A stretch of DNA of 52,060 bases from Chloroflexota bacterium (GTDB taxonomy: Bacteria > Chloroflexota > Ktedonobacteria > Ktedonobacterales > JACDGC01). A program made the position numbers and the translations under genes. The stretch spans positions 1 through 52,060 of the forward strand of contig JAJYBV010000010.1 in the NCBI GenBank assembly GCA_021778805.1, in the 5' to 3' direction. Shown here piece after piece: positions 1-52,060 of this stretch; the first letter of the stretch is position 1; each line of letters opens with the position of its first letter. The notes beneath the pieces are model-generated. The model ran no database searches. It was not told the origin of the DNA and was given only the letters and a program-made list of their open reading frames with translations.

Positions 1-354
1 ACCGCACAATACCCATGGGGATACGTAAGGGGCGGATGCCCCTTGCGCGGGGTTTGGGGTGTCCCCAAAAATTATTTTTTAAACAACCACCGCACAATAC
101 CCATGGGGATACGTAAGGGGCAGTAGCCCCTTGCGCGGGGTTTGGGGTGTCCCCAAAAATTATTTTTTATAAACCATATTCCCAAAGCAATATTGGTAGC
201 CGGGAAGCAAGGGCGACCGCAAGGGGCGCCCCTACCGGATTGCATGGCCTCATGTGTGACCGTGCGGAGTATGCTATAAAACAAACGATATGTGGCGGCG
301 CTTATGCTTCGGAGCGGTGTAGGTGGCTAGGCGGCGCGCTATTTTGGGAATAGC
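1..354 (+). repeat. Dispersed hairpin-rich repeat, copy A, with an 88-bp tandem duplication
   Basis: The first 88 bases (ACCGCACAATACCCATGGGG...) recur almost exactly from position 89, so the head module is duplicated in tandem. The body follows: a GGGCGACCGCAAGGGGCGCCC hairpin region, a CCGGATTGCATGGCCTCATG segment and a GTGCGGAGTATGC / CGGAGCGGTGTAGGTGG tail. The same order of modules is found near 21.5, 26.8, 32.6, 36.3, 42.5 and 42.8 kb in this window. Short ORFs in the track here (70 and 68 aa) are read-through of the repeat and are not conserved as proteins. It lies downstream of ligA and holds no gene. Confidence 0.85.
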
Positions 355-406
355 CATGAAAATTTTTCCTCTAGAGCAGATACCAAAATTCTGGCGCGCC
401 GCGCCG

Positions 407-2560
<2,154 letters not shown>

Positions 2561-2693
2561 TTATACATCATACCATAATCACCATACAGCCTCCTCACAT
2601 TTCTCACAAAAGCCGCTGCTTATTGCAAGACATGCCAGTGAGTGGTATCCTATGATCGTAGGACAACGAAGTCTTAAATAAAGAGGTGTAATT

Positions 2694-4130
2694 TTGACAA
2701 CTCAAGAAATTGCTGAAAAAACCAGAACCGCTAAAGGTTCCGATTCTCGAAGCGCGGTTATCCAATTACGGCGTGAATTTGCCTCTCGCTATGCGCATCA
2801 AGTTTCGTCTGCGGCTTCCCCAATACGCGCAATTGCAAAAATGACTCAAGAAATCGAAGCGGAATGCGAAAAACAAAAAATACCACCGAAAATAATGCGG
2901 CAAGAAATTGTAAATCGCACGATTGGTGATATCAACCCAAGATATATTGTTGAACATGACGACAAGTACGACTATCGGTCTATTGCCGACTTGCTGGGGC
3001 TTGCTTTTCCCCAAGAACGCATCAATGGATATGTTTCTTCGGGCAAGGTGTATCAAGACCTGCGCCGGCAGATGGAAACACATGAACGCGCGTTAATTAA
3101 AAGCGGCTGGGATATTCACATGTATGATATCGCCGGAGTTGGCAACCCAATTCTGCGCGAGTGGATTGCAGAGGACCAATTGAAACAGTGGAAGCTGAAT
3201 TTCACTAAAGACCAGGTTTTGCTTTCCACCGGTTCCTTAGACGGCCTGGATAAAACACTGCGCGGATTGCGCGCTGTAAAATGGAATGGCCCGGCAGGCA
3301 GCGTAGCAATGCTATTCCCTGCGCCAAGTTTTGGTGTGCCGGAATGGCAAGCAAAAATGCACGGCTATGAAGTGATTCGCTTACACACCGAGGAATCGGC
3401 ACAATATAAACTTACATCCGAGCAACTGCGCAGTTTTCTGAACGAACATCCATCTGTCCGCGCAGTTTATCTCACCATCAGCAATAATCCAACGGCGTAT
3501 TCATATACCTACGAAGAATTGCAAAGTTTGCTGCAAACCATGTGCGCATTCCCCGATACATTAGTTCTCGCAGATATGGCGTACATCGGCACTGGCGATA
3601 TCGCCAAAGATAAAGAGCGGATGCGCGCATTTGCGGAACATCCCCAGTTAGATCAAATCATTTTCTTTTGGAGTATGTCAAAAGCGTTTACCATGACAGG
3701 GGATCGATTTGGATATGTTTGCGCCGGCAATCCGGAAATTGCGCAAGCAATCAGCGTTAGTTGGGTAAATGGCATAGCGGCGCTTCCGGCAGAATGGCAG
3801 CTGCGTTTTATGGCGTTTTATCAGCATATTCAAAAACATCCGGAAATTCGGGAAATTATAGCGTCTTTTTATGCATTGCGGCGGCGCGCTTTAGAAAAAC
3901 AACTGCGCGAACTGAACGCAAAGGAAGGGTTATTTGCAGAATTGCTTACGGGTGATGAAACCACAATTTATAATTGGAGCAGACTGAATAAAGGCGAAAG
4001 TGTATTTACTTTGTTTGAAAAAACCGGCATTGCCGGTGTGCCCGGTTCAGCCTTTGGTTATTCCGACGACCACATACGGCTTTCGGTTGGCATCCACCCG
4101 GTTCCCGGTTGGGAAACAGTAACGGGATAG
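2694..4130 (+). CDS. PLP-dependent class I/II aminotransferase
   Basis: Fold-type I PLP enzyme, probably transferring amino groups between an amino acid and a 2-oxo acid. The substrate cannot be read from sequence. Visible motifs are LTISNNPTAYSYT (the NP-x-G/A-type PLP-ring segment), VLADMAYIGTG (Asp and Tyr that contact PLP), SMSKAFTMTGDRFGY (Schiff-base lysine) and DDHIRLSVG (carboxylate-binding Arg). The start is a TTG at 2694 preceded by AAGAGGTG at 5-nt spacing, better than any internal ATG. At 478 aa it is about 80 residues longer than a typical aspartate aminotransferase; the extra length is a charged N-terminal segment (about 1-100). A strong terminator follows, so it is probably monocistronic. 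Confidence 0.85.
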   Translation: MTTQEIAEKTRTAKGSDSRSAVIQLRREFASRYAHQVSSAASPIRAIAKMTQEIEAECEKQKIPPKIMRQEIVNRTIGDINPRYIVEHDDKYDYRSIADLLGLAFPQERINGYVSSGKVYQDLRRQMETHERALIKSGWDIHMYDIAGVGNPILREWIAEDQLKQWKLNFTKDQVLLSTGSLDGLDKTLRGLRAVKWNGPAGSVAMLFPAPSFGVPEWQAKMHGYEVIRLHTEESAQYKLTSEQLRSFLNEHPSVRAVYLTISNNPTAYSYTYEELQSLLQTMCAFPDTLVLADMAYIGTGDIAKDKERMRAFAEHPQLDQIIFFWSMSKAFTMTGDRFGYVCAGNPEIAQAISVSWVNGIAALPAEWQLRFMAFYQHIQKHPEIREIIASFYALRRRALEKQLRELNAKEGLFAELLTGDETTIYNWSRLNKGESVFTLFEKTGIAGVPGSAFGYSDDHIRLSVGIHPVPGWETVTG

Positions 4131-4168
4131 TAATCCTATTCATCGAGTTTTGGATATTTTATCCTTTC

Positions 4169-4201
4169 AAGGCTGAGCGATTGCTTAGCCTTGTTTTTTT
4201 T
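4169..4201 (+). terminator. Rho-independent terminator after the aminotransferase gene
   Basis: AAGGCTGAGC and GCTTAGCCTT form a 10-bp stem (one G-U pair) with a GATT loop, directly followed by a run of eight T on the plus strand. Confidence 0.9.
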
Positions 4202-4227
4202 GAAGAAATGAGCGATATTGCCTGCGC

Positions 4228-5820
4228 TTGCCTGCTCTATACGCCGATAAAAATGATAAGGATATTTTTTGGTACCCGATATGTATTCTTTTGGCGGGTG
4301 TTCTTGTGGCAGTATTTTGGCGTATTTTTCATAAAGCAGCAAACACTCCGGCGCGCTTTGCCGCCTTATTGATCATTTTGGCGGCTGTCCTTTTAGCGCC
4401 GCTTTCCGTTGGCGCACAGGTATATACTGCGTCGCCGGGCGGCAATATGCAAAACCCCGCTGTTATGGCAACAGATATTGCTGCCCCCGCTGTAGTCCGG
4501 ATTTTAACAACGTATCAGGCGCAAATGCGCGTACAGCTGTGCGGCCAAATTTATGGATTATACACAACAGAATTAGCGGTCACCGGCAGCGGCGCCTTTA
4601 TTTCCGGCAATGGCGATATTGTTACGGCCGACCATGTAGTAAATACGCCAATTGGCGATTTACAGGCCGGCGCCTTATCGCAGTTAAGCGCGCAGGCGGC
4701 AGCAGATCTTACGGCAAAATGCAATCAAAGCGCCGACACTTCTACTGTTTATACATTATTTCAGCAAGATCCGCAGCGGTTCGCGTTCACGTTTGCTCCG
4801 CCGCAAAGCTCTGTGTGGTTAAACACAGCATACGCCGGATCATATCCTCATGTCAGCCCGCTGCAAATTCAGCAATTGCCGCTGACGATTGAAGCAGAAT
4901 CTTCTTATGCGTTTAATGATCTCGCGATTGTGCGCGCAAATATCCAAAATACCCCCATGCTTTCCATTGGATCCAGCGCTGATGTTGCCCCAACAGATAC
5001 CTTGATGGAACTGGGATTTCCCGGAAACGCCGATCTTGCCGGAGCCATTAATATAGAAAACGCGAATAATTTTTTAGACCCATCAATTAATCCCGTGTTT
5101 GTCAGCGCAATAAAAACCAACAGCGATGGCGCGCCGCTTTTACAGGTCAGCGGCAATATCGAACACGGTGACAGCGGCGGTCCTGTAATCACTATAAATG
5201 GAAATTTAGTTGGGATTGTAAGTTTCGCCATCGCCGTTACCGATCCTAATAATGTTGGTGAAACTCGCTTTTTGCAAGCCTCTGCCAGCATTGTTCCATT
5301 GCTTGCCGCCGCGCATGTATCTAATACACCGGATTTGCTGCAAACACAGTGGGCGCGCGCCATGAATGACTTTGCAACGGCAGTTACCGCACAGCAATGG
5401 AACGCCACATCCGCTGAGTTTCACACACTGATCCAGCAATATCCAAATTTTGGCGGCGCGCAGGTGTATGCGCAATATGCGCAGCAGCAAGCTTCATCGG
5501 CGCCATTCAGCGTTTTTAATTCCTCCGGTTTAAGCGATCAACTATTTACTATTATTTTAATCGGGATGGCAGCGCTTGCGATACTTTTTTTGTGCGGCAC
5601 GTTGGTGGTTCTTATTTTGCGCGCGCGCCGCAAGCAGATGCCATCCAAGAAAAAAATCCTGCTTCAAAATTCAGCCGCTCCCTCTGAATTGCTGTCACAG
5701 CCCCAAACTGCAGCCGCGCCACCGCGTTTCGCAAAAGGCTGGAAAACGGCGCCGATCTATCTGCCGCCACAATCTACGCGCAATCAGCCGCCAGATTGGC
5801 GAAGTTCATCCGCAGCTTAA
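4228..5820 (+). CDS. Membrane-anchored trypsin-like serine protease
   Basis: Secreted or surface serine protease of the S1 chymotrypsin fold. The triad is visible: His in IVTADHVVNT, Asp in AFNDLAIVR and Ser in HGDSGGPVIT. An N-terminal hydrophobic stretch (FAALLIILAAVLLAPLSVGA, ending near an A-Q cleavage site) is the export signal. A second transmembrane helix (about 442-470, LFTIILIGMAALAILFLCGT) is followed by RARRKQ and a Pro/Gln-rich cytoplasmic tail, so the protease domain is outside and anchored at the C-terminus. The 5' end is uncertain: the track start is a TTG with no clear ribosome site, and a GTG near 4303 would give a more normal signal peptide. Substrate unknown. It lies convergent to the next gene. 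Confidence 0.8.
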   Translation: MPALYADKNDKDIFWYPICILLAGVLVAVFWRIFHKAANTPARFAALLIILAAVLLAPLSVGAQVYTASPGGNMQNPAVMATDIAAPAVVRILTTYQAQMRVQLCGQIYGLYTTELAVTGSGAFISGNGDIVTADHVVNTPIGDLQAGALSQLSAQAAADLTAKCNQSADTSTVYTLFQQDPQRFAFTFAPPQSSVWLNTAYAGSYPHVSPLQIQQLPLTIEAESSYAFNDLAIVRANIQNTPMLSIGSSADVAPTDTLMELGFPGNADLAGAINIENANNFLDPSINPVFVSAIKTNSDGAPLLQVSGNIEHGDSGGPVITINGNLVGIVSFAIAVTDPNNVGETRFLQASASIVPLLAAAHVSNTPDLLQTQWARAMNDFATAVTAQQWNATSAEFHTLIQQYPNFGGAQVYAQYAQQQASSAPFSVFNSSGLSDQLFTIILIGMAALAILFLCGTLVVLILRARRKQMPSKKKILLQNSAAPSELLSQPQTAAAPPRFAKGWKTAPIYLPPQSTRNQPPDWRSSSAA

Positions 5821-5850
5821 TTATATCCACCAAAGTGCCTGATAAAAACA

Positions 5851-5888
5851 GAAGTGGAAACTCATCCATCATTTGAGTTTTCCACTTC
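5851..5888. terminator. Bidirectional terminator hairpin
   Basis: GAAGTGGAAACTCA pairs with TTGAGTTTTCCACTTC (one bulged base). It sits between two convergent genes, the protease (+) and the membrane protein (-), and is A/T-rich on both sides, so it can serve both. Confidence 0.75.
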
Positions 5889-5937
5889 GTCTAGATTATT
5901 TGAAAATCTTTGCCGTAGTTTATGAAGCAAGATACAA

Positions 5938-7245
5938 TTACGATTTCTTCAATTTCCCGCGTATGGTTTCATACCCAATAAAAAGAATAAACGCCAGCAG
6001 CGCTAAAACCGAGTCCGGCCCAACCTGAAATGGCATAGGGGGATTCTGGTGATTGAAGAATAAAATGAACGCATTAATGCAGGAAAGGCTCAAAAAGAAA
6101 ATAAACAAGGTAAGAGCAACTGCTCTGCCTGCCATGCCAAAGACATTAATCGCGCGCTTAATAATAATTACATCGTGTTCCGCAACCGCAACCGCAGCTA
6201 TCACCGCCAAAACCGAAATAGTGCCCAACGCTAATCCAAAAAAGGCTAACCCATAGTTGCTTAAACTCTGAACCGGATTAAACAGCTGCCCAATGCATGG
6301 GCCAATGTTGGGACAAGATTGTGCTGCGCTTTGCTCAAAATACGAGGTAAATTGATTTGAAAACAAAGCCATGCTGAAAGCGGGAATAATCCATACTAAA
6401 GGACTTAATGACAATCTCAGCGAAAGCAGCACTTCATTAAAACTGTCCCCGGAGATATTTTTAATTTCACTTTGAAATCTAGTCCAAGCAGATCCTTTGG
6501 TTGGATCGCTGATAGTGCCGGAGCCTACCGTAGCAATCAAGCCAATAATTCCCAGCAGCAGCAGCGTTATGGCCAGCGCGCCAAAACCCAGCGCGGCGTC
6601 TAGCGTGGGTAATGGAGACGGCAGCGGCGCCGGAATTGGAAGATTTGAAAATTGGATGAAACCTGTCGCGCAAGAGGTTTGTATTAAATTGCAGCCAAAT
6701 TGGTTCAGTAAGCTTAAAAGCCCCCAAGAGGTAAACAACAATACAGCCAAACCGGTAAAATCAATGGCCAACTGATTAGGAGAAAGCGGCCCATATTTTC
6801 GCTGTGAAGCGCGTTTGCGTACAGCGGAAGAGCCGGCGTCTAATGGTTTGCTTTCCTGCCGGCGACGATCTATTGCGTCATAAATAAAAATTCCAAACAT
6901 CAGAAGTTCAATTATGATATAGAGTGAAGGTTTGTGCGCCAGCTGCCCTAAAAAAGAGTTGCTGTAAAATACAATGCCTGCGGCATATACCAATGATAAT
7001 GCACTGGTAATACCAAGATAGATGATTCTGGCTACCGAACGGTTTTCCGCTATGATTGCTTGCAGTCCCAGCAAAAGCAGGCTGAAAAAGATGTATAATG
7101 GCAATGCTCGATCGGGATTATTGCCGCGGCGGAATATATCGAACCCAGTGACGAGAAATGCTCCGTAACCAAAGAGAGCAAGTATAGGCAAAGAAATGCG
7201 CGCTGGTGGAAATTGCAGGGATAATTTCCCTGTTGTATCAGGCAT
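5938..7245 (-). CDS. Polytopic membrane protein, function unknown
   Basis: I do not recognise a family. About ten hydrophobic helices are visible, including ISLPILALFGYGAFLVTG, PLYIFFSLLLLGLQAIIA, AIDFTGLAVLLFTSWGLL, LAITLLLLGIIGLIATV, ISVLAVIAAVAVA, LTLFIFFLSLSCINAFILF and LALLAFILFIGYE. A Pro-rich extracytoplasmic loop (LPIPAPLPSPLPTLD) lies in the middle. The track ORF begins at 7305, but AAGGAGCAACTGCATATG places the true start at 7245 (MPDTTGKLS), giving 435 aa. It is convergent with the protease gene and shares its terminator. No catalytic or transport motif was found, and the role is open. Confidence 0.7.
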   Translation of the reverse strand: MPDTTGKLSLQFPPARISLPILALFGYGAFLVTGFDIFRRGNNPDRALPLYIFFSLLLLGLQAIIAENRSVARIIYLGITSALSLVYAAGIVFYSNSFLGQLAHKPSLYIIIELLMFGIFIYDAIDRRRQESKPLDAGSSAVRKRASQRKYGPLSPNQLAIDFTGLAVLLFTSWGLLSLLNQFGCNLIQTSCATGFIQFSNLPIPAPLPSPLPTLDAALGFGALAITLLLLGIIGLIATVGSGTISDPTKGSAWTRFQSEIKNISGDSFNEVLLSLRLSLSPLVWIIPAFSMALFSNQFTSYFEQSAAQSCPNIGPCIGQLFNPVQSLSNYGLAFFGLALGTISVLAVIAAVAVAEHDVIIIKRAINVFGMAGRAVALTLFIFFLSLSCINAFILFFNHQNPPMPFQVGPDSVLALLAFILFIGYETIRGKLKKS

Positions 7246-7482
7246 ATGCAGTTGCTCCTTACTGTTGAGCATTGCATGGCATTTGGCGAACCACAAATCA
7301 TGCATGCTCGATCAAAAATGTTTGCCCAAATAATGAAATATGAATTTGTCAGGCAAGTAAAGCGCTTGAATGTGGTATGCCTCCAGATGTTGCGCCGCTC
7401 TGTGCAAATTATTGCGGAATGTACAGCGGTTCAATGTCTGTTCTATCTATTTTTTTCCTTTCTCTTGTAAGTATTATTGATT

Positions 7483-7675
7483 GTCCCCGGTTCCCTTCCT
7501 CTGCGCTATTGTGCCGGATTATCTGGGTTCTGCCACGGCCGTTGGAATTATCTCCACTCTTTTGTTTTTTGCGTACATTGAGGGATTTGCAAGGGGCAAG
7601 CCCCTTGCGCGGGGTTCCGGGGTGTCCCCGGTTCCCTTCCTCTGCGCAACTGTGCCGGATTATCTGGGTTCTGCC
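7483..7675 (+). repeat. Dispersed repeat, copy B, with a 52-bp direct repeat
   Basis: A 52-bp segment (GTCCCCGGTTCCCTTCCTCT...GGGTTCTGCC) at 7483-7534 recurs at 7624-7675 with two mismatches, a period of 141 bp. Between the copies is the family hairpin core GCAAGGGGCAAGCCCCTTGC followed by GCGGGGTTCCGGGGTGTCCCC. It is a short variant of the repeat family and has no coding content. The rest of 7246-7779 holds nothing I can name. Confidence 0.8.
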
Positions 7676-7779
7676 GCGGATTTACAATAATACTTATGGG
7701 GTATTATAACATAATATCAGTTGATAAAAAAATAGGTAATATCACACAAAATAATCAAGCATACAGTAATAAAATTCCA

Positions 7780-8676
7780 TTAAAAATCCACCGCCAACTC
7801 CTGAGTAACCTCAAAAAATGCCCTCATAGCCGCAGTTTCCGGATGACCTTTCTTGCGGCAAAACGCCATTGTTCGGCTTAATTCAGGCTCACAGAATGCT
7901 ACCGCGGCAACACCAAGACGCGAAGCGCCTTCAAAAGCCAGCCTTGGCGTTAAGGAAACACCAAGATCTGCGGCAACCATACGCAGCACCGTCTCCATTT
8001 CACCGCCTTCCAGCGCAATTCGCGGCTCAAAACCGGCGGCGCGGCACCCAAACAATGTGGCAGACCGAAGATGATAACTGGAACGATATAAAATAAACGG
8101 AATATCACGCGCTACTTTTAAGGGAATCGGACCCGTCGCTCCTAAGTTCGCAATATGCGATTCTGCGGAGGCCGCCAGCATCAGCGGCTCTGTAAACAGC
8201 GGGACAACTTCCAGAGCATCGGAATTTTCCGGCTGAACCATAATACAACAATCGATGCTGCCACGCGCCAGCAATGTGGTTAATGTACCGGCGCCGCTTT
8301 CACGCAATCGGATATCAATGTGCGGATATCGCTTTAAAAACATTGCTAAAGCTTTTGGCAGCATATGCGCGGCAATAGTTGGCGTAGCTCCGATAACTAA
8401 TTGTCCTGAAATAATTCCTTTAGCAGATAACATATCGTAGTGCGCCAGCTGCAATTCGCGCTGAATATGCTGCGCCCGCGCAAAAAATGCTTTTCCCGCT
8501 TCGGTAAGCTGAATAGCTTTGCCGCTGCGCGTAAACAGCAAAACCCCTAATTCTTGTTCTAATCTGCCAATTGCTTGGCTTACAGCAGGCTGAGCTACAC
8601 CTAAACTTTGCGCCGCGTGCGTAAAATGGTTCAGTCGGCAAACCTCTAAAAATATTTCAATTTGACGTAATTCCAA
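7780..8676 (-). CDS. LysR-family transcriptional regulator
   Basis: DNA-binding regulator with an N-terminal winged helix-turn-helix (RQIEIFLEVCRLNHFTHAAQSLG ... QPAVSQAIGRLEQELG, residues 1-60), a linker helix and a periplasmic-binding-like effector domain (GQLVIGATPTIAAHMLPKAL onward). The track start at 8739 adds a hydrophobic leader that is not typical. The TTG at 8676, preceded by GGAGAAAAAT, yields MELRQIEIF, the standard LysR start, and 298 aa, the standard length. It is divergent from sdhCDAB across a 444-bp gap containing a 10-bp inverted repeat, so it may regulate itself and perhaps sdh; that is inference. The effector is unknown. Confidence 0.92.
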   Translation of the reverse strand: MELRQIEIFLEVCRLNHFTHAAQSLGVAQPAVSQAIGRLEQELGVLLFTRSGKAIQLTEAGKAFFARAQHIQRELQLAHYDMLSAKGIISGQLVIGATPTIAAHMLPKALAMFLKRYPHIDIRLRESGAGTLTTLLARGSIDCCIMVQPENSDALEVVPLFTEPLMLAASAESHIANLGATGPIPLKVARDIPFILYRSSYHLRSATLFGCRAAGFEPRIALEGGEMETVLRMVAADLGVSLTPRLAFEGASRLGVAAVAFCEPELSRTMAFCRKKGHPETAAMRAFFEVTQELAVDF

Positions 8677-8805
8677 ATTTTTCTCCAATACAGTGTATAC
8701 TAATAGAGTAAAGAGCAATATCAAATAAAGATAAAACAAATTTCTTAAACATAGTTTCCACTCACGTTGCGTTAAATTAAATCTTATGATATTGTTATAA
8801 CTTTA

Positions 8806-8835
8806 ACATTATGATAAATAAAACGATCATAATGT
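8806..8835. promoter_or_regulatory. Perfect inverted repeat in the lysR-sdhC gap, candidate operator
   Basis: ACATTATGAT (8806-8815) and ATCATAATGT (8826-8835) are exact reverse complements with 10 bases between them. Dyads of this size in the gap between a LysR gene and a divergent operon are typical regulator sites, but binding is inferred. Elsewhere the lysR-sdhC gap (8677-9120) is A/T-rich and I see no small gene in it. Confidence 0.5.
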
Positions 8836-9120
8836 CGTAATTATCATACATTTCAGCGGTAGACGGATTCCGTTTTGAGTGGTACGCTGTTTGTATGATG
8901 TGTGCGCATATGAAAGATACGAAACAAAACTTGGCAAAGGAGCTTGAGCATATGCACAAAATCTTCTGGCCGCGCGGCAAACGTATCAACATGGCGCAAC
9001 CCAAAACCAAATAAGCAATACACAAATAATTACTGGGCGCTGTTTTATCGAAACACCATGTAGAAAACGATTTGTAAACGTGTATTGCGACAAAATTTGC
9101 GGCAAAGGAGACACACCGGC

Positions 9121-9495
9121 GTGTATAGAGGTCAATCCGGAATGTGGTCATGGCTGCTTCATCGTGTTACTGGAGTTGCTGTACTACTATTTTTATTAGT
9201 TCATATCGTTGATATTACCATGCTGGGGTTTGGTCCAACGATTTACAACAATGCATTGAGTGTATTTGCTACACCTTTAGTGCGCTTCTTTTCCTTAGCG
9301 TTAATCGCTTCGGTGCTGTACCATTCATTTAATGGTTTACGTATTCTCATTATTGATTTTTGGCCTGCCGGCGCACAATATCAGCGACTGTTTGCGGTAT
9401 TAACTATTCTGCTGACTTTAGCAGGATTTATCAGTATGGGCTATTTTGTGCTGCTGCCCGTATTCCAAGGCTGTCCGGGAGTAACCTGCGGCTAA
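9121..9495 (+). CDS. sdhC: Succinate dehydrogenase cytochrome b subunit SdhC
   Basis: One of two membrane anchor subunits of succinate:quinone reductase (complex II). It carries heme/quinone residues and holds the catalytic dimer to the cytoplasmic face. AAAGGAG ten bases before GTG 9121 gives the start MYRGQSGMWSWLLHR; the track start at 9085 has no such signal. Three hydrophobic helices are seen (GVAVLLFLLVHIVDI, FFSLALIASVLYHSF, LTILLTLAGFISMGYFVLL). Conserved HRVTG and the His in LYHSFNG fit the heme-binding pattern of the family. It is the first gene of sdhCDAB, 30 nt before sdhD. 124 aa. Confidence 0.92.
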   Translation: MYRGQSGMWSWLLHRVTGVAVLLFLLVHIVDITMLGFGPTIYNNALSVFATPLVRFFSLALIASVLYHSFNGLRILIIDFWPAGAQYQRLFAVLTILLTLAGFISMGYFVLLPVFQGCPGVTCG

Positions 9496-9525
9496 TTTTA
9501 CAGAGAGGTAATAGGGTACATATAT

Positions 9526-9963
9526 ATGAGTGCGCGCAGCGCTATTAGTACATCACGGGCAAAGCCCACAGTAAACGCAAATGCGTTTGAAGTTTTTTCT
9601 TGGTATTTTTTCCGTGTCTCAGGTGTATTATTACTGTTTTTAGTGGTTATACACTTAATATTCATGCACGTCGCCAATGATGTTTCACAAACCTCATACC
9701 AATTCATCGTTGCTCGATACAATAACCCATTTTGGCGCGTATACGATCTTCTTATGCTGACATTAGCGCTATTGCACGGTATGAACGGTATGCGCGTTAT
9801 TGTTGTAGACTACGTTCGCGGCAAAGGCTGGCGCCTTGCATGGATGTCGTTTTTAGGTATCGTAACATTGGTATTTTGGCTGATGGGCACAATAACCATT
9901 ATTGCGTTTAACCCGAATCATTCAACCTATGCTGCCTTTTTTGGGGCGCTTTTCCATCACTAA
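9526..9963 (+). CDS. sdhD: Succinate dehydrogenase membrane anchor SdhD
   Basis: Second membrane anchor of complex II. The 145 residues contain three helices (VSGVLLLFLVVIHLIFMHV, VYDLLMLTLALLHGMNGMRVIVVD, MSFLGIVTLVFWLMGTITIIAF). The WYFFRVSG segment mirrors HRVTG of SdhC, and LLHGMNGMR matches the conserved second-helix His motif, as expected for paired anchors. Start ATG 9526 follows AGAGAGGTAATAGGG. About 110 nt separate it from sdhA, enough for an internal ribosome site (AGGAGATAAAATAAT) but with no terminator seen. Confidence 0.9.
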   Translation: MSARSAISTSRAKPTVNANAFEVFSWYFFRVSGVLLLFLVVIHLIFMHVANDVSQTSYQFIVARYNNPFWRVYDLLMLTLALLHGMNGMRVIVVDYVRGKGWRLAWMSFLGIVTLVFWLMGTITIIAFNPNHSTYAAFFGALFHH

Positions 9964-10073
9964 CACTGCTGCATAGCAGATTTGTTGCTTAGTATTGAGC
10001 TTTTTGCAAAACACAGCCCTTATTTTGCGCTGAATTGCTTTGTAAAAGCGGACACTTTAGGAGATAAAATAAT

Positions 10074-11810
10074 ATGCCATACCACAAGTTCGATGTTGTA
10101 ATTGTTGGCTCCGGTGGCGCAGGGTTAATGGCGGCTATGCAGTTATCACATAAATACAGTGTCGCTGTTGTTTCTAAACTATACCCCACGCGCTCTCACA
10201 CCGGCGCCGCTCAAGGTGGTGTCGCTGCTGCGCTGGGAAATCAAGAAGAAGATCATTGGCAGTGGCACATGTTCGATACTGTTAAAGGCGGCGACTATCT
10301 TGTAGACCAAGACGCCGCTGAAGTGCTGGCTCGCGAAGCTATCGACGCCATCTATGATCTGGAACATTGGGGTCTGCCCTTCAACCGCACAGCAGACGGA
10401 AGAATTGACCAGCGCCGCTTCGGCGGCCATACCCGCAACTTCGGTGAAGGCCCCGTTATGCGTTCTTGCTATGCGGCAGACCGCACGGGACACATGATTT
10501 TGCAAACGATGTTTCAGCAATCCGTGAAAAATCAAGTACAATTTTTTAATGAATTTCTTGCAACCGAACTCATCGTTACAGATGGGCGCGCCTCGGGTGT
10601 TGTTGCCTACAGCATTCGCGATGGCGATGTACACACATTCAGCGCAAAAGCGGTAGTTTTTGCCACCGGCGGCTATGGCCGGGCTTGGCGTATTACCAGC
10701 AACGCGCTTGCCTGCACCGGCGACGGCATGTCAATTGCGTATCGCAGCGGCATTCCACTGGAAGACATGGAATTTTACCAGTTTCACCCCACCGGCATTT
10801 ACCACGTTGGCGTTCTGCTTTCCGAAGCGGCACGCGGCGAAGGCGCATATCTGCTGAACAATGAAGGCGAACGGTTTATGATGCGCTATACACCTTCATT
10901 GCAGGAATTAGCTCCGCGCGATATCGTTTCACGCAGTATTGTGCAGGAAATTCGCGAAGGCCGCGGCATCGATGGCCAAGATTATGTGTATTTAGACATC
11001 CGCCATCTCGGCGCCGAAAAAATCCGCGAAAAACTGCCCGATATCACTGATTTCGCGCGCACCTACCTGCGTATCGAGCCTATTACGGACCCTGTGCCAA
11101 TTCAGCCAACAGCCCATTATGCCATGGGCGGTATCCCAACCAATATTAATGGCCAAGTGATTCTAGATGAGAAAAATACACCGATGCTCGGATTTTACGC
11201 CGCCGGTGAAGCTGCCTGTGTTTCGGTGCATGGCGCTAATCGCCTTGGCACCAATTCGTTGGTAGATCTCATCGTGTTTGGCCGCAGAGCCGGCAAACAT
11301 ATTGCCAAAATGCTGGACAGCGGCGAACTGGATTACGCTGATTTGCCCGCAAACACGGCAGAACGCACCCAGCAGATGATTTCACGCATCCGCGCCGGTT
11401 CCGGTGAACGCGCCGAAACTATCCGCGAAGAGATGCGCGACACCATGACTGATATGTGCGGCGTAATGCGCACCGAAGAAAAATTGCTGCAGTGCGGCTC
11501 CAAAATTGCCGAGTTGCAAGAGCGCTACCAAAATATCTCTATTATGGATAAATCTTCTTCCTTTAATACTGAAATGATGGAAGCCATTGAACTTGGGTAT
11601 GTGCTGGATTGCGCTGAAGCAACTGTTGAAAGCGCGGCAGCCCGCAAAGAAAGCCGCGGCGGCCACTTCCGCGAAGATTACCCAACAAGAGATGATAAGC
11701 AGTTTTTATCCCACACGTTAGCCTATCGCAAAGAAAACGGCGGCGTAAAAGAACTGCGGTATAAACCGGTTGTTATTACCGAGTTTCAACCTAAAGAACG
11801 CAAATATTAA
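10074..11810 (+). CDS. sdhA: Succinate dehydrogenase flavoprotein subunit SdhA
   Basis: Catalytic subunit that oxidises succinate to fumarate in the TCA cycle with covalently bound FAD. Residues 8-25 ([17 protein letters not shown]) form the dinucleotide fold. [17 protein letters not shown] holds the His that links [25 protein letters not shown], the catalytic-Arg segment [24 protein letters not shown] and [11 protein letters not shown] are all intact. The C-terminal domain ([13 protein letters not shown]) is complete, and 578 aa is the normal length. AGGAGATAAAATAAT precedes the ATG. It is 20 nt upstream of sdhB. Confidence 0.98.
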
Positions 11811-11830
11811 TTGATGGGGGCAGCATATTT

Positions 11831-12586
11831 ATGACAACTACTTCTGCGCCAAAAGTTCAGAATGCCCGCGCTAATACGGTTCAACTTACCGTGCGCGTGA
11901 AGCGTGGCGCTCCCGGCGCTGCTTCACATTGGCAGGAATATAAGATTGAGGCAAGCCCTCTTGATAGATTTGTGGATGTTTTAAACAATATTAAATGGAC
12001 TCAGGATGGCACTCTCACATTCCGCCGATCCTGTTTGCACGGGGTCTGCGGCTCCGACTCTATGCGCATAAACGGCCGTAACCAGCTGGCTTGCAAAACA
12101 CTTGTCGCGGATCTTGGCTACAAAATCAGCGCCGAGCCTATGTTGGGCTATCCGGTTATCCGAGATTTGGTTGTAGATATGGATCCGTTTTTCGGTAAAT
12201 ACGAAAAAGTGAAGCCATTTCTCATCAATAATACGCCGGCTCCGGCAACCGAACGGCTGCAAAGCGCCGATCAGCGCAAACGCTTTGACGCAGGCACAAA
12301 ATGCATTTTGTGTGGCGCCTGCACCGGATCTTGCCCTTCAGTTTGGGCAAATCCCGAATGGGTTGGCCCCGCGGCTATCGTCAACGCGCACCGCTTCATT
12401 TTTGACAGCCGCGACGAAGGCGCTGCAGAGCGTTTGCAGATTTTAAGCGACCGCACCGGGGTATGGCGCTGCCGCACCATCTTTAATTGCGCAGACGTTT
12501 GCCCGCGCGAAATTCCGGTAACCGACCTGATTGAAGATGTGAAACGCGCCATTATTTATGGTGAGCCGGATATTCCCAATACCTAG
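11831..12586 (+). CDS. sdhB: Succinate dehydrogenase iron-sulfur subunit SdhB
   Basis: Passes electrons from FAD to quinone through three iron-sulfur clusters. The 2Fe-2S motif is CLHGVCGSDSMRINGRNQLAC (about 66-86). The next motif, CILCGACTGSCP (about 158-169), and the later RCRTIFNCADVCPREIP (about 217-233) bind the 4Fe-4S and 3Fe-4S clusters. 251 aa is a standard length. GGGGG upstream of the ATG is the likely ribosome site. It is the last gene of the operon, closed by a terminator about 65 nt downstream. Confidence 0.97.
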   Translation: MTTTSAPKVQNARANTVQLTVRVKRGAPGAASHWQEYKIEASPLDRFVDVLNNIKWTQDGTLTFRRSCLHGVCGSDSMRINGRNQLACKTLVADLGYKISAEPMLGYPVIRDLVVDMDPFFGKYEKVKPFLINNTPAPATERLQSADQRKRFDAGTKCILCGACTGSCPSVWANPEWVGPAAIVNAHRFIFDSRDEGAAERLQILSDRTGVWRCRTIFNCADVCPREIPVTDLIEDVKRAIIYGEPDIPNT

Positions 12587-12653
12587 CTGAGATTTTTTTC
12601 GGCAATTGACTGCTTGGCGCCACAGGCGGCAGTTCTCTGTTTCCTGCGGCGCG

Positions 12654-12681
12654 GCTGACGCTTTCTTGCGTCAGCTTTTTT
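12654..12681 (+). terminator. Rho-independent terminator after sdhCDAB
   Basis: GCTGACGC and GCGTCAGC pair perfectly around a TTTCTT loop and are followed by six T. Confidence 0.92.
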
Positions 12682-12736
12682 GTATTCCCAACATAATGTA
12701 TTTCCGCCTCGGGCAGATTAAGAAATGAGGTTTTTC

Positions 12737-13936
12737 ATGGCCGGCCCCGCTTTAACATTCACAATACAGCATACTGAATCGGCGGCGCGCGCTGGGGTTA
12801 TCACTACTTCGCACGGCGCAATTGCCACACCGATGTTTATGCCGGTTGGCACCTCGGCAACTGTGAAAGCTGTTGCGCCGGATGATTTAACCACCCTTGG
12901 CGCGCAAATCATCCTAAGCAATACCTACCATTTGTTTTTACGGCCCGGCCCCCAAATTATCGCAAATTTTGGCGGATTGCATGGCTTTATGAATTGGAAA
13001 GGACCAATTTTAACCGATTCCGGCGGTTTTCAGGTCTTCAGCCTGGGGCAAATGCGCAAAATTACCGGAGACAGCGTAATTTTTCGTTCGCACCTCGACG
13101 GCGCGCGCATTGAACTAAACCCGCAGCGTGTCATGGAAATTGAAGCAATGCTTGGCGCTGATATTATTCTTCCGCTAGATGAATGCCCGCCGTTTCCTTG
13201 TGAAGAATCGGTAGCGCGCCGCGCAACCGAACGCACTCACCGCTGGGCAGAAATGGCGCTGAACGCTAAAGTTCGCAGCGATCAAGCTTTATTTGGCATT
13301 CCACAAGGAGGAATGTTTGAAGATCTGCGGCGCCAAAGCGCCGCCACCATCGGCGCACTGCCCTTTGATGGATTCAGCATCGGTGGTTTATCTGTCGGTG
13401 AACCGAAACCGGTGATGTGGAATATGCTGGAAGCAACAATCAGCGGTTTGCCCAACGCTAAGCCGCGGCACTTACTGGGAGTTGGTTCCCCCGAAGATTT
13501 AGTTGAGGGCATTGCCCGCGGTGTGGATTTATTTGACTGTGTTTTGCCAACACGCGCCGCGCGCAACGGCGGTTTATATACGCGCAGCGGCCGCATAAGC
13601 ATTCGCACTGCGCGCTGGAAGGAAGAGCGCGGCCCGGTAGAAAGCACATGTGATTGCTGGACATGCGCTCATTTCAGCGCCGGCTATTTAAATCATTTGG
13701 CGCGCGCCGAAGAATTACTTTTCTTCCGTTTAGCAAGTATTCATAACCTAAGATTTTTAATTCGTTTGGTAACTGATGCGCGCACAGCTATTGCCGCAGG
13801 CCGCTTTGCCGATTGGCGAGCAGAGTTTCACGCAGTGTATCGGCCGGCTTCTGCCGATGCCAGCGCCCAGCAGCGCGAAAAATGGCGCGCCAAACATGGC
13901 GTTAACCCAGATATGGCGCCGACTGACTCCAATTAG
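12737..13936 (+). CDS. tgt: tRNA-guanine transglycosylase (Tgt)
   Basis: Exchanges guanine-34 in the anticodons of Asp, Asn, His and Tyr tRNAs for a queuine precursor. Visible: ILTDSGGFQVFSL (catalytic Asp), ADIILPLDECPPFP, GIPQGGMFEDLR, GGLSVGEPK, DLFDCVLPTRAARNGG (nucleophile Asp and substrate loop) and the zinc site CDCWTC with a distal His in SIHNLRF. The first ATG at 12725 lies inside the Shine-Dalgarno GAGG (12727-12730) that serves ATG 12737, so the start is set at 12737 (MAGPALTF), giving 399 aa. No other queuosine gene is nearby. Confidence 0.95.
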   Translation: MAGPALTFTIQHTESAARAGVITTSHGAIATPMFMPVGTSATVKAVAPDDLTTLGAQIILSNTYHLFLRPGPQIIANFGGLHGFMNWKGPILTDSGGFQVFSLGQMRKITGDSVIFRSHLDGARIELNPQRVMEIEAMLGADIILPLDECPPFPCEESVARRATERTHRWAEMALNAKVRSDQALFGIPQGGMFEDLRRQSAATIGALPFDGFSIGGLSVGEPKPVMWNMLEATISGLPNAKPRHLLGVGSPEDLVEGIARGVDLFDCVLPTRAARNGGLYTRSGRISIRTARWKEERGPVESTCDCWTCAHFSAGYLNHLARAEELLFFRLASIHNLRFLIRLVTDARTAIAAGRFADWRAEFHAVYRPASADASAQQREKWRAKHGVNPDMAPTDSN

Positions 13937-13954
13937 TTATTGTTTATTTGTCCT

Positions 13955-14075
13955 ATAGACATGAGCATACGTAAAAGCATAGAGCCAGAGACAGCATGCC
14001 TGCTGACGATGCGGGAAGTGTCCCTCGGATTCCTCTTATTCCTTTTTTAGGCTCTGGTCTCTAAAAAGGAATGAT
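13955..14075 (+). ncRNA. Structured leader / RNA element, copy 1 (unknown family)
   Basis: Shares long identical blocks with 46772-46895: GAGCATAC, ACAGCATGCCT, CTGAC, GATTCCTCTTATTCC and TTTTTTAGGCT, in the same order. A hairpin between blocks has different sequence but keeps pairing (GGGA/TCCC here, GGGGG/CCCCC there). An outer stem pairs 13981-13990 (AGAGCCAGAG) with 14052-14062 (CTCTGGTCTCT, one bulge). ATTCCTTTTTTAG (14038-14050) can pair with CTAAAAAGGAAT (14061-14072), which is the ribosome site of the HIT gene. The outer-stem 3' strand lies largely in the loop of that hairpin. This looks like a cis-regulatory RNA. I do not recognise the class. Confidence 0.6.
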
Positions 14076-14078
14076 GTT

Positions 14079-14537
14079 ATGACTGAAATATGTTTCACTT
14101 GTTTGAATATTAGCGGCCAGCAAAGAATTTCTCCCGGGCCGTTTATTTATACCGGCCAATATTGGGTTGTGGATCATGCATATCCATCCTCACTTCTTGG
14201 TTGGCTGGTCATTTTACCGAAACGCCATATTACCGCAATGCATGAGATTACGTTCAAAGAATTTCAGGAATTAGCTGAAATCGAATACAAACTTGTACAA
14301 GTCATCCACAAAGATCCAACAATTGAAAAAAAATATTTTATGTGTTTTGCGGAAGGTGAAGGTTTTCACCATGTTCATTTTCATATGGTTCCCAAACCTT
14401 ATAACTTACCGCATGAACTAATCGGCCCGCGAGTTTTTGCGTTTTTAAATACTGAATTTCAGCCCGCAATAGCTGCGCCGGAGATCATAAAATTTTGTGA
14501 AGCATATACAAAAACATTTCAGCAGATTGATTTATAA
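14079..14537 (+). CDS. HIT-domain (histidine triad) nucleotide hydrolase
   Basis: Member of the HIT superfamily, which hydrolyses or transfers nucleoside phosphates. The active-site motif HVHFHMVP is at about residues 100-107, and the preceding GEGFHH matches the family. LLGWLVILPKRHITAMHEI is the usual upstream strand/His segment. An N-terminal CFTC pair may bind metal. 152 aa, complete. Start ATG 14079 with AAGGAA at 14066-14071. The ribosome site lies inside the structured element just upstream, so translation may be switched. Exact substrate unknown. Confidence 0.88.
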   Translation: MTEICFTCLNISGQQRISPGPFIYTGQYWVVDHAYPSSLLGWLVILPKRHITAMHEITFKEFQELAEIEYKLVQVIHKDPTIEKKYFMCFAEGEGFHHVHFHMVPKPYNLPHELIGPRVFAFLNTEFQPAIAAPEIIKFCEAYTKTFQQIDL

Positions 14538-14587
14538 TCTTTAAAAAAACGCCGCCGAATCAGCGCATTGTTGCATTGCGCCATATC

Positions 14588-15181
14588 TTACCCATGCGGC
14601 TGCATATGAAATACCACATTGCCGCCGGCGAATATCGTATCGGTAATGGTAAAAAGCTGCTCCAGCCGATGCCGCTGTTCCGGCAGACGCCGCGTTTTAA
14701 AAATATTTATTGCGGCAGTTCCACCGGGAACCAGGTGTTTAGCAACATCACGCAAAAAATCTGTGCTGAGTGTTCGGTGCGCCATAACACCGCCGGTATA
14801 CATATCGATACAAATATAATCAAACGCGGTATCGCAGGTTTTAATCCACTCGAAGGCGTCGGCGACAACAACAGTAACATTCAGCTGGCGCCGCAAGCCA
14901 AACTCGTCCAGGGCCAGCTGCGCCACTCGGGGATCTATTTCTACGGCGGTAATAGCAATGGGGCCGCAAGCTTCAATCAGCAAATGCGTAACGGCTCCGG
15001 CTCCGGCGCCTAAAATCAGCGCTTTCCACGGTTTGCGCCGTGGCGGAAGCAAAGCGTGCCAAACATCACCGGCGCGCAAATCTTCAACGGCAACCGACTG
15101 CACATAGCCGTCGGCGACTAAGGCGCGCCGCCCGTCGCTTTCGGTAACAATTAAGGTTGGTAATCGCTGTGAATCCGGCAT
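14588..15181 (-). CDS. Spermidine-synthase-like SAM-fold protein
   Basis: Rossmann-fold protein related to polyamine aminopropyltransferases and class I methyltransferases. KALILGAGAGAVTHLL is the nucleotide-binding loop; AVEIDPRVAQLA ends strand 2 with the acidic Glu; VVADAFEWI and FDYICIDMYTGGVMAHRTLS correspond to the catalytic loop region, and the LVPGGTAAINIF strand follows. At 197 aa it is shorter than true SpeE (about 280), lacking most of the N-terminal beta domain, so polyamine synthesis is doubtful. It lies 37 nt downstream of the cysteine ligase on the same strand, likely co-transcribed. Confidence 0.75.
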   Translation of the reverse strand: MPDSQRLPTLIVTESDGRRALVADGYVQSVAVEDLRAGDVWHALLPPRRKPWKALILGAGAGAVTHLLIEACGPIAITAVEIDPRVAQLALDEFGLRRQLNVTVVVADAFEWIKTCDTAFDYICIDMYTGGVMAHRTLSTDFLRDVAKHLVPGGTAAINIFKTRRLPEQRHRLEQLFTITDTIFAGGNVVFHMQPHG

Positions 15182-15218
15182 AGAAACAATACAATCTCCA
15201 TTTCAGCGCAAATTGCCG

Positions 15219-16436
15219 CTATTTCAGTCCCAACAGCGCACTGGTTTCGCGAATGGCGCGCTGCGCCGCAATTGCGTCATCTTCAGAAAGATCGCCGCGC
15301 AGCAGCTCTTCAGTAAACATTTGCAGCAAAGCTACCGCTTCCGGAGTATTCAAATCTTCCTCCAGCGCGTCCATAAACTGTTGCCGGTACACCGGTGTTT
15401 TATCGGTATATTTTAAATGATTTATTGGCGGGCGCCCGTTTACCGCGCGATCAATCGCATGAGCAATGCGCTGAGAGTCATCCATTTCATCATAGAAAAA
15501 TTCCCATGGTTCGCGGTAATGGTGACGCGCAAGCTCTACACGCACAGCATTGGGAGTATAGCGTTCCAGCAATTTACCGACAATTACCAAATTGCCAAGA
15601 GACTTGCTCATTTTTTGGCCGTCGAGCGCAACCATGCCAATATGCATCCAAAACCGCACATACGGCCGTTGCCCGGTGGCGTTTTCAGTTTGGGCAATTT
15701 CACTGCTGTGGTGCGGAAAAATTAAATCACTGCCACCGCCATGAATATCAATCTGCGGGCCAAGATATTTCGTTGCCATCGCCGAGCATTCAATATGCCA
15801 GCCGGGCCGACCTTTGCCCCACGGGCTATCCCATTCTGCAGGGTCGCCTTCGCTTCTGCCGCGCCATAACAAAAAGTCTAATGGGTCGCGTTTACGCGCA
15901 TCGCCGCCGTTATTGCCATTTTCATTGGCGGTATTCAACAAATTTTCATACCCGTTTAATCCCGCCGCAGAAGCAAGCGCCGCATAATTTGGGTCACTTT
16001 TAACCGAAAAATAAATCCAGCCGTCATTGATATAGGCGTTGCCGTTCTGCAGCAATTTGGCAATTAAATCAAACATTGCCGGAAGCTCTTCCGAAGCGCG
16101 CACAAAATGATCGGGCATAGTAACTTGAATAGATTGCATTTCGCGCACAAAGCGATCAGTTTCCTGCTGAGCAAGTTCTTCCCAGGAAATATTACCAAGC
16201 TGCTCTGCCTTGGCAAAAAGCGGATCGTCAATATCTGTAACATTTTCAACGAAAGTAACTTTCCAACCTTTGCTGCGCATCAGGCGGATAAGAATATCGA
16301 AGCTTGCAAAGGTAAAAGCGTGGCCTAAATGAGCAGTGTCATATGGAGTGACACCACACACATACAATTTTACTTCATTGCCGCGAACCGGCTCAAAAAG
16401 CTCTACATTCTGGGTCATTGTATCAAAAAGTCGCAT
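15219..16436 (-). CDS. Cysteine-activating class I ligase, CysRS/MshC type
   Basis: Activates cysteine with ATP for transfer to tRNA-Cys or to an amino-sugar. YVCGVTPYDTAHLGHA (HIGH-like), NVTDIDDPLF, GRPGWHIECSAM, HGGGSDLIFPHH and KMSKSLGN are intact, including the zinc Cys and His residues. AAGCAG/GAGGAG upstream and MRLFDTMTQ favour the start at 16436, giving 405 aa; the 479-aa track ORF runs into tatD. CysRS is usually about 460 aa with CGPTVYD and HHENE. Here CGVTPYD, HHSSE and the short C-terminus resemble MshC, the mycothiol-pathway ligase. Which one it is cannot be settled here. It follows tatD by 40 nt. Confidence 0.82.
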   Translation of the reverse strand: MRLFDTMTQNVELFEPVRGNEVKLYVCGVTPYDTAHLGHAFTFASFDILIRLMRSKGWKVTFVENVTDIDDPLFAKAEQLGNISWEELAQQETDRFVREMQSIQVTMPDHFVRASEELPAMFDLIAKLLQNGNAYINDGWIYFSVKSDPNYAALASAAGLNGYENLLNTANENGNNGGDARKRDPLDFLLWRGRSEGDPAEWDSPWGKGRPGWHIECSAMATKYLGPQIDIHGGGSDLIFPHHSSEIAQTENATGQRPYVRFWMHIGMVALDGQKMSKSLGNLVIVGKLLERYTPNAVRVELARHHYREPWEFFYDEMDDSQRIAHAIDRAVNGRPPINHLKYTDKTPVYRQQFMDALEEDLNTPEAVALLQMFTEELLRGDLSEDDAIAAQRAIRETSALLGLK

Positions 16437-16476
16437 ATAAAAGCAGATCTCCTCAGTGATAGCCGAAATATGCCGC

Positions 16477-17256
16477 CTATATAGCGGGTTCGGGCAAGCG
16501 GAATAATGCAGCTGCGTTTGCCGTAGTAATAGCGGCGATTTCTTCAAGGGATATGCCGCGCAGTTCGGCAATTTTTTGAGCAGTGCGCAGCACTTTAGCC
16601 GGCTCATTTCTATCTCTGCGCATTGGGTGCGGCGAAAGATACGGCGCGTCGGTTTCAATTAGCAGACGATCTGCCGGAACCCAAGCGGCAACATCAGCAA
16701 GGGTTGTATTTGCTGGGTAGGTTACAGGGCCGGCAATAGATATATATAAGCCAAGCGCTAAGGCTTCCTCGGCCATTGCTTTATCCCCAATAAAGCAGTG
16801 CATCACCCCGCGAACGGAGCCATATGGCTGTAAAATATCCATAATTTGCCGATGCGCTTCGCGGCTGTGGATAATAATCGGCGTTGCCAATTCTTTGGCA
16901 AGTGCAACTTGCGCCGTAAATGCCCGAATTTGATCATCCGCCGGGCTAAAATTGCGATAAAAATCCAGCCCAATTTCCCCGATTGCCACCACTTGGGTGT
17001 TTTGCGCCAAACGGCGCAGTTCACTGATGGATGCATCAGAAAATCCGGATGTATCATGCGGGTGCACACCGGCAGCGGCAAAAATATGTTCGGGATGCTG
17101 CTGCGCCAGTTCTATCGCCGCCACACTGGTGGGGATATCGGTTCCCGGGCAGATCATGCGCGAGACATCGTGTTTTAATGCGTTAGCTATAACTTCTGCG
17201 CGGTCTTTATCGAACTGGGGCATTTGAATATGTGTATGCGTATCAGTGATGATCAC
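16477..17256 (-). CDS. tatD: TatD-family metal-dependent hydrolase/DNase
   Basis: TIM-barrel metallohydrolase; family members act as 3'-5' DNases and on D-aminoacyl-tRNA. Metal ligands are visible in DTHTHIQM (HxH), GEIGLDFYR (Glu), IIHSREAH, MHCFIG and ETDAPYLSPHP (Asp). 259 aa, the standard length. It starts with GTG (17256) followed by ATCATCACTGATACG, with GGGAAATATAC upstream. It is the first gene of a likely tatD / cysteine ligase / SpeE-like transcription unit. In many bacteria tatD follows metG, so sitting beside an aminoacyl-ligase is a familiar arrangement. Confidence 0.95.
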   Translation of the reverse strand: MIITDTHTHIQMPQFDKDRAEVIANALKHDVSRMICPGTDIPTSVAAIELAQQHPEHIFAAAGVHPHDTSGFSDASISELRRLAQNTQVVAIGEIGLDFYRNFSPADDQIRAFTAQVALAKELATPIIIHSREAHRQIMDILQPYGSVRGVMHCFIGDKAMAEEALALGLYISIAGPVTYPANTTLADVAAWVPADRLLIETDAPYLSPHPMRRDRNEPAKVLRTAQKIAELRGISLEEIAAITTANAAALFRLPEPAI

Positions 17257-17607
17257 TGCTTGTATATTTCCCTTATAGTTTTTGTTAATGAAATGAAAAT
17301 ATTCGCCGATACTGTATTTATTATAACGCCAAGCGCTGGTATTTAAGCAAATGCTCTTAGATGACGCCTATAAACACCAAAGATGTGATACAATAGCAGA
17401 GATCCATTTTTCGGCATCGATACTTGGGGCTTTTGCTTCCGGGCCTGCGCAGTATCTTACAAAGCAGACCCTTCTCTAATAATACACCGCTTAACTTGAA
17501 GTGGTTGGGTGTTCGAGCGCCCTATGCGTTTCCTCTGTTTTATTTCAAGCAAAGGTTTCCGATTCTGTTTCCGATTTTATTTATCTCTATATTAAGGGAG
17601 CGCGCCA
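17257..17607. other. Divergent intergenic region
   Basis: 351 bp between tatD (-) and the TPR gene (+). A TACAAT hexamer near 17389 is a possible -10 for the plus strand, and GATACT...AGTATC (about 17418-17456) can form a weak hairpin. No gene or repeat was seen; short ORFs here lack ribosome sites. Confidence 0.4.
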
Positions 17608-18819
17608 ATGGGCCGTATGAACTTTAGGGGCAATCCGGGCATGTATGGTGATGTTGCTACGAATCCCCTGCAAAAGGCGCAAATAGCGTTAAGCAATAAT
17701 CAGCCGATGGTGGCGGAAGATATTTGCCGTAAACGCCTTGAAAAAAAACCAAATGAAGTAATGACAAGAATTTTGCTCGCTCAAGCTCTTGTTCAGCTTA
17801 CACGAGCTAAAGAAGCTATTCAGGAACTTGAAATTGTTTTGAAGGATCAGCCAAATAATGTTGAAGCGCTGCTTATTCTTTCTAACGCATTATTGGCAAC
17901 CAACCAAATGAATCCGCCAAAAGAAGCTGTAGATGTAGCGCGCCGCGCAGTGCAATTGCAGCCCAAAGCTGCGCGAACTCATTTACAGTTGGCGGAAGCG
18001 CTAGTAACCCGAAAAGATTCCAATGGCGCGCTAGTGGAGACCGAGGAAGCAATAAAGCTCGACCCGCGTTTGGCGCCGGCGTATATGATTCAAAGTATTA
18101 TTTATCTGGAAAAGAAAAATTGGGAAGAATGTGTTAAAGCGGCGCAATCTGCAGTGCGGTTAGATAAAACTTTGGGAGCCGCTTATTATATTGGCGCACA
18201 AGCAATGGCCGAACTGAAGCGCGGCGATGAAGCGCTGGATTATTTACAGCAAGCAGAACGCTACCCTTCCATGGTTTCGCCGGGGCAACTTATTGCAGTA
18301 AAAAGCATGGTGTTCCGCAAACAGCGCAAATATCGCGAAGCATACACTATTTACCTTAATCAGATAAAAGAACGTTCCGCGAAAAAAAATCCATTTGCGC
18401 CCGCATTGGCTGCGCTGAATTTTGCTCTCAGCTTCTTTGGGCAAAACGGCCCATATGTGCTGGTAGGCGTAATTGGTGTGCTGCTGCTGCTCATACTCTT
18501 TGGTGTGAGTAAAATTCCGGTTGTCGGCGGCGGATTAAATGACGCAATTTTAATTGGGATTGTTGCGGTGCTTGGCTGGAACGCAATAAAACTTGCTTCC
18601 GGGCAAACAGCCATCAGCCGAATATCACAGCCACGCACTGCTGCATTTGCCGCGGGAGCGTTTGCGGCGACAACGGCGGCGGTATTTGGTGTTGCTTGGC
18701 TTATTGCAAAATTCACCACACCAGCGCATCACCCAATTATTTGGTTCAGCGCACCATCATTTGGCGTTGCGATTGTTTTAGCGCTGAGCGTTGGTTTTAC
18801 TGTGCTGAATTATGCATAA
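17608..18819 (+). CDS. TPR-repeat membrane protein
   Basis: Residues about 20-250 are tandem tetratricopeptide repeats (AQIALSNNQPMVAEDICRKRL, AKEAIQELEIVLKDQPNNVEAL, AVDVARRAVQLQPKAARTHL, ALVETEEAIKLDPRLAPAYM, CVKAAQSAVRLDKTLGAAYY). They form a protein-docking scaffold, probably cytoplasmic. The C-terminal third has four hydrophobic helices (YVLVGVIGVLLLLILFGV, AILIGIVAVLGWNAIKLA, AFAAGAFAATTAAVFGVAWLIA, VAIVLALSVGFTVLNYA). Start ATG 17608 with GGGAG at 7-nt spacing. The gamma-carbonic-anhydrase-like gene starts 23 nt downstream. The partner and process are unknown. Confidence 0.8.
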   Translation: MGRMNFRGNPGMYGDVATNPLQKAQIALSNNQPMVAEDICRKRLEKKPNEVMTRILLAQALVQLTRAKEAIQELEIVLKDQPNNVEALLILSNALLATNQMNPPKEAVDVARRAVQLQPKAARTHLQLAEALVTRKDSNGALVETEEAIKLDPRLAPAYMIQSIIYLEKKNWEECVKAAQSAVRLDKTLGAAYYIGAQAMAELKRGDEALDYLQQAERYPSMVSPGQLIAVKSMVFRKQRKYREAYTIYLNQIKERSAKKNPFAPALAALNFALSFFGQNGPYVLVGVIGVLLLLILFGVSKIPVVGGGLNDAILIGIVAVLGWNAIKLASGQTAISRISQPRTAAFAAGAFAATTAAVFGVAWLIAKFTTPAHHPIIWFSAPSFGVAIVLALSVGFTVLNYA

Positions 18820-18842
18820 CATATGCAAGGGGATTGCGAAAA

Positions 18843-19400
18843 TTGACTTTTTATTCATTTAAGGGTGTTTGGCCCGTTATTGAAGAAGATGTTTTTATTG
18901 CGCCGGGCGCAGTTATTATTGGCGCGGCGCATATTAAACGCGGCGCCAGCATTTGGTATAACGTTGTTGTCCGCGCGGATACCGAACCAATAATTATCGG
19001 TGAACGCACGAATATTCAAGATAACTCTGTCATTCATGTAGATCCTGGTGCGCCGTGCGTCATAGGCAATGACTGCACAGTAGGGCACAGCGCCATTGTG
19101 CACGGGGCAACTGTGGGAAATCATGTATTAATTGCTATGCACGCCACCGTTTTATCTCACTCTATTATTGAAGATGAGTGCTTGATTGCCGCCAATTCTT
19201 TAATAGCGGAACATAAACATATTCCGGCAAAATCGCTGGTAATGGGTGTGCCGGGCAAAATAACCCGCCAATTAACTGAAGAGGAATTGAAGCGAGTTTA
19301 CTTAAACGCCGCCGGTTATGAGCGGCTGAGCAAAGAACATCAAGAATCTTTGTTTGCCGCTAAAACCGTGGTAGAAGACCTGATTGCCGGAAAAGAATGA
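18843..19400 (+). CDS. Gamma-carbonic anhydrase-like hexapeptide-repeat protein
   Basis: Left-handed beta-helix protein of the gamma-CA/YrdA family, normally a trimer with metal at subunit interfaces. Hexapeptide turns run from VFIAPGAVIIGAAHIKRGASIW to CLIAANSLIAEHKHIP. The three family metal His positions fit GHSAIVHG and AMHATVLSH. GVPGKITRQLTEEE is the characteristic C-terminal turn. The track ORF starts inside the TPR gene; the real start is TTG 18843 (MTFYSFKG) behind AAGGGGATTGCG, giving 185 aa. Carbonic anhydrase activity is not proven by sequence, since many members are of unknown function. Confidence 0.88.
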   Translation: MTFYSFKGVWPVIEEDVFIAPGAVIIGAAHIKRGASIWYNVVVRADTEPIIIGERTNIQDNSVIHVDPGAPCVIGNDCTVGHSAIVHGATVGNHVLIAMHATVLSHSIIEDECLIAANSLIAEHKHIPAKSLVMGVPGKITRQLTEEELKRVYLNAAGYERLSKEHQESLFAAKTVVEDLIAGKE

Positions 19401-19411
19401 CCGCTGAGCAA

Positions 19412-20368
19412 TCACTCTAACACATCACGACGGTAAGTCAGGTATGTTGCAGCTATCAGGCTTACCGCCGTATAAATGACAATAACCGTAAGAGTATTTG
19501 TCAAATCAACATGAATCAGCGGGCTAATACCTGCCGTTGCCGGAGACGCCGGGAATGTAGTGCTGGTAAATGTTAACGTTGGCGCCAGTTCTTTCGGCAG
19601 ATAATTTAAGTTTGGTCCCAGAAAATACGCCGAAATATTCAAAAGCGTGGTGTTATTGAATAATTGGCTGATTAAAGGAAGCAAGATTACAATAAAATTA
19701 TCCGCGGGAAAGAATCCTAACCCTAATGATTGTCCAAATGTTAACGAACGGCCAAGCACGGTAAAAAACGCTGTGATCGCGATTGTTGCCACTGTATTAA
19801 TAACCAAAGACAGCCAATAATACACTATAGCTCCCCAAAAATCTGCATTCAGCGAGGAAAACAATACTGTGGAGTGCGTTTGCAGGGATGTCATTACCAT
19901 ACCCCACACCGTATCAAACGCAATAAATATCGCCAAAGCGCCTATCGCCAGCGCAAAAATTGCCAGCATTTTAGCCCAGAATAAAACTACTTTGTTCACA
20001 CCACGCGCTAAAATAATGCGAATGGTCCCCTGCTGAAAATCTAACCCAATAATCCTTGCGGTAAGTGTTATAAAAAACAATCCGCTGAAAATTCGCAGTA
20101 ATGCGTAGGATATTGTCAGTGAAGTATAAAAATAGTGTGTAGGATTTGCGGTAAACAACGTGTTAACGTTGGGTCTGGCTAAAAACGCGATCCATAAAAG
20201 CCCTGAAATAAGCGCAACGCCAAAAAATAATATCACATGTGTTCGCTGCCGCAAAGCCTTAAAAATTTCCCCGGATGTTACTCCAAAAAATGAATAAGAC
20301 TCCGATTGAGAGTTTGCATATGCGTTTGTAGGCATTTGGCCGCGCATAGCGGTGTTATTTGCGCTCAT
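19412..20368 (-). CDS. ABC-2 type transporter permease
   Basis: Membrane half of a two-gene ABC exporter. Six hydrophobic helices are seen (THVILFFGVALISGLLWIAF, YFYTSLTISYALLRIFSGLFFITL, MLAIFALAIGALAIFIAFDTV, IVYYWLSLVINTVATIAITAFFTVL, FIVILLPLISQLF, VIVIYTAVSLIAATYL). FQQGTIRIILARGVNKVVLFWAK is the cytoplasmic coupling segment typical of ABC-2 permeases. The start lies 3 nt after the stop of the ATPase gene, so translation is probably coupled. 318 aa. The substrate cannot be read. Confidence 0.9.
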   Translation of the reverse strand: MSANNTAMRGQMPTNAYANSQSESYSFFGVTSGEIFKALRQRTHVILFFGVALISGLLWIAFLARPNVNTLFTANPTHYFYTSLTISYALLRIFSGLFFITLTARIIGLDFQQGTIRIILARGVNKVVLFWAKMLAIFALAIGALAIFIAFDTVWGMVMTSLQTHSTVLFSSLNADFWGAIVYYWLSLVINTVATIAITAFFTVLGRSLTFGQSLGLGFFPADNFIVILLPLISQLFNNTTLLNISAYFLGPNLNYLPKELAPTLTFTSTTFPASPATAGISPLIHVDLTNTLTVIVIYTAVSLIAATYLTYRRDVLE

Positions 20369-20371
20369 AAT

Positions 20372-21343
20372 TTATTTGCCTGCCTTTACTGAATCATTTG
20401 TTAGCCGTAAAAATACTTCTTCTAAATTTTCTTCTTGCTGGGTAACCATATCGGGAACTATACCAGCCGAAACCATAAACGCAATCAGTTCTTTACCTCG
20501 GTTTTGCGGCGCTTGAGTTATTATACGGTTTTGTTCATCTAAAAGCGCGTCAGCGCCCCAAGGTTGTTTGCGAATTGAAAGGAGCGCTGCGGGCGCATTT
20601 TCAACAGTAACAATAAATTTGCCGCTGCCTTTGGTCAATGATTCAACAGTGGCGTCGATAATCAATTTTCCATGATTGATAATGCTTACCCGGCTGCATA
20701 TCTGCTGAACTTCTGTTAGCACATGGCTGGAAAGAAACACGGTTTTCCCTTCCGCCGATAACTGCCGCAATAAATCACGCATCTCAACAATTCCGGCAGG
20801 ATCCAGCCCATTGGCCGGCTCATCCAAAACCAGCAAATCCGGGTTATTCAGTAGCGCTATAGCCACACCCAGCCGCTGCTTCATACCAAGTGAATACGTT
20901 TGCACGCGATCTTTCGCGCGCGATTGCAAATCTACAATAGCTAATATTTCATCAATCCGCTTCTCGGAGATGTTGCCTAAGATATGCCCAAAAGCGCGCA
21001 AATTATCGCGGCCGGATAAATATGTATGCAGCGCCGGCGACTCTATTAAGGCGCCAACCTTGGCCAATACGGTGCTTTTCTGCTGAAGCATTGGTTTGCC
21101 AAATAATTCCACTGCGCCGCCGGTTGGTGTTATCAACCCCAATATCATGCGGATGGTGGTTGTTTTTCCGGCTCCATTTGGCCCCAAAAAACCAAAAATT
21201 TCTCCTTGACGCACGGAGATATTCAGATGATCTACCGCGATAAGCGAGCCATATGTTTTACTTAAATTTTTTAACTCCAACGCCAAAGCGCTGTTTGACT
21301 GTGGTGGCGCCGCAAAATGAGTTTGCGAAACTGCGCTATTCAT
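20372..21343 (-). CDS. ABC transporter ATP-binding protein
   Basis: Nucleotide-binding subunit driving the adjacent ABC-2 permease. Walker A GPNGAGKTTT (about 54-63), Q-loop after LGLITPTGG, signature YSLGMKQRLG, Walker B LLVLDEPANGLDPAG and the switch His in FLSSHVLTEVQQ are all intact. The C-terminal about 80 residues form the extra domain often seen in drug or antibiotic self-resistance exporters (GIVPDMVTQQEENLEEVFLRLT). ATG 21343 is preceded by AGAGAGGA. A role in resistance or lantibiotic-like export is only a possibility. Confidence 0.93.
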   Translation of the reverse strand: MNSAVSQTHFAAPPQSNSALALELKNLSKTYGSLIAVDHLNISVRQGEIFGFLGPNGAGKTTTIRMILGLITPTGGAVELFGKPMLQQKSTVLAKVGALIESPALHTYLSGRDNLRAFGHILGNISEKRIDEILAIVDLQSRAKDRVQTYSLGMKQRLGVAIALLNNPDLLVLDEPANGLDPAGIVEMRDLLRQLSAEGKTVFLSSHVLTEVQQICSRVSIINHGKLIIDATVESLTKGSGKFIVTVENAPAALLSIRKQPWGADALLDEQNRIITQAPQNRGKELIAFMVSAGIVPDMVTQQEENLEEVFLRLTNDSVKAGK

Positions 21344-21540
21344 ATGTCATTCCTCTCTTTGCCGGAAAATCTGTGCGCACACAGAAACATATTTGCCTGA
21401 ACCTTGCCGGCTATATTAACTATAGCAAAGAGAAATGAAACCACTATGAAATAAAAATGAAAGTTTTATGAAATGTAAAGACGCAAATAGACTGATTCCA
21501 GTTCCACAGAGCAAAAGCTTGTTGGTGGCCAGGCAACAGC

Positions 21541-21938
21541 AAGAGCCAGGGATTCGTAAGGGGCGACAGCCCATTGCGCGGGGTTTGGGGCGCCTCCCAA
21601 AATCATCTTTTTATTTTATTTTTCCAAAGCAGTATTGTTTGCCAAGTAGCAAGGGCGACCGCAAGGGTCGCCCCTACCGGATTGCATTGCCTCATGTGTA
21701 CCGCGCGATGATTATATTAAAACAAGTGTCATATGGCGGCGCTGGTGCTACGGTGCGGCGTAGGTGGCCGGGCCGCGCTTGTGTACCGTGCAGTGTAGAT
21801 AGCCGAGTGGCGCTTGTGCTCCGGCGCGGTGTAGATAGCAGGGTGGCGCATGTGTACCGCGCGGTGTAGTTTGCCGGGTGGCGTAGGTTGCCGAGTGGCG
21901 CTTCCGCTTCGGCGCGCCGTAGGTGGCCGGGTGGCGCT
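21541..21938 (+). repeat. Dispersed repeat, copy C
   Basis: Contains all family modules in plus orientation: GGGATTCGTAAGGGGCGACAGCCC, GCGCGGGGTTTGGGGCGCC, GGGCGACCGCAAGGGTCGCCC, CTACCGGATTGCATTGCCTCATG and the GGCGC...GGTGTAG tail. The tail is amplified (see the separate tandem repeat). It lies between the ABC exporter promoter region and the toxin/immunity patch, and no protein is encoded. Confidence 0.85.
21738..21938 (+). repeat. 36-bp tandem repeat, about five units
   Basis: Units such as GGCGCTTGTGCTCCGGCGCG-GTGTAGATAGCAGGGT follow each other with period 35-36 and about 15-25% divergence, with one partial unit near 21868. Other copies of the dispersed repeat carry only one such unit, so the array arose by local amplification. 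There are no unique spacers, so this is not a CRISPR. Confidence 0.8.
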
Positions 21939-21980
21939 ATATATGTATTATCAACAAAACATCGCTATTTTTATACACCT

Positions 21981-22811
21981 TCACGGATTACAAATAACAT
22001 CTTTGGAATAATCACTATTAGTTGAATTATAATTAGTATACTCCATCCCTTTTGTTGTTGGTCTCTTTAAATTGTGCTCTTCAAAATAAATACCATAAAG
22101 GTCTAAATAGTTGCTATATCCTGTCCAACAATCTAAATGAATATAGGTAAAATAATAGCTTTGAGATTTTGAGAAATTTGGAACAAGCCAATAAACTCCC
22201 TGCCAGTGTGTGTCATCTTGATATGTTATTGTAAAATAAATATCTGCAAATAACACATATCCTGCTCCTGTTCCTCCATGATGATAGATATGTATCTTTT
22301 GAATTTGTATCGATTGTACCTTTCGTGTATTCGCGCATTGTACGGTTTGCCCTATACTCGGAACTCGCACTTGTTCCAAAATATCAGTAGCGTCGGAAGA
22401 TGTTGGCTGCGCACAGGGTATTGTTCCATATACCATGGTATAATCGTGGAAATATTGTAGCAATGTGTCTTCAGGTCGGCTATTCAGCAAACCCGGTCCC
22501 GGTGGCCCCTGTTGCGGTGTATAGGTATATCCGCCATTGAATAGTCCCCACGCAGGGTTAGGAATATTATGATCTGTATTTTGCTGCACATAATAGACTA
22601 TAGACATCACATTCTCAGATCGCGCCAAAAATGACCAACTGAGAAGGTGAATTGGCTTTTCTGTATCCCTTTGCAATCTTTCTCTTGGTGCGGTTTTTAT
22701 TTGTGACCTCTATAGTGATCCACAGGCTGCTACCCATATCACAAGAATTGTTATCCCTATCATGCAACCAATTCGTACATAATTCTTTGATTTGCTCATC
22801 GGCTTTTTCAT
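21981..22811 (-). pseudogene. Putative immunity lipoprotein gene interrupted by an in-frame TAG
   Basis: From ATG 22811, behind the strong site GGAGGAGAGAGGAATC, the frame encodes a lipoprotein signal (MKKPMSKSKNYVRIGCM, then ITILVIWVAACGSL with lipobox VAAC). It meets TAG at 22710-22712 (codon 34). Reading continues in the same frame without further stops into the 231-aa track ORF, ending at 21981, for 276 codons in all. The mature part (YYVQQNTDHNIPNPAWGLF ... CNP) matches no family I know and is rich in aromatic residues with four Cys. It starts 21 nt after the hydrolase toxin gene. A surface lipoprotein next to a lipase-like toxin is what an immunity protein would look like; function is inferred. 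Confidence 0.6.
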
Positions 22812-22832
22812 GATTCCTCTCTCCTCCACATA

Positions 22833-23840
22833 TTACAAAGTTGCTGCTACCATATTTTGTAACGACTGATCTGGATTCGTTTCCAATTGCACATGCGCAC
22901 CATATATCGGATCGCCTGGTGTCCAGCCCACATACGTTTGCCATGCGCCTGACAGTGGCCCACTATTCATATCTTGCCCATTATATGCATAGACTCCCTG
23001 GATTCCATTGGCTTGTATAAATTCCGATGCGGCTCCTGCGTCAAAATTTGGACTGCCTTGCTGCCATATCATTTTTGCTGCTTCATATGTTAATCCAAGC
23101 CCTAATCCCACGATCATACCACCAACCGGATCGCCTGTTGCCATGCCAATACTCAATCCAGCAGCAGCTCCCATCATGGGAGCCATATATCCAAACGCTG
23201 GCGCATCCAGCAATACAAAGTTGTTCACATGCGCGTCATTGGTTGGTGTTGATTCTTCATTGGCAAAATACCGCAATATGGCAGACGCTCCATTGCTATG
23301 CCCTACCAACCCCACTGTGCCGACATATCCTTCTCCATGCAAATCATGCAGCGTTGCTTGTATCTGCGCTGCTCCTTGCGGAGAATCTGGCGCTTCCATA
23401 AAAATAAACCCTACATCACCGTTATATTTTGTATTATAAAAACTTTCCCATGCTAGCCAAATTTTTTTCTGTGTAGCAAATGAATCTTCGGTTTTGTTAA
23501 GGTTAGGCGTGTTATCCGCATTTAATACATTTGGCCCATCAATAAAGATTACACAATGGGCATAGCCGCTGCAAGTATCAGCGGTTGTTCCAAAATTACT
23601 AACTGTTGGCGCACTATTTCCAGTAGTATCTTTATTAGAATTATACGGGTCATGACCACGGTGACAAATACCATCCGCCCCAGCACAATGCCCGCTGGGG
23701 TCGGTGAGCGTTTCGGGATTGCCGCCCACATAGGCGTAGCGATTCGGCCCCTGCGCCGTGTCTGCGCTGATAAATTGCCCGATGCTTCCATCATAATACC
23801 GCGCATGTTGGAAGAAACTTGTACCGCTTGCTTTACAACA
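22833..23840 (-). CDS. Rhs C-terminal fragment with alpha/beta-hydrolase (lipase-like) toxin domain
   Basis: The open frame from 23840 begins with the end of an Rhs core (ARYYDGSIGQFISADTAQG, NRYAYVGGNPETLTDPSGH), the hallmark just before a polymorphic toxin tip. The tip has VGLVGHSNGASAILRYF (nucleophile elbow, Ser), VLLDAPAFG (Asp) and YGAHVQLE (His near the end), which fits a serine esterase/lipase triad. A Gly-rich hydrophobic insert (MMGAAAGLSIGMATGDP...) could contact membrane. The track lists only the part after GTG 23729 (298 aa). No start codon with a ribosome site serves the Rhs part, and the rest of the Rhs gene is absent, so this is an orphan cassette. Target and activity are inferred. 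Confidence 0.68.
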   Translation of the reverse strand, partial: CCKASGTSFFQHARYYDGSIGQFISADTAQGPNRYAYVGGNPETLTDPSGHCAGADGICHRGHDPYNSNKDTTGNSAPTVSNFGTTADTCSGYAHCVIFIDGPNVLNADNTPNLNKTEDSFATQKKIWLAWESFYNTKYNGDVGFIFMEAPDSPQGAAQIQATLHDLHGEGYVGTVGLVGHSNGASAILRYFANEESTPTNDAHVNNFVLLDAPAFGYMAPMMGAAAGLSIGMATGDPVGGMIVGLGLGLTYEAAKMIWQQGSPNFDAGAASEFIQANGIQGVYAYNGQDMNSGPLSGAWQTYVGWTPGDPIYGAHVQLETNPDQSLQNMVAATL

Positions 23841-24000
23841 TCAATTGCTTCTTCAATGCTCATATTCCCTTGCACATATTGTTCAGCTACTTCAAAAAGA
23901 GAGGATGTGGTTCCATCCCTTCCAGACGAACTTGAGCAAGTCCTTGAACTACGGCTTGCTGCCGTTTTTGAATCTCTGTCATAGGTTCTGTTTTCTGCAT
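23826..24000 (-). pseudogene. VbhA-like antitoxin ORF with a one-base frameshift, fused to the Rhs fragment
   Basis: From ATG 24000 (GAGAGATATC upstream) the frame reads MQKTEPMTEIQKRQQAVVQG, then LAQVRLEGMEPHPLFLK and stop. In the next frame it continues as EVAEQYVQGNMSIEEAIDVVKQ. Joined, this matches the VbhA antitoxin pattern (x-EGxEPxP...A-x-YVxG-xxSxEE), the small inhibitor of Fic toxins. The shift lies in the TTTTT run of CTCTTTTTGAAG; one extra T restores it. After VVKQA the sequence turns into Rhs coding in another frame, so the gene end is a recombination joint. No Fic gene is nearby. The family call rests on motif memory only. Confidence 0.5.
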
Positions 24001-24209
24001 GATATCTCTCTTTTCTCCTTTTTAAGTATACCATAATTTGTTCTATTTTTCCATTTTTTGCTTAGCCGTTAACCCGTCAATATATCTTTAAATCTCATTT
24101 GGCGCAACTATGGCAACTTCATTGCATATGTTTTGCATGATAGTATCTCATTGTCTATATGAATTATCGCGCCGCTATGGTGGAATAGAAAATATTCCAC
24201 CATGTGCAT

Positions 24210-25022
24210 TTATCCTGCGCTGCTGTGTTTCGCCGGAGGAGGAAACGCTAACTCAAAGTTCGTTAATATGGATGTCAGCGGCTCTTCCAAGTAACCAATC
24301 GCACTGCTGCGCAGGTCATCCGGAACACCATAATACGCCTCGGCAATGCTGCCTGCAATAGCAGCCAAGGTGTCGCTGTCCCCTCCGATAGAGATGGCGT
24401 TGCGAATGGTGTCTTCAAAAGAATCTGCCTCTAAAAACGCTACAATAGCCTGTGGAACAGTGTTTTGGCAAGTTTCGCTGAACCTATAGGTTTCGCGGAT
24501 ACCATTCAAAGTGAAATTGATAGGATAATAATGCTTGCGAATATACCTTTGAATTTCGGATTTATCGACACCTGTGCGCGCCAAGTAAACACATATCGCG
24601 GTAGATTCAGCGCCTTTCAAGCCTTCTGAATGATTATGCGAAATAGCAGTAACAGCATTGGCTAAAAATTTCACTTCTTCCAAATCACGCGCTGCGTACC
24701 CGCAAGCAGAAACACGCATAGCCGCGCCGTTGCCATAGCTGTTATACGGCTGTGGGTTTCTGGTAAATAACCATTGAAAAAACATTCCGCCATAGCCGCA
24801 ATCGGGATATTCGCGCCCCAAATCTTGAATATTTTTTATTGCCGCCGCGCTCAAAGATTCATAATTTCCATCGCATTCCAAAATAGCCTGCGCAATGGCT
24901 AAGCTCATAACACTATCGTCAGTAAAAATATTTTTAGCGGTAAATAATTCAAATTGCTTGGTTTTTATGTTGTTTCGTTCAAAGCGAGAGCCAACAATAT
25001 CTCCAACTATAGCTCCGATCAT
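24210..25022 (-). CDS. ADP-ribosylglycohydrolase family protein
   Basis: Removes ADP-ribose from modified proteins or small molecules (DraG/ARH fold, two Mg ions). Metal and substrate motifs are visible: GAIVGDIVGSRFE (1-15), FTDDSVMSLAIA, ITAISHNHSEGLKGAE and SIGGDSDTLAAIAGSIAEAYYG. 270 aa, normal length. ATG 25022 is behind AAAGGAACGAAT. It lies 36 nt downstream of the histidine kinase on the same strand and could be read from that operon. Being next to toxin/immunity remnants, a role against ADP-ribosylating toxins is possible but only a guess. Confidence 0.93.
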   Translation of the reverse strand: MIGAIVGDIVGSRFERNNIKTKQFELFTAKNIFTDDSVMSLAIAQAILECDGNYESLSAAAIKNIQDLGREYPDCGYGGMFFQWLFTRNPQPYNSYGNGAAMRVSACGYAARDLEEVKFLANAVTAISHNHSEGLKGAESTAICVYLARTGVDKSEIQRYIRKHYYPINFTLNGIRETYRFSETCQNTVPQAIVAFLEADSFEDTIRNAISIGGDSDTLAAIAGSIAEAYYGVPDDLRSSAIGYLEEPLTSILTNFELAFPPPAKHSSAG

Positions 25023-25058
25023 ATTCGTTCCTTTTCAAGTGACACATTCACAAACATA

Positions 25059-26507
25059 TCACTGTTCATGTTGTTTCATTTTAGGCAGAAAAATAGTAAA
25101 CCGAGATCCTACACCAAATTGGCTTTCAGCTTGAATGCTGCCGTTTTGCGCAAGGATCATTGCTTTTGCAATTGCCAGCCCCAGACCTGTTGCATTGTCG
25201 GTTCGAGTGCGGGCATGCTTTGCGCGGTAAAATCTATCAAATATATGCGGCAAATCTTTATCCGAGATACCAACGCCATTATCGGCAACAACAATAACGG
25301 CAGCGTCATCTTGTTCAGAAACCGATAAAGTTATTTTACCATTTTGGCGTGAATATTTCATTGCGTTATCTATCAAACCCACAATAACTTGTGTAATCCT
25401 GGAGCGGTCCGCAAATAATTTAACCGGAATCGTTTCAACTGTTAAAGTCACCACGTGTTCCGCAGCTAATGGCTGCATAACATCGGCAATATCCAAAATT
25501 AATTCATCCGCTGCAATCATTTCCAGCTCCAGTTTTAATTTATAATCATCGGATTGCGCTAAAAGCAGCAAATCTTGTATCAGCGCGCTCATGCGTATCG
25601 ATTCAGCGTGCACATTGCGGATAATTTCCCTGCTTTCTTCGATAGTTGGGGATCCAATAATCGATTCATCAGTCATAGCGCGAATGATGGATACCGGAGT
25701 ACGCAACTCATGCGAGGCGTCTGCAGAAAATTGTTTTTGCAATTGAAAATTAGCGTTGATGCTATCCAGCATTTCATTAAACGTAACAGCAAGTTCATAA
25801 ACCTCATCTTTTGCCTTTGGCTCAGGAACCCGTTGGGAAAGATCCCCATTTTTTATAGCTCGCGCCAAATGAATCATTCTGCGGATTGGGTGAAAAGCTC
25901 TATCTACAAAAATATATCCCAGCAAAATACCTGCGGCAATGCTTAACCCGATTAACCCAAGTGAAATAAGAATCGTTTGCCGGGCAAAGTTATTCATAGG
26001 CAGCGCAACCAGCAATACGCCATAGTGTTTTTTGTTGAATATAAGAGGGATACTGTGCAAATCTGCCATATCAGAAGGACCGGCAGAAAGGATGCGGACT
26101 GCCCCATCCCATTCTATGCCATTTTGCGCATAATCTACTGCGGAAAATGGGATATTTAAATGCGAGAAATTAGCTGTTTGATATAAAATTTTCTGTGAGG
26201 TATCGATAACTCTAAAATAAAGCGCCGGATTGTTTGCCGCAACATGCGTTAACCCTCCCAATTGAAGCGTACTGCCCGAAACTGAGAGCTGCGCTTGCAA
26301 TTGTTGAATAGGGCCGGCCAATTGCGCATTAGATTGCAAATAAACGGAATGCTCAATATTATGCGAAATCGCGCCAAACGTAACGCCGCTCAGCAGAAAA
26401 AACAACAGGGTAAATACAACTGAATAAAATATGAGCAGCTGCCGGCGAATGCTAACCGGCGCAATAAACCGCGCTGCTTTTTGCGCATAAGACGCTGCAT
26501 ATTTCAT
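25059..26507 (-). CDS. Two-component sensor histidine kinase
   Basis: Membrane sensor that phosphorylates the OmpR-type regulator upstream. TM1 is about 24-47 (LLIFYSVVFTLLFFLLSG), followed by an extracytoplasmic sensor domain of about 130 residues, TM2 (about 180-203), a HAMP region (FHPIRRMIHLARAIKNGDLSQR), HisKA with FSADASHELRTPVSII (phospho-His) and HATPase motifs DNAMKYS, ADNGVGISDKDLPHIFDRFYR and GLGLAIAKAM. 482 aa, complete. Unusually, more than 500 bp of dispersed repeat separates it from the response regulator gene, so it may have its own expression signals. The signal sensed is unknown. Confidence 0.95.
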   Translation of the reverse strand: MKYAASYAQKAARFIAPVSIRRQLLIFYSVVFTLLFFLLSGVTFGAISHNIEHSVYLQSNAQLAGPIQQLQAQLSVSGSTLQLGGLTHVAANNPALYFRVIDTSQKILYQTANFSHLNIPFSAVDYAQNGIEWDGAVRILSAGPSDMADLHSIPLIFNKKHYGVLLVALPMNNFARQTILISLGLIGLSIAAGILLGYIFVDRAFHPIRRMIHLARAIKNGDLSQRVPEPKAKDEVYELAVTFNEMLDSINANFQLQKQFSADASHELRTPVSIIRAMTDESIIGSPTIEESREIIRNVHAESIRMSALIQDLLLLAQSDDYKLKLELEMIAADELILDIADVMQPLAAEHVVTLTVETIPVKLFADRSRITQVIVGLIDNAMKYSRQNGKITLSVSEQDDAAVIVVADNGVGISDKDLPHIFDRFYRAKHARTRTDNATGLGLAIAKAMILAQNGSIQAESQFGVGSRFTIFLPKMKQHEQ

Positions 26508-26604
26508 ACCGCAGATTCTTTCATTTTAACACTTCCTGATAACGGCTCCCTGTTTCCAGGGGATCTGTTCAGCATCGGAGTATGCTTTCACATGCCCCTG
26601 CCTT

Positions 26605-27031
26605 ATGGTCTTTAATATTTTCATCAGGATGAAGACCAACAGAGCAAAGTACATAGAGTGCCCCATAGTGCCTGTTGTTGAACAAACACTGCACGGCATC
26701 TCGGGTGGTGGAGGTGGGGAAACAAGCAACACAATGCATCGTGTGGTGTTCGTTTCGAGGCCACCTTGGCGCCTACACCGCTCCGAAGCACAAACGCCGA
26801 CACATATCGTTTGTTTTAGAGCATACGCCGCGCGGTTACACCTATGGCCATGCAATCCGGTAGGGGCGCCCCTTGCGGTCGTCCTTGCTGCTCGGCTGCC
26901 AATATTTCCCTTCGGAAAAATAAAAAAGAGATTTTGGGGACACCCCAAACCCCCGCGCAAGGGGCTACCGCCTCTTACGAATCCATGATTACGCTGATAT
27001 ATCTTATCCCTCTTTAATAATTAAAGATCAT
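26605..27031 (-). repeat. Dispersed repeat, copy D, between response regulator and kinase genes
   Basis: Family modules appear in reverse orientation (GAAGACCAACA, the CACCGCTCCGAAG region, CCGGTAGGGGCGCCCCTTGCGG, GGACACCCCAAACCCC, GCGCAAGGGGCTACCGCC). The ends ATGGTCTTTAA (26605-26615) and TTAAAGATCAT (27021-27031) are inverted repeats with one mismatch, like the ends of the 42.3 kb copy. The right end overlaps the last codons and TAA of the response regulator. It fills the whole 514-bp gap between the two genes of one two-component system. Confidence 0.8.
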
Positions 27032-27707
27032 CAGGCATGGGGTCGCTGACCTGATAGCCAACACCGCGAACGGTATGAATAACATCCGGTTCACCGTTTT
27101 CAGTTAATTTACGGCGCAGAGTTTTTACATACACATCCACAACATTGGAAAAAATATCCGCTTCAAAATTCCATACATGTTCGATGATAAGTGTACGGCT
27201 AAGCGCTTGCTTTGGATGGCGCAAAAAATACTCTAACAGCGCAAACTCTTTGCTGCTGAGCTGAATCAGCCGATTGCCACGCTTTACTTCGCGTGTTACA
27301 GTATCCATTTTAATATCGGCAAATTGCAAAATCGCAGATTTAGTTGGGCCATTGCGCCGCAATAAGGCGCGCAGCCGCGCTTCCAATTCGCGAAAGTCGA
27401 AAGGTTTTTCCATATAGTCATCGGCGCCGCTATCTAACCCTTCAATGCGATGTTCAATGCCGCCGCGCGCAGTTAACAGCAATGCCGGAGTAGTGATATG
27501 GGCAGAGCGCATTTTGCGGCAAATTTCCAGCCCATTTATTTCCGGCAGCAGAATATCCAGCACCATCACATCATACTGTACGCTGAAAATCATTTGCAGC
27601 GCCGCATCGCCGCTGGCGCACAGATCTACAGCATAGCCTTGCGCTGTTAGCCCTTTTTGTATCAGCGGGCCAAGTTTTGGGTCATCTTCAGCAATTAAAA
27701 CTCGCAC
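27021..27707 (-). CDS. OmpR/PhoB-family response regulator
   Basis: Receiver domain 1-115 with the acidic pocket EDD, phospho-Asp in MVLDILLPEINGLE, the Thr in LLLTARG and Lys in DYMEKPFDFRELEARL. The C-terminal winged helix (LSSKEFALLEYFLRH ... VDVYVKTLRRKL ... VIHTVRGVGYQV) binds DNA. The track start is TTG, but GGAG lies nine bases before the GTG at 27707, giving MRVLIAEDDPKL, the family's usual start (228 aa). It is 25 nt after murF. The last residues (MPDDL, stop) are encoded by the end of the repeat element, so the original C-terminus may have been altered. Confidence 0.94.
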   Translation of the reverse strand: MRVLIAEDDPKLGPLIQKGLTAQGYAVDLCASGDAALQMIFSVQYDVMVLDILLPEINGLEICRKMRSAHITTPALLLTARGGIEHRIEGLDSGADDYMEKPFDFRELEARLRALLRRNGPTKSAILQFADIKMDTVTREVKRGNRLIQLSSKEFALLEYFLRHPKQALSRTLIIEHVWNFEADIFSNVVDVYVKTLRRKLTENGEPDVIHTVRGVGYQVSDPMPDDL

Positions 27708-27732
27708 AGGCAATATCTCCGGATGTTCCTAA

Positions 27733-29175
27733 TTAATCTGCAAGCAATGTTGCAATAACCACATCTAAGCCAACAGCGTGCGAAGCTTTCACTAACACCA
27801 CATCACCCGGGCGCAAAGCATCGCGCAGCGCTTCAGCGGCGTTTTGCGGATTTTCTTCAGTATAAACTTCGCAGCCCAAAATACTCCGCGCGCCTTCCGC
27901 AAAATTATCTCGCTCATTGCCGGTCAGCCACAATTTGCCGCACACCTGCGCCGCAATCTTGCCGAGCTGCACATGCTCTTCTGCGCTGCGCGGTCCAAGT
28001 TCCCGCATATCACCCAGCAGCGCCAAGCGTCTTCCGCCTTCGGGCAGCGGCCATTCCTCCAGCAGCTTCAGCGCGGCGCGCATGCTTTCCGGAGAAGCGT
28101 TATAGGTGTCGTCGATAATCTGTGATGCGTTTACGCCCTGGCGCAAGCGAATACGCTGCGGAACTTCGGTTTCCGCCAGCAATTCCGCGGCTTCGCGCAA
28201 AGTCATACCATCATAAATACACACGCTCAGCGCGGCGAGCGCGGTAGTTACCAAATGCTTGCCGATAAGTTTTGTTTTTACTTGCTGCCTTTGATTTTGA
28301 TAGATTGCAGTAAACGCCAAGCCATTTAATCCGTTGCCGGTAATATCAACTGCGCGCACTTCAGCGTCTTCATGCGAACCAAACAGCGCCGTATGGCATG
28401 GAGCATAGGGCAGCATGCCGCGAGTTAGTGGATCGTCACTGTTAATAAAGGCGACACCATCGGATGGCAGCGTTTCAATCATCCCGCGTTCCGTGGCAAT
28501 CAGCTCATCCATACTGGGAAAATATTCCAAGTGTGTAGCGCTTACCGAGGTAACAATACCCCAGCGCTGACGCGCCAAATGCGCCAGCTGGGTAACTTCA
28601 CCCGGGCGATCCATACCCATTTCCAGCACAACCCGCTTATGGTACGGCCGCAGACCAAGTAAAGTAAGGGCTACACCGCGTTGATCATTCCAATTTGCAG
28701 GAGTTTTCAATACTGTTTCAGCGCCGTAGCGATGCTGCAATGCAGCCGCAATAGTTTCTTTTGTTGTTGTTTTACCAACTCCACCACCCACACCAATCAC
28801 CAGCGAATAAGATTTTTCGCGCTGCGCCATAGCCAACTGCACAAGCGCAGCGTCGGTATCCTTCACAATAATTGCGCCGCGGCCATCAGGCACTTCTATC
28901 GGCCATTCATGCGCAATAACATAACTCGCGCCGCGTTCATACGACTGCTGTATAAAATCATGCCCATTCCTGTTCCCGGTAAGCGCAACAAAAATATCAC
29001 CCTGTTCTAAAATTCGGGTATCATTGCAAATGCGTTCGCCGATGCTCTCCGGAGATCCGACAGTAAACCGAAGCAGATTTTCCAGTGTAACAGCAGCTTC
29101 TCCCAAGCTTAGCTGCATGCCTGCCGGCGCTTGCCATGGTGGAGCAGAAGCAGGGAAATGGGTTTCATTTGCCAT
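27733..29175 (-). CDS. murF: UDP-N-acetylmuramoyl-tripeptide--D-alanyl-D-alanine ligase MurF
   Basis: Adds D-Ala-D-Ala to the peptidoglycan precursor in the cytoplasm. NDTRILEQGDIFVALTG is the N-terminal UDP-substrate domain, VGGGVGKTTTKETIAAAL the ATP loop (variant of the usual TGSxGKTT), LEMGMDRPGE and SATHLEYF follow, and IDDTYNASPESMRAAL and LLGDMRELGPRSAEEH are the C-terminal domain signatures. All are intact. The track begins at a TTG (29196); ATG 29175 (MANETHFP) is the likelier start, giving 480 aa, though no strong ribosome site precedes either. Other mur genes are absent here. It is first in a run with the response regulator. Confidence 0.93.
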   Translation of the reverse strand: MANETHFPASAPPWQAPAGMQLSLGEAAVTLENLLRFTVGSPESIGERICNDTRILEQGDIFVALTGNRNGHDFIQQSYERGASYVIAHEWPIEVPDGRGAIIVKDTDAALVQLAMAQREKSYSLVIGVGGGVGKTTTKETIAAALQHRYGAETVLKTPANWNDQRGVALTLLGLRPYHKRVVLEMGMDRPGEVTQLAHLARQRWGIVTSVSATHLEYFPSMDELIATERGMIETLPSDGVAFINSDDPLTRGMLPYAPCHTALFGSHEDAEVRAVDITGNGLNGLAFTAIYQNQRQQVKTKLIGKHLVTTALAALSVCIYDGMTLREAAELLAETEVPQRIRLRQGVNASQIIDDTYNASPESMRAALKLLEEWPLPEGGRRLALLGDMRELGPRSAEEHVQLGKIAAQVCGKLWLTGNERDNFAEGARSILGCEVYTEENPQNAAEALRDALRPGDVVLVKASHAVGLDVVIATLLAD

Positions 29176-29418
29176 AAATAATATCAATCTTTCCAAGAAA
29201 ATAGCGCGAGATGGATTTGGTTGTTTTCTTTTAGTTATATCATATTCCTGCTATACAGCGAAGAAGCGATGTAACTCTTCAAAAAGGCGCAGCAAGGAAT
29301 GGCTTTCCAACGAGGCATAATCCGGTAAATCTTAAAGTTTGGGGAGAAAAATAAATGCAACAAAGAAAGCAGGAAATAATTCACTGCCTTCTCTGCTGCC
29401 TAACAGAAAAGAGATAAA

Positions 29419-32235
29419 TTATTTATCTTTTTCCGCGGTTTTTTGATTAGCTACAATGGTAGCTTGGGCTGCCGAAAGCCGGGCTACCGGCACACGGAAC
29501 GGCGAACAGCTAACATAATTCAGGCCGGTTGTTTCAAAGAACATAATTGAATCGGGATCACCGCCATGTTCTCCGCACACGCCTAATTCCAGATCGCTTT
29601 TAACGGCGCGGCCCTGTTTGCACGCTAAATCAACCAAATAGCCAACGCCTTCGCGATCGATTGATTGGAATGGGTTGGTTTTGAAGATTTTCACCGTTTC
29701 AGGTTTACCGTTGGCGTCTAAAACATTGCCGCCGTGGGCGTCTAATTTAGGCAAGCCATCTACATAGCGCAGCAAAAACTTACCTTCGGCGTCATCACGG
29801 CTGAAGCCAAACGTTGTTTGAGTCAGGTCATTGGTGCCAAAGCTGAAAAACTCCGCAACTTCGGCGATTTGGCCGGCGGTAATGGCAGCGCGCGGCAGCT
29901 CTATCATCGTGCCGAACTTATATTCAATTGTTTTACCGCTGCTGGCGACAACCGCATCTGCTGCGTTTTGCAACTGACGTTTTACTTCGGCAAGCTCATT
30001 GACATGGCCAACCAAAGGAATCATAATTTTGGGTTTGGCGTGAATGCCTTCCGCTTCAACCGCAATAGCTGCTTGCAGAATAGCATTCGTTTGCATCACA
30101 TTAATTTCCGGGAAGGTTAAGCCCAACCGGCAGCCTCGCAGCCCAAGCATAGGATTCATTTCGCGCATATGCTCTACCGCGGCAAGCATATGTTTCTTTG
30201 CCGGCAATTCAGGATTATTCTTGTCGGTATCTTCCATACGGGTAATTTCAACAAGCAATTCCTCATATTTCGGTAAAAATTCATGCAGCGGCGGATCCAG
30301 CAGACGAATAACAACGGGGAACGCCTCGCCGGTTTTTGGATTGCGCATTGCCTTAAATAAACCAATAAAATCTTCCCGCTGGAACGGCAGCAACTCATCG
30401 AGAGCTTTTTGGCGCTCTTCAACAGTATCGGAAAGAATCATTTTCTGCACAATCGGCAATCTTGCGGGATCGAAGAACATATGCTCAGTGCGGCACAAGC
30501 CGATACCTTGCGCGCCAAAAAACGCAGCTTTTTCCGCGTCATGGGGATTATCGGCGTTCGCCCAAACCTGCATTCTGCGAATATCATCTGCCCACGACAG
30601 AATAACCTGCAAATCAGCTTGATCTTCGTAATTGGCGTCTTTTACGGAAATAATGCCTTTAAATACTTCACCGGTTGTTCCATCGATAGAAATATCATCA
30701 TATTCCCGTAACACTTCACCGGTTGCAATAACGGTAAGTGTTTTGGCCTCTTCATCTACACGAATAGCCTCACACCCGGCAACGCACGGCAGACCAAAAC
30801 CGCGGGCAACTACTGCAGCGTGGCTGGTTGCGCCGCCGCGCGCTGTTAAAATACCGGTGGAAGTAAGCATGCCATGCACGTCATCCGGTGATGTTTCCGG
30901 ACGCACCAGCACTACTTTTTGGGTTTTGCCGACCTCAGCGGCGGTATCAGCGTCAAAAATAGCTTTACCATAAGATGCGCCTGGGGACGCATTCAAACCT
31001 TTAGCCAAATAGCGGCCATCCGTAACAGCCTGCTTTTTAGCGGCGGGATCAAACTGCGGCATCAGCAATTGGATAACATGGTTCGGCTCTACACGCATTA
31101 CAGCTTCTTCTTTTGTGATCAAGCCTTCTTGCGCCATATCGACCGCAATTTTTACAGCGGCAGCTGCGGTGCGTTTGCCCGAACGGGTTTGCAGCATAAA
31201 CAGCCGGCCTTTTTCAACAGTAAACTCAAGGTCTTGCATATCGCGATAATGTGTTTCCATGCGGCGAGCAATTTGCACAAATTGTTCGTACACTTGGGGC
31301 ATTTCTTTTTTCAGGCTTTCGATTTTCAGCGGTGTACGAATACCCGCAACCACATCTTCGCCTTGCGCATTCGGCAGATATTCCGCATAAATTTCTTTAT
31401 CGCCGATATTGGGGTCTCTTGTAAACGCAACCCCGGTGCCGGAATCCCAGCCCATATTGCCGAAAACCATCGATTGCACGTTTACGGCAGTTCCAAGATC
31501 GTGAGGGATTTTTTGCGCATTGCGATAAGCAATGGCGCGGTCATTATTCCACGAAGAAAATACCGCTTCGATAGCTTTTTGCAGCTGTTCCTGCGGTTCA
31601 GACGGGAAAACAACACCCGAAGCTTTTTGAGATATTTTCTTAAAGGTACCGACCAGTTCTTTAAGGGTATCAGCGGAAAGTTCGGCGTCGGTTTTCACAT
31701 GTGCTTTTTCGCGTGCTTTATCCAATTGTTCCTCAAACAATTTTGGGTCAACATCCAGCACAATTTTAGAAAACATCTGTACAAAGCGCCGATATGCGTC
31801 ATAGGCAAACCGTTCATCGCCGGACTGAGCAATTAACCCCTGAACGCTTTCATCATTCAAGCCAAGGTTCAGAACGGTATCCATCATACCCGGCATAGAA
31901 AACTTTGCGCCGGAACGAACAGAGACAAGAAGTGGATTTTCTTTATCTCCTAATTTTTTATTCATTTGTTCTTCAACAATATGCAATGCAGCCAGTGTTT
32001 GCTGCCACATGCCTTTGGGAAACGATTTGCCATCGCGATAATATTCATTGCAAGCTTCAGTGGTGATAGTGAAGCCCATAGGAACAGGAAGGCCGGCGTT
32101 AGTCATTTCTGCTACTCCCGAGCCTTTACCGCCCAGCAAATCACGCATTTTAGCGTTACCTTCCGTAAACAGATACACCCATTTGCGCGGTGATTTTTTT
32201 ACGGCGTCTTCTAGACTGATTACAGCTTTTGCCAC
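29419..32235 (-). CDS. ppdK: Pyruvate, phosphate dikinase
   Basis: Interconverts pyruvate + ATP + Pi with PEP + AMP + PPi. Residues 1-350 form the nucleotide-binding domain (LLGGKGSGVAEMTNAGLPVP, SVRSGAKFSMPGMMDTVLNLG). The phosphohistidine domain carries GGATSHAAVVARGFGLPCVAG (about 455). The C-terminal barrel has GIGLCRTEHMFF, RLLDPPLHEFLP, FFSFGTNDLTQTTFGFSRDD and the catalytic Cys in LGVCGEHGGDP. 938 aa is a little over the usual 880. GTG 32235 with AAAGGAG nine bases upstream. With the phosphofructokinase at 37 kb it implies reversible glycolysis, though the genes are not linked. Confidence 0.98.
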   Translation of the reverse strand: MAKAVISLEDAVKKSPRKWVYLFTEGNAKMRDLLGGKGSGVAEMTNAGLPVPMGFTITTEACNEYYRDGKSFPKGMWQQTLAALHIVEEQMNKKLGDKENPLLVSVRSGAKFSMPGMMDTVLNLGLNDESVQGLIAQSGDERFAYDAYRRFVQMFSKIVLDVDPKLFEEQLDKAREKAHVKTDAELSADTLKELVGTFKKISQKASGVVFPSEPQEQLQKAIEAVFSSWNNDRAIAYRNAQKIPHDLGTAVNVQSMVFGNMGWDSGTGVAFTRDPNIGDKEIYAEYLPNAQGEDVVAGIRTPLKIESLKKEMPQVYEQFVQIARRMETHYRDMQDLEFTVEKGRLFMLQTRSGKRTAAAAVKIAVDMAQEGLITKEEAVMRVEPNHVIQLLMPQFDPAAKKQAVTDGRYLAKGLNASPGASYGKAIFDADTAAEVGKTQKVVLVRPETSPDDVHGMLTSTGILTARGGATSHAAVVARGFGLPCVAGCEAIRVDEEAKTLTVIATGEVLREYDDISIDGTTGEVFKGIISVKDANYEDQADLQVILSWADDIRRMQVWANADNPHDAEKAAFFGAQGIGLCRTEHMFFDPARLPIVQKMILSDTVEERQKALDELLPFQREDFIGLFKAMRNPKTGEAFPVVIRLLDPPLHEFLPKYEELLVEITRMEDTDKNNPELPAKKHMLAAVEHMREMNPMLGLRGCRLGLTFPEINVMQTNAILQAAIAVEAEGIHAKPKIMIPLVGHVNELAEVKRQLQNAADAVVASSGKTIEYKFGTMIELPRAAITAGQIAEVAEFFSFGTNDLTQTTFGFSRDDAEGKFLLRYVDGLPKLDAHGGNVLDANGKPETVKIFKTNPFQSIDREGVGYLVDLACKQGRAVKSDLELGVCGEHGGDPDSIMFFETTGLNYVSCSPFRVPVARLSAAQATIVANQKTAEKDK

Positions 32236-32577
32236 AGTCTTTTTCTCCTTTTACCAACCCGCAATCTATACAAGATTGCCTCAATTGGTACGAAAACCAG
32301 GCAGGATGCGATATCAGAATCGGCTGCGGCGCCCCATACGTCATTGTATCTGTTATCTGCCGCGTCCTCACAAGGTAGTGTAGCCAGAGACATAGTATCA
32401 CGATTTGGGCAGTATGCGAAAGGGGTAAACCGCCCAAAAAGTATCAAATTTATCAAAATACTTCAAACCTGCCAAATTCACCGGCTTTATTGCCGGGACA
32501 TCTGTCTTTCAAACGCACCCAAAACAAGTACTGTATAGTTCATTTTATTTTAAAGAAACGCCGCACGGCACACAAAC

Positions 32578-32720
32578 CCGGGGATTCGTAAGGGGCGGTA
32601 GCCCCATGCGCGGGGCTTGGGGTGTCCCCAAAATTTATATTTTATACAATATCCCCAGAGCAATATTGGCTGCCGGTCAGTAAAGGCCACCGCAAGGGCG
32701 CGTCCCTACTGGCCTATGCC
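32578..32720 (+). repeat. Dispersed repeat, copy E (degenerate); rest of the ppdK-EEP gap
   Basis: A partial, diverged copy: GGGGATTCGTAAGGGGCGGT, CGCGGGGCTTGGGGTGTCCCC, GCAATATTGGCTGCCGG and a broken CACCGCAAGGGCGCGTCCC hairpin. Within the larger gap 32236-32902 I see no gene. The ppdK promoter must lie in 32240-32400, but no clear hexamers were found. Confidence 0.7.
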
Positions 32721-32902
32721 TCGCAGCAATCTGTGCGTTCTGTATATCTTGCCGATATTCTCTCAGTAGGTATCATTAAAATAAAAGTGGCTATTGATCC
32801 CTTTCAATCGTTTCAATTTCTGTATCAATCTTCCGGTTGTATGCCATAAGCAAACATTTCCGGCGCACCTATTTCATTTTACCGAAAAGACAAGCAATTG
32901 CT

Positions 32903-33925
32903 ATGACACAAAAATCAGCGTTTACCGTAATGACTTATAATATTTTATTCGGCGGACAAAATCGTATTTCAAACATCGAAACTGTTATTCGGTCAGTCAA
33001 TCCAGATATTTTGGGCGTACAAGAAGCAAATGATCCGCAACAGCTAGCCGGCCTTGCCGATCGTCTGGGAATGAATTATCAAATCGGACTTGTAAAGTCT
33101 GGGTTTCATTTGGCAATTTTAACTAAATTCCCCATAGTGTCATTCCAATTATTTGAAAACTCCATTTTCCAAAAGGGACTTATTGAAGCAGTTTTAGATA
33201 TACCCGGTGAAGAACAATATTGGCATATCTATGTCGGCCATTTAACGGCAAACTTTTTCCAGGGATACGCCGCTGAAAAACATCGCGAACGCGAAGTAAA
33301 AGAATACATCGCTATAATGGGATCTGCGCGAAAACAAAAGCGGCCGCATCTGCTGCTGGGCGACTTTAATGCGCTGGCTCCGGGTGAAATGTTTCGCGTC
33401 AACAAATTAATACAGGCAGTGACACAATTTGACCAAGAACGTAAATTGGCAAATGAAAAAGCGCAGGGATTGCCGCATTTAAATTATATTATTCCCCCTG
33501 CGCTAAGACCTTTTGCGCCTCTGATTCGCGGCATAGCAAACACAAAACCTTTGGCGGCGGCAATGAATACAGCGGTTAACTCACTGATACCACGCAAAGC
33601 TTCGCGCGCACTGCTCGATACTGATTATATCGATTGCCTGGCCATGTATTACGGTCCGAAAGATGTGCCGCCAACCTGCCCGAATCCCCAGCCAGCCGGA
33701 CGTATAGATTATATATGGGCGGATATTCGCGCCGCGCTTCGTGTAAAGCAGTGCAAAGTAATTAATTCGGATGATATACCGGAAGCGCGCACCGCGTCCG
33801 ATCACCTTCCGGTTGTGGCGATATTAGCCGGTAAAGCGGCGGCAATAAAATACACGGAATTAGCCGATTCGGCAATTGAAAAGTCATTGGGCGTGGATAC
33901 ACCCACGCAAAGCGCGCATCCCTAA
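32903..33925 (+). CDS. Endonuclease/exonuclease/phosphatase-family hydrolase
   Basis: Mg-dependent phosphodiesterase fold shared by DNase I, exonuclease III and lipid phosphatases. Motifs in order are VMTYNILFGG, ILGVQEAND (Glu), HIYVGHLTA (His), LLLGDFNALA (Asp/Asn), RIDYIWADI and TASDHLPVVAIL (catalytic Asp-His). There is no signal peptide, so it is probably cytoplasmic. The track ORF starts at 32837; ATG 32903 (MTQKSAFTVMTYNIL) places the first motif at the usual distance, giving 340 aa, although the ribosome site is weak. The substrate, DNA or small phosphate ester, is undetermined. Confidence 0.85.
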   Translation: MTQKSAFTVMTYNILFGGQNRISNIETVIRSVNPDILGVQEANDPQQLAGLADRLGMNYQIGLVKSGFHLAILTKFPIVSFQLFENSIFQKGLIEAVLDIPGEEQYWHIYVGHLTANFFQGYAAEKHREREVKEYIAIMGSARKQKRPHLLLGDFNALAPGEMFRVNKLIQAVTQFDQERKLANEKAQGLPHLNYIIPPALRPFAPLIRGIANTKPLAAAMNTAVNSLIPRKASRALLDTDYIDCLAMYYGPKDVPPTCPNPQPAGRIDYIWADIRAALRVKQCKVINSDDIPEARTASDHLPVVAILAGKAAAIKYTELADSAIEKSLGVDTPTQSAHP

Positions 33926-33941
33926 GCAAAATGGCGCCGCG

Positions 33942-34535
33942 CTATTTTGCATGCGCCGGAACGCGGGCCTCAACTTTGGGGGATTTTATCGCAGAATACT
34001 CCGGCATGGCGCTTTGCGCGGATTGCATTTCGGCGTTGCGTCGATGAGAGTAATTCAGCCATTCTGTGTACAGCCAAAGAAAATTCTGCAAATCTTCTCC
34101 CGACAAAATTGTTTTGCCGACAGATTGCGTTTGCCGCATGGCGCTCCATGTTTGACTGATAGTTTCACCCATTAAAAAGAATATTTCATCAGCTGAAGCA
34201 ACTTTACGTTTCGCCATCGATCCGGTTAAACTTAAGAAAAAACAAAGCTCACGCAGCGCTTTTTCTCGTTCTGCATAAGATATGTTTGCAGGTAACGCTC
34301 CAGAAACCGAACCGTTTTGGGCATAATCCGGCATACTGCGCTTAGAATAAGTCGAAAATCGAATAATATTGATAGATTCCTGCATTTGAGGATCGCGCAA
34401 TCGTTGCGCTAACTGCAAAGCTGCAATAGTTTGCTGTGAGTACTTCACCCTCATTAATTCTCTCATTAAATATATAATTCCAGCAGCCGCCACGATAAAA
34501 CCTATAATAAGAGTATTGCTAACAGCGGGATTCAT
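33942..34535 (-). CDS. Small membrane-anchored protein, function unknown
   Basis: No family recognised. After ATG 34535 (GAGAGG eight bases upstream) comes one N-terminal helix (NTLIIGFIVAAAGIIYLMREL), then about 165 polar, mostly helical residues with KALRELCFFLSLTGSMAKRKV. Residues before MNPAVSN in the track ORF are unlikely to be translated. 197 aa. It is convergent with the endonuclease/phosphatase gene, with a 16-nt gap. No catalytic motif was seen. Confidence 0.65.
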   Translation of the reverse strand: MNPAVSNTLIIGFIVAAAGIIYLMRELMRVKYSQQTIAALQLAQRLRDPQMQESINIIRFSTYSKRSMPDYAQNGSVSGALPANISYAEREKALRELCFFLSLTGSMAKRKVASADEIFFLMGETISQTWSAMRQTQSVGKTILSGEDLQNFLWLYTEWLNYSHRRNAEMQSAQSAMPEYSAIKSPKVEARVPAHAK

Positions 34536-34794
34536 GGTATAGACCTCTCTGTCGCGATAAAATGTTGGGCAATTTGCCATATCCACCTATATTATTTACT
34601 ATCAATTCACCGATTGCTTGGGAAAAAAGCTCGGGATGCCCCACGCCCAATGCTTTGCGCGGCAGGTTTTACCCATTGCGCAACCCGTATTCAGATGCTA
34701 GCGAAAGCCCAAAAAATAGATAAAACGGGGAAATTTCGTCTTTAGTATATATTAAATATCGGTTTCGGTCAAAGGAATATGAATATTGGTGGTA

Positions 34795-34843
34795 ACAAGC
34801 GCCGCCGCAATCCGAATTTCATCGTTGCGGCGGCTGGTTCTTG
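34795..34843. other. Strong GC hairpin downstream of recA
   Basis: GCCGCCGCAA (34801-34810) and TTGCGGCGGC (34825-34834) are perfect complements, flanked by outer ACAAG/CTTGT. It sits 30 nt after the recA stop codon and may stabilise or end the recA transcript, but no T-run follows on either strand. The remainder of 34536-34872 shows nothing else. Confidence 0.55.
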
Positions 34844-34872
34844 TGCATATTAAAGCAATGCTGCCCAGCAAA

Positions 34873-35952
34873 TTATTCTGCTGCTTCGGCGTCTTCAAAT
34901 TCATCGGCGTCTTCAACCGCCGAGCCTTTCATTTCACCGGGAGCCGCAATAGAGCGAATTTGCCGTTCGATATCCAATGTTAATTCCGGGTTATGTCGCA
35001 AATAATCCTTAGCGTTTTCGCGCCCCTGCCCTAGCCGGTTCTCTCCCATCGTAAACCATGCGCCGCTTTTCTTAACCAAACCCATGCTTAACCCAATATC
35101 CAGCAAATCGCCCTCGCGGGAAATACCTTCATTAAACATAATGTCAAATTCGGCGATGCGGAACGGCGCGGCAACTTTATTTTTTACCACCTTCACTTTC
35201 ACTCTATTTCCAACAATATCCGTGCCCTGTTTAATAGAATCTGTCCGGCGAATATCAAGTCTAACAGATGAATAAAATTTCAGTGCGCGGCCGCCTGGTG
35301 TTGTTTCAGGATTACCAAACATAACCCCTACTTTTTCGCGCAATTGGTTTGTAAAAATTACCGCAGTTTGGGTGTTATTAATTGCGCCGGTCAATTTACG
35401 CAACGCCTGGCTCATTAACCGCGCCTGCAAGCCAACATGAGCGTCTCCCATTTCGCCTTCCAATTCTGCCCTGGGAACCAGCGCCGCAACCGAATCGATA
35501 ACTATCACGTCTACCGCGCCGCTGCGAACCAGCATTTCGGCAATTTCCAGACCTTGTTCACCGGTATCCGGCTGAGAGATGTATAGATTATTGATAACCA
35601 CACCGCACCGCTCTGCGTATGCGGGGTCTAAAGCGTGCTCTGCATCGATATATGCCGCCACACCGCCGGCTGCTTGCGCGTTAGCGATAACATGCTGGCA
35701 AACTGTCGTTTTGCCGCTGGATTCCGGTCCATAAATTTCAGTAATGCGCCCCTTGGGAATGCCGCCGACACCTAAAGCAATATCCAACGAGATTGACCCA
35801 GTGGGTATTACTCCTTTTTCAGCCATCATTTTGATATCGCCAAGTTTCATAATTGCGCCTTTACCATAGCGTCTTTCGATTTGCCCCATGGTAGTATCTA
35901 AAGCGCGTTCTTTTTCAGTTCCCGTGTCTTTTGCTGCTTTATCTGCTGGCAT
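34873..35952 (-). CDS. recA: Recombinase RecA
   Basis: Forms ATP-dependent filaments on single-stranded DNA for strand exchange and SOS induction. Walker [10 protein letters not shown] (about 75-83), Walker [25 protein letters not shown]-binding loop L1 [21 protein letters not shown]2 region [27 protein letters not shown] and the acidic C-terminal tail ([14 protein letters not shown]) are all present. 359 aa. Start ATG 35952 follows AAGGAGCTACTTACAAT. It is monocistronic. Upstream lies a long perfect hairpin over the likely promoter. Confidence 0.98.
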
Positions 35953-35990
35953 ATTGTAAGTAGCTCCTTAAAAATCGATTACTCTGCTTT

Positions 35991-36048
35991 CAATAGGTAT
36001 CATATAATATCTATCTGAAAATCATAACTGGTGATTTTCAGGCTATTG
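35991..36048 (-). promoter_or_regulatory. recA upstream dyad, possible promoter/operator
   Basis: CTGAAAATCA (36015-36024) and TGATTTTCAG (36032-36041) form a 10-bp perfect inverted repeat with a 7-base centre. It is enclosed by CAATAG (35991-35996) and CTATTG further out. On the minus strand TATGAT lies 17 bases downstream of TTATGA, a plausible -10/-35 pair, so the dyad overlaps the -35. A further GAACAATTGTAC at 36102-36113 is one base off the GAAC-N4-GTTC SOS box. Confidence 0.45.
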
Positions 36049-36209
36049 ATGTACTCCGCACAAACTGACTTTTCAATAGCACAAATGGCGCCTTTCTTTC
36101 AGAACAATTGTACCACATTCAAATCAAAAGATCCACTCCACAGTATCTTAGTTACTACCCCACAAAAGAAGCAGGCTACCGCCCATTATGTATTCCCGGC
36201 TTCCTACAC

Positions 36210-36530
36210 CTCGCGGTACACATGGGTAGAGGTGGGGACAAGCCACATGTTTCATCGTGTGGTGTTCGTTTTATAGCTGCCTGGCTACCTACACCGTGCG
36301 GTACACAAGCGCCGCAACATAATATTTGTTTTAAAATAACCACCTCGCAGTACACATTGAGGCCATGCAATCCGGTAGGGGCGACCCTTGCGGTCGCCCT
36401 TGCTGCCAAGCAATCAATACTGCTTTAGGAATATTGTTTAAAAATTTAAATTTTTTGGGAGGCACCCCAATCCCCGCGCAAGGGGCTGCCGACCTTACGT
36501 AACCCTGATTTTATAGCTGCGCGGCCACCA
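36210..36530 (-). repeat. Dispersed repeat, copy F; rest of the recA-pfkA gap
   Basis: Reverse-oriented modules: GGTAGAGGTGGGGACAAGCC, CATCGTGTGGTGTTCG, CCGGTAGGGGCGACCCTTGCGGTCGCCC, GGAGGCACCCCAATCCCCGCGCAAGGGGCTGCCG and a truncated CTTACGTAACCCTGATT end. From 36540 to 36840 nothing else is recognisable. Confidence 0.8.
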
Positions 36531-36847
36531 ATATGTCCCTAAGAATATTTTTTTAATAAATATTTTTGTGGACAGACGGCGCAATATTGCTCTTGGCTTT
36601 ACCCTCTGAGTAGTTACCCTATCTGATATAGTGGAAGTAGAATAATTTTTGTAACAGCCGCCAAAGCAGTTACGCTGTTGGCCGGTAAAATAATCCAAAG
36701 ATATGGTAAAACTCATAGTTCCGGTTAATCAGTGAACGCAAGAAATACATAACATTGGCAAAACAGCAGCCAAACCATCCGGGAATACACATGTGCGATT
36801 GTATAATGTTGCAGCAAACGGATGGTTATTGATATTTCACAAAGAAA

Positions 36848-36913
36848 GAAGGACTCGCCAAATGGCGGGCAGGTATTGCCCCTCCACAATCCACAAGGAA
36901 TGGGGGAGTCTTC
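36848..36913 (+). promoter_or_regulatory. Structured 5' leader before the phosphofructokinase gene
   Basis: GAAGGACTC (36848-36856) pairs with GAGTCTTC (36906-36913), enclosing a GGGCA/TGCCC hairpin (GGGCAGGTATTGCCC) and a CTCC/GGAG arm, a three-way-junction shape. It ends 12 nt before the start codon and buries the only GGGGGAG purine run. It may control translation; the class is unknown. Confidence 0.4.
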
Positions 36914-36925
36914 ATACCTGAATTG

Positions 36926-37900
36926 ATGATGAAAAAGATTGCGATTTTAACATCGGGCGGAGATGCACCCGGCATGAATGCGGCAATTCGCTCTATAACA
37001 CGCTGCGCAATAGAACAAGATTGGAGTGTGTATGGTGTTCACGGCGGCTATAATGGACTGATGAATGGAGCTTTTGCGCCTTTAACCGCCCGTTCGGTCG
37101 GTGGCATTATGCAGCGCGGCGGCACTATGCTGGGAAGCGTTCGTTCCAAAGAATTTATGACAGAAGATGGCCGAAAAAAAGCCGCGGAAACACTGCAAAA
37201 TCAAAATATCACTGGCGTTGTTGTCATTGGTGGCAATGGGTCGCAAACCGGCGCCTATGCGCTTTCACAATTAGGCATACAGGTCGTTGGGGTTGCCTCT
37301 ACCATTGATAACGATCTTACCGGCAGTGATATTACCATCGGTGTAGATACCGCAATGAATATTGGACTTGAAGCAATGGATCGCCTGAAAACCACTGCGT
37401 CTTCACACCATCGGGCATTTTTGCTTGAAGTGATGGGCCGCGGCTGCGGATATTTGGCGCTGATGATTGGCATAACCGGCGGCGCCGAAGTTGTAGTCAT
37501 TCCGGAAATTGAATTAAACCCCGAAGAAGTAGCTCAGCAGCTTCGCGCCGCTTATGATCGCGGCAAAGAGCATGCGGTTGCGGTAGTGGCTGAAGGCGCA
37601 AAATATAACGCCGAAAAATTAATTGCATATTTTCGTGAACATGAGGTTCGTATTGGATTTGAACTGCGTTCCACTACCTTGGGACACGTACAGCGCGGTG
37701 GCGCGCCAACAGCGTTTGATCGGCTGTTGGGCACACGGCTTGGCGCCGGCGCAGTAGAAGCGCTTCAGCAAGGCAAAACAGGAGTTGTAGTTGGCTTGCA
37801 AGGCAATGTTGTTACGACCACCCCGCTTGAAGAAGTGGCCGGTAAAACCAAATCAATTGATCCGAAATTGTTCCAACTGGCGCATACTCTAAGCATATAG
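36926..37900 (+). CDS. pfkA: 6-phosphofructokinase
   Basis: Phosphorylates fructose-6-phosphate to fructose-1,6-bisphosphate. TSGGDAPGMNAAIRS (about 9-23) is the ATP-binding start, VVIGGNGSQTGAYAL the second phosphate-binding loop, STIDNDLTGSDITIG the catalytic Asp loop, LEVMGRGCGYLALM and GGAEVVVIPE the sugar-binding parts, and LRSTTLGHVQRGGAPTAFDR the C-terminal half. The loop has GGNGS where the best-known ATP enzymes have GGDGS. 324 aa; ATG 36926 or 36929 are equally possible, and the track's TTG 36923 is less likely. It stands alone behind a structured leader. Confidence 0.94.
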   Translation: MMKKIAILTSGGDAPGMNAAIRSITRCAIEQDWSVYGVHGGYNGLMNGAFAPLTARSVGGIMQRGGTMLGSVRSKEFMTEDGRKKAAETLQNQNITGVVVIGGNGSQTGAYALSQLGIQVVGVASTIDNDLTGSDITIGVDTAMNIGLEAMDRLKTTASSHHRAFLLEVMGRGCGYLALMIGITGGAEVVVIPEIELNPEEVAQQLRAAYDRGKEHAVAVVAEGAKYNAEKLIAYFREHEVRIGFELRSTTLGHVQRGGAPTAFDRLLGTRLGAGAVEALQQGKTGVVVGLQGNVVTTTPLEEVAGKTKSIDPKLFQLAHTLSI

Positions 37901-38113
37901 CGGTGTGTTGCAGATTTCACATGGTTTTTACCAATTTCTGTTAAAATAGTATAAATACACTAAACTATAGCAAGCAACCAAATAGCAATGGTAGAACAAT
38001 AGCAGGATTTTTGCCGGCAATACCACGAAATTCGGAAAGCAATGTTGCCAAATTCCGCAAGATACGGTATAGTGTATGATAGATATCTAACAATTGGGGG
38101 TTATCTGCGTTTT

Positions 38114-38911
38114 ATGCATCCGTTTTTTTTAAGTTTTGTATTCGATTGGGTTGTAGGCGGCTCATCATTTCTCGCCTCTACGGTAGAATTTGTTGAAGCG
38201 TTTACTATTGTACTTGTCGTGGGAATAACCATTAATTGGCGCAGCTCAATATTTGGCGCGATCTTGGCGTCCTTGGCGCTGGCCGTATTGGTGGCAATTT
38301 TTGGCGTATCGCTGGTGCGCTTTGTGCCGCTTTCCATTTTACGCTTAGTAGTAGGCTTTATCCTAGTGCTTTTCGGCATGAAGTGGCTGAAAAAAGCTAC
38401 TTTACGCTATAGCGGCAGAAAAGCGCTGCACGATGAAGAAGCCATATATGAAGAGGAAATGGCTCAGCTGAAAGCCAAAGGCGAAGTTATTCCTCAAAAA
38501 TTAAACCCGTTTGGTGTGGTCACATCCTTTAAAAGTGTGCTGCTGGAAGGGTTGGAAGTGGCATTTATTGTTATCACCTTTGGATCTACCGGCAGCAGTG
38601 TAGCCTCCGCTGGATCCAGCGCATTAGTATCTGCTATAATCGGCGCGGCAGCTGCACTGGTGATGGTGGGCGGTTTAGGCGCCGCAATCCGTGCGCCGTT
38701 AACCAAAGTTCCCGAAAATACCCTGAAATATGTGGTTGGCGTTATGCTGGCGTCCTTTGGCACATTCTGGGGCGGCGAAGGTTTGGGTATAGTTTGGCCA
38801 GGCAGCGACGCAATTCTATTTGGGCTGATTTTATTTTATCTTTTAGTAACGGTGCTGTTGATTCAAATTTTGCGGCCCGCTTCAGCAAAAACAGCGCAAA
38901 CTGCAGCGTAA
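38114..38911 (+). CDS. Polytopic membrane protein with FTR1-like Glu-x-x-Glu motifs
   Basis: About seven helices. Two carry paired acidic residues in the membrane, STVEFVEAFTIVLVVG (about 18-33) and VLLEGLEVAFIVITFG (about 140-155), separated by a charged cytoplasmic loop (HDEEAIYEEEMAQLKAKGE). Such ExxE helices occur in the FTR1 iron permeases and related uncharacterised families, so metal transport is a guess, helped by the NiCoT gene 5 kb away. The track ORF starts at 38042; ATG 38114 (MHPFFLSFVFDW) behind TTGGGGG is better, giving 265 aa. The next small gene follows after 17 nt. Confidence 0.72.
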   Translation: MHPFFLSFVFDWVVGGSSFLASTVEFVEAFTIVLVVGITINWRSSIFGAILASLALAVLVAIFGVSLVRFVPLSILRLVVGFILVLFGMKWLKKATLRYSGRKALHDEEAIYEEEMAQLKAKGEVIPQKLNPFGVVTSFKSVLLEGLEVAFIVITFGSTGSSVASAGSSALVSAIIGAAAALVMVGGLGAAIRAPLTKVPENTLKYVVGVMLASFGTFWGGEGLGIVWPGSDAILFGLILFYLLVTVLLIQILRPASAKTAQTAA

Positions 38912-38928
38912 TGAAAGGTGAATAATCT

Positions 38929-39147
38929 ATGCAACAAGTTTTTGGTGTAATAAAAGCTATATACAACTTTTTTGTTGGTGATATGGTTATTTTAATCGGC
39001 GCATTTGCTGTGTTTATCATCGCCGCAGGTTTGCTGAAAATTGAACCAAACTCTACCATATCGGGGGTAATTGGCGCATTTGTAGCCGTAGGTATGGCTG
39101 CTGCGCTCGGCTTCTCGCTGTACAGAGAAATACAGCCGCACAAATAA
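38929..39147 (+). CDS. Small two-helix membrane protein
   Basis: 72 residues with two hydrophobic helices (DMVILIGAFAVFIIAAGLL and ISGVIGAFVAVGMAAALGFS) and a short charged tail. AAAGGTG precedes ATG 38929. It begins 17 nt after the FTR1-like gene, so the two are probably co-expressed and may form a complex. No family recognised. Confidence 0.75.
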   Translation: MQQVFGVIKAIYNFFVGDMVILIGAFAVFIIAAGLLKIEPNSTISGVIGAFVAVGMAAALGFSLYREIQPHK

Positions 39148-39282
39148 ATTATCTGTGCCTCACAGGCAATTAAAACATTTGGTTTCTCATTTATATGAGT
39201 TTGATGAGCGGAACTTTCTTTTAAATACCGTGCGCTGCAACAATAGGTTTTGCCGCATTTGTTGAATACGCACACTGCAAAG

Positions 39283-39325
39283 CAGATCTCCTTCTTTGTA
39301 TGGAATGAGATCTGTTTATTGTATT
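39283..39325 (+). terminator. Probable terminator hairpin
   Basis: CAGATCTC (39283-39290) pairs with GAGATCTG (39307-39314), followed by TTTATTGTATTTAT. It ends the unit of the FTR1-like and small membrane genes. The rest of 39148-39450 shows no gene. Confidence 0.65.
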
Positions 39326-39450
39326 TATAGGTAAAAAAGGCCGAATATCTTGCAAGACAGATACTTTTACTATTGCCAAAATAGCGCTCATTTTGTTTTG
39401 ATACTACTCATATACGTACTTTTAAGTTTAAAGAACACAGGATTTTTTCA

Positions 39451-41088
39451 ATGCGATTAGAATACAAATGGCAGGCAACACTTATCGTTGCCATGGGCCT
39501 CTTTATGGCAGTGCTGGATAATACAGTAGTGAACGTTGCGCTGCCCAGTATCGATAACTTTTTTCATGTAGCAAATTATAACGATGTTGTATGGGTTGCT
39601 ACGGCGTATTTTCTTGCGCAAGCCGCGGTTATACCAGCGGTAGGCAATTTAAGTGATATATTTGGATCTAAAATTGTCTTTCTCATAGGTCTTGCTTGCT
39701 TTACGCTTGGCTCAGGCTTATGCGTTATTGCCCCTAATTTAGGGTTTCTCATAGCATTCAGGGTGTTTCAAGGATTAGGCGGCGGGGCGCTGCTGCCAAT
39801 TGTATACGCAATTGCCTTCAAGCAATTTCCACCCTATCAGAGGGGAATGGTATCTGCAACTATCGGTGTTCCGGTATTGCTGGCGCCGGCATTTGGCCCA
39901 ACAATTGGCGGTTATTTAACATCATACTTTGATTGGCGCGCTATTTTTATGGTGAATTTGCCAATCGGTGTATTAGTGTTTTTATTGGGATCCTTCATAT
40001 TAAAAGGGCGCGCCGCAGAACAGCAATCTGAATTACAGCAGAAGCCGGCAAATCAAGTTAAAAAACCATTCGACTTTTTGGGGCTTTTCTTGGCTATGTC
40101 TGGCGTAACTTCGCTTGTATACGGCATTTCACTCGCCTCGATAAATGGTTGGGCTGATGAAACTGTCAGAATCTCCATGATAACCGGAGCAGGAATTCTG
40201 GTTGTTTTCATTCTGGTAGAATTGTTTGTCGCAAAAGATCCGGTTATGGATTTAAGATTGTTCCGACATTATTCCTTTAGTATTGGTAACGTCCTTATAG
40301 GATTTATCGGAGCATTCTTTTTTGGCAGCGTTATGCTGTTTCCAATATTTTTCCAAAACGGTCTGGGATATTCACCGCTGAATTCCGGGGAAATATTTAT
40401 TTTGCAAGGATTAACTACCACATTTGGTGTATTTCTCTCCGGAAGGCTGTATAATAAAATCGGCCCCAGAGCATTAGTTGCTTTAGGCATATTTCTGGTT
40501 GCCATTTCCAGTTTAGGGTTAACCAATCTCAGTTTGTCAACTACAGGCTGGTCAATACAGGGATGGCTGGTTTTACGCGGTTTTGGCTTTGGCATAACCA
40601 ACACACCATTACAAACTTTTATTTTGTCGCGAGTAGAAAATATTCATTTAGCCAGAGCTTCATCGTTGGTAAGCGTTATGCGGCAAATATTTTCTGCCAT
40701 TGGCGTGGCTTGGATAACCACCTATTTTGCTCAGCAGGCAGGTACCCACGGCCAATCAATCGCTCAAACAATACAGTCACAACTAGCAGCGCATCCGCCA
40801 ACCGGGGTCGCCGCTCAATGCATATCGCAATTTAGCGCGCATGGGCAAACCGCTATTACAAACTGTATCGGTAACTATATAGCTACCAACGCTCTGATCG
40901 CCGGAGTAAACGATACTTTTACTATCGTAATGTATTTTCTGTTCATCGGCGCGCTCATTGCTTTGTTCATCGGTCGAGATATTAATGTGCAAAAATTGAA
41001 GCAATCTTTAAAAGCTGGTTTGCCAACAGATACACAATTTTCAGCAGATTCTGACAGAGATGAGATTCCTATGTTTGCCGGAGAATAA
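39451..41088 (+). CDS. MFS drug exporter, DHA2 (EmrB/QacA) family, 14 helices
   Basis: Proton-driven exporter of small molecules. The helix-1 signature LDNTVVNVALPSID (about 23-36) and motif C region IGVPVLLAPAFGPTIGGYL (about 140-158) are the family marks; GDLSDIFG-like NLSDIFGSKIVF is motif A. About 14 hydrophobic segments over 500 residues, with a long extracytoplasmic loop before the last helix (GTHGQSIAQTIQSQLAAHPP ... CIGNYI) and a polar C-tail. AGGA eight bases before ATG. 545 aa, complete. Substrates unknown. No regulator is adjacent. Confidence 0.93.
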   Translation: MRLEYKWQATLIVAMGLFMAVLDNTVVNVALPSIDNFFHVANYNDVVWVATAYFLAQAAVIPAVGNLSDIFGSKIVFLIGLACFTLGSGLCVIAPNLGFLIAFRVFQGLGGGALLPIVYAIAFKQFPPYQRGMVSATIGVPVLLAPAFGPTIGGYLTSYFDWRAIFMVNLPIGVLVFLLGSFILKGRAAEQQSELQQKPANQVKKPFDFLGLFLAMSGVTSLVYGISLASINGWADETVRISMITGAGILVVFILVELFVAKDPVMDLRLFRHYSFSIGNVLIGFIGAFFFGSVMLFPIFFQNGLGYSPLNSGEIFILQGLTTTFGVFLSGRLYNKIGPRALVALGIFLVAISSLGLTNLSLSTTGWSIQGWLVLRGFGFGITNTPLQTFILSRVENIHLARASSLVSVMRQIFSAIGVAWITTYFAQQAGTHGQSIAQTIQSQLAAHPPTGVAAQCISQFSAHGQTAITNCIGNYIATNALIAGVNDTFTIVMYFLFIGALIALFIGRDINVQKLKQSLKAGLPTDTQFSADSDRDEIPMFAGE

Positions 41089-41108
41089 CAAATGGAAGGG
41101 CATGTTGT

Positions 41109-42260
41109 ATGATCTATGACGCAGCCGTTATCGGCGCAGGAGCAATGGGATCCGCCGCGTTGTGGAGATGCAGCATGCGCGGCGCAAAAGTAATCGGATT
41201 TGAACAGTTCTATCCTGGCAACGACAAAGGCTCTTCGTATGGTGAATCGCGAATGATCCACGCCGTCAGCTTTGCAGATCCATATTACACGCCATTTGTT
41301 TTACAATCAATGCATATCTGGCGCGAATTAGAGGATGTCTGTGGTCTTTCACTTGTGCGCAGCAACGGGGCGCTGATAACTGCGACGGCTGATTCTGTTT
41401 TTCTGCAAAAAACGGAGCAAAGCGCACAAGAACACCAAGTGCCCTATACATTACTGACCAGCGTTGAGCACAACACGAAATATCCCCAGCGAATAGTGCG
41501 TGACAATGAAATTACGCTGTACGAAAAAAACGCCGGTTTTGCGCTGCCTGAAGCTTGTATTGTAAATATGGCTGAACAAGCGCTACTACACGGCGCCGAT
41601 ATACGCAGCGGCGCAAAAGTAACCAATATTGCTTGGAAAACCGATACCGCTGTTATTTCCGCTGAACACACTGAATTTAAGGCGCGCCGGGTAATTTTTT
41701 GCGCCGGCGCATGGACCAAATGGCTGATTCCGGATTTGCACTTGCCGCTGGAAGTAGAAAGACAAGTGCAATTTTGGACGTTGCCGTGCCGCGCAGAAGA
41801 CGCTGAACCCGGTGGAGATTTTGCGCCAGAACAGTTTCCGGTATTTCTGCACGAATACGCTCCTGATTCACTAATGTTCGGCTATCCGTCATTAGATTCC
41901 CGAACAATAAAATTAGTTGCGCGCCAAACCGGCCAAATTACTCACCCCGATATGCTGGATCGCATCGCGCACCAGGAAGACGCCGAGGTAGTTACGGCGT
42001 ATATCAATACATTTCTGCCAGGATTAATACCCGAGCCGTTAAACGCCAAAGTGTGCATGTATACCAATACCCCCGATAAACGTTTTATTCTTGGCGCACC
42101 AAACGCATACCCCACCGCAATTCTCCTTGCCGGATTTTCCGGACTGGGCTTTAAATTTGCCCCAATTTTCGGTGATATTGCGGCAGATCTTGCGCTTACA
42201 GGCGCAACTGCTTGGGATATTTCTCAATTTTCCCCCGACCGATTCCAAGAAAATAATTAA
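41109..42260 (+). CDS. Monomeric sarcosine oxidase-type flavoenzyme
   Basis: FAD enzyme that oxidises N-methyl amino acids, releasing peroxide and formaldehyde. IGAGAMGSAALWRCS (about 7-21) is the FAD fold. GSSYGESRMIHAVSF matches the family's second motif. KVCMYTNTPDKRFILGAP holds the Cys that bonds FAD covalently in sarcosine and N-methyltryptophan oxidases. AGFSGLGFKFAPIFGDIAADL is the C-terminal signature. 383 aa, full length. ATG 41109 lies 20 nt after the MFS gene with GGAAGGGC upstream, so they may share a transcript. Exact substrate not determined. Confidence 0.9.
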   Translation: MIYDAAVIGAGAMGSAALWRCSMRGAKVIGFEQFYPGNDKGSSYGESRMIHAVSFADPYYTPFVLQSMHIWRELEDVCGLSLVRSNGALITATADSVFLQKTEQSAQEHQVPYTLLTSVEHNTKYPQRIVRDNEITLYEKNAGFALPEACIVNMAEQALLHGADIRSGAKVTNIAWKTDTAVISAEHTEFKARRVIFCAGAWTKWLIPDLHLPLEVERQVQFWTLPCRAEDAEPGGDFAPEQFPVFLHEYAPDSLMFGYPSLDSRTIKLVARQTGQITHPDMLDRIAHQEDAEVVTAYINTFLPGLIPEPLNAKVCMYTNTPDKRFILGAPNAYPTAILLAGFSGLGFKFAPIFGDIAADLALTGATAWDISQFSPDRFQENN

Positions 42261-42281
42261 TCCGCTCTGCATTCAATAACT

Positions 42282-43014
42282 ATTTGGCTAATGAACTTTA
42301 ATATTTTAATCAGGATGAAGACCAACATAGTGGAGTACATTGAGTGCCCATTGTTGAACAAACACTGACCGGCTACACACGGGTGGAGGTGGGGAAACAA
42401 GCCACACGATGAATCGTGTGGTGTTCGTTTTGTGGCCATTTGGCCGCCAATACCGCTCCGAAGCCCAAGCGCCGCCCTATAGCGTTTGTTTTAGAGCATA
42501 CACCGCGCGGTACACCTGAGGCAATGCAATCCGGTAGGGGCGACCCTTGCGGTCGCCTTTGCCACTCGGCAATCACTATTGCCCTGTGAAAGATTTTCAT
42601 AAAAGAGATTTTGGGGACACCCCAAACCCCGCGCAAGGGGCTATCGCCCCTTACGAATCCCTGGTTACGCAGGTATATCTTATCCCTCTTTCATTGTTAA
42701 AGTTCATCATCGTGTGGTGTTCGTTTTGTGGCCACTTGGCCGCCAATACCGCGCCGGAGCAAAAGCATCACCCCATATCGTTTGTTTTAGAGCATACACC
42801 GCACGGTACACATGAGGCAATGCAATCCGGTAGGGGCGACCCTTGCGGTCGCCCTTGCTTTCCGGCTACCAATATTGCTTTGGGAATATTATTTAAAATA
42901 ATAATTTTTGGGGGACACCCCAAACCCCGCGCAAGGGGCATCCGCCCCTTACGAATCCCTGGTTACGCAGGTATATCTTATCCCTCTTTCATTGTTAAAG
43001 TTCATTAGCCAAAT
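42282..43014 (-). repeat. Composite dispersed repeat, copies G and H, with 20-bp perfect terminal inverted repeats
   Basis: ATTTGGCTAATGAACTTTAA at 42282-42301 is exactly mirrored at 42995-43014. Between them are two tandem family copies in reverse orientation, split near 42708 where TTAAAGTTCAT meets CATCGTGTGG. Each has GTGTGGTGTTCGTTTTGTGGCC, a CCGGTAGGGGCGACCCTTGCGGTCGCC hairpin and GGGGACACCCCAAACCCCGCGCAAGGGGC. No transposase is encoded, so it would need help from elsewhere to move. 43015-43350, before the NiCoT gene, shows no convincing gene. Confidence 0.85.
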
Positions 43015-43350
43015 CTTCATCCAAATCCTCGTGCCAGGTGTATTATTTGTAGCAGAATAATCGTATTTGCAACTAGTCGCATATGCGATAACACTTGATC
43101 TTCATGCATATAATTTTCTACAATGTAGAACGGATATACAGAAACATCATTACTAATGGCCATTGCATGCATGCGTTTAATTGCTGCAAAAACGGATGAA
43201 TCAATATTTTGCAAAGAAATATTGGACAATTTATCTGCATAAAGGTAAAAAACCCATGCAAAAAACCATTATACAAATGCTCGCCGGTAACATTAAGTAT
43301 GTTTCGGCACAGCAGTGACCGCAGGCTGGAAGCGGAAAGGATTGCAGAAC

Positions 43351-44427
43351 ATGTTAGCGTTACGCCGGATATTTACCGATTCAACGCCTCAAGTGCGCCA
43401 TAAAGTTACGGGAATGTATATAATTTTGCTGAGCGCCAATGCCATATTGTGGGCAATTACAGTATATTATTCTATTCGATTTCCATTTTTGCTGCCAATT
43501 GCCTTTGCGGCATATGGCTTTGGCTTGAAACACGCCGTAGACGCCGACCATATTGCAGCAATAGATAACGTAACACGCAAATTGATGCAAGAAAAAAAAC
43601 AGCCGGTAACTGTTGGTTTATTTTTCTCGTTGGGGCATTCCAGCGTTGTCGTTATTATGTCAGTGCTGGTTGCCGCAGGAGTAAGTTTTATACGCAAAGG
43701 TTTAGTCAATGGATCTTCTAACCTGTTAACGGTATTCGGATTGATTGGAACCTCCATTTCAGCAATATTCCTGATCGTCATAGGTGTTATCAACCTTGTT
43801 ATCTTATTTCAAGCCCTGAACGCCTTTAAATATGCCGCAGCAGGAAACCCGATTGGCGATGATATAGATGAATACCTGAATAAACGTGGCTTTTTTGCCC
43901 GGATATTTCGCGGTTTATTTAAATCAATAGATAAAAGCTGGAAAATGTATCCCGTTGGCTTCTTGTTTGGCTTGGGATTCGACACCGCTTCGGAGATCGC
44001 AATTTTAACCGTTTCCGGTTCACTTGCGACCCAAAGCATACCGTTTTATGTTGTGCTGCTGTTTCCGCTGCTGTTTACCGCCGGTATGAGCCTTATAGAC
44101 ACCACCGATGGCATATTAATGCTCGGCGCATATGGCTGGGCGTTTATGAAACCGATTCGCAAATTATACTATAATGTATCCATCACTACCATCTCTGTTT
44201 TTGTCGCATTTGTAATCGGCGGTATCGAAACTATCAGCGTCATCAGCGGGCTGCTGAACTTGCATGGCGGCGTTTGGGATGTGGTGAACGGTGTAAGTTT
44301 CGGCAAAGTTGGTATAAGCATAGTTATCATATTGCTATTAAGCTGGGCGATATCAAGTATTATTTACCGCGCTAAGAAATATGATGATATTGAGCTGAGC
44401 GCTACACAAGCCGGAACACCTGAGTAG
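43351..44427 (+). CDS. NiCoT-family nickel/cobalt transporter
   Basis: High-affinity Ni2+/Co2+ importer. The family signature HAVDADHIAAIDN (about 49-61, HX4DH) is intact, followed by LFFSLGHSSVVV, LGFDTASEIAIL and LLFTAGMSLIDTTDG, the other conserved metal-path motifs. About eight helices. AAAGGA nine bases before ATG 43351 (MLALRRIF) sets the start; the track's 43315 start has no site. 358 aa, normal. No nickel enzyme or cobalamin gene lies in the window, so which metal is used is unknown. Confidence 0.95.
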   Translation: MLALRRIFTDSTPQVRHKVTGMYIILLSANAILWAITVYYSIRFPFLLPIAFAAYGFGLKHAVDADHIAAIDNVTRKLMQEKKQPVTVGLFFSLGHSSVVVIMSVLVAAGVSFIRKGLVNGSSNLLTVFGLIGTSISAIFLIVIGVINLVILFQALNAFKYAAAGNPIGDDIDEYLNKRGFFARIFRGLFKSIDKSWKMYPVGFLFGLGFDTASEIAILTVSGSLATQSIPFYVVLLFPLLFTAGMSLIDTTDGILMLGAYGWAFMKPIRKLYYNVSITTISVFVAFVIGGIETISVISGLLNLHGGVWDVVNGVSFGKVGISIVIILLLSWAISSIIYRAKKYDDIELSATQAGTPE

Positions 44428-44462
44428 CCGCTCTATAAATATTCCGGCAGGTAAAAAGCAGC

Positions 44463-45311
44463 ATGACAGCAGATTTTCAATGGTCTAAATATGGCATAAA
44501 CTGGGGCAGCCGCTCCTATGTAATGGGAATTATTAATATCACACCGGATTCTTTTTCGGGAGACGGCTTAGCCAAAACTCCGGATGAATCAGCGTGGGCG
44601 GAATTGGCGGCCGCTCAGGCGCAGCGGTTTATTGCGGAAGGCTCTGATTGCTTAGATATTGGCGCAGTTTCTACCCGGCCAAAAGCGCAAGAAGTACCTT
44701 ATGAAGTAGAGCGGCGCCGACTGATACCCGCAGTTAAAGCCGTAGTCGCATCTGCTTCCAAGAAAATACCTATTTCCATAGACACAACCGATGCGCGCAT
44801 TGCCGAAGAAGCGCTGGATTGCGGCGCTTCAATCATCAATGATATCAGCGGGCTGCAAGGAGACCCTGCCATGGCAAAGGTTGCAGCGAAAGCGCGCTGC
44901 GGGATAGTTATTATGGCAAATTTGCGAAAAGACCGCCGCGCATCTGTTATGAGCGATGTTACAAGATTTTTAGCATCGTCGCTGGATATCGCATATCAAG
45001 CCGGGATTGCACAAGAAAAAATGAGTATCGATCCCGGATTTGGTTTTGGCCCGCTACCCTCTGAAAATATTACCATGATCCGTATGCTGGATACCCTAAA
45101 AGTATTTGGTTTGCCAATTGTATTTGGCGCATCACGAAAATCTACTCTCAGCAAACTTTTGGCTGGCGCGCCACCGGCTGATCTTCTGGAAGCGTCTTTA
45201 GCGGCTGCGGTAGCGGCAATTTTGCATGGCGCTGATATGGTTCGGGTACACGATGTAGCCGCCACGGTTAAAGCGCGCGCCGTCGCCGACGACATCCGCT
45301 TTGGGCTGTAA
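44463..45311 (+). CDS. folP: Dihydropteroate synthase
   Basis: Joins p-aminobenzoate to hydroxymethyl-dihydropterin pyrophosphate in folate synthesis; target of sulfonamides. MGIINITPDSFSGDG (about 20-34) is the pyrophosphate loop. DIGAVSTRPKAQEV is loop 2, with Val where many enzymes have Glu-Ser. SIDTTDARIAEEAL, IINDISG, IDPGFGFG and GASRKSTLSKLL complete the TIM barrel. 282 aa. It is 35 nt after the NiCoT gene; no other folate gene is nearby. Confidence 0.92.
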   Translation: MTADFQWSKYGINWGSRSYVMGIINITPDSFSGDGLAKTPDESAWAELAAAQAQRFIAEGSDCLDIGAVSTRPKAQEVPYEVERRRLIPAVKAVVASASKKIPISIDTTDARIAEEALDCGASIINDISGLQGDPAMAKVAAKARCGIVIMANLRKDRRASVMSDVTRFLASSLDIAYQAGIAQEKMSIDPGFGFGPLPSENITMIRMLDTLKVFGLPIVFGASRKSTLSKLLAGAPPADLLEASLAAAVAAILHGADMVRVHDVAATVKARAVADDIRFGL

Positions 45312-45358
45312 CCATTATCGGAAAAATAAGTTTCATGCAGTATTACCAAGAACAGCAA

Positions 45359-45392
45359 AAAGAGGCTGGAAGCAAATTCGTCCAACCTCTTT
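45359..45392 (-). terminator. Terminator between folP and the Asp-box lipoprotein gene
   Basis: AAAGAGGCTGGA and TCCAACCTCTTT form a 12-bp stem with one mismatch. Read on the minus strand it is followed by TTTTTGCTGTTC, so it mainly ends the lipoprotein transcript. It may also stop folP. Confidence 0.75.
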
Positions 45393-45415
45393 AAGATTGC
45401 GCCAATACAAGCTGC

Positions 45416-46609
45416 CTAAGCGGGAGCTTGCAGTAAATCTAAGCCAGAGTTAAATGTTGTGAAGGTTTGGCCGCCATCAGAACTTACTGCCGGACCTTGC
45501 CCCTGCCCGTTGGAAGATAGGTATAGCTTATTATTTTGGGCAAAATTCGGTGAGAAAATAAACGCCGGATTATTGACACCTTCTTGCGTTACCGTACTTT
45601 GCTGATTCCAGGTTTTGCCTCCATCAGTAGAAGTATAAAAACCCTGCGATGTCGTACTGCTGCTATCCGCAGCGAAAGTGATGAAAGCAATTTCATTGCT
45701 TTTAAAGAAATTCGGGGCAAAAGCCACTTCGTTAATATCCAGCGAAGTAACCGGAGTACTTAGCGTATTCCATGTTTGGCCGCCATCGGTGGAGATTTGT
45801 GCGTTTGTATTATTTACGGCAATAAGTGTTTGTTCTGCGGCAAAATTTGGAGCAATAGCAACAAGATTTTGTTTGCCGGTTAAAACTTGACTCCATGTTT
45901 GACCGCCATCAGTTGTTTTAAAAAGATTTGTTGCAAAACTTGAATCAGTAAATTGCGCAAAAATAGTGTGATCTTGCCCATACGTTGGAGAGATTGTAAA
46001 AATATTCGGATCCCCGGTATTCGCGGGTCCGCTAACCGTATTCCATGTCTGCCCGTTATTGGTAGACGTATAAAAACTGCCGGCTGTTTGCGGACAAGAA
46101 TAAGCTGATGCAGGAGCCGCGGTAGCATTGGCAGTAGCTGTAGCGGTGGGAGTGCCGCTGCCGGGAATTTGTGCGTCTTTGCCAAAAATCAAGTGATCGG
46201 TTCCAAAGTTTGGTGAAATGCCAATCACAGATACACATAACAAAGACCATGTTTTACCGCCATCAGTAGAAACACTATTTCCTAAGAACATCGTATTATC
46301 ATTTAAAAAGTTTGGTGAAACAAAAAGCGGCCCGCGAACCGTTGCTTTTTCATCACCGATTTTGTTCCATTGAGAACCGGAATATTGATATATCGCGTTT
46401 TCGGCGTCTGCCAACAGAATGTCTCCATTTTGTCCATTTGAAACAACAGCCATATCATTCACAAAATAGTCACATGTGCTGGGTGTGCATTGAGATCCGA
46501 GCAAATTTGCGGCGCTGCAAGCGCTGAAGCTAAGCAGCAGCGCGGCTAGGCAAGAAAAAATAAAAAAATACTTTGCGGGTTTCTTTTGCAAAAAAAATTG
46601 TGCAAACAC
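45416..46609 (-). CDS. Secreted lipoprotein with Asp-box (BNR/sialidase-type) beta-propeller
   Basis: CAGGAGG six bases before GTG 46609 gives MFAQFFLQKKPAKYFF, then a hydrophobic core ending FSACSA, a lipobox-like site. So it is an exported lipoprotein of 397 aa; the longer track start is not used. Six Asp-boxes of the type S-x-D-x-G-x-T-W are visible (STDGGKTWS, STNNGQTWN, TTDGGQTWS, STDGGQTWN, STDGGKTWN, SSDGGQTFT), each closing a blade with PNF/SPNF spacing. The propeller probably binds a ligand; no sialidase catalytic set was recognised. It is divergent from the sedolisin gene, another secreted product. Confidence 0.85.
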   Translation of the reverse strand: MFAQFFLQKKPAKYFFIFSCLAALLLSFSACSAANLLGSQCTPSTCDYFVNDMAVVSNGQNGDILLADAENAIYQYSGSQWNKIGDEKATVRGPLFVSPNFLNDNTMFLGNSVSTDGGKTWSLLCVSVIGISPNFGTDHLIFGKDAQIPGSGTPTATATANATAAPASAYSCPQTAGSFYTSTNNGQTWNTVSGPANTGDPNIFTISPTYGQDHTIFAQFTDSSFATNLFKTTDGGQTWSQVLTGKQNLVAIAPNFAAEQTLIAVNNTNAQISTDGGQTWNTLSTPVTSLDINEVAFAPNFFKSNEIAFITFAADSSSTTSQGFYTSTDGGKTWNQQSTVTQEGVNNPAFIFSPNFAQNNKLYLSSNGQGQGPAVSSDGGQTFTTFNSGLDLLQAPA

Positions 46610-46771
46610 TCTAAGCCTCCTGCGCAACAATCTAAAATAACAGCTGTCTGCGTACAAACATATGCGCCGTCGTTCCAGAAATTCGCGCGGCGTACTATAG
46701 GCGTTTATAAGCAAATAGTTTAAGCAGCTGCCACAAAAATGTTAGCTGATGTGATAACGCTTTCCCTTATG

Positions 46772-46895
46772 ATAACCTGAGCATACATAAAACATACAGC
46801 AGGATGTGCAATAAACAGCATGCCTTCTGACTTGGCTGGGGGTAACCCCCGATTCCTCTTATTCCATTTTTTAGGCTTAGGTCTCTGGGCACAAA
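46772..46895 (+). ncRNA. Structured RNA element, copy 2 (unknown family)
   Basis: Same ordered blocks as 13955-14075 (GAGCATAC, ACAGCATGCCT, CTGAC, GATTCCTCTTATTCC, TTTTTTAGGCT, GGTCTCT). The inner hairpin is GGGGG-TAA-CCCCC here. CCTGAG (46776-46781) can pair with CTTAGG (46876-46881) to close the structure, using a different 5' strand from copy 1. TATGAT just upstream (46768-46773) is a possible -10. About 285 bp separate it from the sedolisin start and no small gene is convincing between, so it may be a free RNA or a long leader. 46610-46771 shows nothing further. Confidence 0.58.
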
Positions 46896-47180
46896 GGAAA
46901 GTTCTAATTTATATTGATTGCATAAATACCAAGAGAATTACTATGATATTGAACACATTGTGAAGCATTTCACTAAGAAAAATGTGAATTTAGTCACACT
47001 TAGGCATAAAAGTGAATCTTCTCACATATTTTCCCTCCTCAGTCTGCCAAATATAAGTTATGCTTTTGTAAGAACGTCAAACAATACAGGGGAAGATAGG
47101 GCAGTATGTTTCCCTGTATGACGTTTCCCGCTCTGCTTAAAACATTATTTTCACCCGCTTGCGAAAGGAGGATAGCGAAA

Positions 47181-49079
47181 ATGGCAGCGCCAACAAAAAC
47201 TATCCCAAACTCTATCAGGAGAACGCCGGCGCCTTTATGGTTAGGAACAATAGTTACGCTTACCGCGCTGGTGTTTACTTCATGCTCTGGTATATTCGGA
47301 ACATCCGCTTCTGGGGCTTCTAACCCCTGCGCCGGCACATATCAAGGAAATCAGCCATCCGGTTCAGGTAATTTAGGTTCTCCGGCAAATTCAACCGCAA
47401 CACCAATCGGACCGGTTCCAGCAAACCAAGTAATTAACCTAAATGTGCAGTTGGCGGTTAACACCAGCGCACTTGCGGCGTGCGAGCAGGCGCTCTATAA
47501 CCCGCAGTCACCGGTATATGGGCATTTTTTAACTCCGCAGCAAGTGGCAAGTGAATTTGCGCCCGCACAAAAATCCATTGACGCATTGACACAATATTTT
47601 ACCGATAATGGCTTGCAGGTAACTCAAACATATGCTACCAACGCTGCAATGTCGGTTAGCGGAACCGCGCAGCAAATTGAAAAAGCTTTTTCTATTCAGC
47701 TCAATGAGTATCCAAAAGGGAATACAACATACTATGCGCCAAATCAAACCCCAACGCTGCCGGCAAATTTACAAGGTATCATTGCAAATATCACCGGATT
47801 AAATACAGAATCCTCGGTGCATTGCAACGTCAGCGGCGGTAAATCTTCATGTTCTTACTTAAATACAAATCTGCATTTTACCAAACCGAAGAAAACAGTC
47901 TCCACCCATGTAGCCGATACCCCAAGCGGCGATTGCACCCTTGCTTCAATCGGCATTCCAATAGTTGGCGGCGCAACCAGCCCCTCACAGCAGCTGCTTA
48001 CCTGGGCCAGTTTGCGGCAAGCTTATGGTTTAAATACTCTGGGCGCAGCCGGATATGACGGCAGTAACACCGCTATTGGCATGGTCGAATTCGACACATA
48101 CGATCCCACTGATGTAAATAACTACATGTTATGCGCCGGCTCGTATGCGCCAAACCGCATTATTAACGATGTAGTTGTCACCGGCGGGGTAGCGCCAAAT
48201 TCGGGATCCGGCGCCGGCGAAGCAGAATTAGATCTGGAGTTAGCGGCTGGATTAACATCTTCCACTACTCAAATTATTGATTATTATGCGCCAAACAATA
48301 TACAATGGGCGGCGTCTTTAGAAGATATTCTGAATAAAGCGGCAAGCGATCATAAAGTTTCGGTGCTTTCTATCAGTTATGGTGACTATGAAGCAGATAT
48401 GACTCCGACCTATATGATGGCTGTGAACAATTCTCTTCAAGTGCTGGCAAGTGAAGGCATTAGCGTATTTATTGCCAGTGGCGACTGCGGAGCGTATGGC
48501 AGCGGACAATATGGCGAAAAAGCGCTGAGTTTTCCCGCAAGCGCGCCATGGGCAATTGCCGTTGGCGGCACACAACTGAACGCCGATCCACTGGGAAATG
48601 TTAGCAGCGAGCAAGCTTGGGGCAACAGCAGCCCCGATACAACTACATGTCAAAATACTTGGGGCAGCGGCGGCGGTGTAAGCAGTGTATCAAGCTTCAC
48701 CGTACCTTCTTGGCAGCGCGGAACCGGTGTAGAAAACCAATATTCTACCGGATTGCGCCAAGTTCCGGATGTAGCCGCCGCCGCAATCAATATTTCCTTC
48801 TACTATCAAGGGCTTTGGCTTGCTGTCGGGGGCACCAGCGCAGCAGCGCCTATTTGGGCAGCGGGAATAGATGTGGTAAACCAAGATTTAGCGGCGCATA
48901 ATAAGCCGTTATTTGGCGGTGTTCCCAACATTTACACACTGGCCAATAAGCACAAAGCGGCATTTAACGATATTACCAAAGGCAATAACCAATTTTTTAA
49001 CGCAACTCCCGGTTGGGACTATACTACCGGATGGGGTTCGCCGCACTTTGACATTATTGCGCAAACACTTGGCGGCTAA
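47181..49079 (+). CDS. Sedolisin (S53) serine-carboxyl peptidase
   Basis: Secreted protease usually active in acid. AGGAGG (47167-47172) sets ATG 47181 (MAAPTKTIPNSIRR) rather than 47106. The signal peptide ends VFTSCSG, possibly a lipoprotein Cys. An N-terminal prodomain (about 60-215) with LTPQQVASEFAP is followed by the catalytic domain: GEAELDLELAAGL (Glu/Asp pair), SISYGDYE (oxyanion Asp) and GGTSAAAPIWAAG (Ser). The C-terminal GWDYTTGWGSPHFD is the calcium site. 632 aa, complete, so autoactivation is expected. It stands alone with a hairpin behind it. Confidence 0.93.
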   Translation: MAAPTKTIPNSIRRTPAPLWLGTIVTLTALVFTSCSGIFGTSASGASNPCAGTYQGNQPSGSGNLGSPANSTATPIGPVPANQVINLNVQLAVNTSALAACEQALYNPQSPVYGHFLTPQQVASEFAPAQKSIDALTQYFTDNGLQVTQTYATNAAMSVSGTAQQIEKAFSIQLNEYPKGNTTYYAPNQTPTLPANLQGIIANITGLNTESSVHCNVSGGKSSCSYLNTNLHFTKPKKTVSTHVADTPSGDCTLASIGIPIVGGATSPSQQLLTWASLRQAYGLNTLGAAGYDGSNTAIGMVEFDTYDPTDVNNYMLCAGSYAPNRIINDVVVTGGVAPNSGSGAGEAELDLELAAGLTSSTTQIIDYYAPNNIQWAASLEDILNKAASDHKVSVLSISYGDYEADMTPTYMMAVNNSLQVLASEGISVFIASGDCGAYGSGQYGEKALSFPASAPWAIAVGGTQLNADPLGNVSSEQAWGNSSPDTTTCQNTWGSGGGVSSVSSFTVPSWQRGTGVENQYSTGLRQVPDVAAAAINISFYYQGLWLAVGGTSAAAPIWAAGIDVVNQDLAAHNKPLFGGVPNIYTLANKHKAAFNDITKGNNQFFNATPGWDYTTGWGSPHFDIIAQTLGG

Positions 49080-49110
49080 CTTAGCCTTTGTAAAAATAGC
49101 TTAGCTTAAA

Positions 49111-49143
49111 AAATCAGGGTGGCCATAACGGTCATCCTGATTT
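49111..49143 (+). terminator. Hairpin terminator after the sedolisin gene
   Basis: AAATCAGGGTGGCC pairs with GGTCATCCTGATTT (14 bp, G-U pairs included) around ATAAC. The following T tract is short. Confidence 0.7.
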
Positions 49144-49219
49144 ATGTATACAGCGCGTTTTTAAAATAGTGCGCCGACAAGATACTTTTACCGGTATCGC
49201 GTTCTTTTGCCGATATTTA

Positions 49220-49248
49220 TTGACATTCGGTGTACAGAGTCGTACAAT
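49220..49248 (+). promoter_or_regulatory. Consensus vegetative promoter of the SRP RNA gene
   Basis: TTGACA (49220-49225), a 17-bp spacer and TACAAT (49243-49248), the best promoter match in the window. It is placed for a start at about 49255. Confidence 0.85.
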
Positions 49249-49267
49249 GATGTATAGTGGCAATGTA

Positions 49268-49470
49268 GAAAGAGCGGGCATGTATGTCAATACTCCCAGC
49301 GCCATCGATGAATATTGCAGTTTGGATCCCACGCGACAGAAACTATCGAACCCCGTCAGGGCGGAAGCAGCAGCGGTAAGGTAGGACCTCTGAGCGCCGC
49401 GGCCAATTCAAATTTGCGTTTCATGGGTGGCGTGGGGTGTGTTGATATGGCCGGCTCTCTCTTTTTAGGG
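49268..49470 (+). ncRNA. ffs: Signal recognition particle RNA (ffs/scr)
   Basis: RNA scaffold of the bacterial SRP. The Ffh-binding domain is visible in GAACCCCGTCAGGGCGGAAG followed by CAGCAGCGGTAAG, matching the conserved GUCAGG...GGAAGCAGC core with a GGAA tetraloop. The ends AAAGAGCGGGC and GGCCGGCTCTCT pair, and CTCTCTTTTT follows as a terminator, giving about 200 nt, the long type with extra 5' domain. Boundaries are estimates. It lies just upstream of dnaX, a placement also seen in other bacteria. Confidence 0.85.
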
Positions 49471-49520
49471 AATCTATAAAAATAGCGGCGCAGCGTCTCC
49501 GAGGAAGCAGGGATCAGGAA

Positions 49521-51449
49521 ATGGCGGAACAATCCCAAACACTATACCGCAAATGGCGATCTCAAACTTTTAACGAACTTATCGGGCAAGACTCCATATC
49601 ACAAACACTACGCAAGGCAATAACAGCAAATAGGCTTGCCCACGCATATTTATTCTGCGGCCCCCGCGGAACCGGCAAAACATCATCGGCGCGGCTGTTG
49701 GCTAAAATTGTGAATTGCCAAAATCCTCAAAATAGCGAACCGTGCAATACTTGCGTATCTTGCCGCGAAATTACCGAAGGCATGTCTACCGATGTATTTG
49801 AAATCGACGCAGCCTCGAACCGCGGTATTGACGAAATCCGCGACTTGCGGGACCGCGCCCGCGTTTCTTCCGGAAAAGGCAAAACTCGCTTCTACATTAT
49901 CGATGAAGCGCACATGCTAACAACCGAAGCATTTAACGCATTGCTAAAAACACTGGAAGAGCCGCCGCCGCATGTTATCTTTGTGCTTGCCACCACCGAA
50001 GCAAATAAAATTCCGGCGACGGTGTTATCACGCTGCCAGCGATTTGATTTTCGCCGGATCCCCATGCGCGAAATTGCCGATCGATTAGCTTTTGTTGCGC
50101 AGCAGGAACAAATACCGTATGAACCCGCCGCGTTGGAAATTATCGCGCGCGCAGCGCAAGGCGGCATGCGTGACGCGCTTAGCCTGCTAGACCAGGCGCG
50201 CGCGTTCAGTACAGACACCATTACTGTTGCCATTGTCCGCTCTATGCTTGGCATGACGGATCCGGCGCTGATACACGAGTTAGCGCGTTTTATTGCGCAA
50301 AATGATGCGGCGGCCGGTTTGCGCCGCATTTACGATTTAGTGCAATCCGGCGTGGACCCCCGGCAAATTGCTTCCCAGCTTACCGAATTATGGAGATGGC
50401 TGGCTCTTGCGCGCGCCAACGCCGATTTAAAAACGATTATTGATATTTCTGACGAAGAAGCCCACGAAATTCTTGAAATTGCCGCATTATTTGATCTCCC
50501 GGTCATTACTCGCTGTGCGCGCGTTTTTTCAGGTGACACAGTTGGCCCGCGTTCGCTTTCCGTCCCCCAGCTTGCGATTGAACTGGATTTTTTAGATTGC
50601 ATACATATTGCGCACCAGCCATTGCAACAAACGCTGCCTGCTGCCACTGAACCATCTGCAAAAACATTGCCTTCATCCGCTGTACGCGCTGAAACACCAA
50701 CAAAAAAACCTGTCAGCCAACCAACCAGTGAACCGCTGTCCGAAACTGCATCAATCAATACTCCTCAGCAAACCAACAGCCCGCAGCGTTCTTCCTCTGC
50801 GGAAACCGCCATACCTTCCCAACAGATTTCCACGCAAAGCCAGTTAAACCGCGACAGCAAAGTTGCGGGGCAAAATAACACTGCCATACATTCCGGTGAA
50901 CTTTTGGAACGGGCACGAGATGCTTGGGAAATTATTCAAAAAGTAATTCATCAAAAAGATAAACCAACTGAAGCATTGTTGCGCAACGCAAAATTAATCG
51001 CCGCAGACGCCGGAGATCCGGCAGTGCTCTATTTTCAGGCAACAAAAATATTCGTAACGAAATTGCAAGAAATTAACCGCAAGCAGATAATCGAAAGCAG
51101 TATTAAAGATGTGCTGCAAGTTCCCTGCCTTATTCAATTGATGACTGCAGAAGAGGGAGAACATTTACTGCGCCATCGTGGCATAGCCTCTGCAGAACAA
51201 ACCGCCCCCGGAATACAGCCAATGAAGGCAAAAGAAACTGCGCCTGCCGGCAAACCTGCGATAACCGACCAAACTATATCTGCAAATGAAGCTCAAACCG
51301 ATACTAAACCAGTGTCTGCGCCTGCTACTCAACCCGGAAACGCTCCGCAATCGCTCATTGATATCGCCCGGCAAGATCCTGTAATACGCGCGGTGGCCGC
51401 CGAATTTGACGCCGAAATTATTCGGGTCGCTAAAAATCAATCAGAATAA
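49521..51449 (+). CDS. dnaX: DNA polymerase III subunit gamma/tau
   Basis: Clamp-loader ATPase that links polymerase cores. Walker A GPRGTGKTSSARLLA (about 47-61), a four-Cys zinc module (NCQNPQNSEPCNTCVSC), DEAHMLTTEAFNALLKTLEEPP (Walker B) and VLSRCQRFDFRRI (SRC motif) are intact. After about 370 comes a Pro/Gln/Ser-rich linker (TEPSAKTLPSSAVRAETPTK) and then a conserved helical domain (RARDAWEIIQKVIHQ ... IKDVL) and a second linker with a short C-terminal tail. 642 aa. CAGGAA before ATG. No clear slippery A-run for a gamma frameshift was found. Confidence 0.96.
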   Translation: MAEQSQTLYRKWRSQTFNELIGQDSISQTLRKAITANRLAHAYLFCGPRGTGKTSSARLLAKIVNCQNPQNSEPCNTCVSCREITEGMSTDVFEIDAASNRGIDEIRDLRDRARVSSGKGKTRFYIIDEAHMLTTEAFNALLKTLEEPPPHVIFVLATTEANKIPATVLSRCQRFDFRRIPMREIADRLAFVAQQEQIPYEPAALEIIARAAQGGMRDALSLLDQARAFSTDTITVAIVRSMLGMTDPALIHELARFIAQNDAAAGLRRIYDLVQSGVDPRQIASQLTELWRWLALARANADLKTIIDISDEEAHEILEIAALFDLPVITRCARVFSGDTVGPRSLSVPQLAIELDFLDCIHIAHQPLQQTLPAATEPSAKTLPSSAVRAETPTKKPVSQPTSEPLSETASINTPQQTNSPQRSSSAETAIPSQQISTQSQLNRDSKVAGQNNTAIHSGELLERARDAWEIIQKVIHQKDKPTEALLRNAKLIAADAGDPAVLYFQATKIFVTKLQEINRKQIIESSIKDVLQVPCLIQLMTAEEGEHLLRHRGIASAEQTAPGIQPMKAKETAPAGKPAITDQTISANEAQTDTKPVSAPATQPGNAPQSLIDIARQDPVIRAVAAEFDAEIIRVAKNQSE

Positions 51450-51519
51450 TATTAGCGTTCTTTCTTTCATAAATCCAATTTCAGAATGCGCTTGAACATA
51501 ATATTACCATGCGCATGGT

Positions 51520-51942
51520 TTACCCGCCGATAACAGCGCGCGCATTCTGCGCCAGCGCGGGTACACCGTTCTCCAGTTCCTCAAAAAAGGGATCATCGGT
51601 AAAACCGGCGCGCATGCGTTTATAGCTGCCTTCCAGCAAAATAGCCATCTTCCAAATTGCCAGCGCATGATAAAAGCGCATGGTATCAGCCGAAAAGCTT
51701 ATTTGCGCGCGCTGAGCATAATGCTGCGCCAATTCATCTCTTGTCGGAAAGCCATCCTCTTCCGTCACTCGCCAGTTATTCTCTGCGGAAAGCGCCGGCG
51801 GTGGATCTCCTTTTTGCCGCCAAAATGCCAGTAAATACCCTAAATCCGCTAACGGATCACCGATTGTTGCCATCTCCCAATCCAGCACACCAATTACCCG
51901 CGCAGGAGCTTCAGCAGCAAACATCAAATTATCAACTCACCT
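51520..51942 (-). pseudogene. APH-family phosphotransferase, 3' part only, truncated by foreign sequence
   Basis: The frame encodes the C-terminal half of an aminoglycoside-phosphotransferase-fold kinase: VDNLMF (end of the catalytic loop, normally HGDxRxDNLMF), GVLDWEMATIGDPLADLGY (Mg-binding Asp) and then the helical lobe to the natural end. Directly upstream of VDNLMF is TGA, and the HGD part is missing, replaced by sequence with no kinase similarity. The track's start at 51927 is a TTG inside the domain. Proteins of this subfamily are often fused or linked to acyl-CoA dehydrogenases. Probably inactive. Confidence 0.75.
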
Positions 51943-52060
51943 TACGCACAATCAATCGCACAGGAGGTTTTGAGAGATCGAAGTTCAGACAAACTGGATT
52001 GCAGAGCTTTGAGATAGAGCTTTGTTTTGAGAGCAAAGTGATTCAGGTGAGTCGCTTTGG
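51935..52060. mobile_element. Possible end of an inserted element at the window edge
   Basis: The break in the kinase gene coincides with ACTCACCT (51935-51942), which has an exact inverted copy AGGTGAGT at 52045-52052. AAAGCTCT-type short repeats lie between. The window stops here, so the element is not identified. Confidence 0.35.

Follow-up and report, generated by a model that had tools for sequence, protein, structure and literature searches.

Correia elements have a TA target, and ERIC/IRU sequences are intergenic inverted-repeat elements of approximately 127 bp with no known transposase in the host. Both MITEs and extragenic palindromes are known kinds of element. Correia (CREE/NEMIS) MITEs are foldable intergenic sequences of approximately 100–200 bp with terminal inverted repeats, present in more than 100 copies (PMC10969869). 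REP/BIME palindromes carry a GTAG or CGTC tag, and GTAG repeats have been reported in Chloroflexi (PMC3733652). The two matching stretches analyzed here, which lie in one window (the whole 52,060-nucleotide stretch of DNA under analysis), very probably arose by insertion of a MITE-like, non-autonomous DNA element, approximately 117 bp in size with a version of a double-hairpin module inside, and have since decayed. This element is like Correia-type MITEs in its size range, terminal inverted repeats, intergenic position and foldability, whereas its interior is a double-hairpin module common to other shells and to other families of the phylum. Its ends probably differ from the published Correia ends. 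By description it can be likened to ERIC/IRU, except that in the present case there is a second shell, for which an IS may be the partner. It shares with REP/BIME the character of high-copy extragenic stem-loops, some of them in tandem, but consists of two linked hairpins with a conserved CGGGG linker and TGT loop and bears no consistent tag. As a MITE alone the element would be ordinary; the interest lies in the conserved core found inside different inverted-repeat shells.

The earlier note had described two alignable stretches with blocks in the same order, and this was confirmed, the 15-bp block GATTCCTCTTATTCC being intact in both. The true limits of the two copies according to covariance model R1 were 13954–14063 and 46770–46887, with scores of 102.6 and 106.6 bits, respectively, which serve only to place the ends, since R1 was trained on both copies. 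The following features were located:

13954..14063, + strand: copy 1 of the MITE-like element, 110 bp (placed by R1, 102.6 bits); the tgt gene ends 17 bp upstream and a HIT-domain gene starts 16 bp downstream (Pfam)
13954..13966, + strand: left terminal inverted repeat TATAGACATGAGC of copy 1, one mismatch to TAKAGACCTGAGC
13992..14005, + strand: degenerate remnant of hairpin A, CAGCATGCCTGCTG, in copy 1 (alignment A2)
14012..14027, + strand: remnant of hairpin B, CGGGAAGTGTCCCTCG, in copy 1 (alignment A2)
14028..14042, + strand: conserved box GATTCCTCTTATTCC, then a T-run, in copy 1 (pattern search, alignment)
14051..14063, − strand: right terminal inverted repeat of copy 1, GCTCTGGTCTCTA on the + strand, one mismatch to TAKAGACCTGAGC on the − strand
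46770..46887, + strand: copy 2 of the MITE-like element, 118 bp (placed by R1, 106.6 bits), with a BNR/sortilin-like gene (− strand) on one side and a pro-kumamolisin-domain gene (+ strand) on the other (Pfam)
46838..46850, + strand: hairpin B of copy 2, GGGGGTAACCCCC (alignment, folding)
46851..46865, + strand: conserved box GATTCCTCTTATTCC of copy 2 (pattern search)

The hairpin differs between the copies just as had been noted (GGGA/TCCC versus GGGGG/CCCCC), but both copies folded no better than their own shuffles (z = −0.87 and −0.41). Neither a terminator nor a promoter was found inside the element at copy 1.

The feature is two-copy inside the window only. Allowing for up to two mismatches, the block GATTCCTCTTATTCC had 62 matches in the genome from which the window comes (G000) and the reversed pattern had one, so that the block is far more frequent than chance would allow and is not confined to two copies. 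With model R1, for which 28 copies were used, at least 85 copies were detected in this Chloroflexota genome of 3.25 Mb, a lower bound given that only 150 of the 1157 first-look candidates were scored by R1. The congener G001, the sole further representative of the genus that was searched, had 36 copies, and none was detected in four additional members of the family. The consensus derived from the copies gathered at the GATTCCTCTTATTCC places was approximately 117 bp in size (TATAGACCTGAGCATACGTAAAGCATAAAGCAGGAGGCGCAGGAGGCAGCATGCCTCCTGACGGGGCCGGGGGTGTCCCCCGATTCCTCTTATTCCTTTTTTAGGCTCAGGTCTCTA). According to a rough, ORF-based assessment, 30 of 33 copies were intergenic, and their arrangements relative to the adjoining genes (9/8/6/6) were random; the constant orientation upstream of related genes looked for as a riboswitch test was not observed. 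Among the 28 full copies, three stems paired in 79.9% of cells against 79.7% after shuffling, and no covariation was detected (score of 0.128 versus 0.126 for shuffled alignments). Many copies lacking covariation was the outcome that the earlier note had set against its own reading, and it is what was found within this genome. As a caution, decayed mobile DNA can likewise give rise to a motif that occurs two times within a window and differs by paired changes.

The ends of the copies were sharp and inverted, TA[T/G]AGACCTGAGC...GCTCAGGTCT[C/A]TA, and both were the most regular feature of the element, with 179 matches to the terminal inverted repeat (up to two mismatches) versus 42 to the reversed pattern. 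Reduced derivatives of 30–70 bp retained little besides the ends, and both ends were kept in short forms of 30 bp (L107), 70 bp (L113) and 84 bp (L114). The element has the attributes of a MITE in being short (forms of 30–119 bp, against a MITE limit of approximately 600 bp), non-coding and multi-copy (at least 85 copies), with terminal inverted repeats at its sharp ends. The flanks followed the pattern Y-TA...TA-R, with Y in 42 of 49 cases (p = 2 × 10−7) and R in 40 of 49 (p = 5 × 10−6), and a longer duplication was absent. The presumed duplication, TA, also belongs to the end used in the search, and the case for duplication therefore depends on the flank statistics and on a single aligned empty site. 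This empty site was identified by comparing locus L013 with L101 and was clean, with a single TA.

Presence or absence of the element between the congeners was observed at all three orthologous loci examined, which attests to insertion polymorphism. At the locus of copy 1 (window positions 13936–14589, from tgt to the next conserved gene), G001 had neither the element nor the HIT-domain gene and carried approximately 70 bp instead; since the HIT-domain gene is also missing, this locus does not provide a clean empty site. Extra sequence was present at the third locus. Given the random gene orientation, the present/absent loci and the lack of covariation within the family, the claim of a conserved RNA in these copies was not upheld. 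In three copies (L017, L039 and L103) another repeat either interrupts the element or adjoins it directly. This second repeat of the window's genome is several hundred base pairs long, lies within copies of the element or is fused with them (L017 1843–2213, L039 1–277, L103 1–230 and L102 2030–2164), and contains the double-hairpin core in arrays with units of approximately 85–110 bp. No signs of current activity of the element were found.

Under the preferred reading, the 13-bp terminal inverted repeats TA[T/G]AGACCTGAGC would be recognized in trans by a DDE transposase, and insertion would take place at a YTAR site with duplication of the central TA, as the flanks and the one empty site suggest. 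After insertion the copies would mutate freely and independently on each side of a stem. Inside the ends lies one version of a module that occurs elsewhere with other ends or with none. The source elements keep both hairpins paired, as covariation shows, and the fold may be needed either as DNA for propagation or as a transcribed RNA.

The module consists of hairpin A, the CGGGG linker and hairpin B (TTTGGGG-TGT-CCCCAAA) and matches the interior of the element. A model of this core, R2, built without any family-1 copy, detected it in a patchy subset of the Chloroflexota (20 of 201 genomes) and matched the centers of many family-1 copies (for example, L084, E-value = 6 × 10−13, and L007, E-value = 9 × 10−10). 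At an E-value of up to 1, neither window copy of the element was scored by R2, because both are decayed; their membership in the core group follows from R1 and from their intact siblings. Within the window, R2 matched nine places in all:

11–72 and 99–160, + strand: two copies of related modules without these ends (R2, 66.2 and 65.9 bits; 99–160 is in the training set)
42607..42668, − strand: related module without TAKAGACCTGAGC ends (R2, 62.3 bits)
42905..42966, − strand: related module (R2, 57.0 bits; in the training set)
32574..32635, + strand: related module (R2, 54.1 bits)
7575..7635, + strand: related module (R2, 46.5 bits)
26930..26992, − strand: related module (R2, 45.1 bits)
21542..21604, + strand: related module (R2, 40.6 bits)
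36451..36512, − strand: related module, the weakest (R2, 33.8 bits)

Hairpin B (CGGGGNTTGGGGTGTCCCCAA, up to two mismatches) was present in 14 of the 201 Chloroflexota genomes, with 458 matches in the window's genome, 165 in G161 and 79 in G006, whereas matches to the reversed pattern were almost nil. Hairpin A, located upstream of hairpin B, had arms that were matched but different in sequence. An unguided alignment was made of 43 copies drawn from 13 genomes; the share of paired cells was 85.5% versus 75.7% after shuffling, and both sides had changed in 76 cells versus 26.8. The covariation score was 0.329 versus 0.166 for shuffled alignments (sd 0.012, reached in 0 of 500) and 0.177 for the best slid control, a comparison that is not tree-aware, so that related sequences can exceed shuffles without structure. 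Analysis of one arm pair per genome gave the same picture, but the arms had been picked for pairing, and such a choice of the best stem inflates pairing; for this reason the 43-copy unguided alignment is the test relied on. These data indicate that the hairpins keep pairing through compensatory changes across 13 genomes and form a conserved foldable structure, which does not imply action as RNA. The earlier interpretation is partly supported: paired changes matter in the internal double hairpin across the 13 Chloroflexota genomes and not within the genome, and it is from one source family to another that pairing is conserved, whereas the two window copies are decayed and show no such conservation. 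The other outcome that the earlier note had set against its reading, an Rfam match, did not occur: comparison of the repeat family and of the core with Rfam gave nothing above the gathering score, and relaxing the threshold brought up just sub-threshold matches, to GC-rich microRNA among others. In the literature searched, the core strings retrieved no paper, and no core was found in viral contigs or plasmids at the sensitivity used.

These results raise the question of why one folded interior occurs in unrelated small transposons of one phylum; the fold may aid DNA movement, or an RNA may serve the element or the adjoining genes. Tentatively, the core may be a phylum-wide fold-keeping module with hundreds of copies in some genomes, a structured unit of RNA or DNA that is portable and was spread independently by different transposases in unrelated shells, which we regard as possible though short of an even chance. 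Somewhat more doubtful is a reading that concerns the core only and is compatible with the MITE-like shell, according to which the core represents an RNA family, selfish or structural in kind, whose members are transcribed and fold; such a family would have been amplified and taken up between transposon ends of different types, and the MITE shell would be secondary. The strong covariation across 13 genomes is in line with this, as are the conservation of the TGT loop and the CGGGG linker, the occurrence of two shells in one genome (G001) and of a third inverted-repeat type in G019 (L082), and the many copies without these ends; however, mutation by template switching can keep DNA palindromes matched without RNA selection, and copies of the module lie on both strands. 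That the pairing of the core hairpins across genomes came about through quasi-palindrome correction, not selection, is unlikely: within one genome, G168, the arms of hairpin A are perfectly matched yet differ, as correction would have it, but it cannot keep the conserved TGT loop and CGGGG linker.

Still less probable is that the copies are palindromes of the REP/BIME type, mobilized by a RAYT (Y1) transposase. The copies are small, intergenic, palindromic, numerous and partly tandem, and Y1 genes are present in the window's genome and in many relatives; on the other hand, two genomes with a high copy number of the core have no RAYT (the Y1_Tnp match was absent in G161, with 165 core matches, and in G168, with 23, both assemblies being fragmented), the GTAG/CGTC tag at the hairpin end was missing in most copies (alignment A3, by inspection), and the element has inverted-repeat ends. 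As a candidate driver RAYT was rejected, the copy number of the core showing no association with RAYT transposases. That the copies are riboswitches or other functional cis-regulatory RNAs located in two 5′ gene leaders, as the position of copy 1 at 16 bp upstream of a start codon and the visible stems might suggest, is highly improbable, since at least 85 copies are randomly oriented to genes and are present at some orthologous loci and absent at others (the tgt locus of the congener has no element), and furthermore covariation within the family is absent and folding is no better than that of shuffles.

With regard to the transposase acting on the MITE-like element, none with TAKAGACCTGAGC ends was found among the DDE_3 genes of the window's genome or the DDE_Tnp_1 genes of this genome and G001, in an assembly that breaks at IS copies, which is why the label "MITE-like" is used. 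An IS630-type partner was rejected, PF13358 (DDE_3) being absent from the window's genome, and so was an IS4-type partner, all four PF01609 (DDE_Tnp_1) genes having other ends. A general search for inverted repeats around the cores of G161, G019 and G000 gave results mostly not above the shuffled control, and therefore G001 is the one genome for which additional shells are put forward, with L082 as a tentative case. The core-like sequence of L082 in G019 (1501–1612) is flanked on both sides by the 12-bp sequence CATGATCTTTCA as perfect inverted repeats, which makes a third type of end.

In G001, seven cores were located between TAGAGACCTGAGC ends (shell 1) and ten between TAGGACTTTCGCTT ends (second shell), the control with reversed words for the second shell giving two. 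Three contigs of the window's genome break off inside an IS whose end, TAGGACTTTCGCTTACG, is of the second-shell type. This multi-copy IS (end TAGGACTTTCGCTTACGAATGGGACAAGACAGG) terminates the contigs at L108 2049–2171, L043 1–113 and L047 1–126. The last 36 residues of its product weakly resemble the C-termini of IS701-type transposases, a link of 36 residues with E-values of 0.3–9 that bears on the second shell and not on the TAGAGACCTGAGC shell. One IS701-type relative (NCBIfam NF049921), in Spirosoma, has the ends TAGGACTTACGCA, which the second-shell ends TAGGACTTTCGCTT resemble, whereas the TAGAGACCTGAGC ends of the element itself differ from those of the IS701-like IS. By these sequence comparisons, the second shell has a plausible driver, and the TAGAGACCTGAGC shell has none yet.

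Two further observations concern the end of the window. A bacterial small SRP RNA (RF00169, 50 bits) was detected at positions 49320–49416. The terminal positions 51934–52060 carry CTCACCTTACGCA, which matches the terminus of a transposon with a PF01609 gene in G001 (L164 950–2151, with inverted ends CTCACCTTACGCA); the contig of the window thus seems to break off inside a PF01609 transposon.

Follow-up and report, generated by a model that had tools for sequence, protein, structure and literature searches.

The window, a stretch of 52,060 nucleotides from a Ktedonobacterales-like MAG, probably carries on its minus strand a displaced and silent Rhs cassette in which a lipase-type toxin tip is followed by an immunity gene put out of action by a mobile element. 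The toxin frame comes first and the start of the second gene lies 21 nt past the toxin stop codon. Displaced Rhs tips are already known as a kind of cassette from many bacteria. An earlier note had read the coordinates, this spacing and the motifs GHSNGA, LLDAPAFG, a His in the C-terminal region, GGAGG and a lipobox, all of them correctly. The features are given below in minus-strand order; C91 and C92 are other contigs of the same genome, and G001 is a sister species.

22833–23840, minus strand: open frame of 335 aa, core end fused in frame to tip
23689–23807, minus strand: Rhs core end (HARYYDGSIGQFISADT...NPETLTDPSGH), 119 bp, matching TIGR03696 and 97.5% identical to C92
22836–23687, minus strand: tip domain of 284 aa, probably a lipase-type alpha/beta hydrolase, from weak Pfam, PDB, and hhalign matches
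23289–23303, minus strand: GHSNG nucleophile-elbow motif with the candidate catalytic Ser, aligned with GHSLG of the L002 hydrolase
23199–23213, minus strand: LLDAP, strand following the elbow, aligned with TLDSP of the L002 hydrolase
22971–22982, minus strand: NGQD, candidate catalytic acid, placed by position only
22893–22901, minus strand: GAH, candidate catalytic His, placed by position only
22823–22827, minus strand: GGAGG ribosome-binding site of the second gene, kept in the C91 paralogue
22710–22811, minus strand: 33-codon leader ORF opening the immunity gene, containing the lipobox VAAC and closed by TAG
22598–22715, no strand assigned: MITE-like dispersed element of 118 bp inside the immunity gene, with copies elsewhere and absent from the C91 paralogue
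21981–22607, minus strand: immunity protein body, leaderless, 207 codons after the ATG, 79% identical to C91 and 62–63% to G001
21738–21939, no strand assigned: GC-rich degenerate repeats flanking the cassette, found likewise on either side of the C91 and C92 cassettes as the same repeats

The toxin frame matches positions 33–76 of TIGR03696, the C-terminal half of the Rhs-associated core, at 44.1 bits (cut-off 32.5), and together with the openness of the frame, which none of 20,000 first-order Markov shuffles of equal composition retained, this match confirms that an Rhs core end is fused in frame to the tip. Upstream of the tip, no Rhs-derived DNA other than the core end is present, homology starting at 23807, and the frame has no recognizable start codon or export signal of its own. 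Identity to the C92 core extends over the full 119 bp up to DPSGH, with different DNA on both sides, and the tip that follows DPSGH differs from the tip on C92. This boundary supports the earlier description of the tip as orphan and swappable. The core end also sits in a local GC peak, with a GC3 of 0.66, against 0.35 for the tip and 0.29 for the immunity body. On C92 itself, the second orphan core is followed by its different tip and then by a DUF4279 gene; this cluster (L050, G000:C92, 631–4648) additionally has a PT-HINT/Ntox28 fragment that precedes the core end and is accompanied by its own downstream gene with a weak HEAT-repeat match.

These two core fragments are the only ones found in the 93%-complete genome, and neither a full-length Rhs gene nor any RHS_repeat match, that is, a YD-repeat body, was found in it. 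In relatives within the order, long Rhs frames do occur and are trailed by arrays of short core fragments, for example at positions 1779923–1786630 of contig C1 of G008 and on C71 of G005. The earlier note had proposed looking for an intact full-length Rhs gene with the same tip, and none was found in any genome searched; a search of viral and genome contigs, phages, and plasmids likewise gave no relative of the tip. The upstream neighbor of the orphan cassette is an ADP-ribosylglycohydrolase gene and not a main rhs gene; a position downstream of the main rhs gene is usual for orphan cassettes in Enterobacteriaceae, although it is not strictly required. This neighboring gene (24210–25022, minus strand) belongs to the ADP-ribosylglycohydrolase family by Pfam (E = 4e-32), and its NCBIfam match to Tri1 is far under the cut-off. 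A small frame-shifted ORF abutting the Rhs fragment (P0001, 23549–24034, minus strand) appeared antitoxin-like by eye, matched nothing in the libraries or genomes, and was set aside. GC-rich degenerate repeats of the CGGTGTAGTTTGCCGGGTGGCGCTTGTG type (window 21738–21939, L008, and L004) adjoin all three cassettes seen in the genome.

In the window assembly, the second gene is interrupted by the 118-bp insertion. Its leader frame reads MKKPMSKSKNYVRIGCMIGITILVIWVAACGSL-stop, with the C-terminal end VIWVAACGSL-stop and the lipobox IWVAAC, and the TAG that closes it falls at the edge of the dispersed element. The element ends in imperfect terminal inverted repeats, read from the sequence as CTATAGAGGTCACA and TGTGATGTCTATAG, and five further copies with 99–100% identity lie on contigs C77, C39, C136, C127, and C14 (G000). 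At least six near-identical copies thus exist including that of the window, all six starting and finishing with CTATAG, and we take the element to be a candidate IS630-type MITE. Past the stop, the leader frame continues into the immunity body. The element contributes an in-frame ATG at 22607, upstream of the immunity body, from which translation could yield a leaderless product of 208 residues; the 231-aa ORF reported by the ORF finder likewise starts inside the repeat and has no leader. With a mobile repeat dividing the gene, the intact surface immunity lipoprotein that had been proposed for the window is not supported. The lipobox VAAC with its Cys is detached from the body here and is present in the uninterrupted leader of C91, whereas the G001 homologue has a plain hydrophobic anchor without the lipobox Cys. 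Judged from these sequences, lipoprotein character is therefore not a conserved feature of the immunity family.

The immunity body matches nothing in Pfam, NCBIfam, PHROG, PADLOC, or PDB, in agreement with the earlier view that the protein has no known family; the PHROGs and PADLOC searches returned nothing, and no relative was found in viral contigs and plasmids. A scan of the genome contigs with the immunity alignment matched only a contig of the sister species (G001; Chloroflexi bacterium isolate YF1.bin12). Contig C91 carries the uninterrupted paralogue, with a leader ending in VAAC, and directly upstream of it are the last six toxin codons and a stop codon. In G001 the homologue, on C201, follows a decayed fragment of the toxin domain. 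The linked second gene of the earlier note is therefore borne out, as its relatives also sit behind remnants of the same toxin. Pairwise dN/dS among the three bodies (window, C91, and G001) is 0.21–0.25, a value that is undated and says nothing on present use of the window copy. Linkage to the toxin or a toxin remnant thus holds at all three genus loci, and purifying selection has acted on the immunity body at some undated time in the past. Downstream of the immunity homologue on G001:C201 (L007, about 2110–2845), a frame resembling pretoxin-HINT together with a further tip would form a second cassette.

The strongest competing explanation is that both genes are dead remnants and that the cassette is plain genomic debris with no present function, which we consider to have a chance only slightly below even. 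The missing start and export signals of the toxin, the interrupted immunity gene, the failure to find a full-length Rhs gene in the genome, and the decay of the fragments in the sister species all fit this explanation. However, the toxin frame is wholly open with its motifs present, recombination can reactivate orphan tips (PMC3967940), and an uninterrupted immunity copy under purifying selection persists at C91.

The nature of the tip was addressed with several libraries. Pfam gave only two matches, LCAT (E = 0.0018; 18.0 bits against a curated cut-off of 21) and DUF915 (E = 0.0042; 16.9 bits against 22), both under the curated cut-offs. Searches against PDB sequences returned LCAT, a putative lipase, and group XV phospholipase A2 with E values of 0.04–0.95, one of these searches having used a two-row profile that includes the G028 hydrolase and thus not being independent of that protein. 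An hhalign comparison of the tip with three Chloroflexota alpha/beta hydrolases gave 76% over the stretch from GHSNG to LLDAP. The weak matches are all to alpha/beta hydrolases and all at the GHSNG region. We rejected the explanation that the GxSxG motif alone drives them, since none of nine shuffled sequences keeping GLVGHSNGA matched anything. Of the weak hits in G028 and G110, the former proved on inspection to be a stand-alone hydrolase, and the ORF list of the G110 locus contained no Rhs-like ORF. AlphaFold models of the tip and the immunity protein, built without a usable alignment, had pLDDT values of 33.1 and 34.0, respectively, and were unusable, and fold searches with them were empty. 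From these weak but concordant matches the tip is likely to have an alpha/beta-hydrolase fold and lipid is a plausible substrate, which lends moderate support to the lipase-type hydrolase proposed previously. It is nevertheless conceivable, if unlikely, that the cassette is real and its tip is not a lipase, being instead another alpha/beta hydrolase, for instance a peptidase, a thioesterase, or an acyltransferase, or a protein of another fold that has a GxSxG motif by chance. The subthreshold Pfam scores, a fold that no model confirms, and the assignment of Asp and His by position only leave room for such a tip, but in several libraries the same residues match lipase/LCAT-type hydrolases, and the shuffled controls match nothing.

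That the second gene is instead an unrelated exported protein that came to lie behind the toxin by chance is improbable: a distant relative in G109, from another family of the phylum (E = 5.1e-6), has no adjoining toxin and sits beside genes that we named by eye as an aminoacyl-tRNA synthetase and a GNAT acetyltransferase, but the toxin linkage at all three genus loci stands against this explanation, and the gene order, the 21-nt spacing, and an outward anchor suit an immunity gene.

Under the preferred reading of a displaced toxin/immunity cassette, recombination within the conserved core end would have separated the tip and immunity gene from a full-length Rhs gene; what remains is 119 bp of core, a tip with neither start nor export signal, and the immunity gene. 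Once rejoined by recombination to a full-length Rhs gene, the tip could be delivered to a neighboring cell, where it would probably hydrolyze an ester, most plausibly in a membrane lipid, by means of a Ser-His-acid triad. The adjoining gene would have encoded an outward-facing, membrane-anchored protein that neutralized the tip. In the present genome the cassette would be silent. The mobile element severs the immunity leader from the body, and copies of the immunity gene may have been retained where the toxin was lost.

Dissociated Rhs tips in Enterobacteriaceae are marked by a GC peak and a core remnant (PMC2935791), and orphan tips of Salmonella have no signals for initiation or export and become active again when they recombine with the main rhs gene (PMC3967940). 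The window cassette resembles these orphan rhs-CT/rhsI modules (PMC2935791, PMC3967940) in its core-end fragment, DPSGH-type swap boundary, GC peak over the core, AT-richer tip, linked downstream gene, and lack of a translation start. It differs from them in its Ktedonobacterales-like host, in that a main rhs gene was not found, and in the interruption of the immunity gene by a mobile element. In the TslA/TilA system of Staphylococcus aureus, a phospholipase A toxin is neutralized by an immunity lipoprotein (PMC10730906). The resemblance to the window cassette is one of logic, a lipase-type toxin with an extracytoplasmic, membrane-anchored antidote; unlike the tip, TslA is a type VII substrate and has its lipase domain at the N terminus. 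The similarity of the tip to LCAT, group XV phospholipase A2, and DUF915 hydrolases is weak and lies at the nucleophile elbow and the next strand, whereas the scores are under the curated cut-offs and the remaining tip domain is unaligned.

These findings carry the pattern of displaced Rhs tips over to an uncultured Ktedonobacterales-like lineage and contribute a candidate pair of toxin and immunity families that databases do not name. More tentatively, and with somewhat less confidence than an even chance would warrant, we propose that the immunity proteins represent a new family of outward-facing, membrane-anchored antidotes to a new lipase-type Rhs tip of Ktedonobacterales, that such antidotes may be selected as stand-alone shields after their toxin decays, and that the silent toxin may persist with its own antidote disabled. 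The open toxin with a broken antidote in the window and the uninterrupted antidote without a toxin on C91 offer a natural case for testing whether orphan immunity genes persist because they protect.
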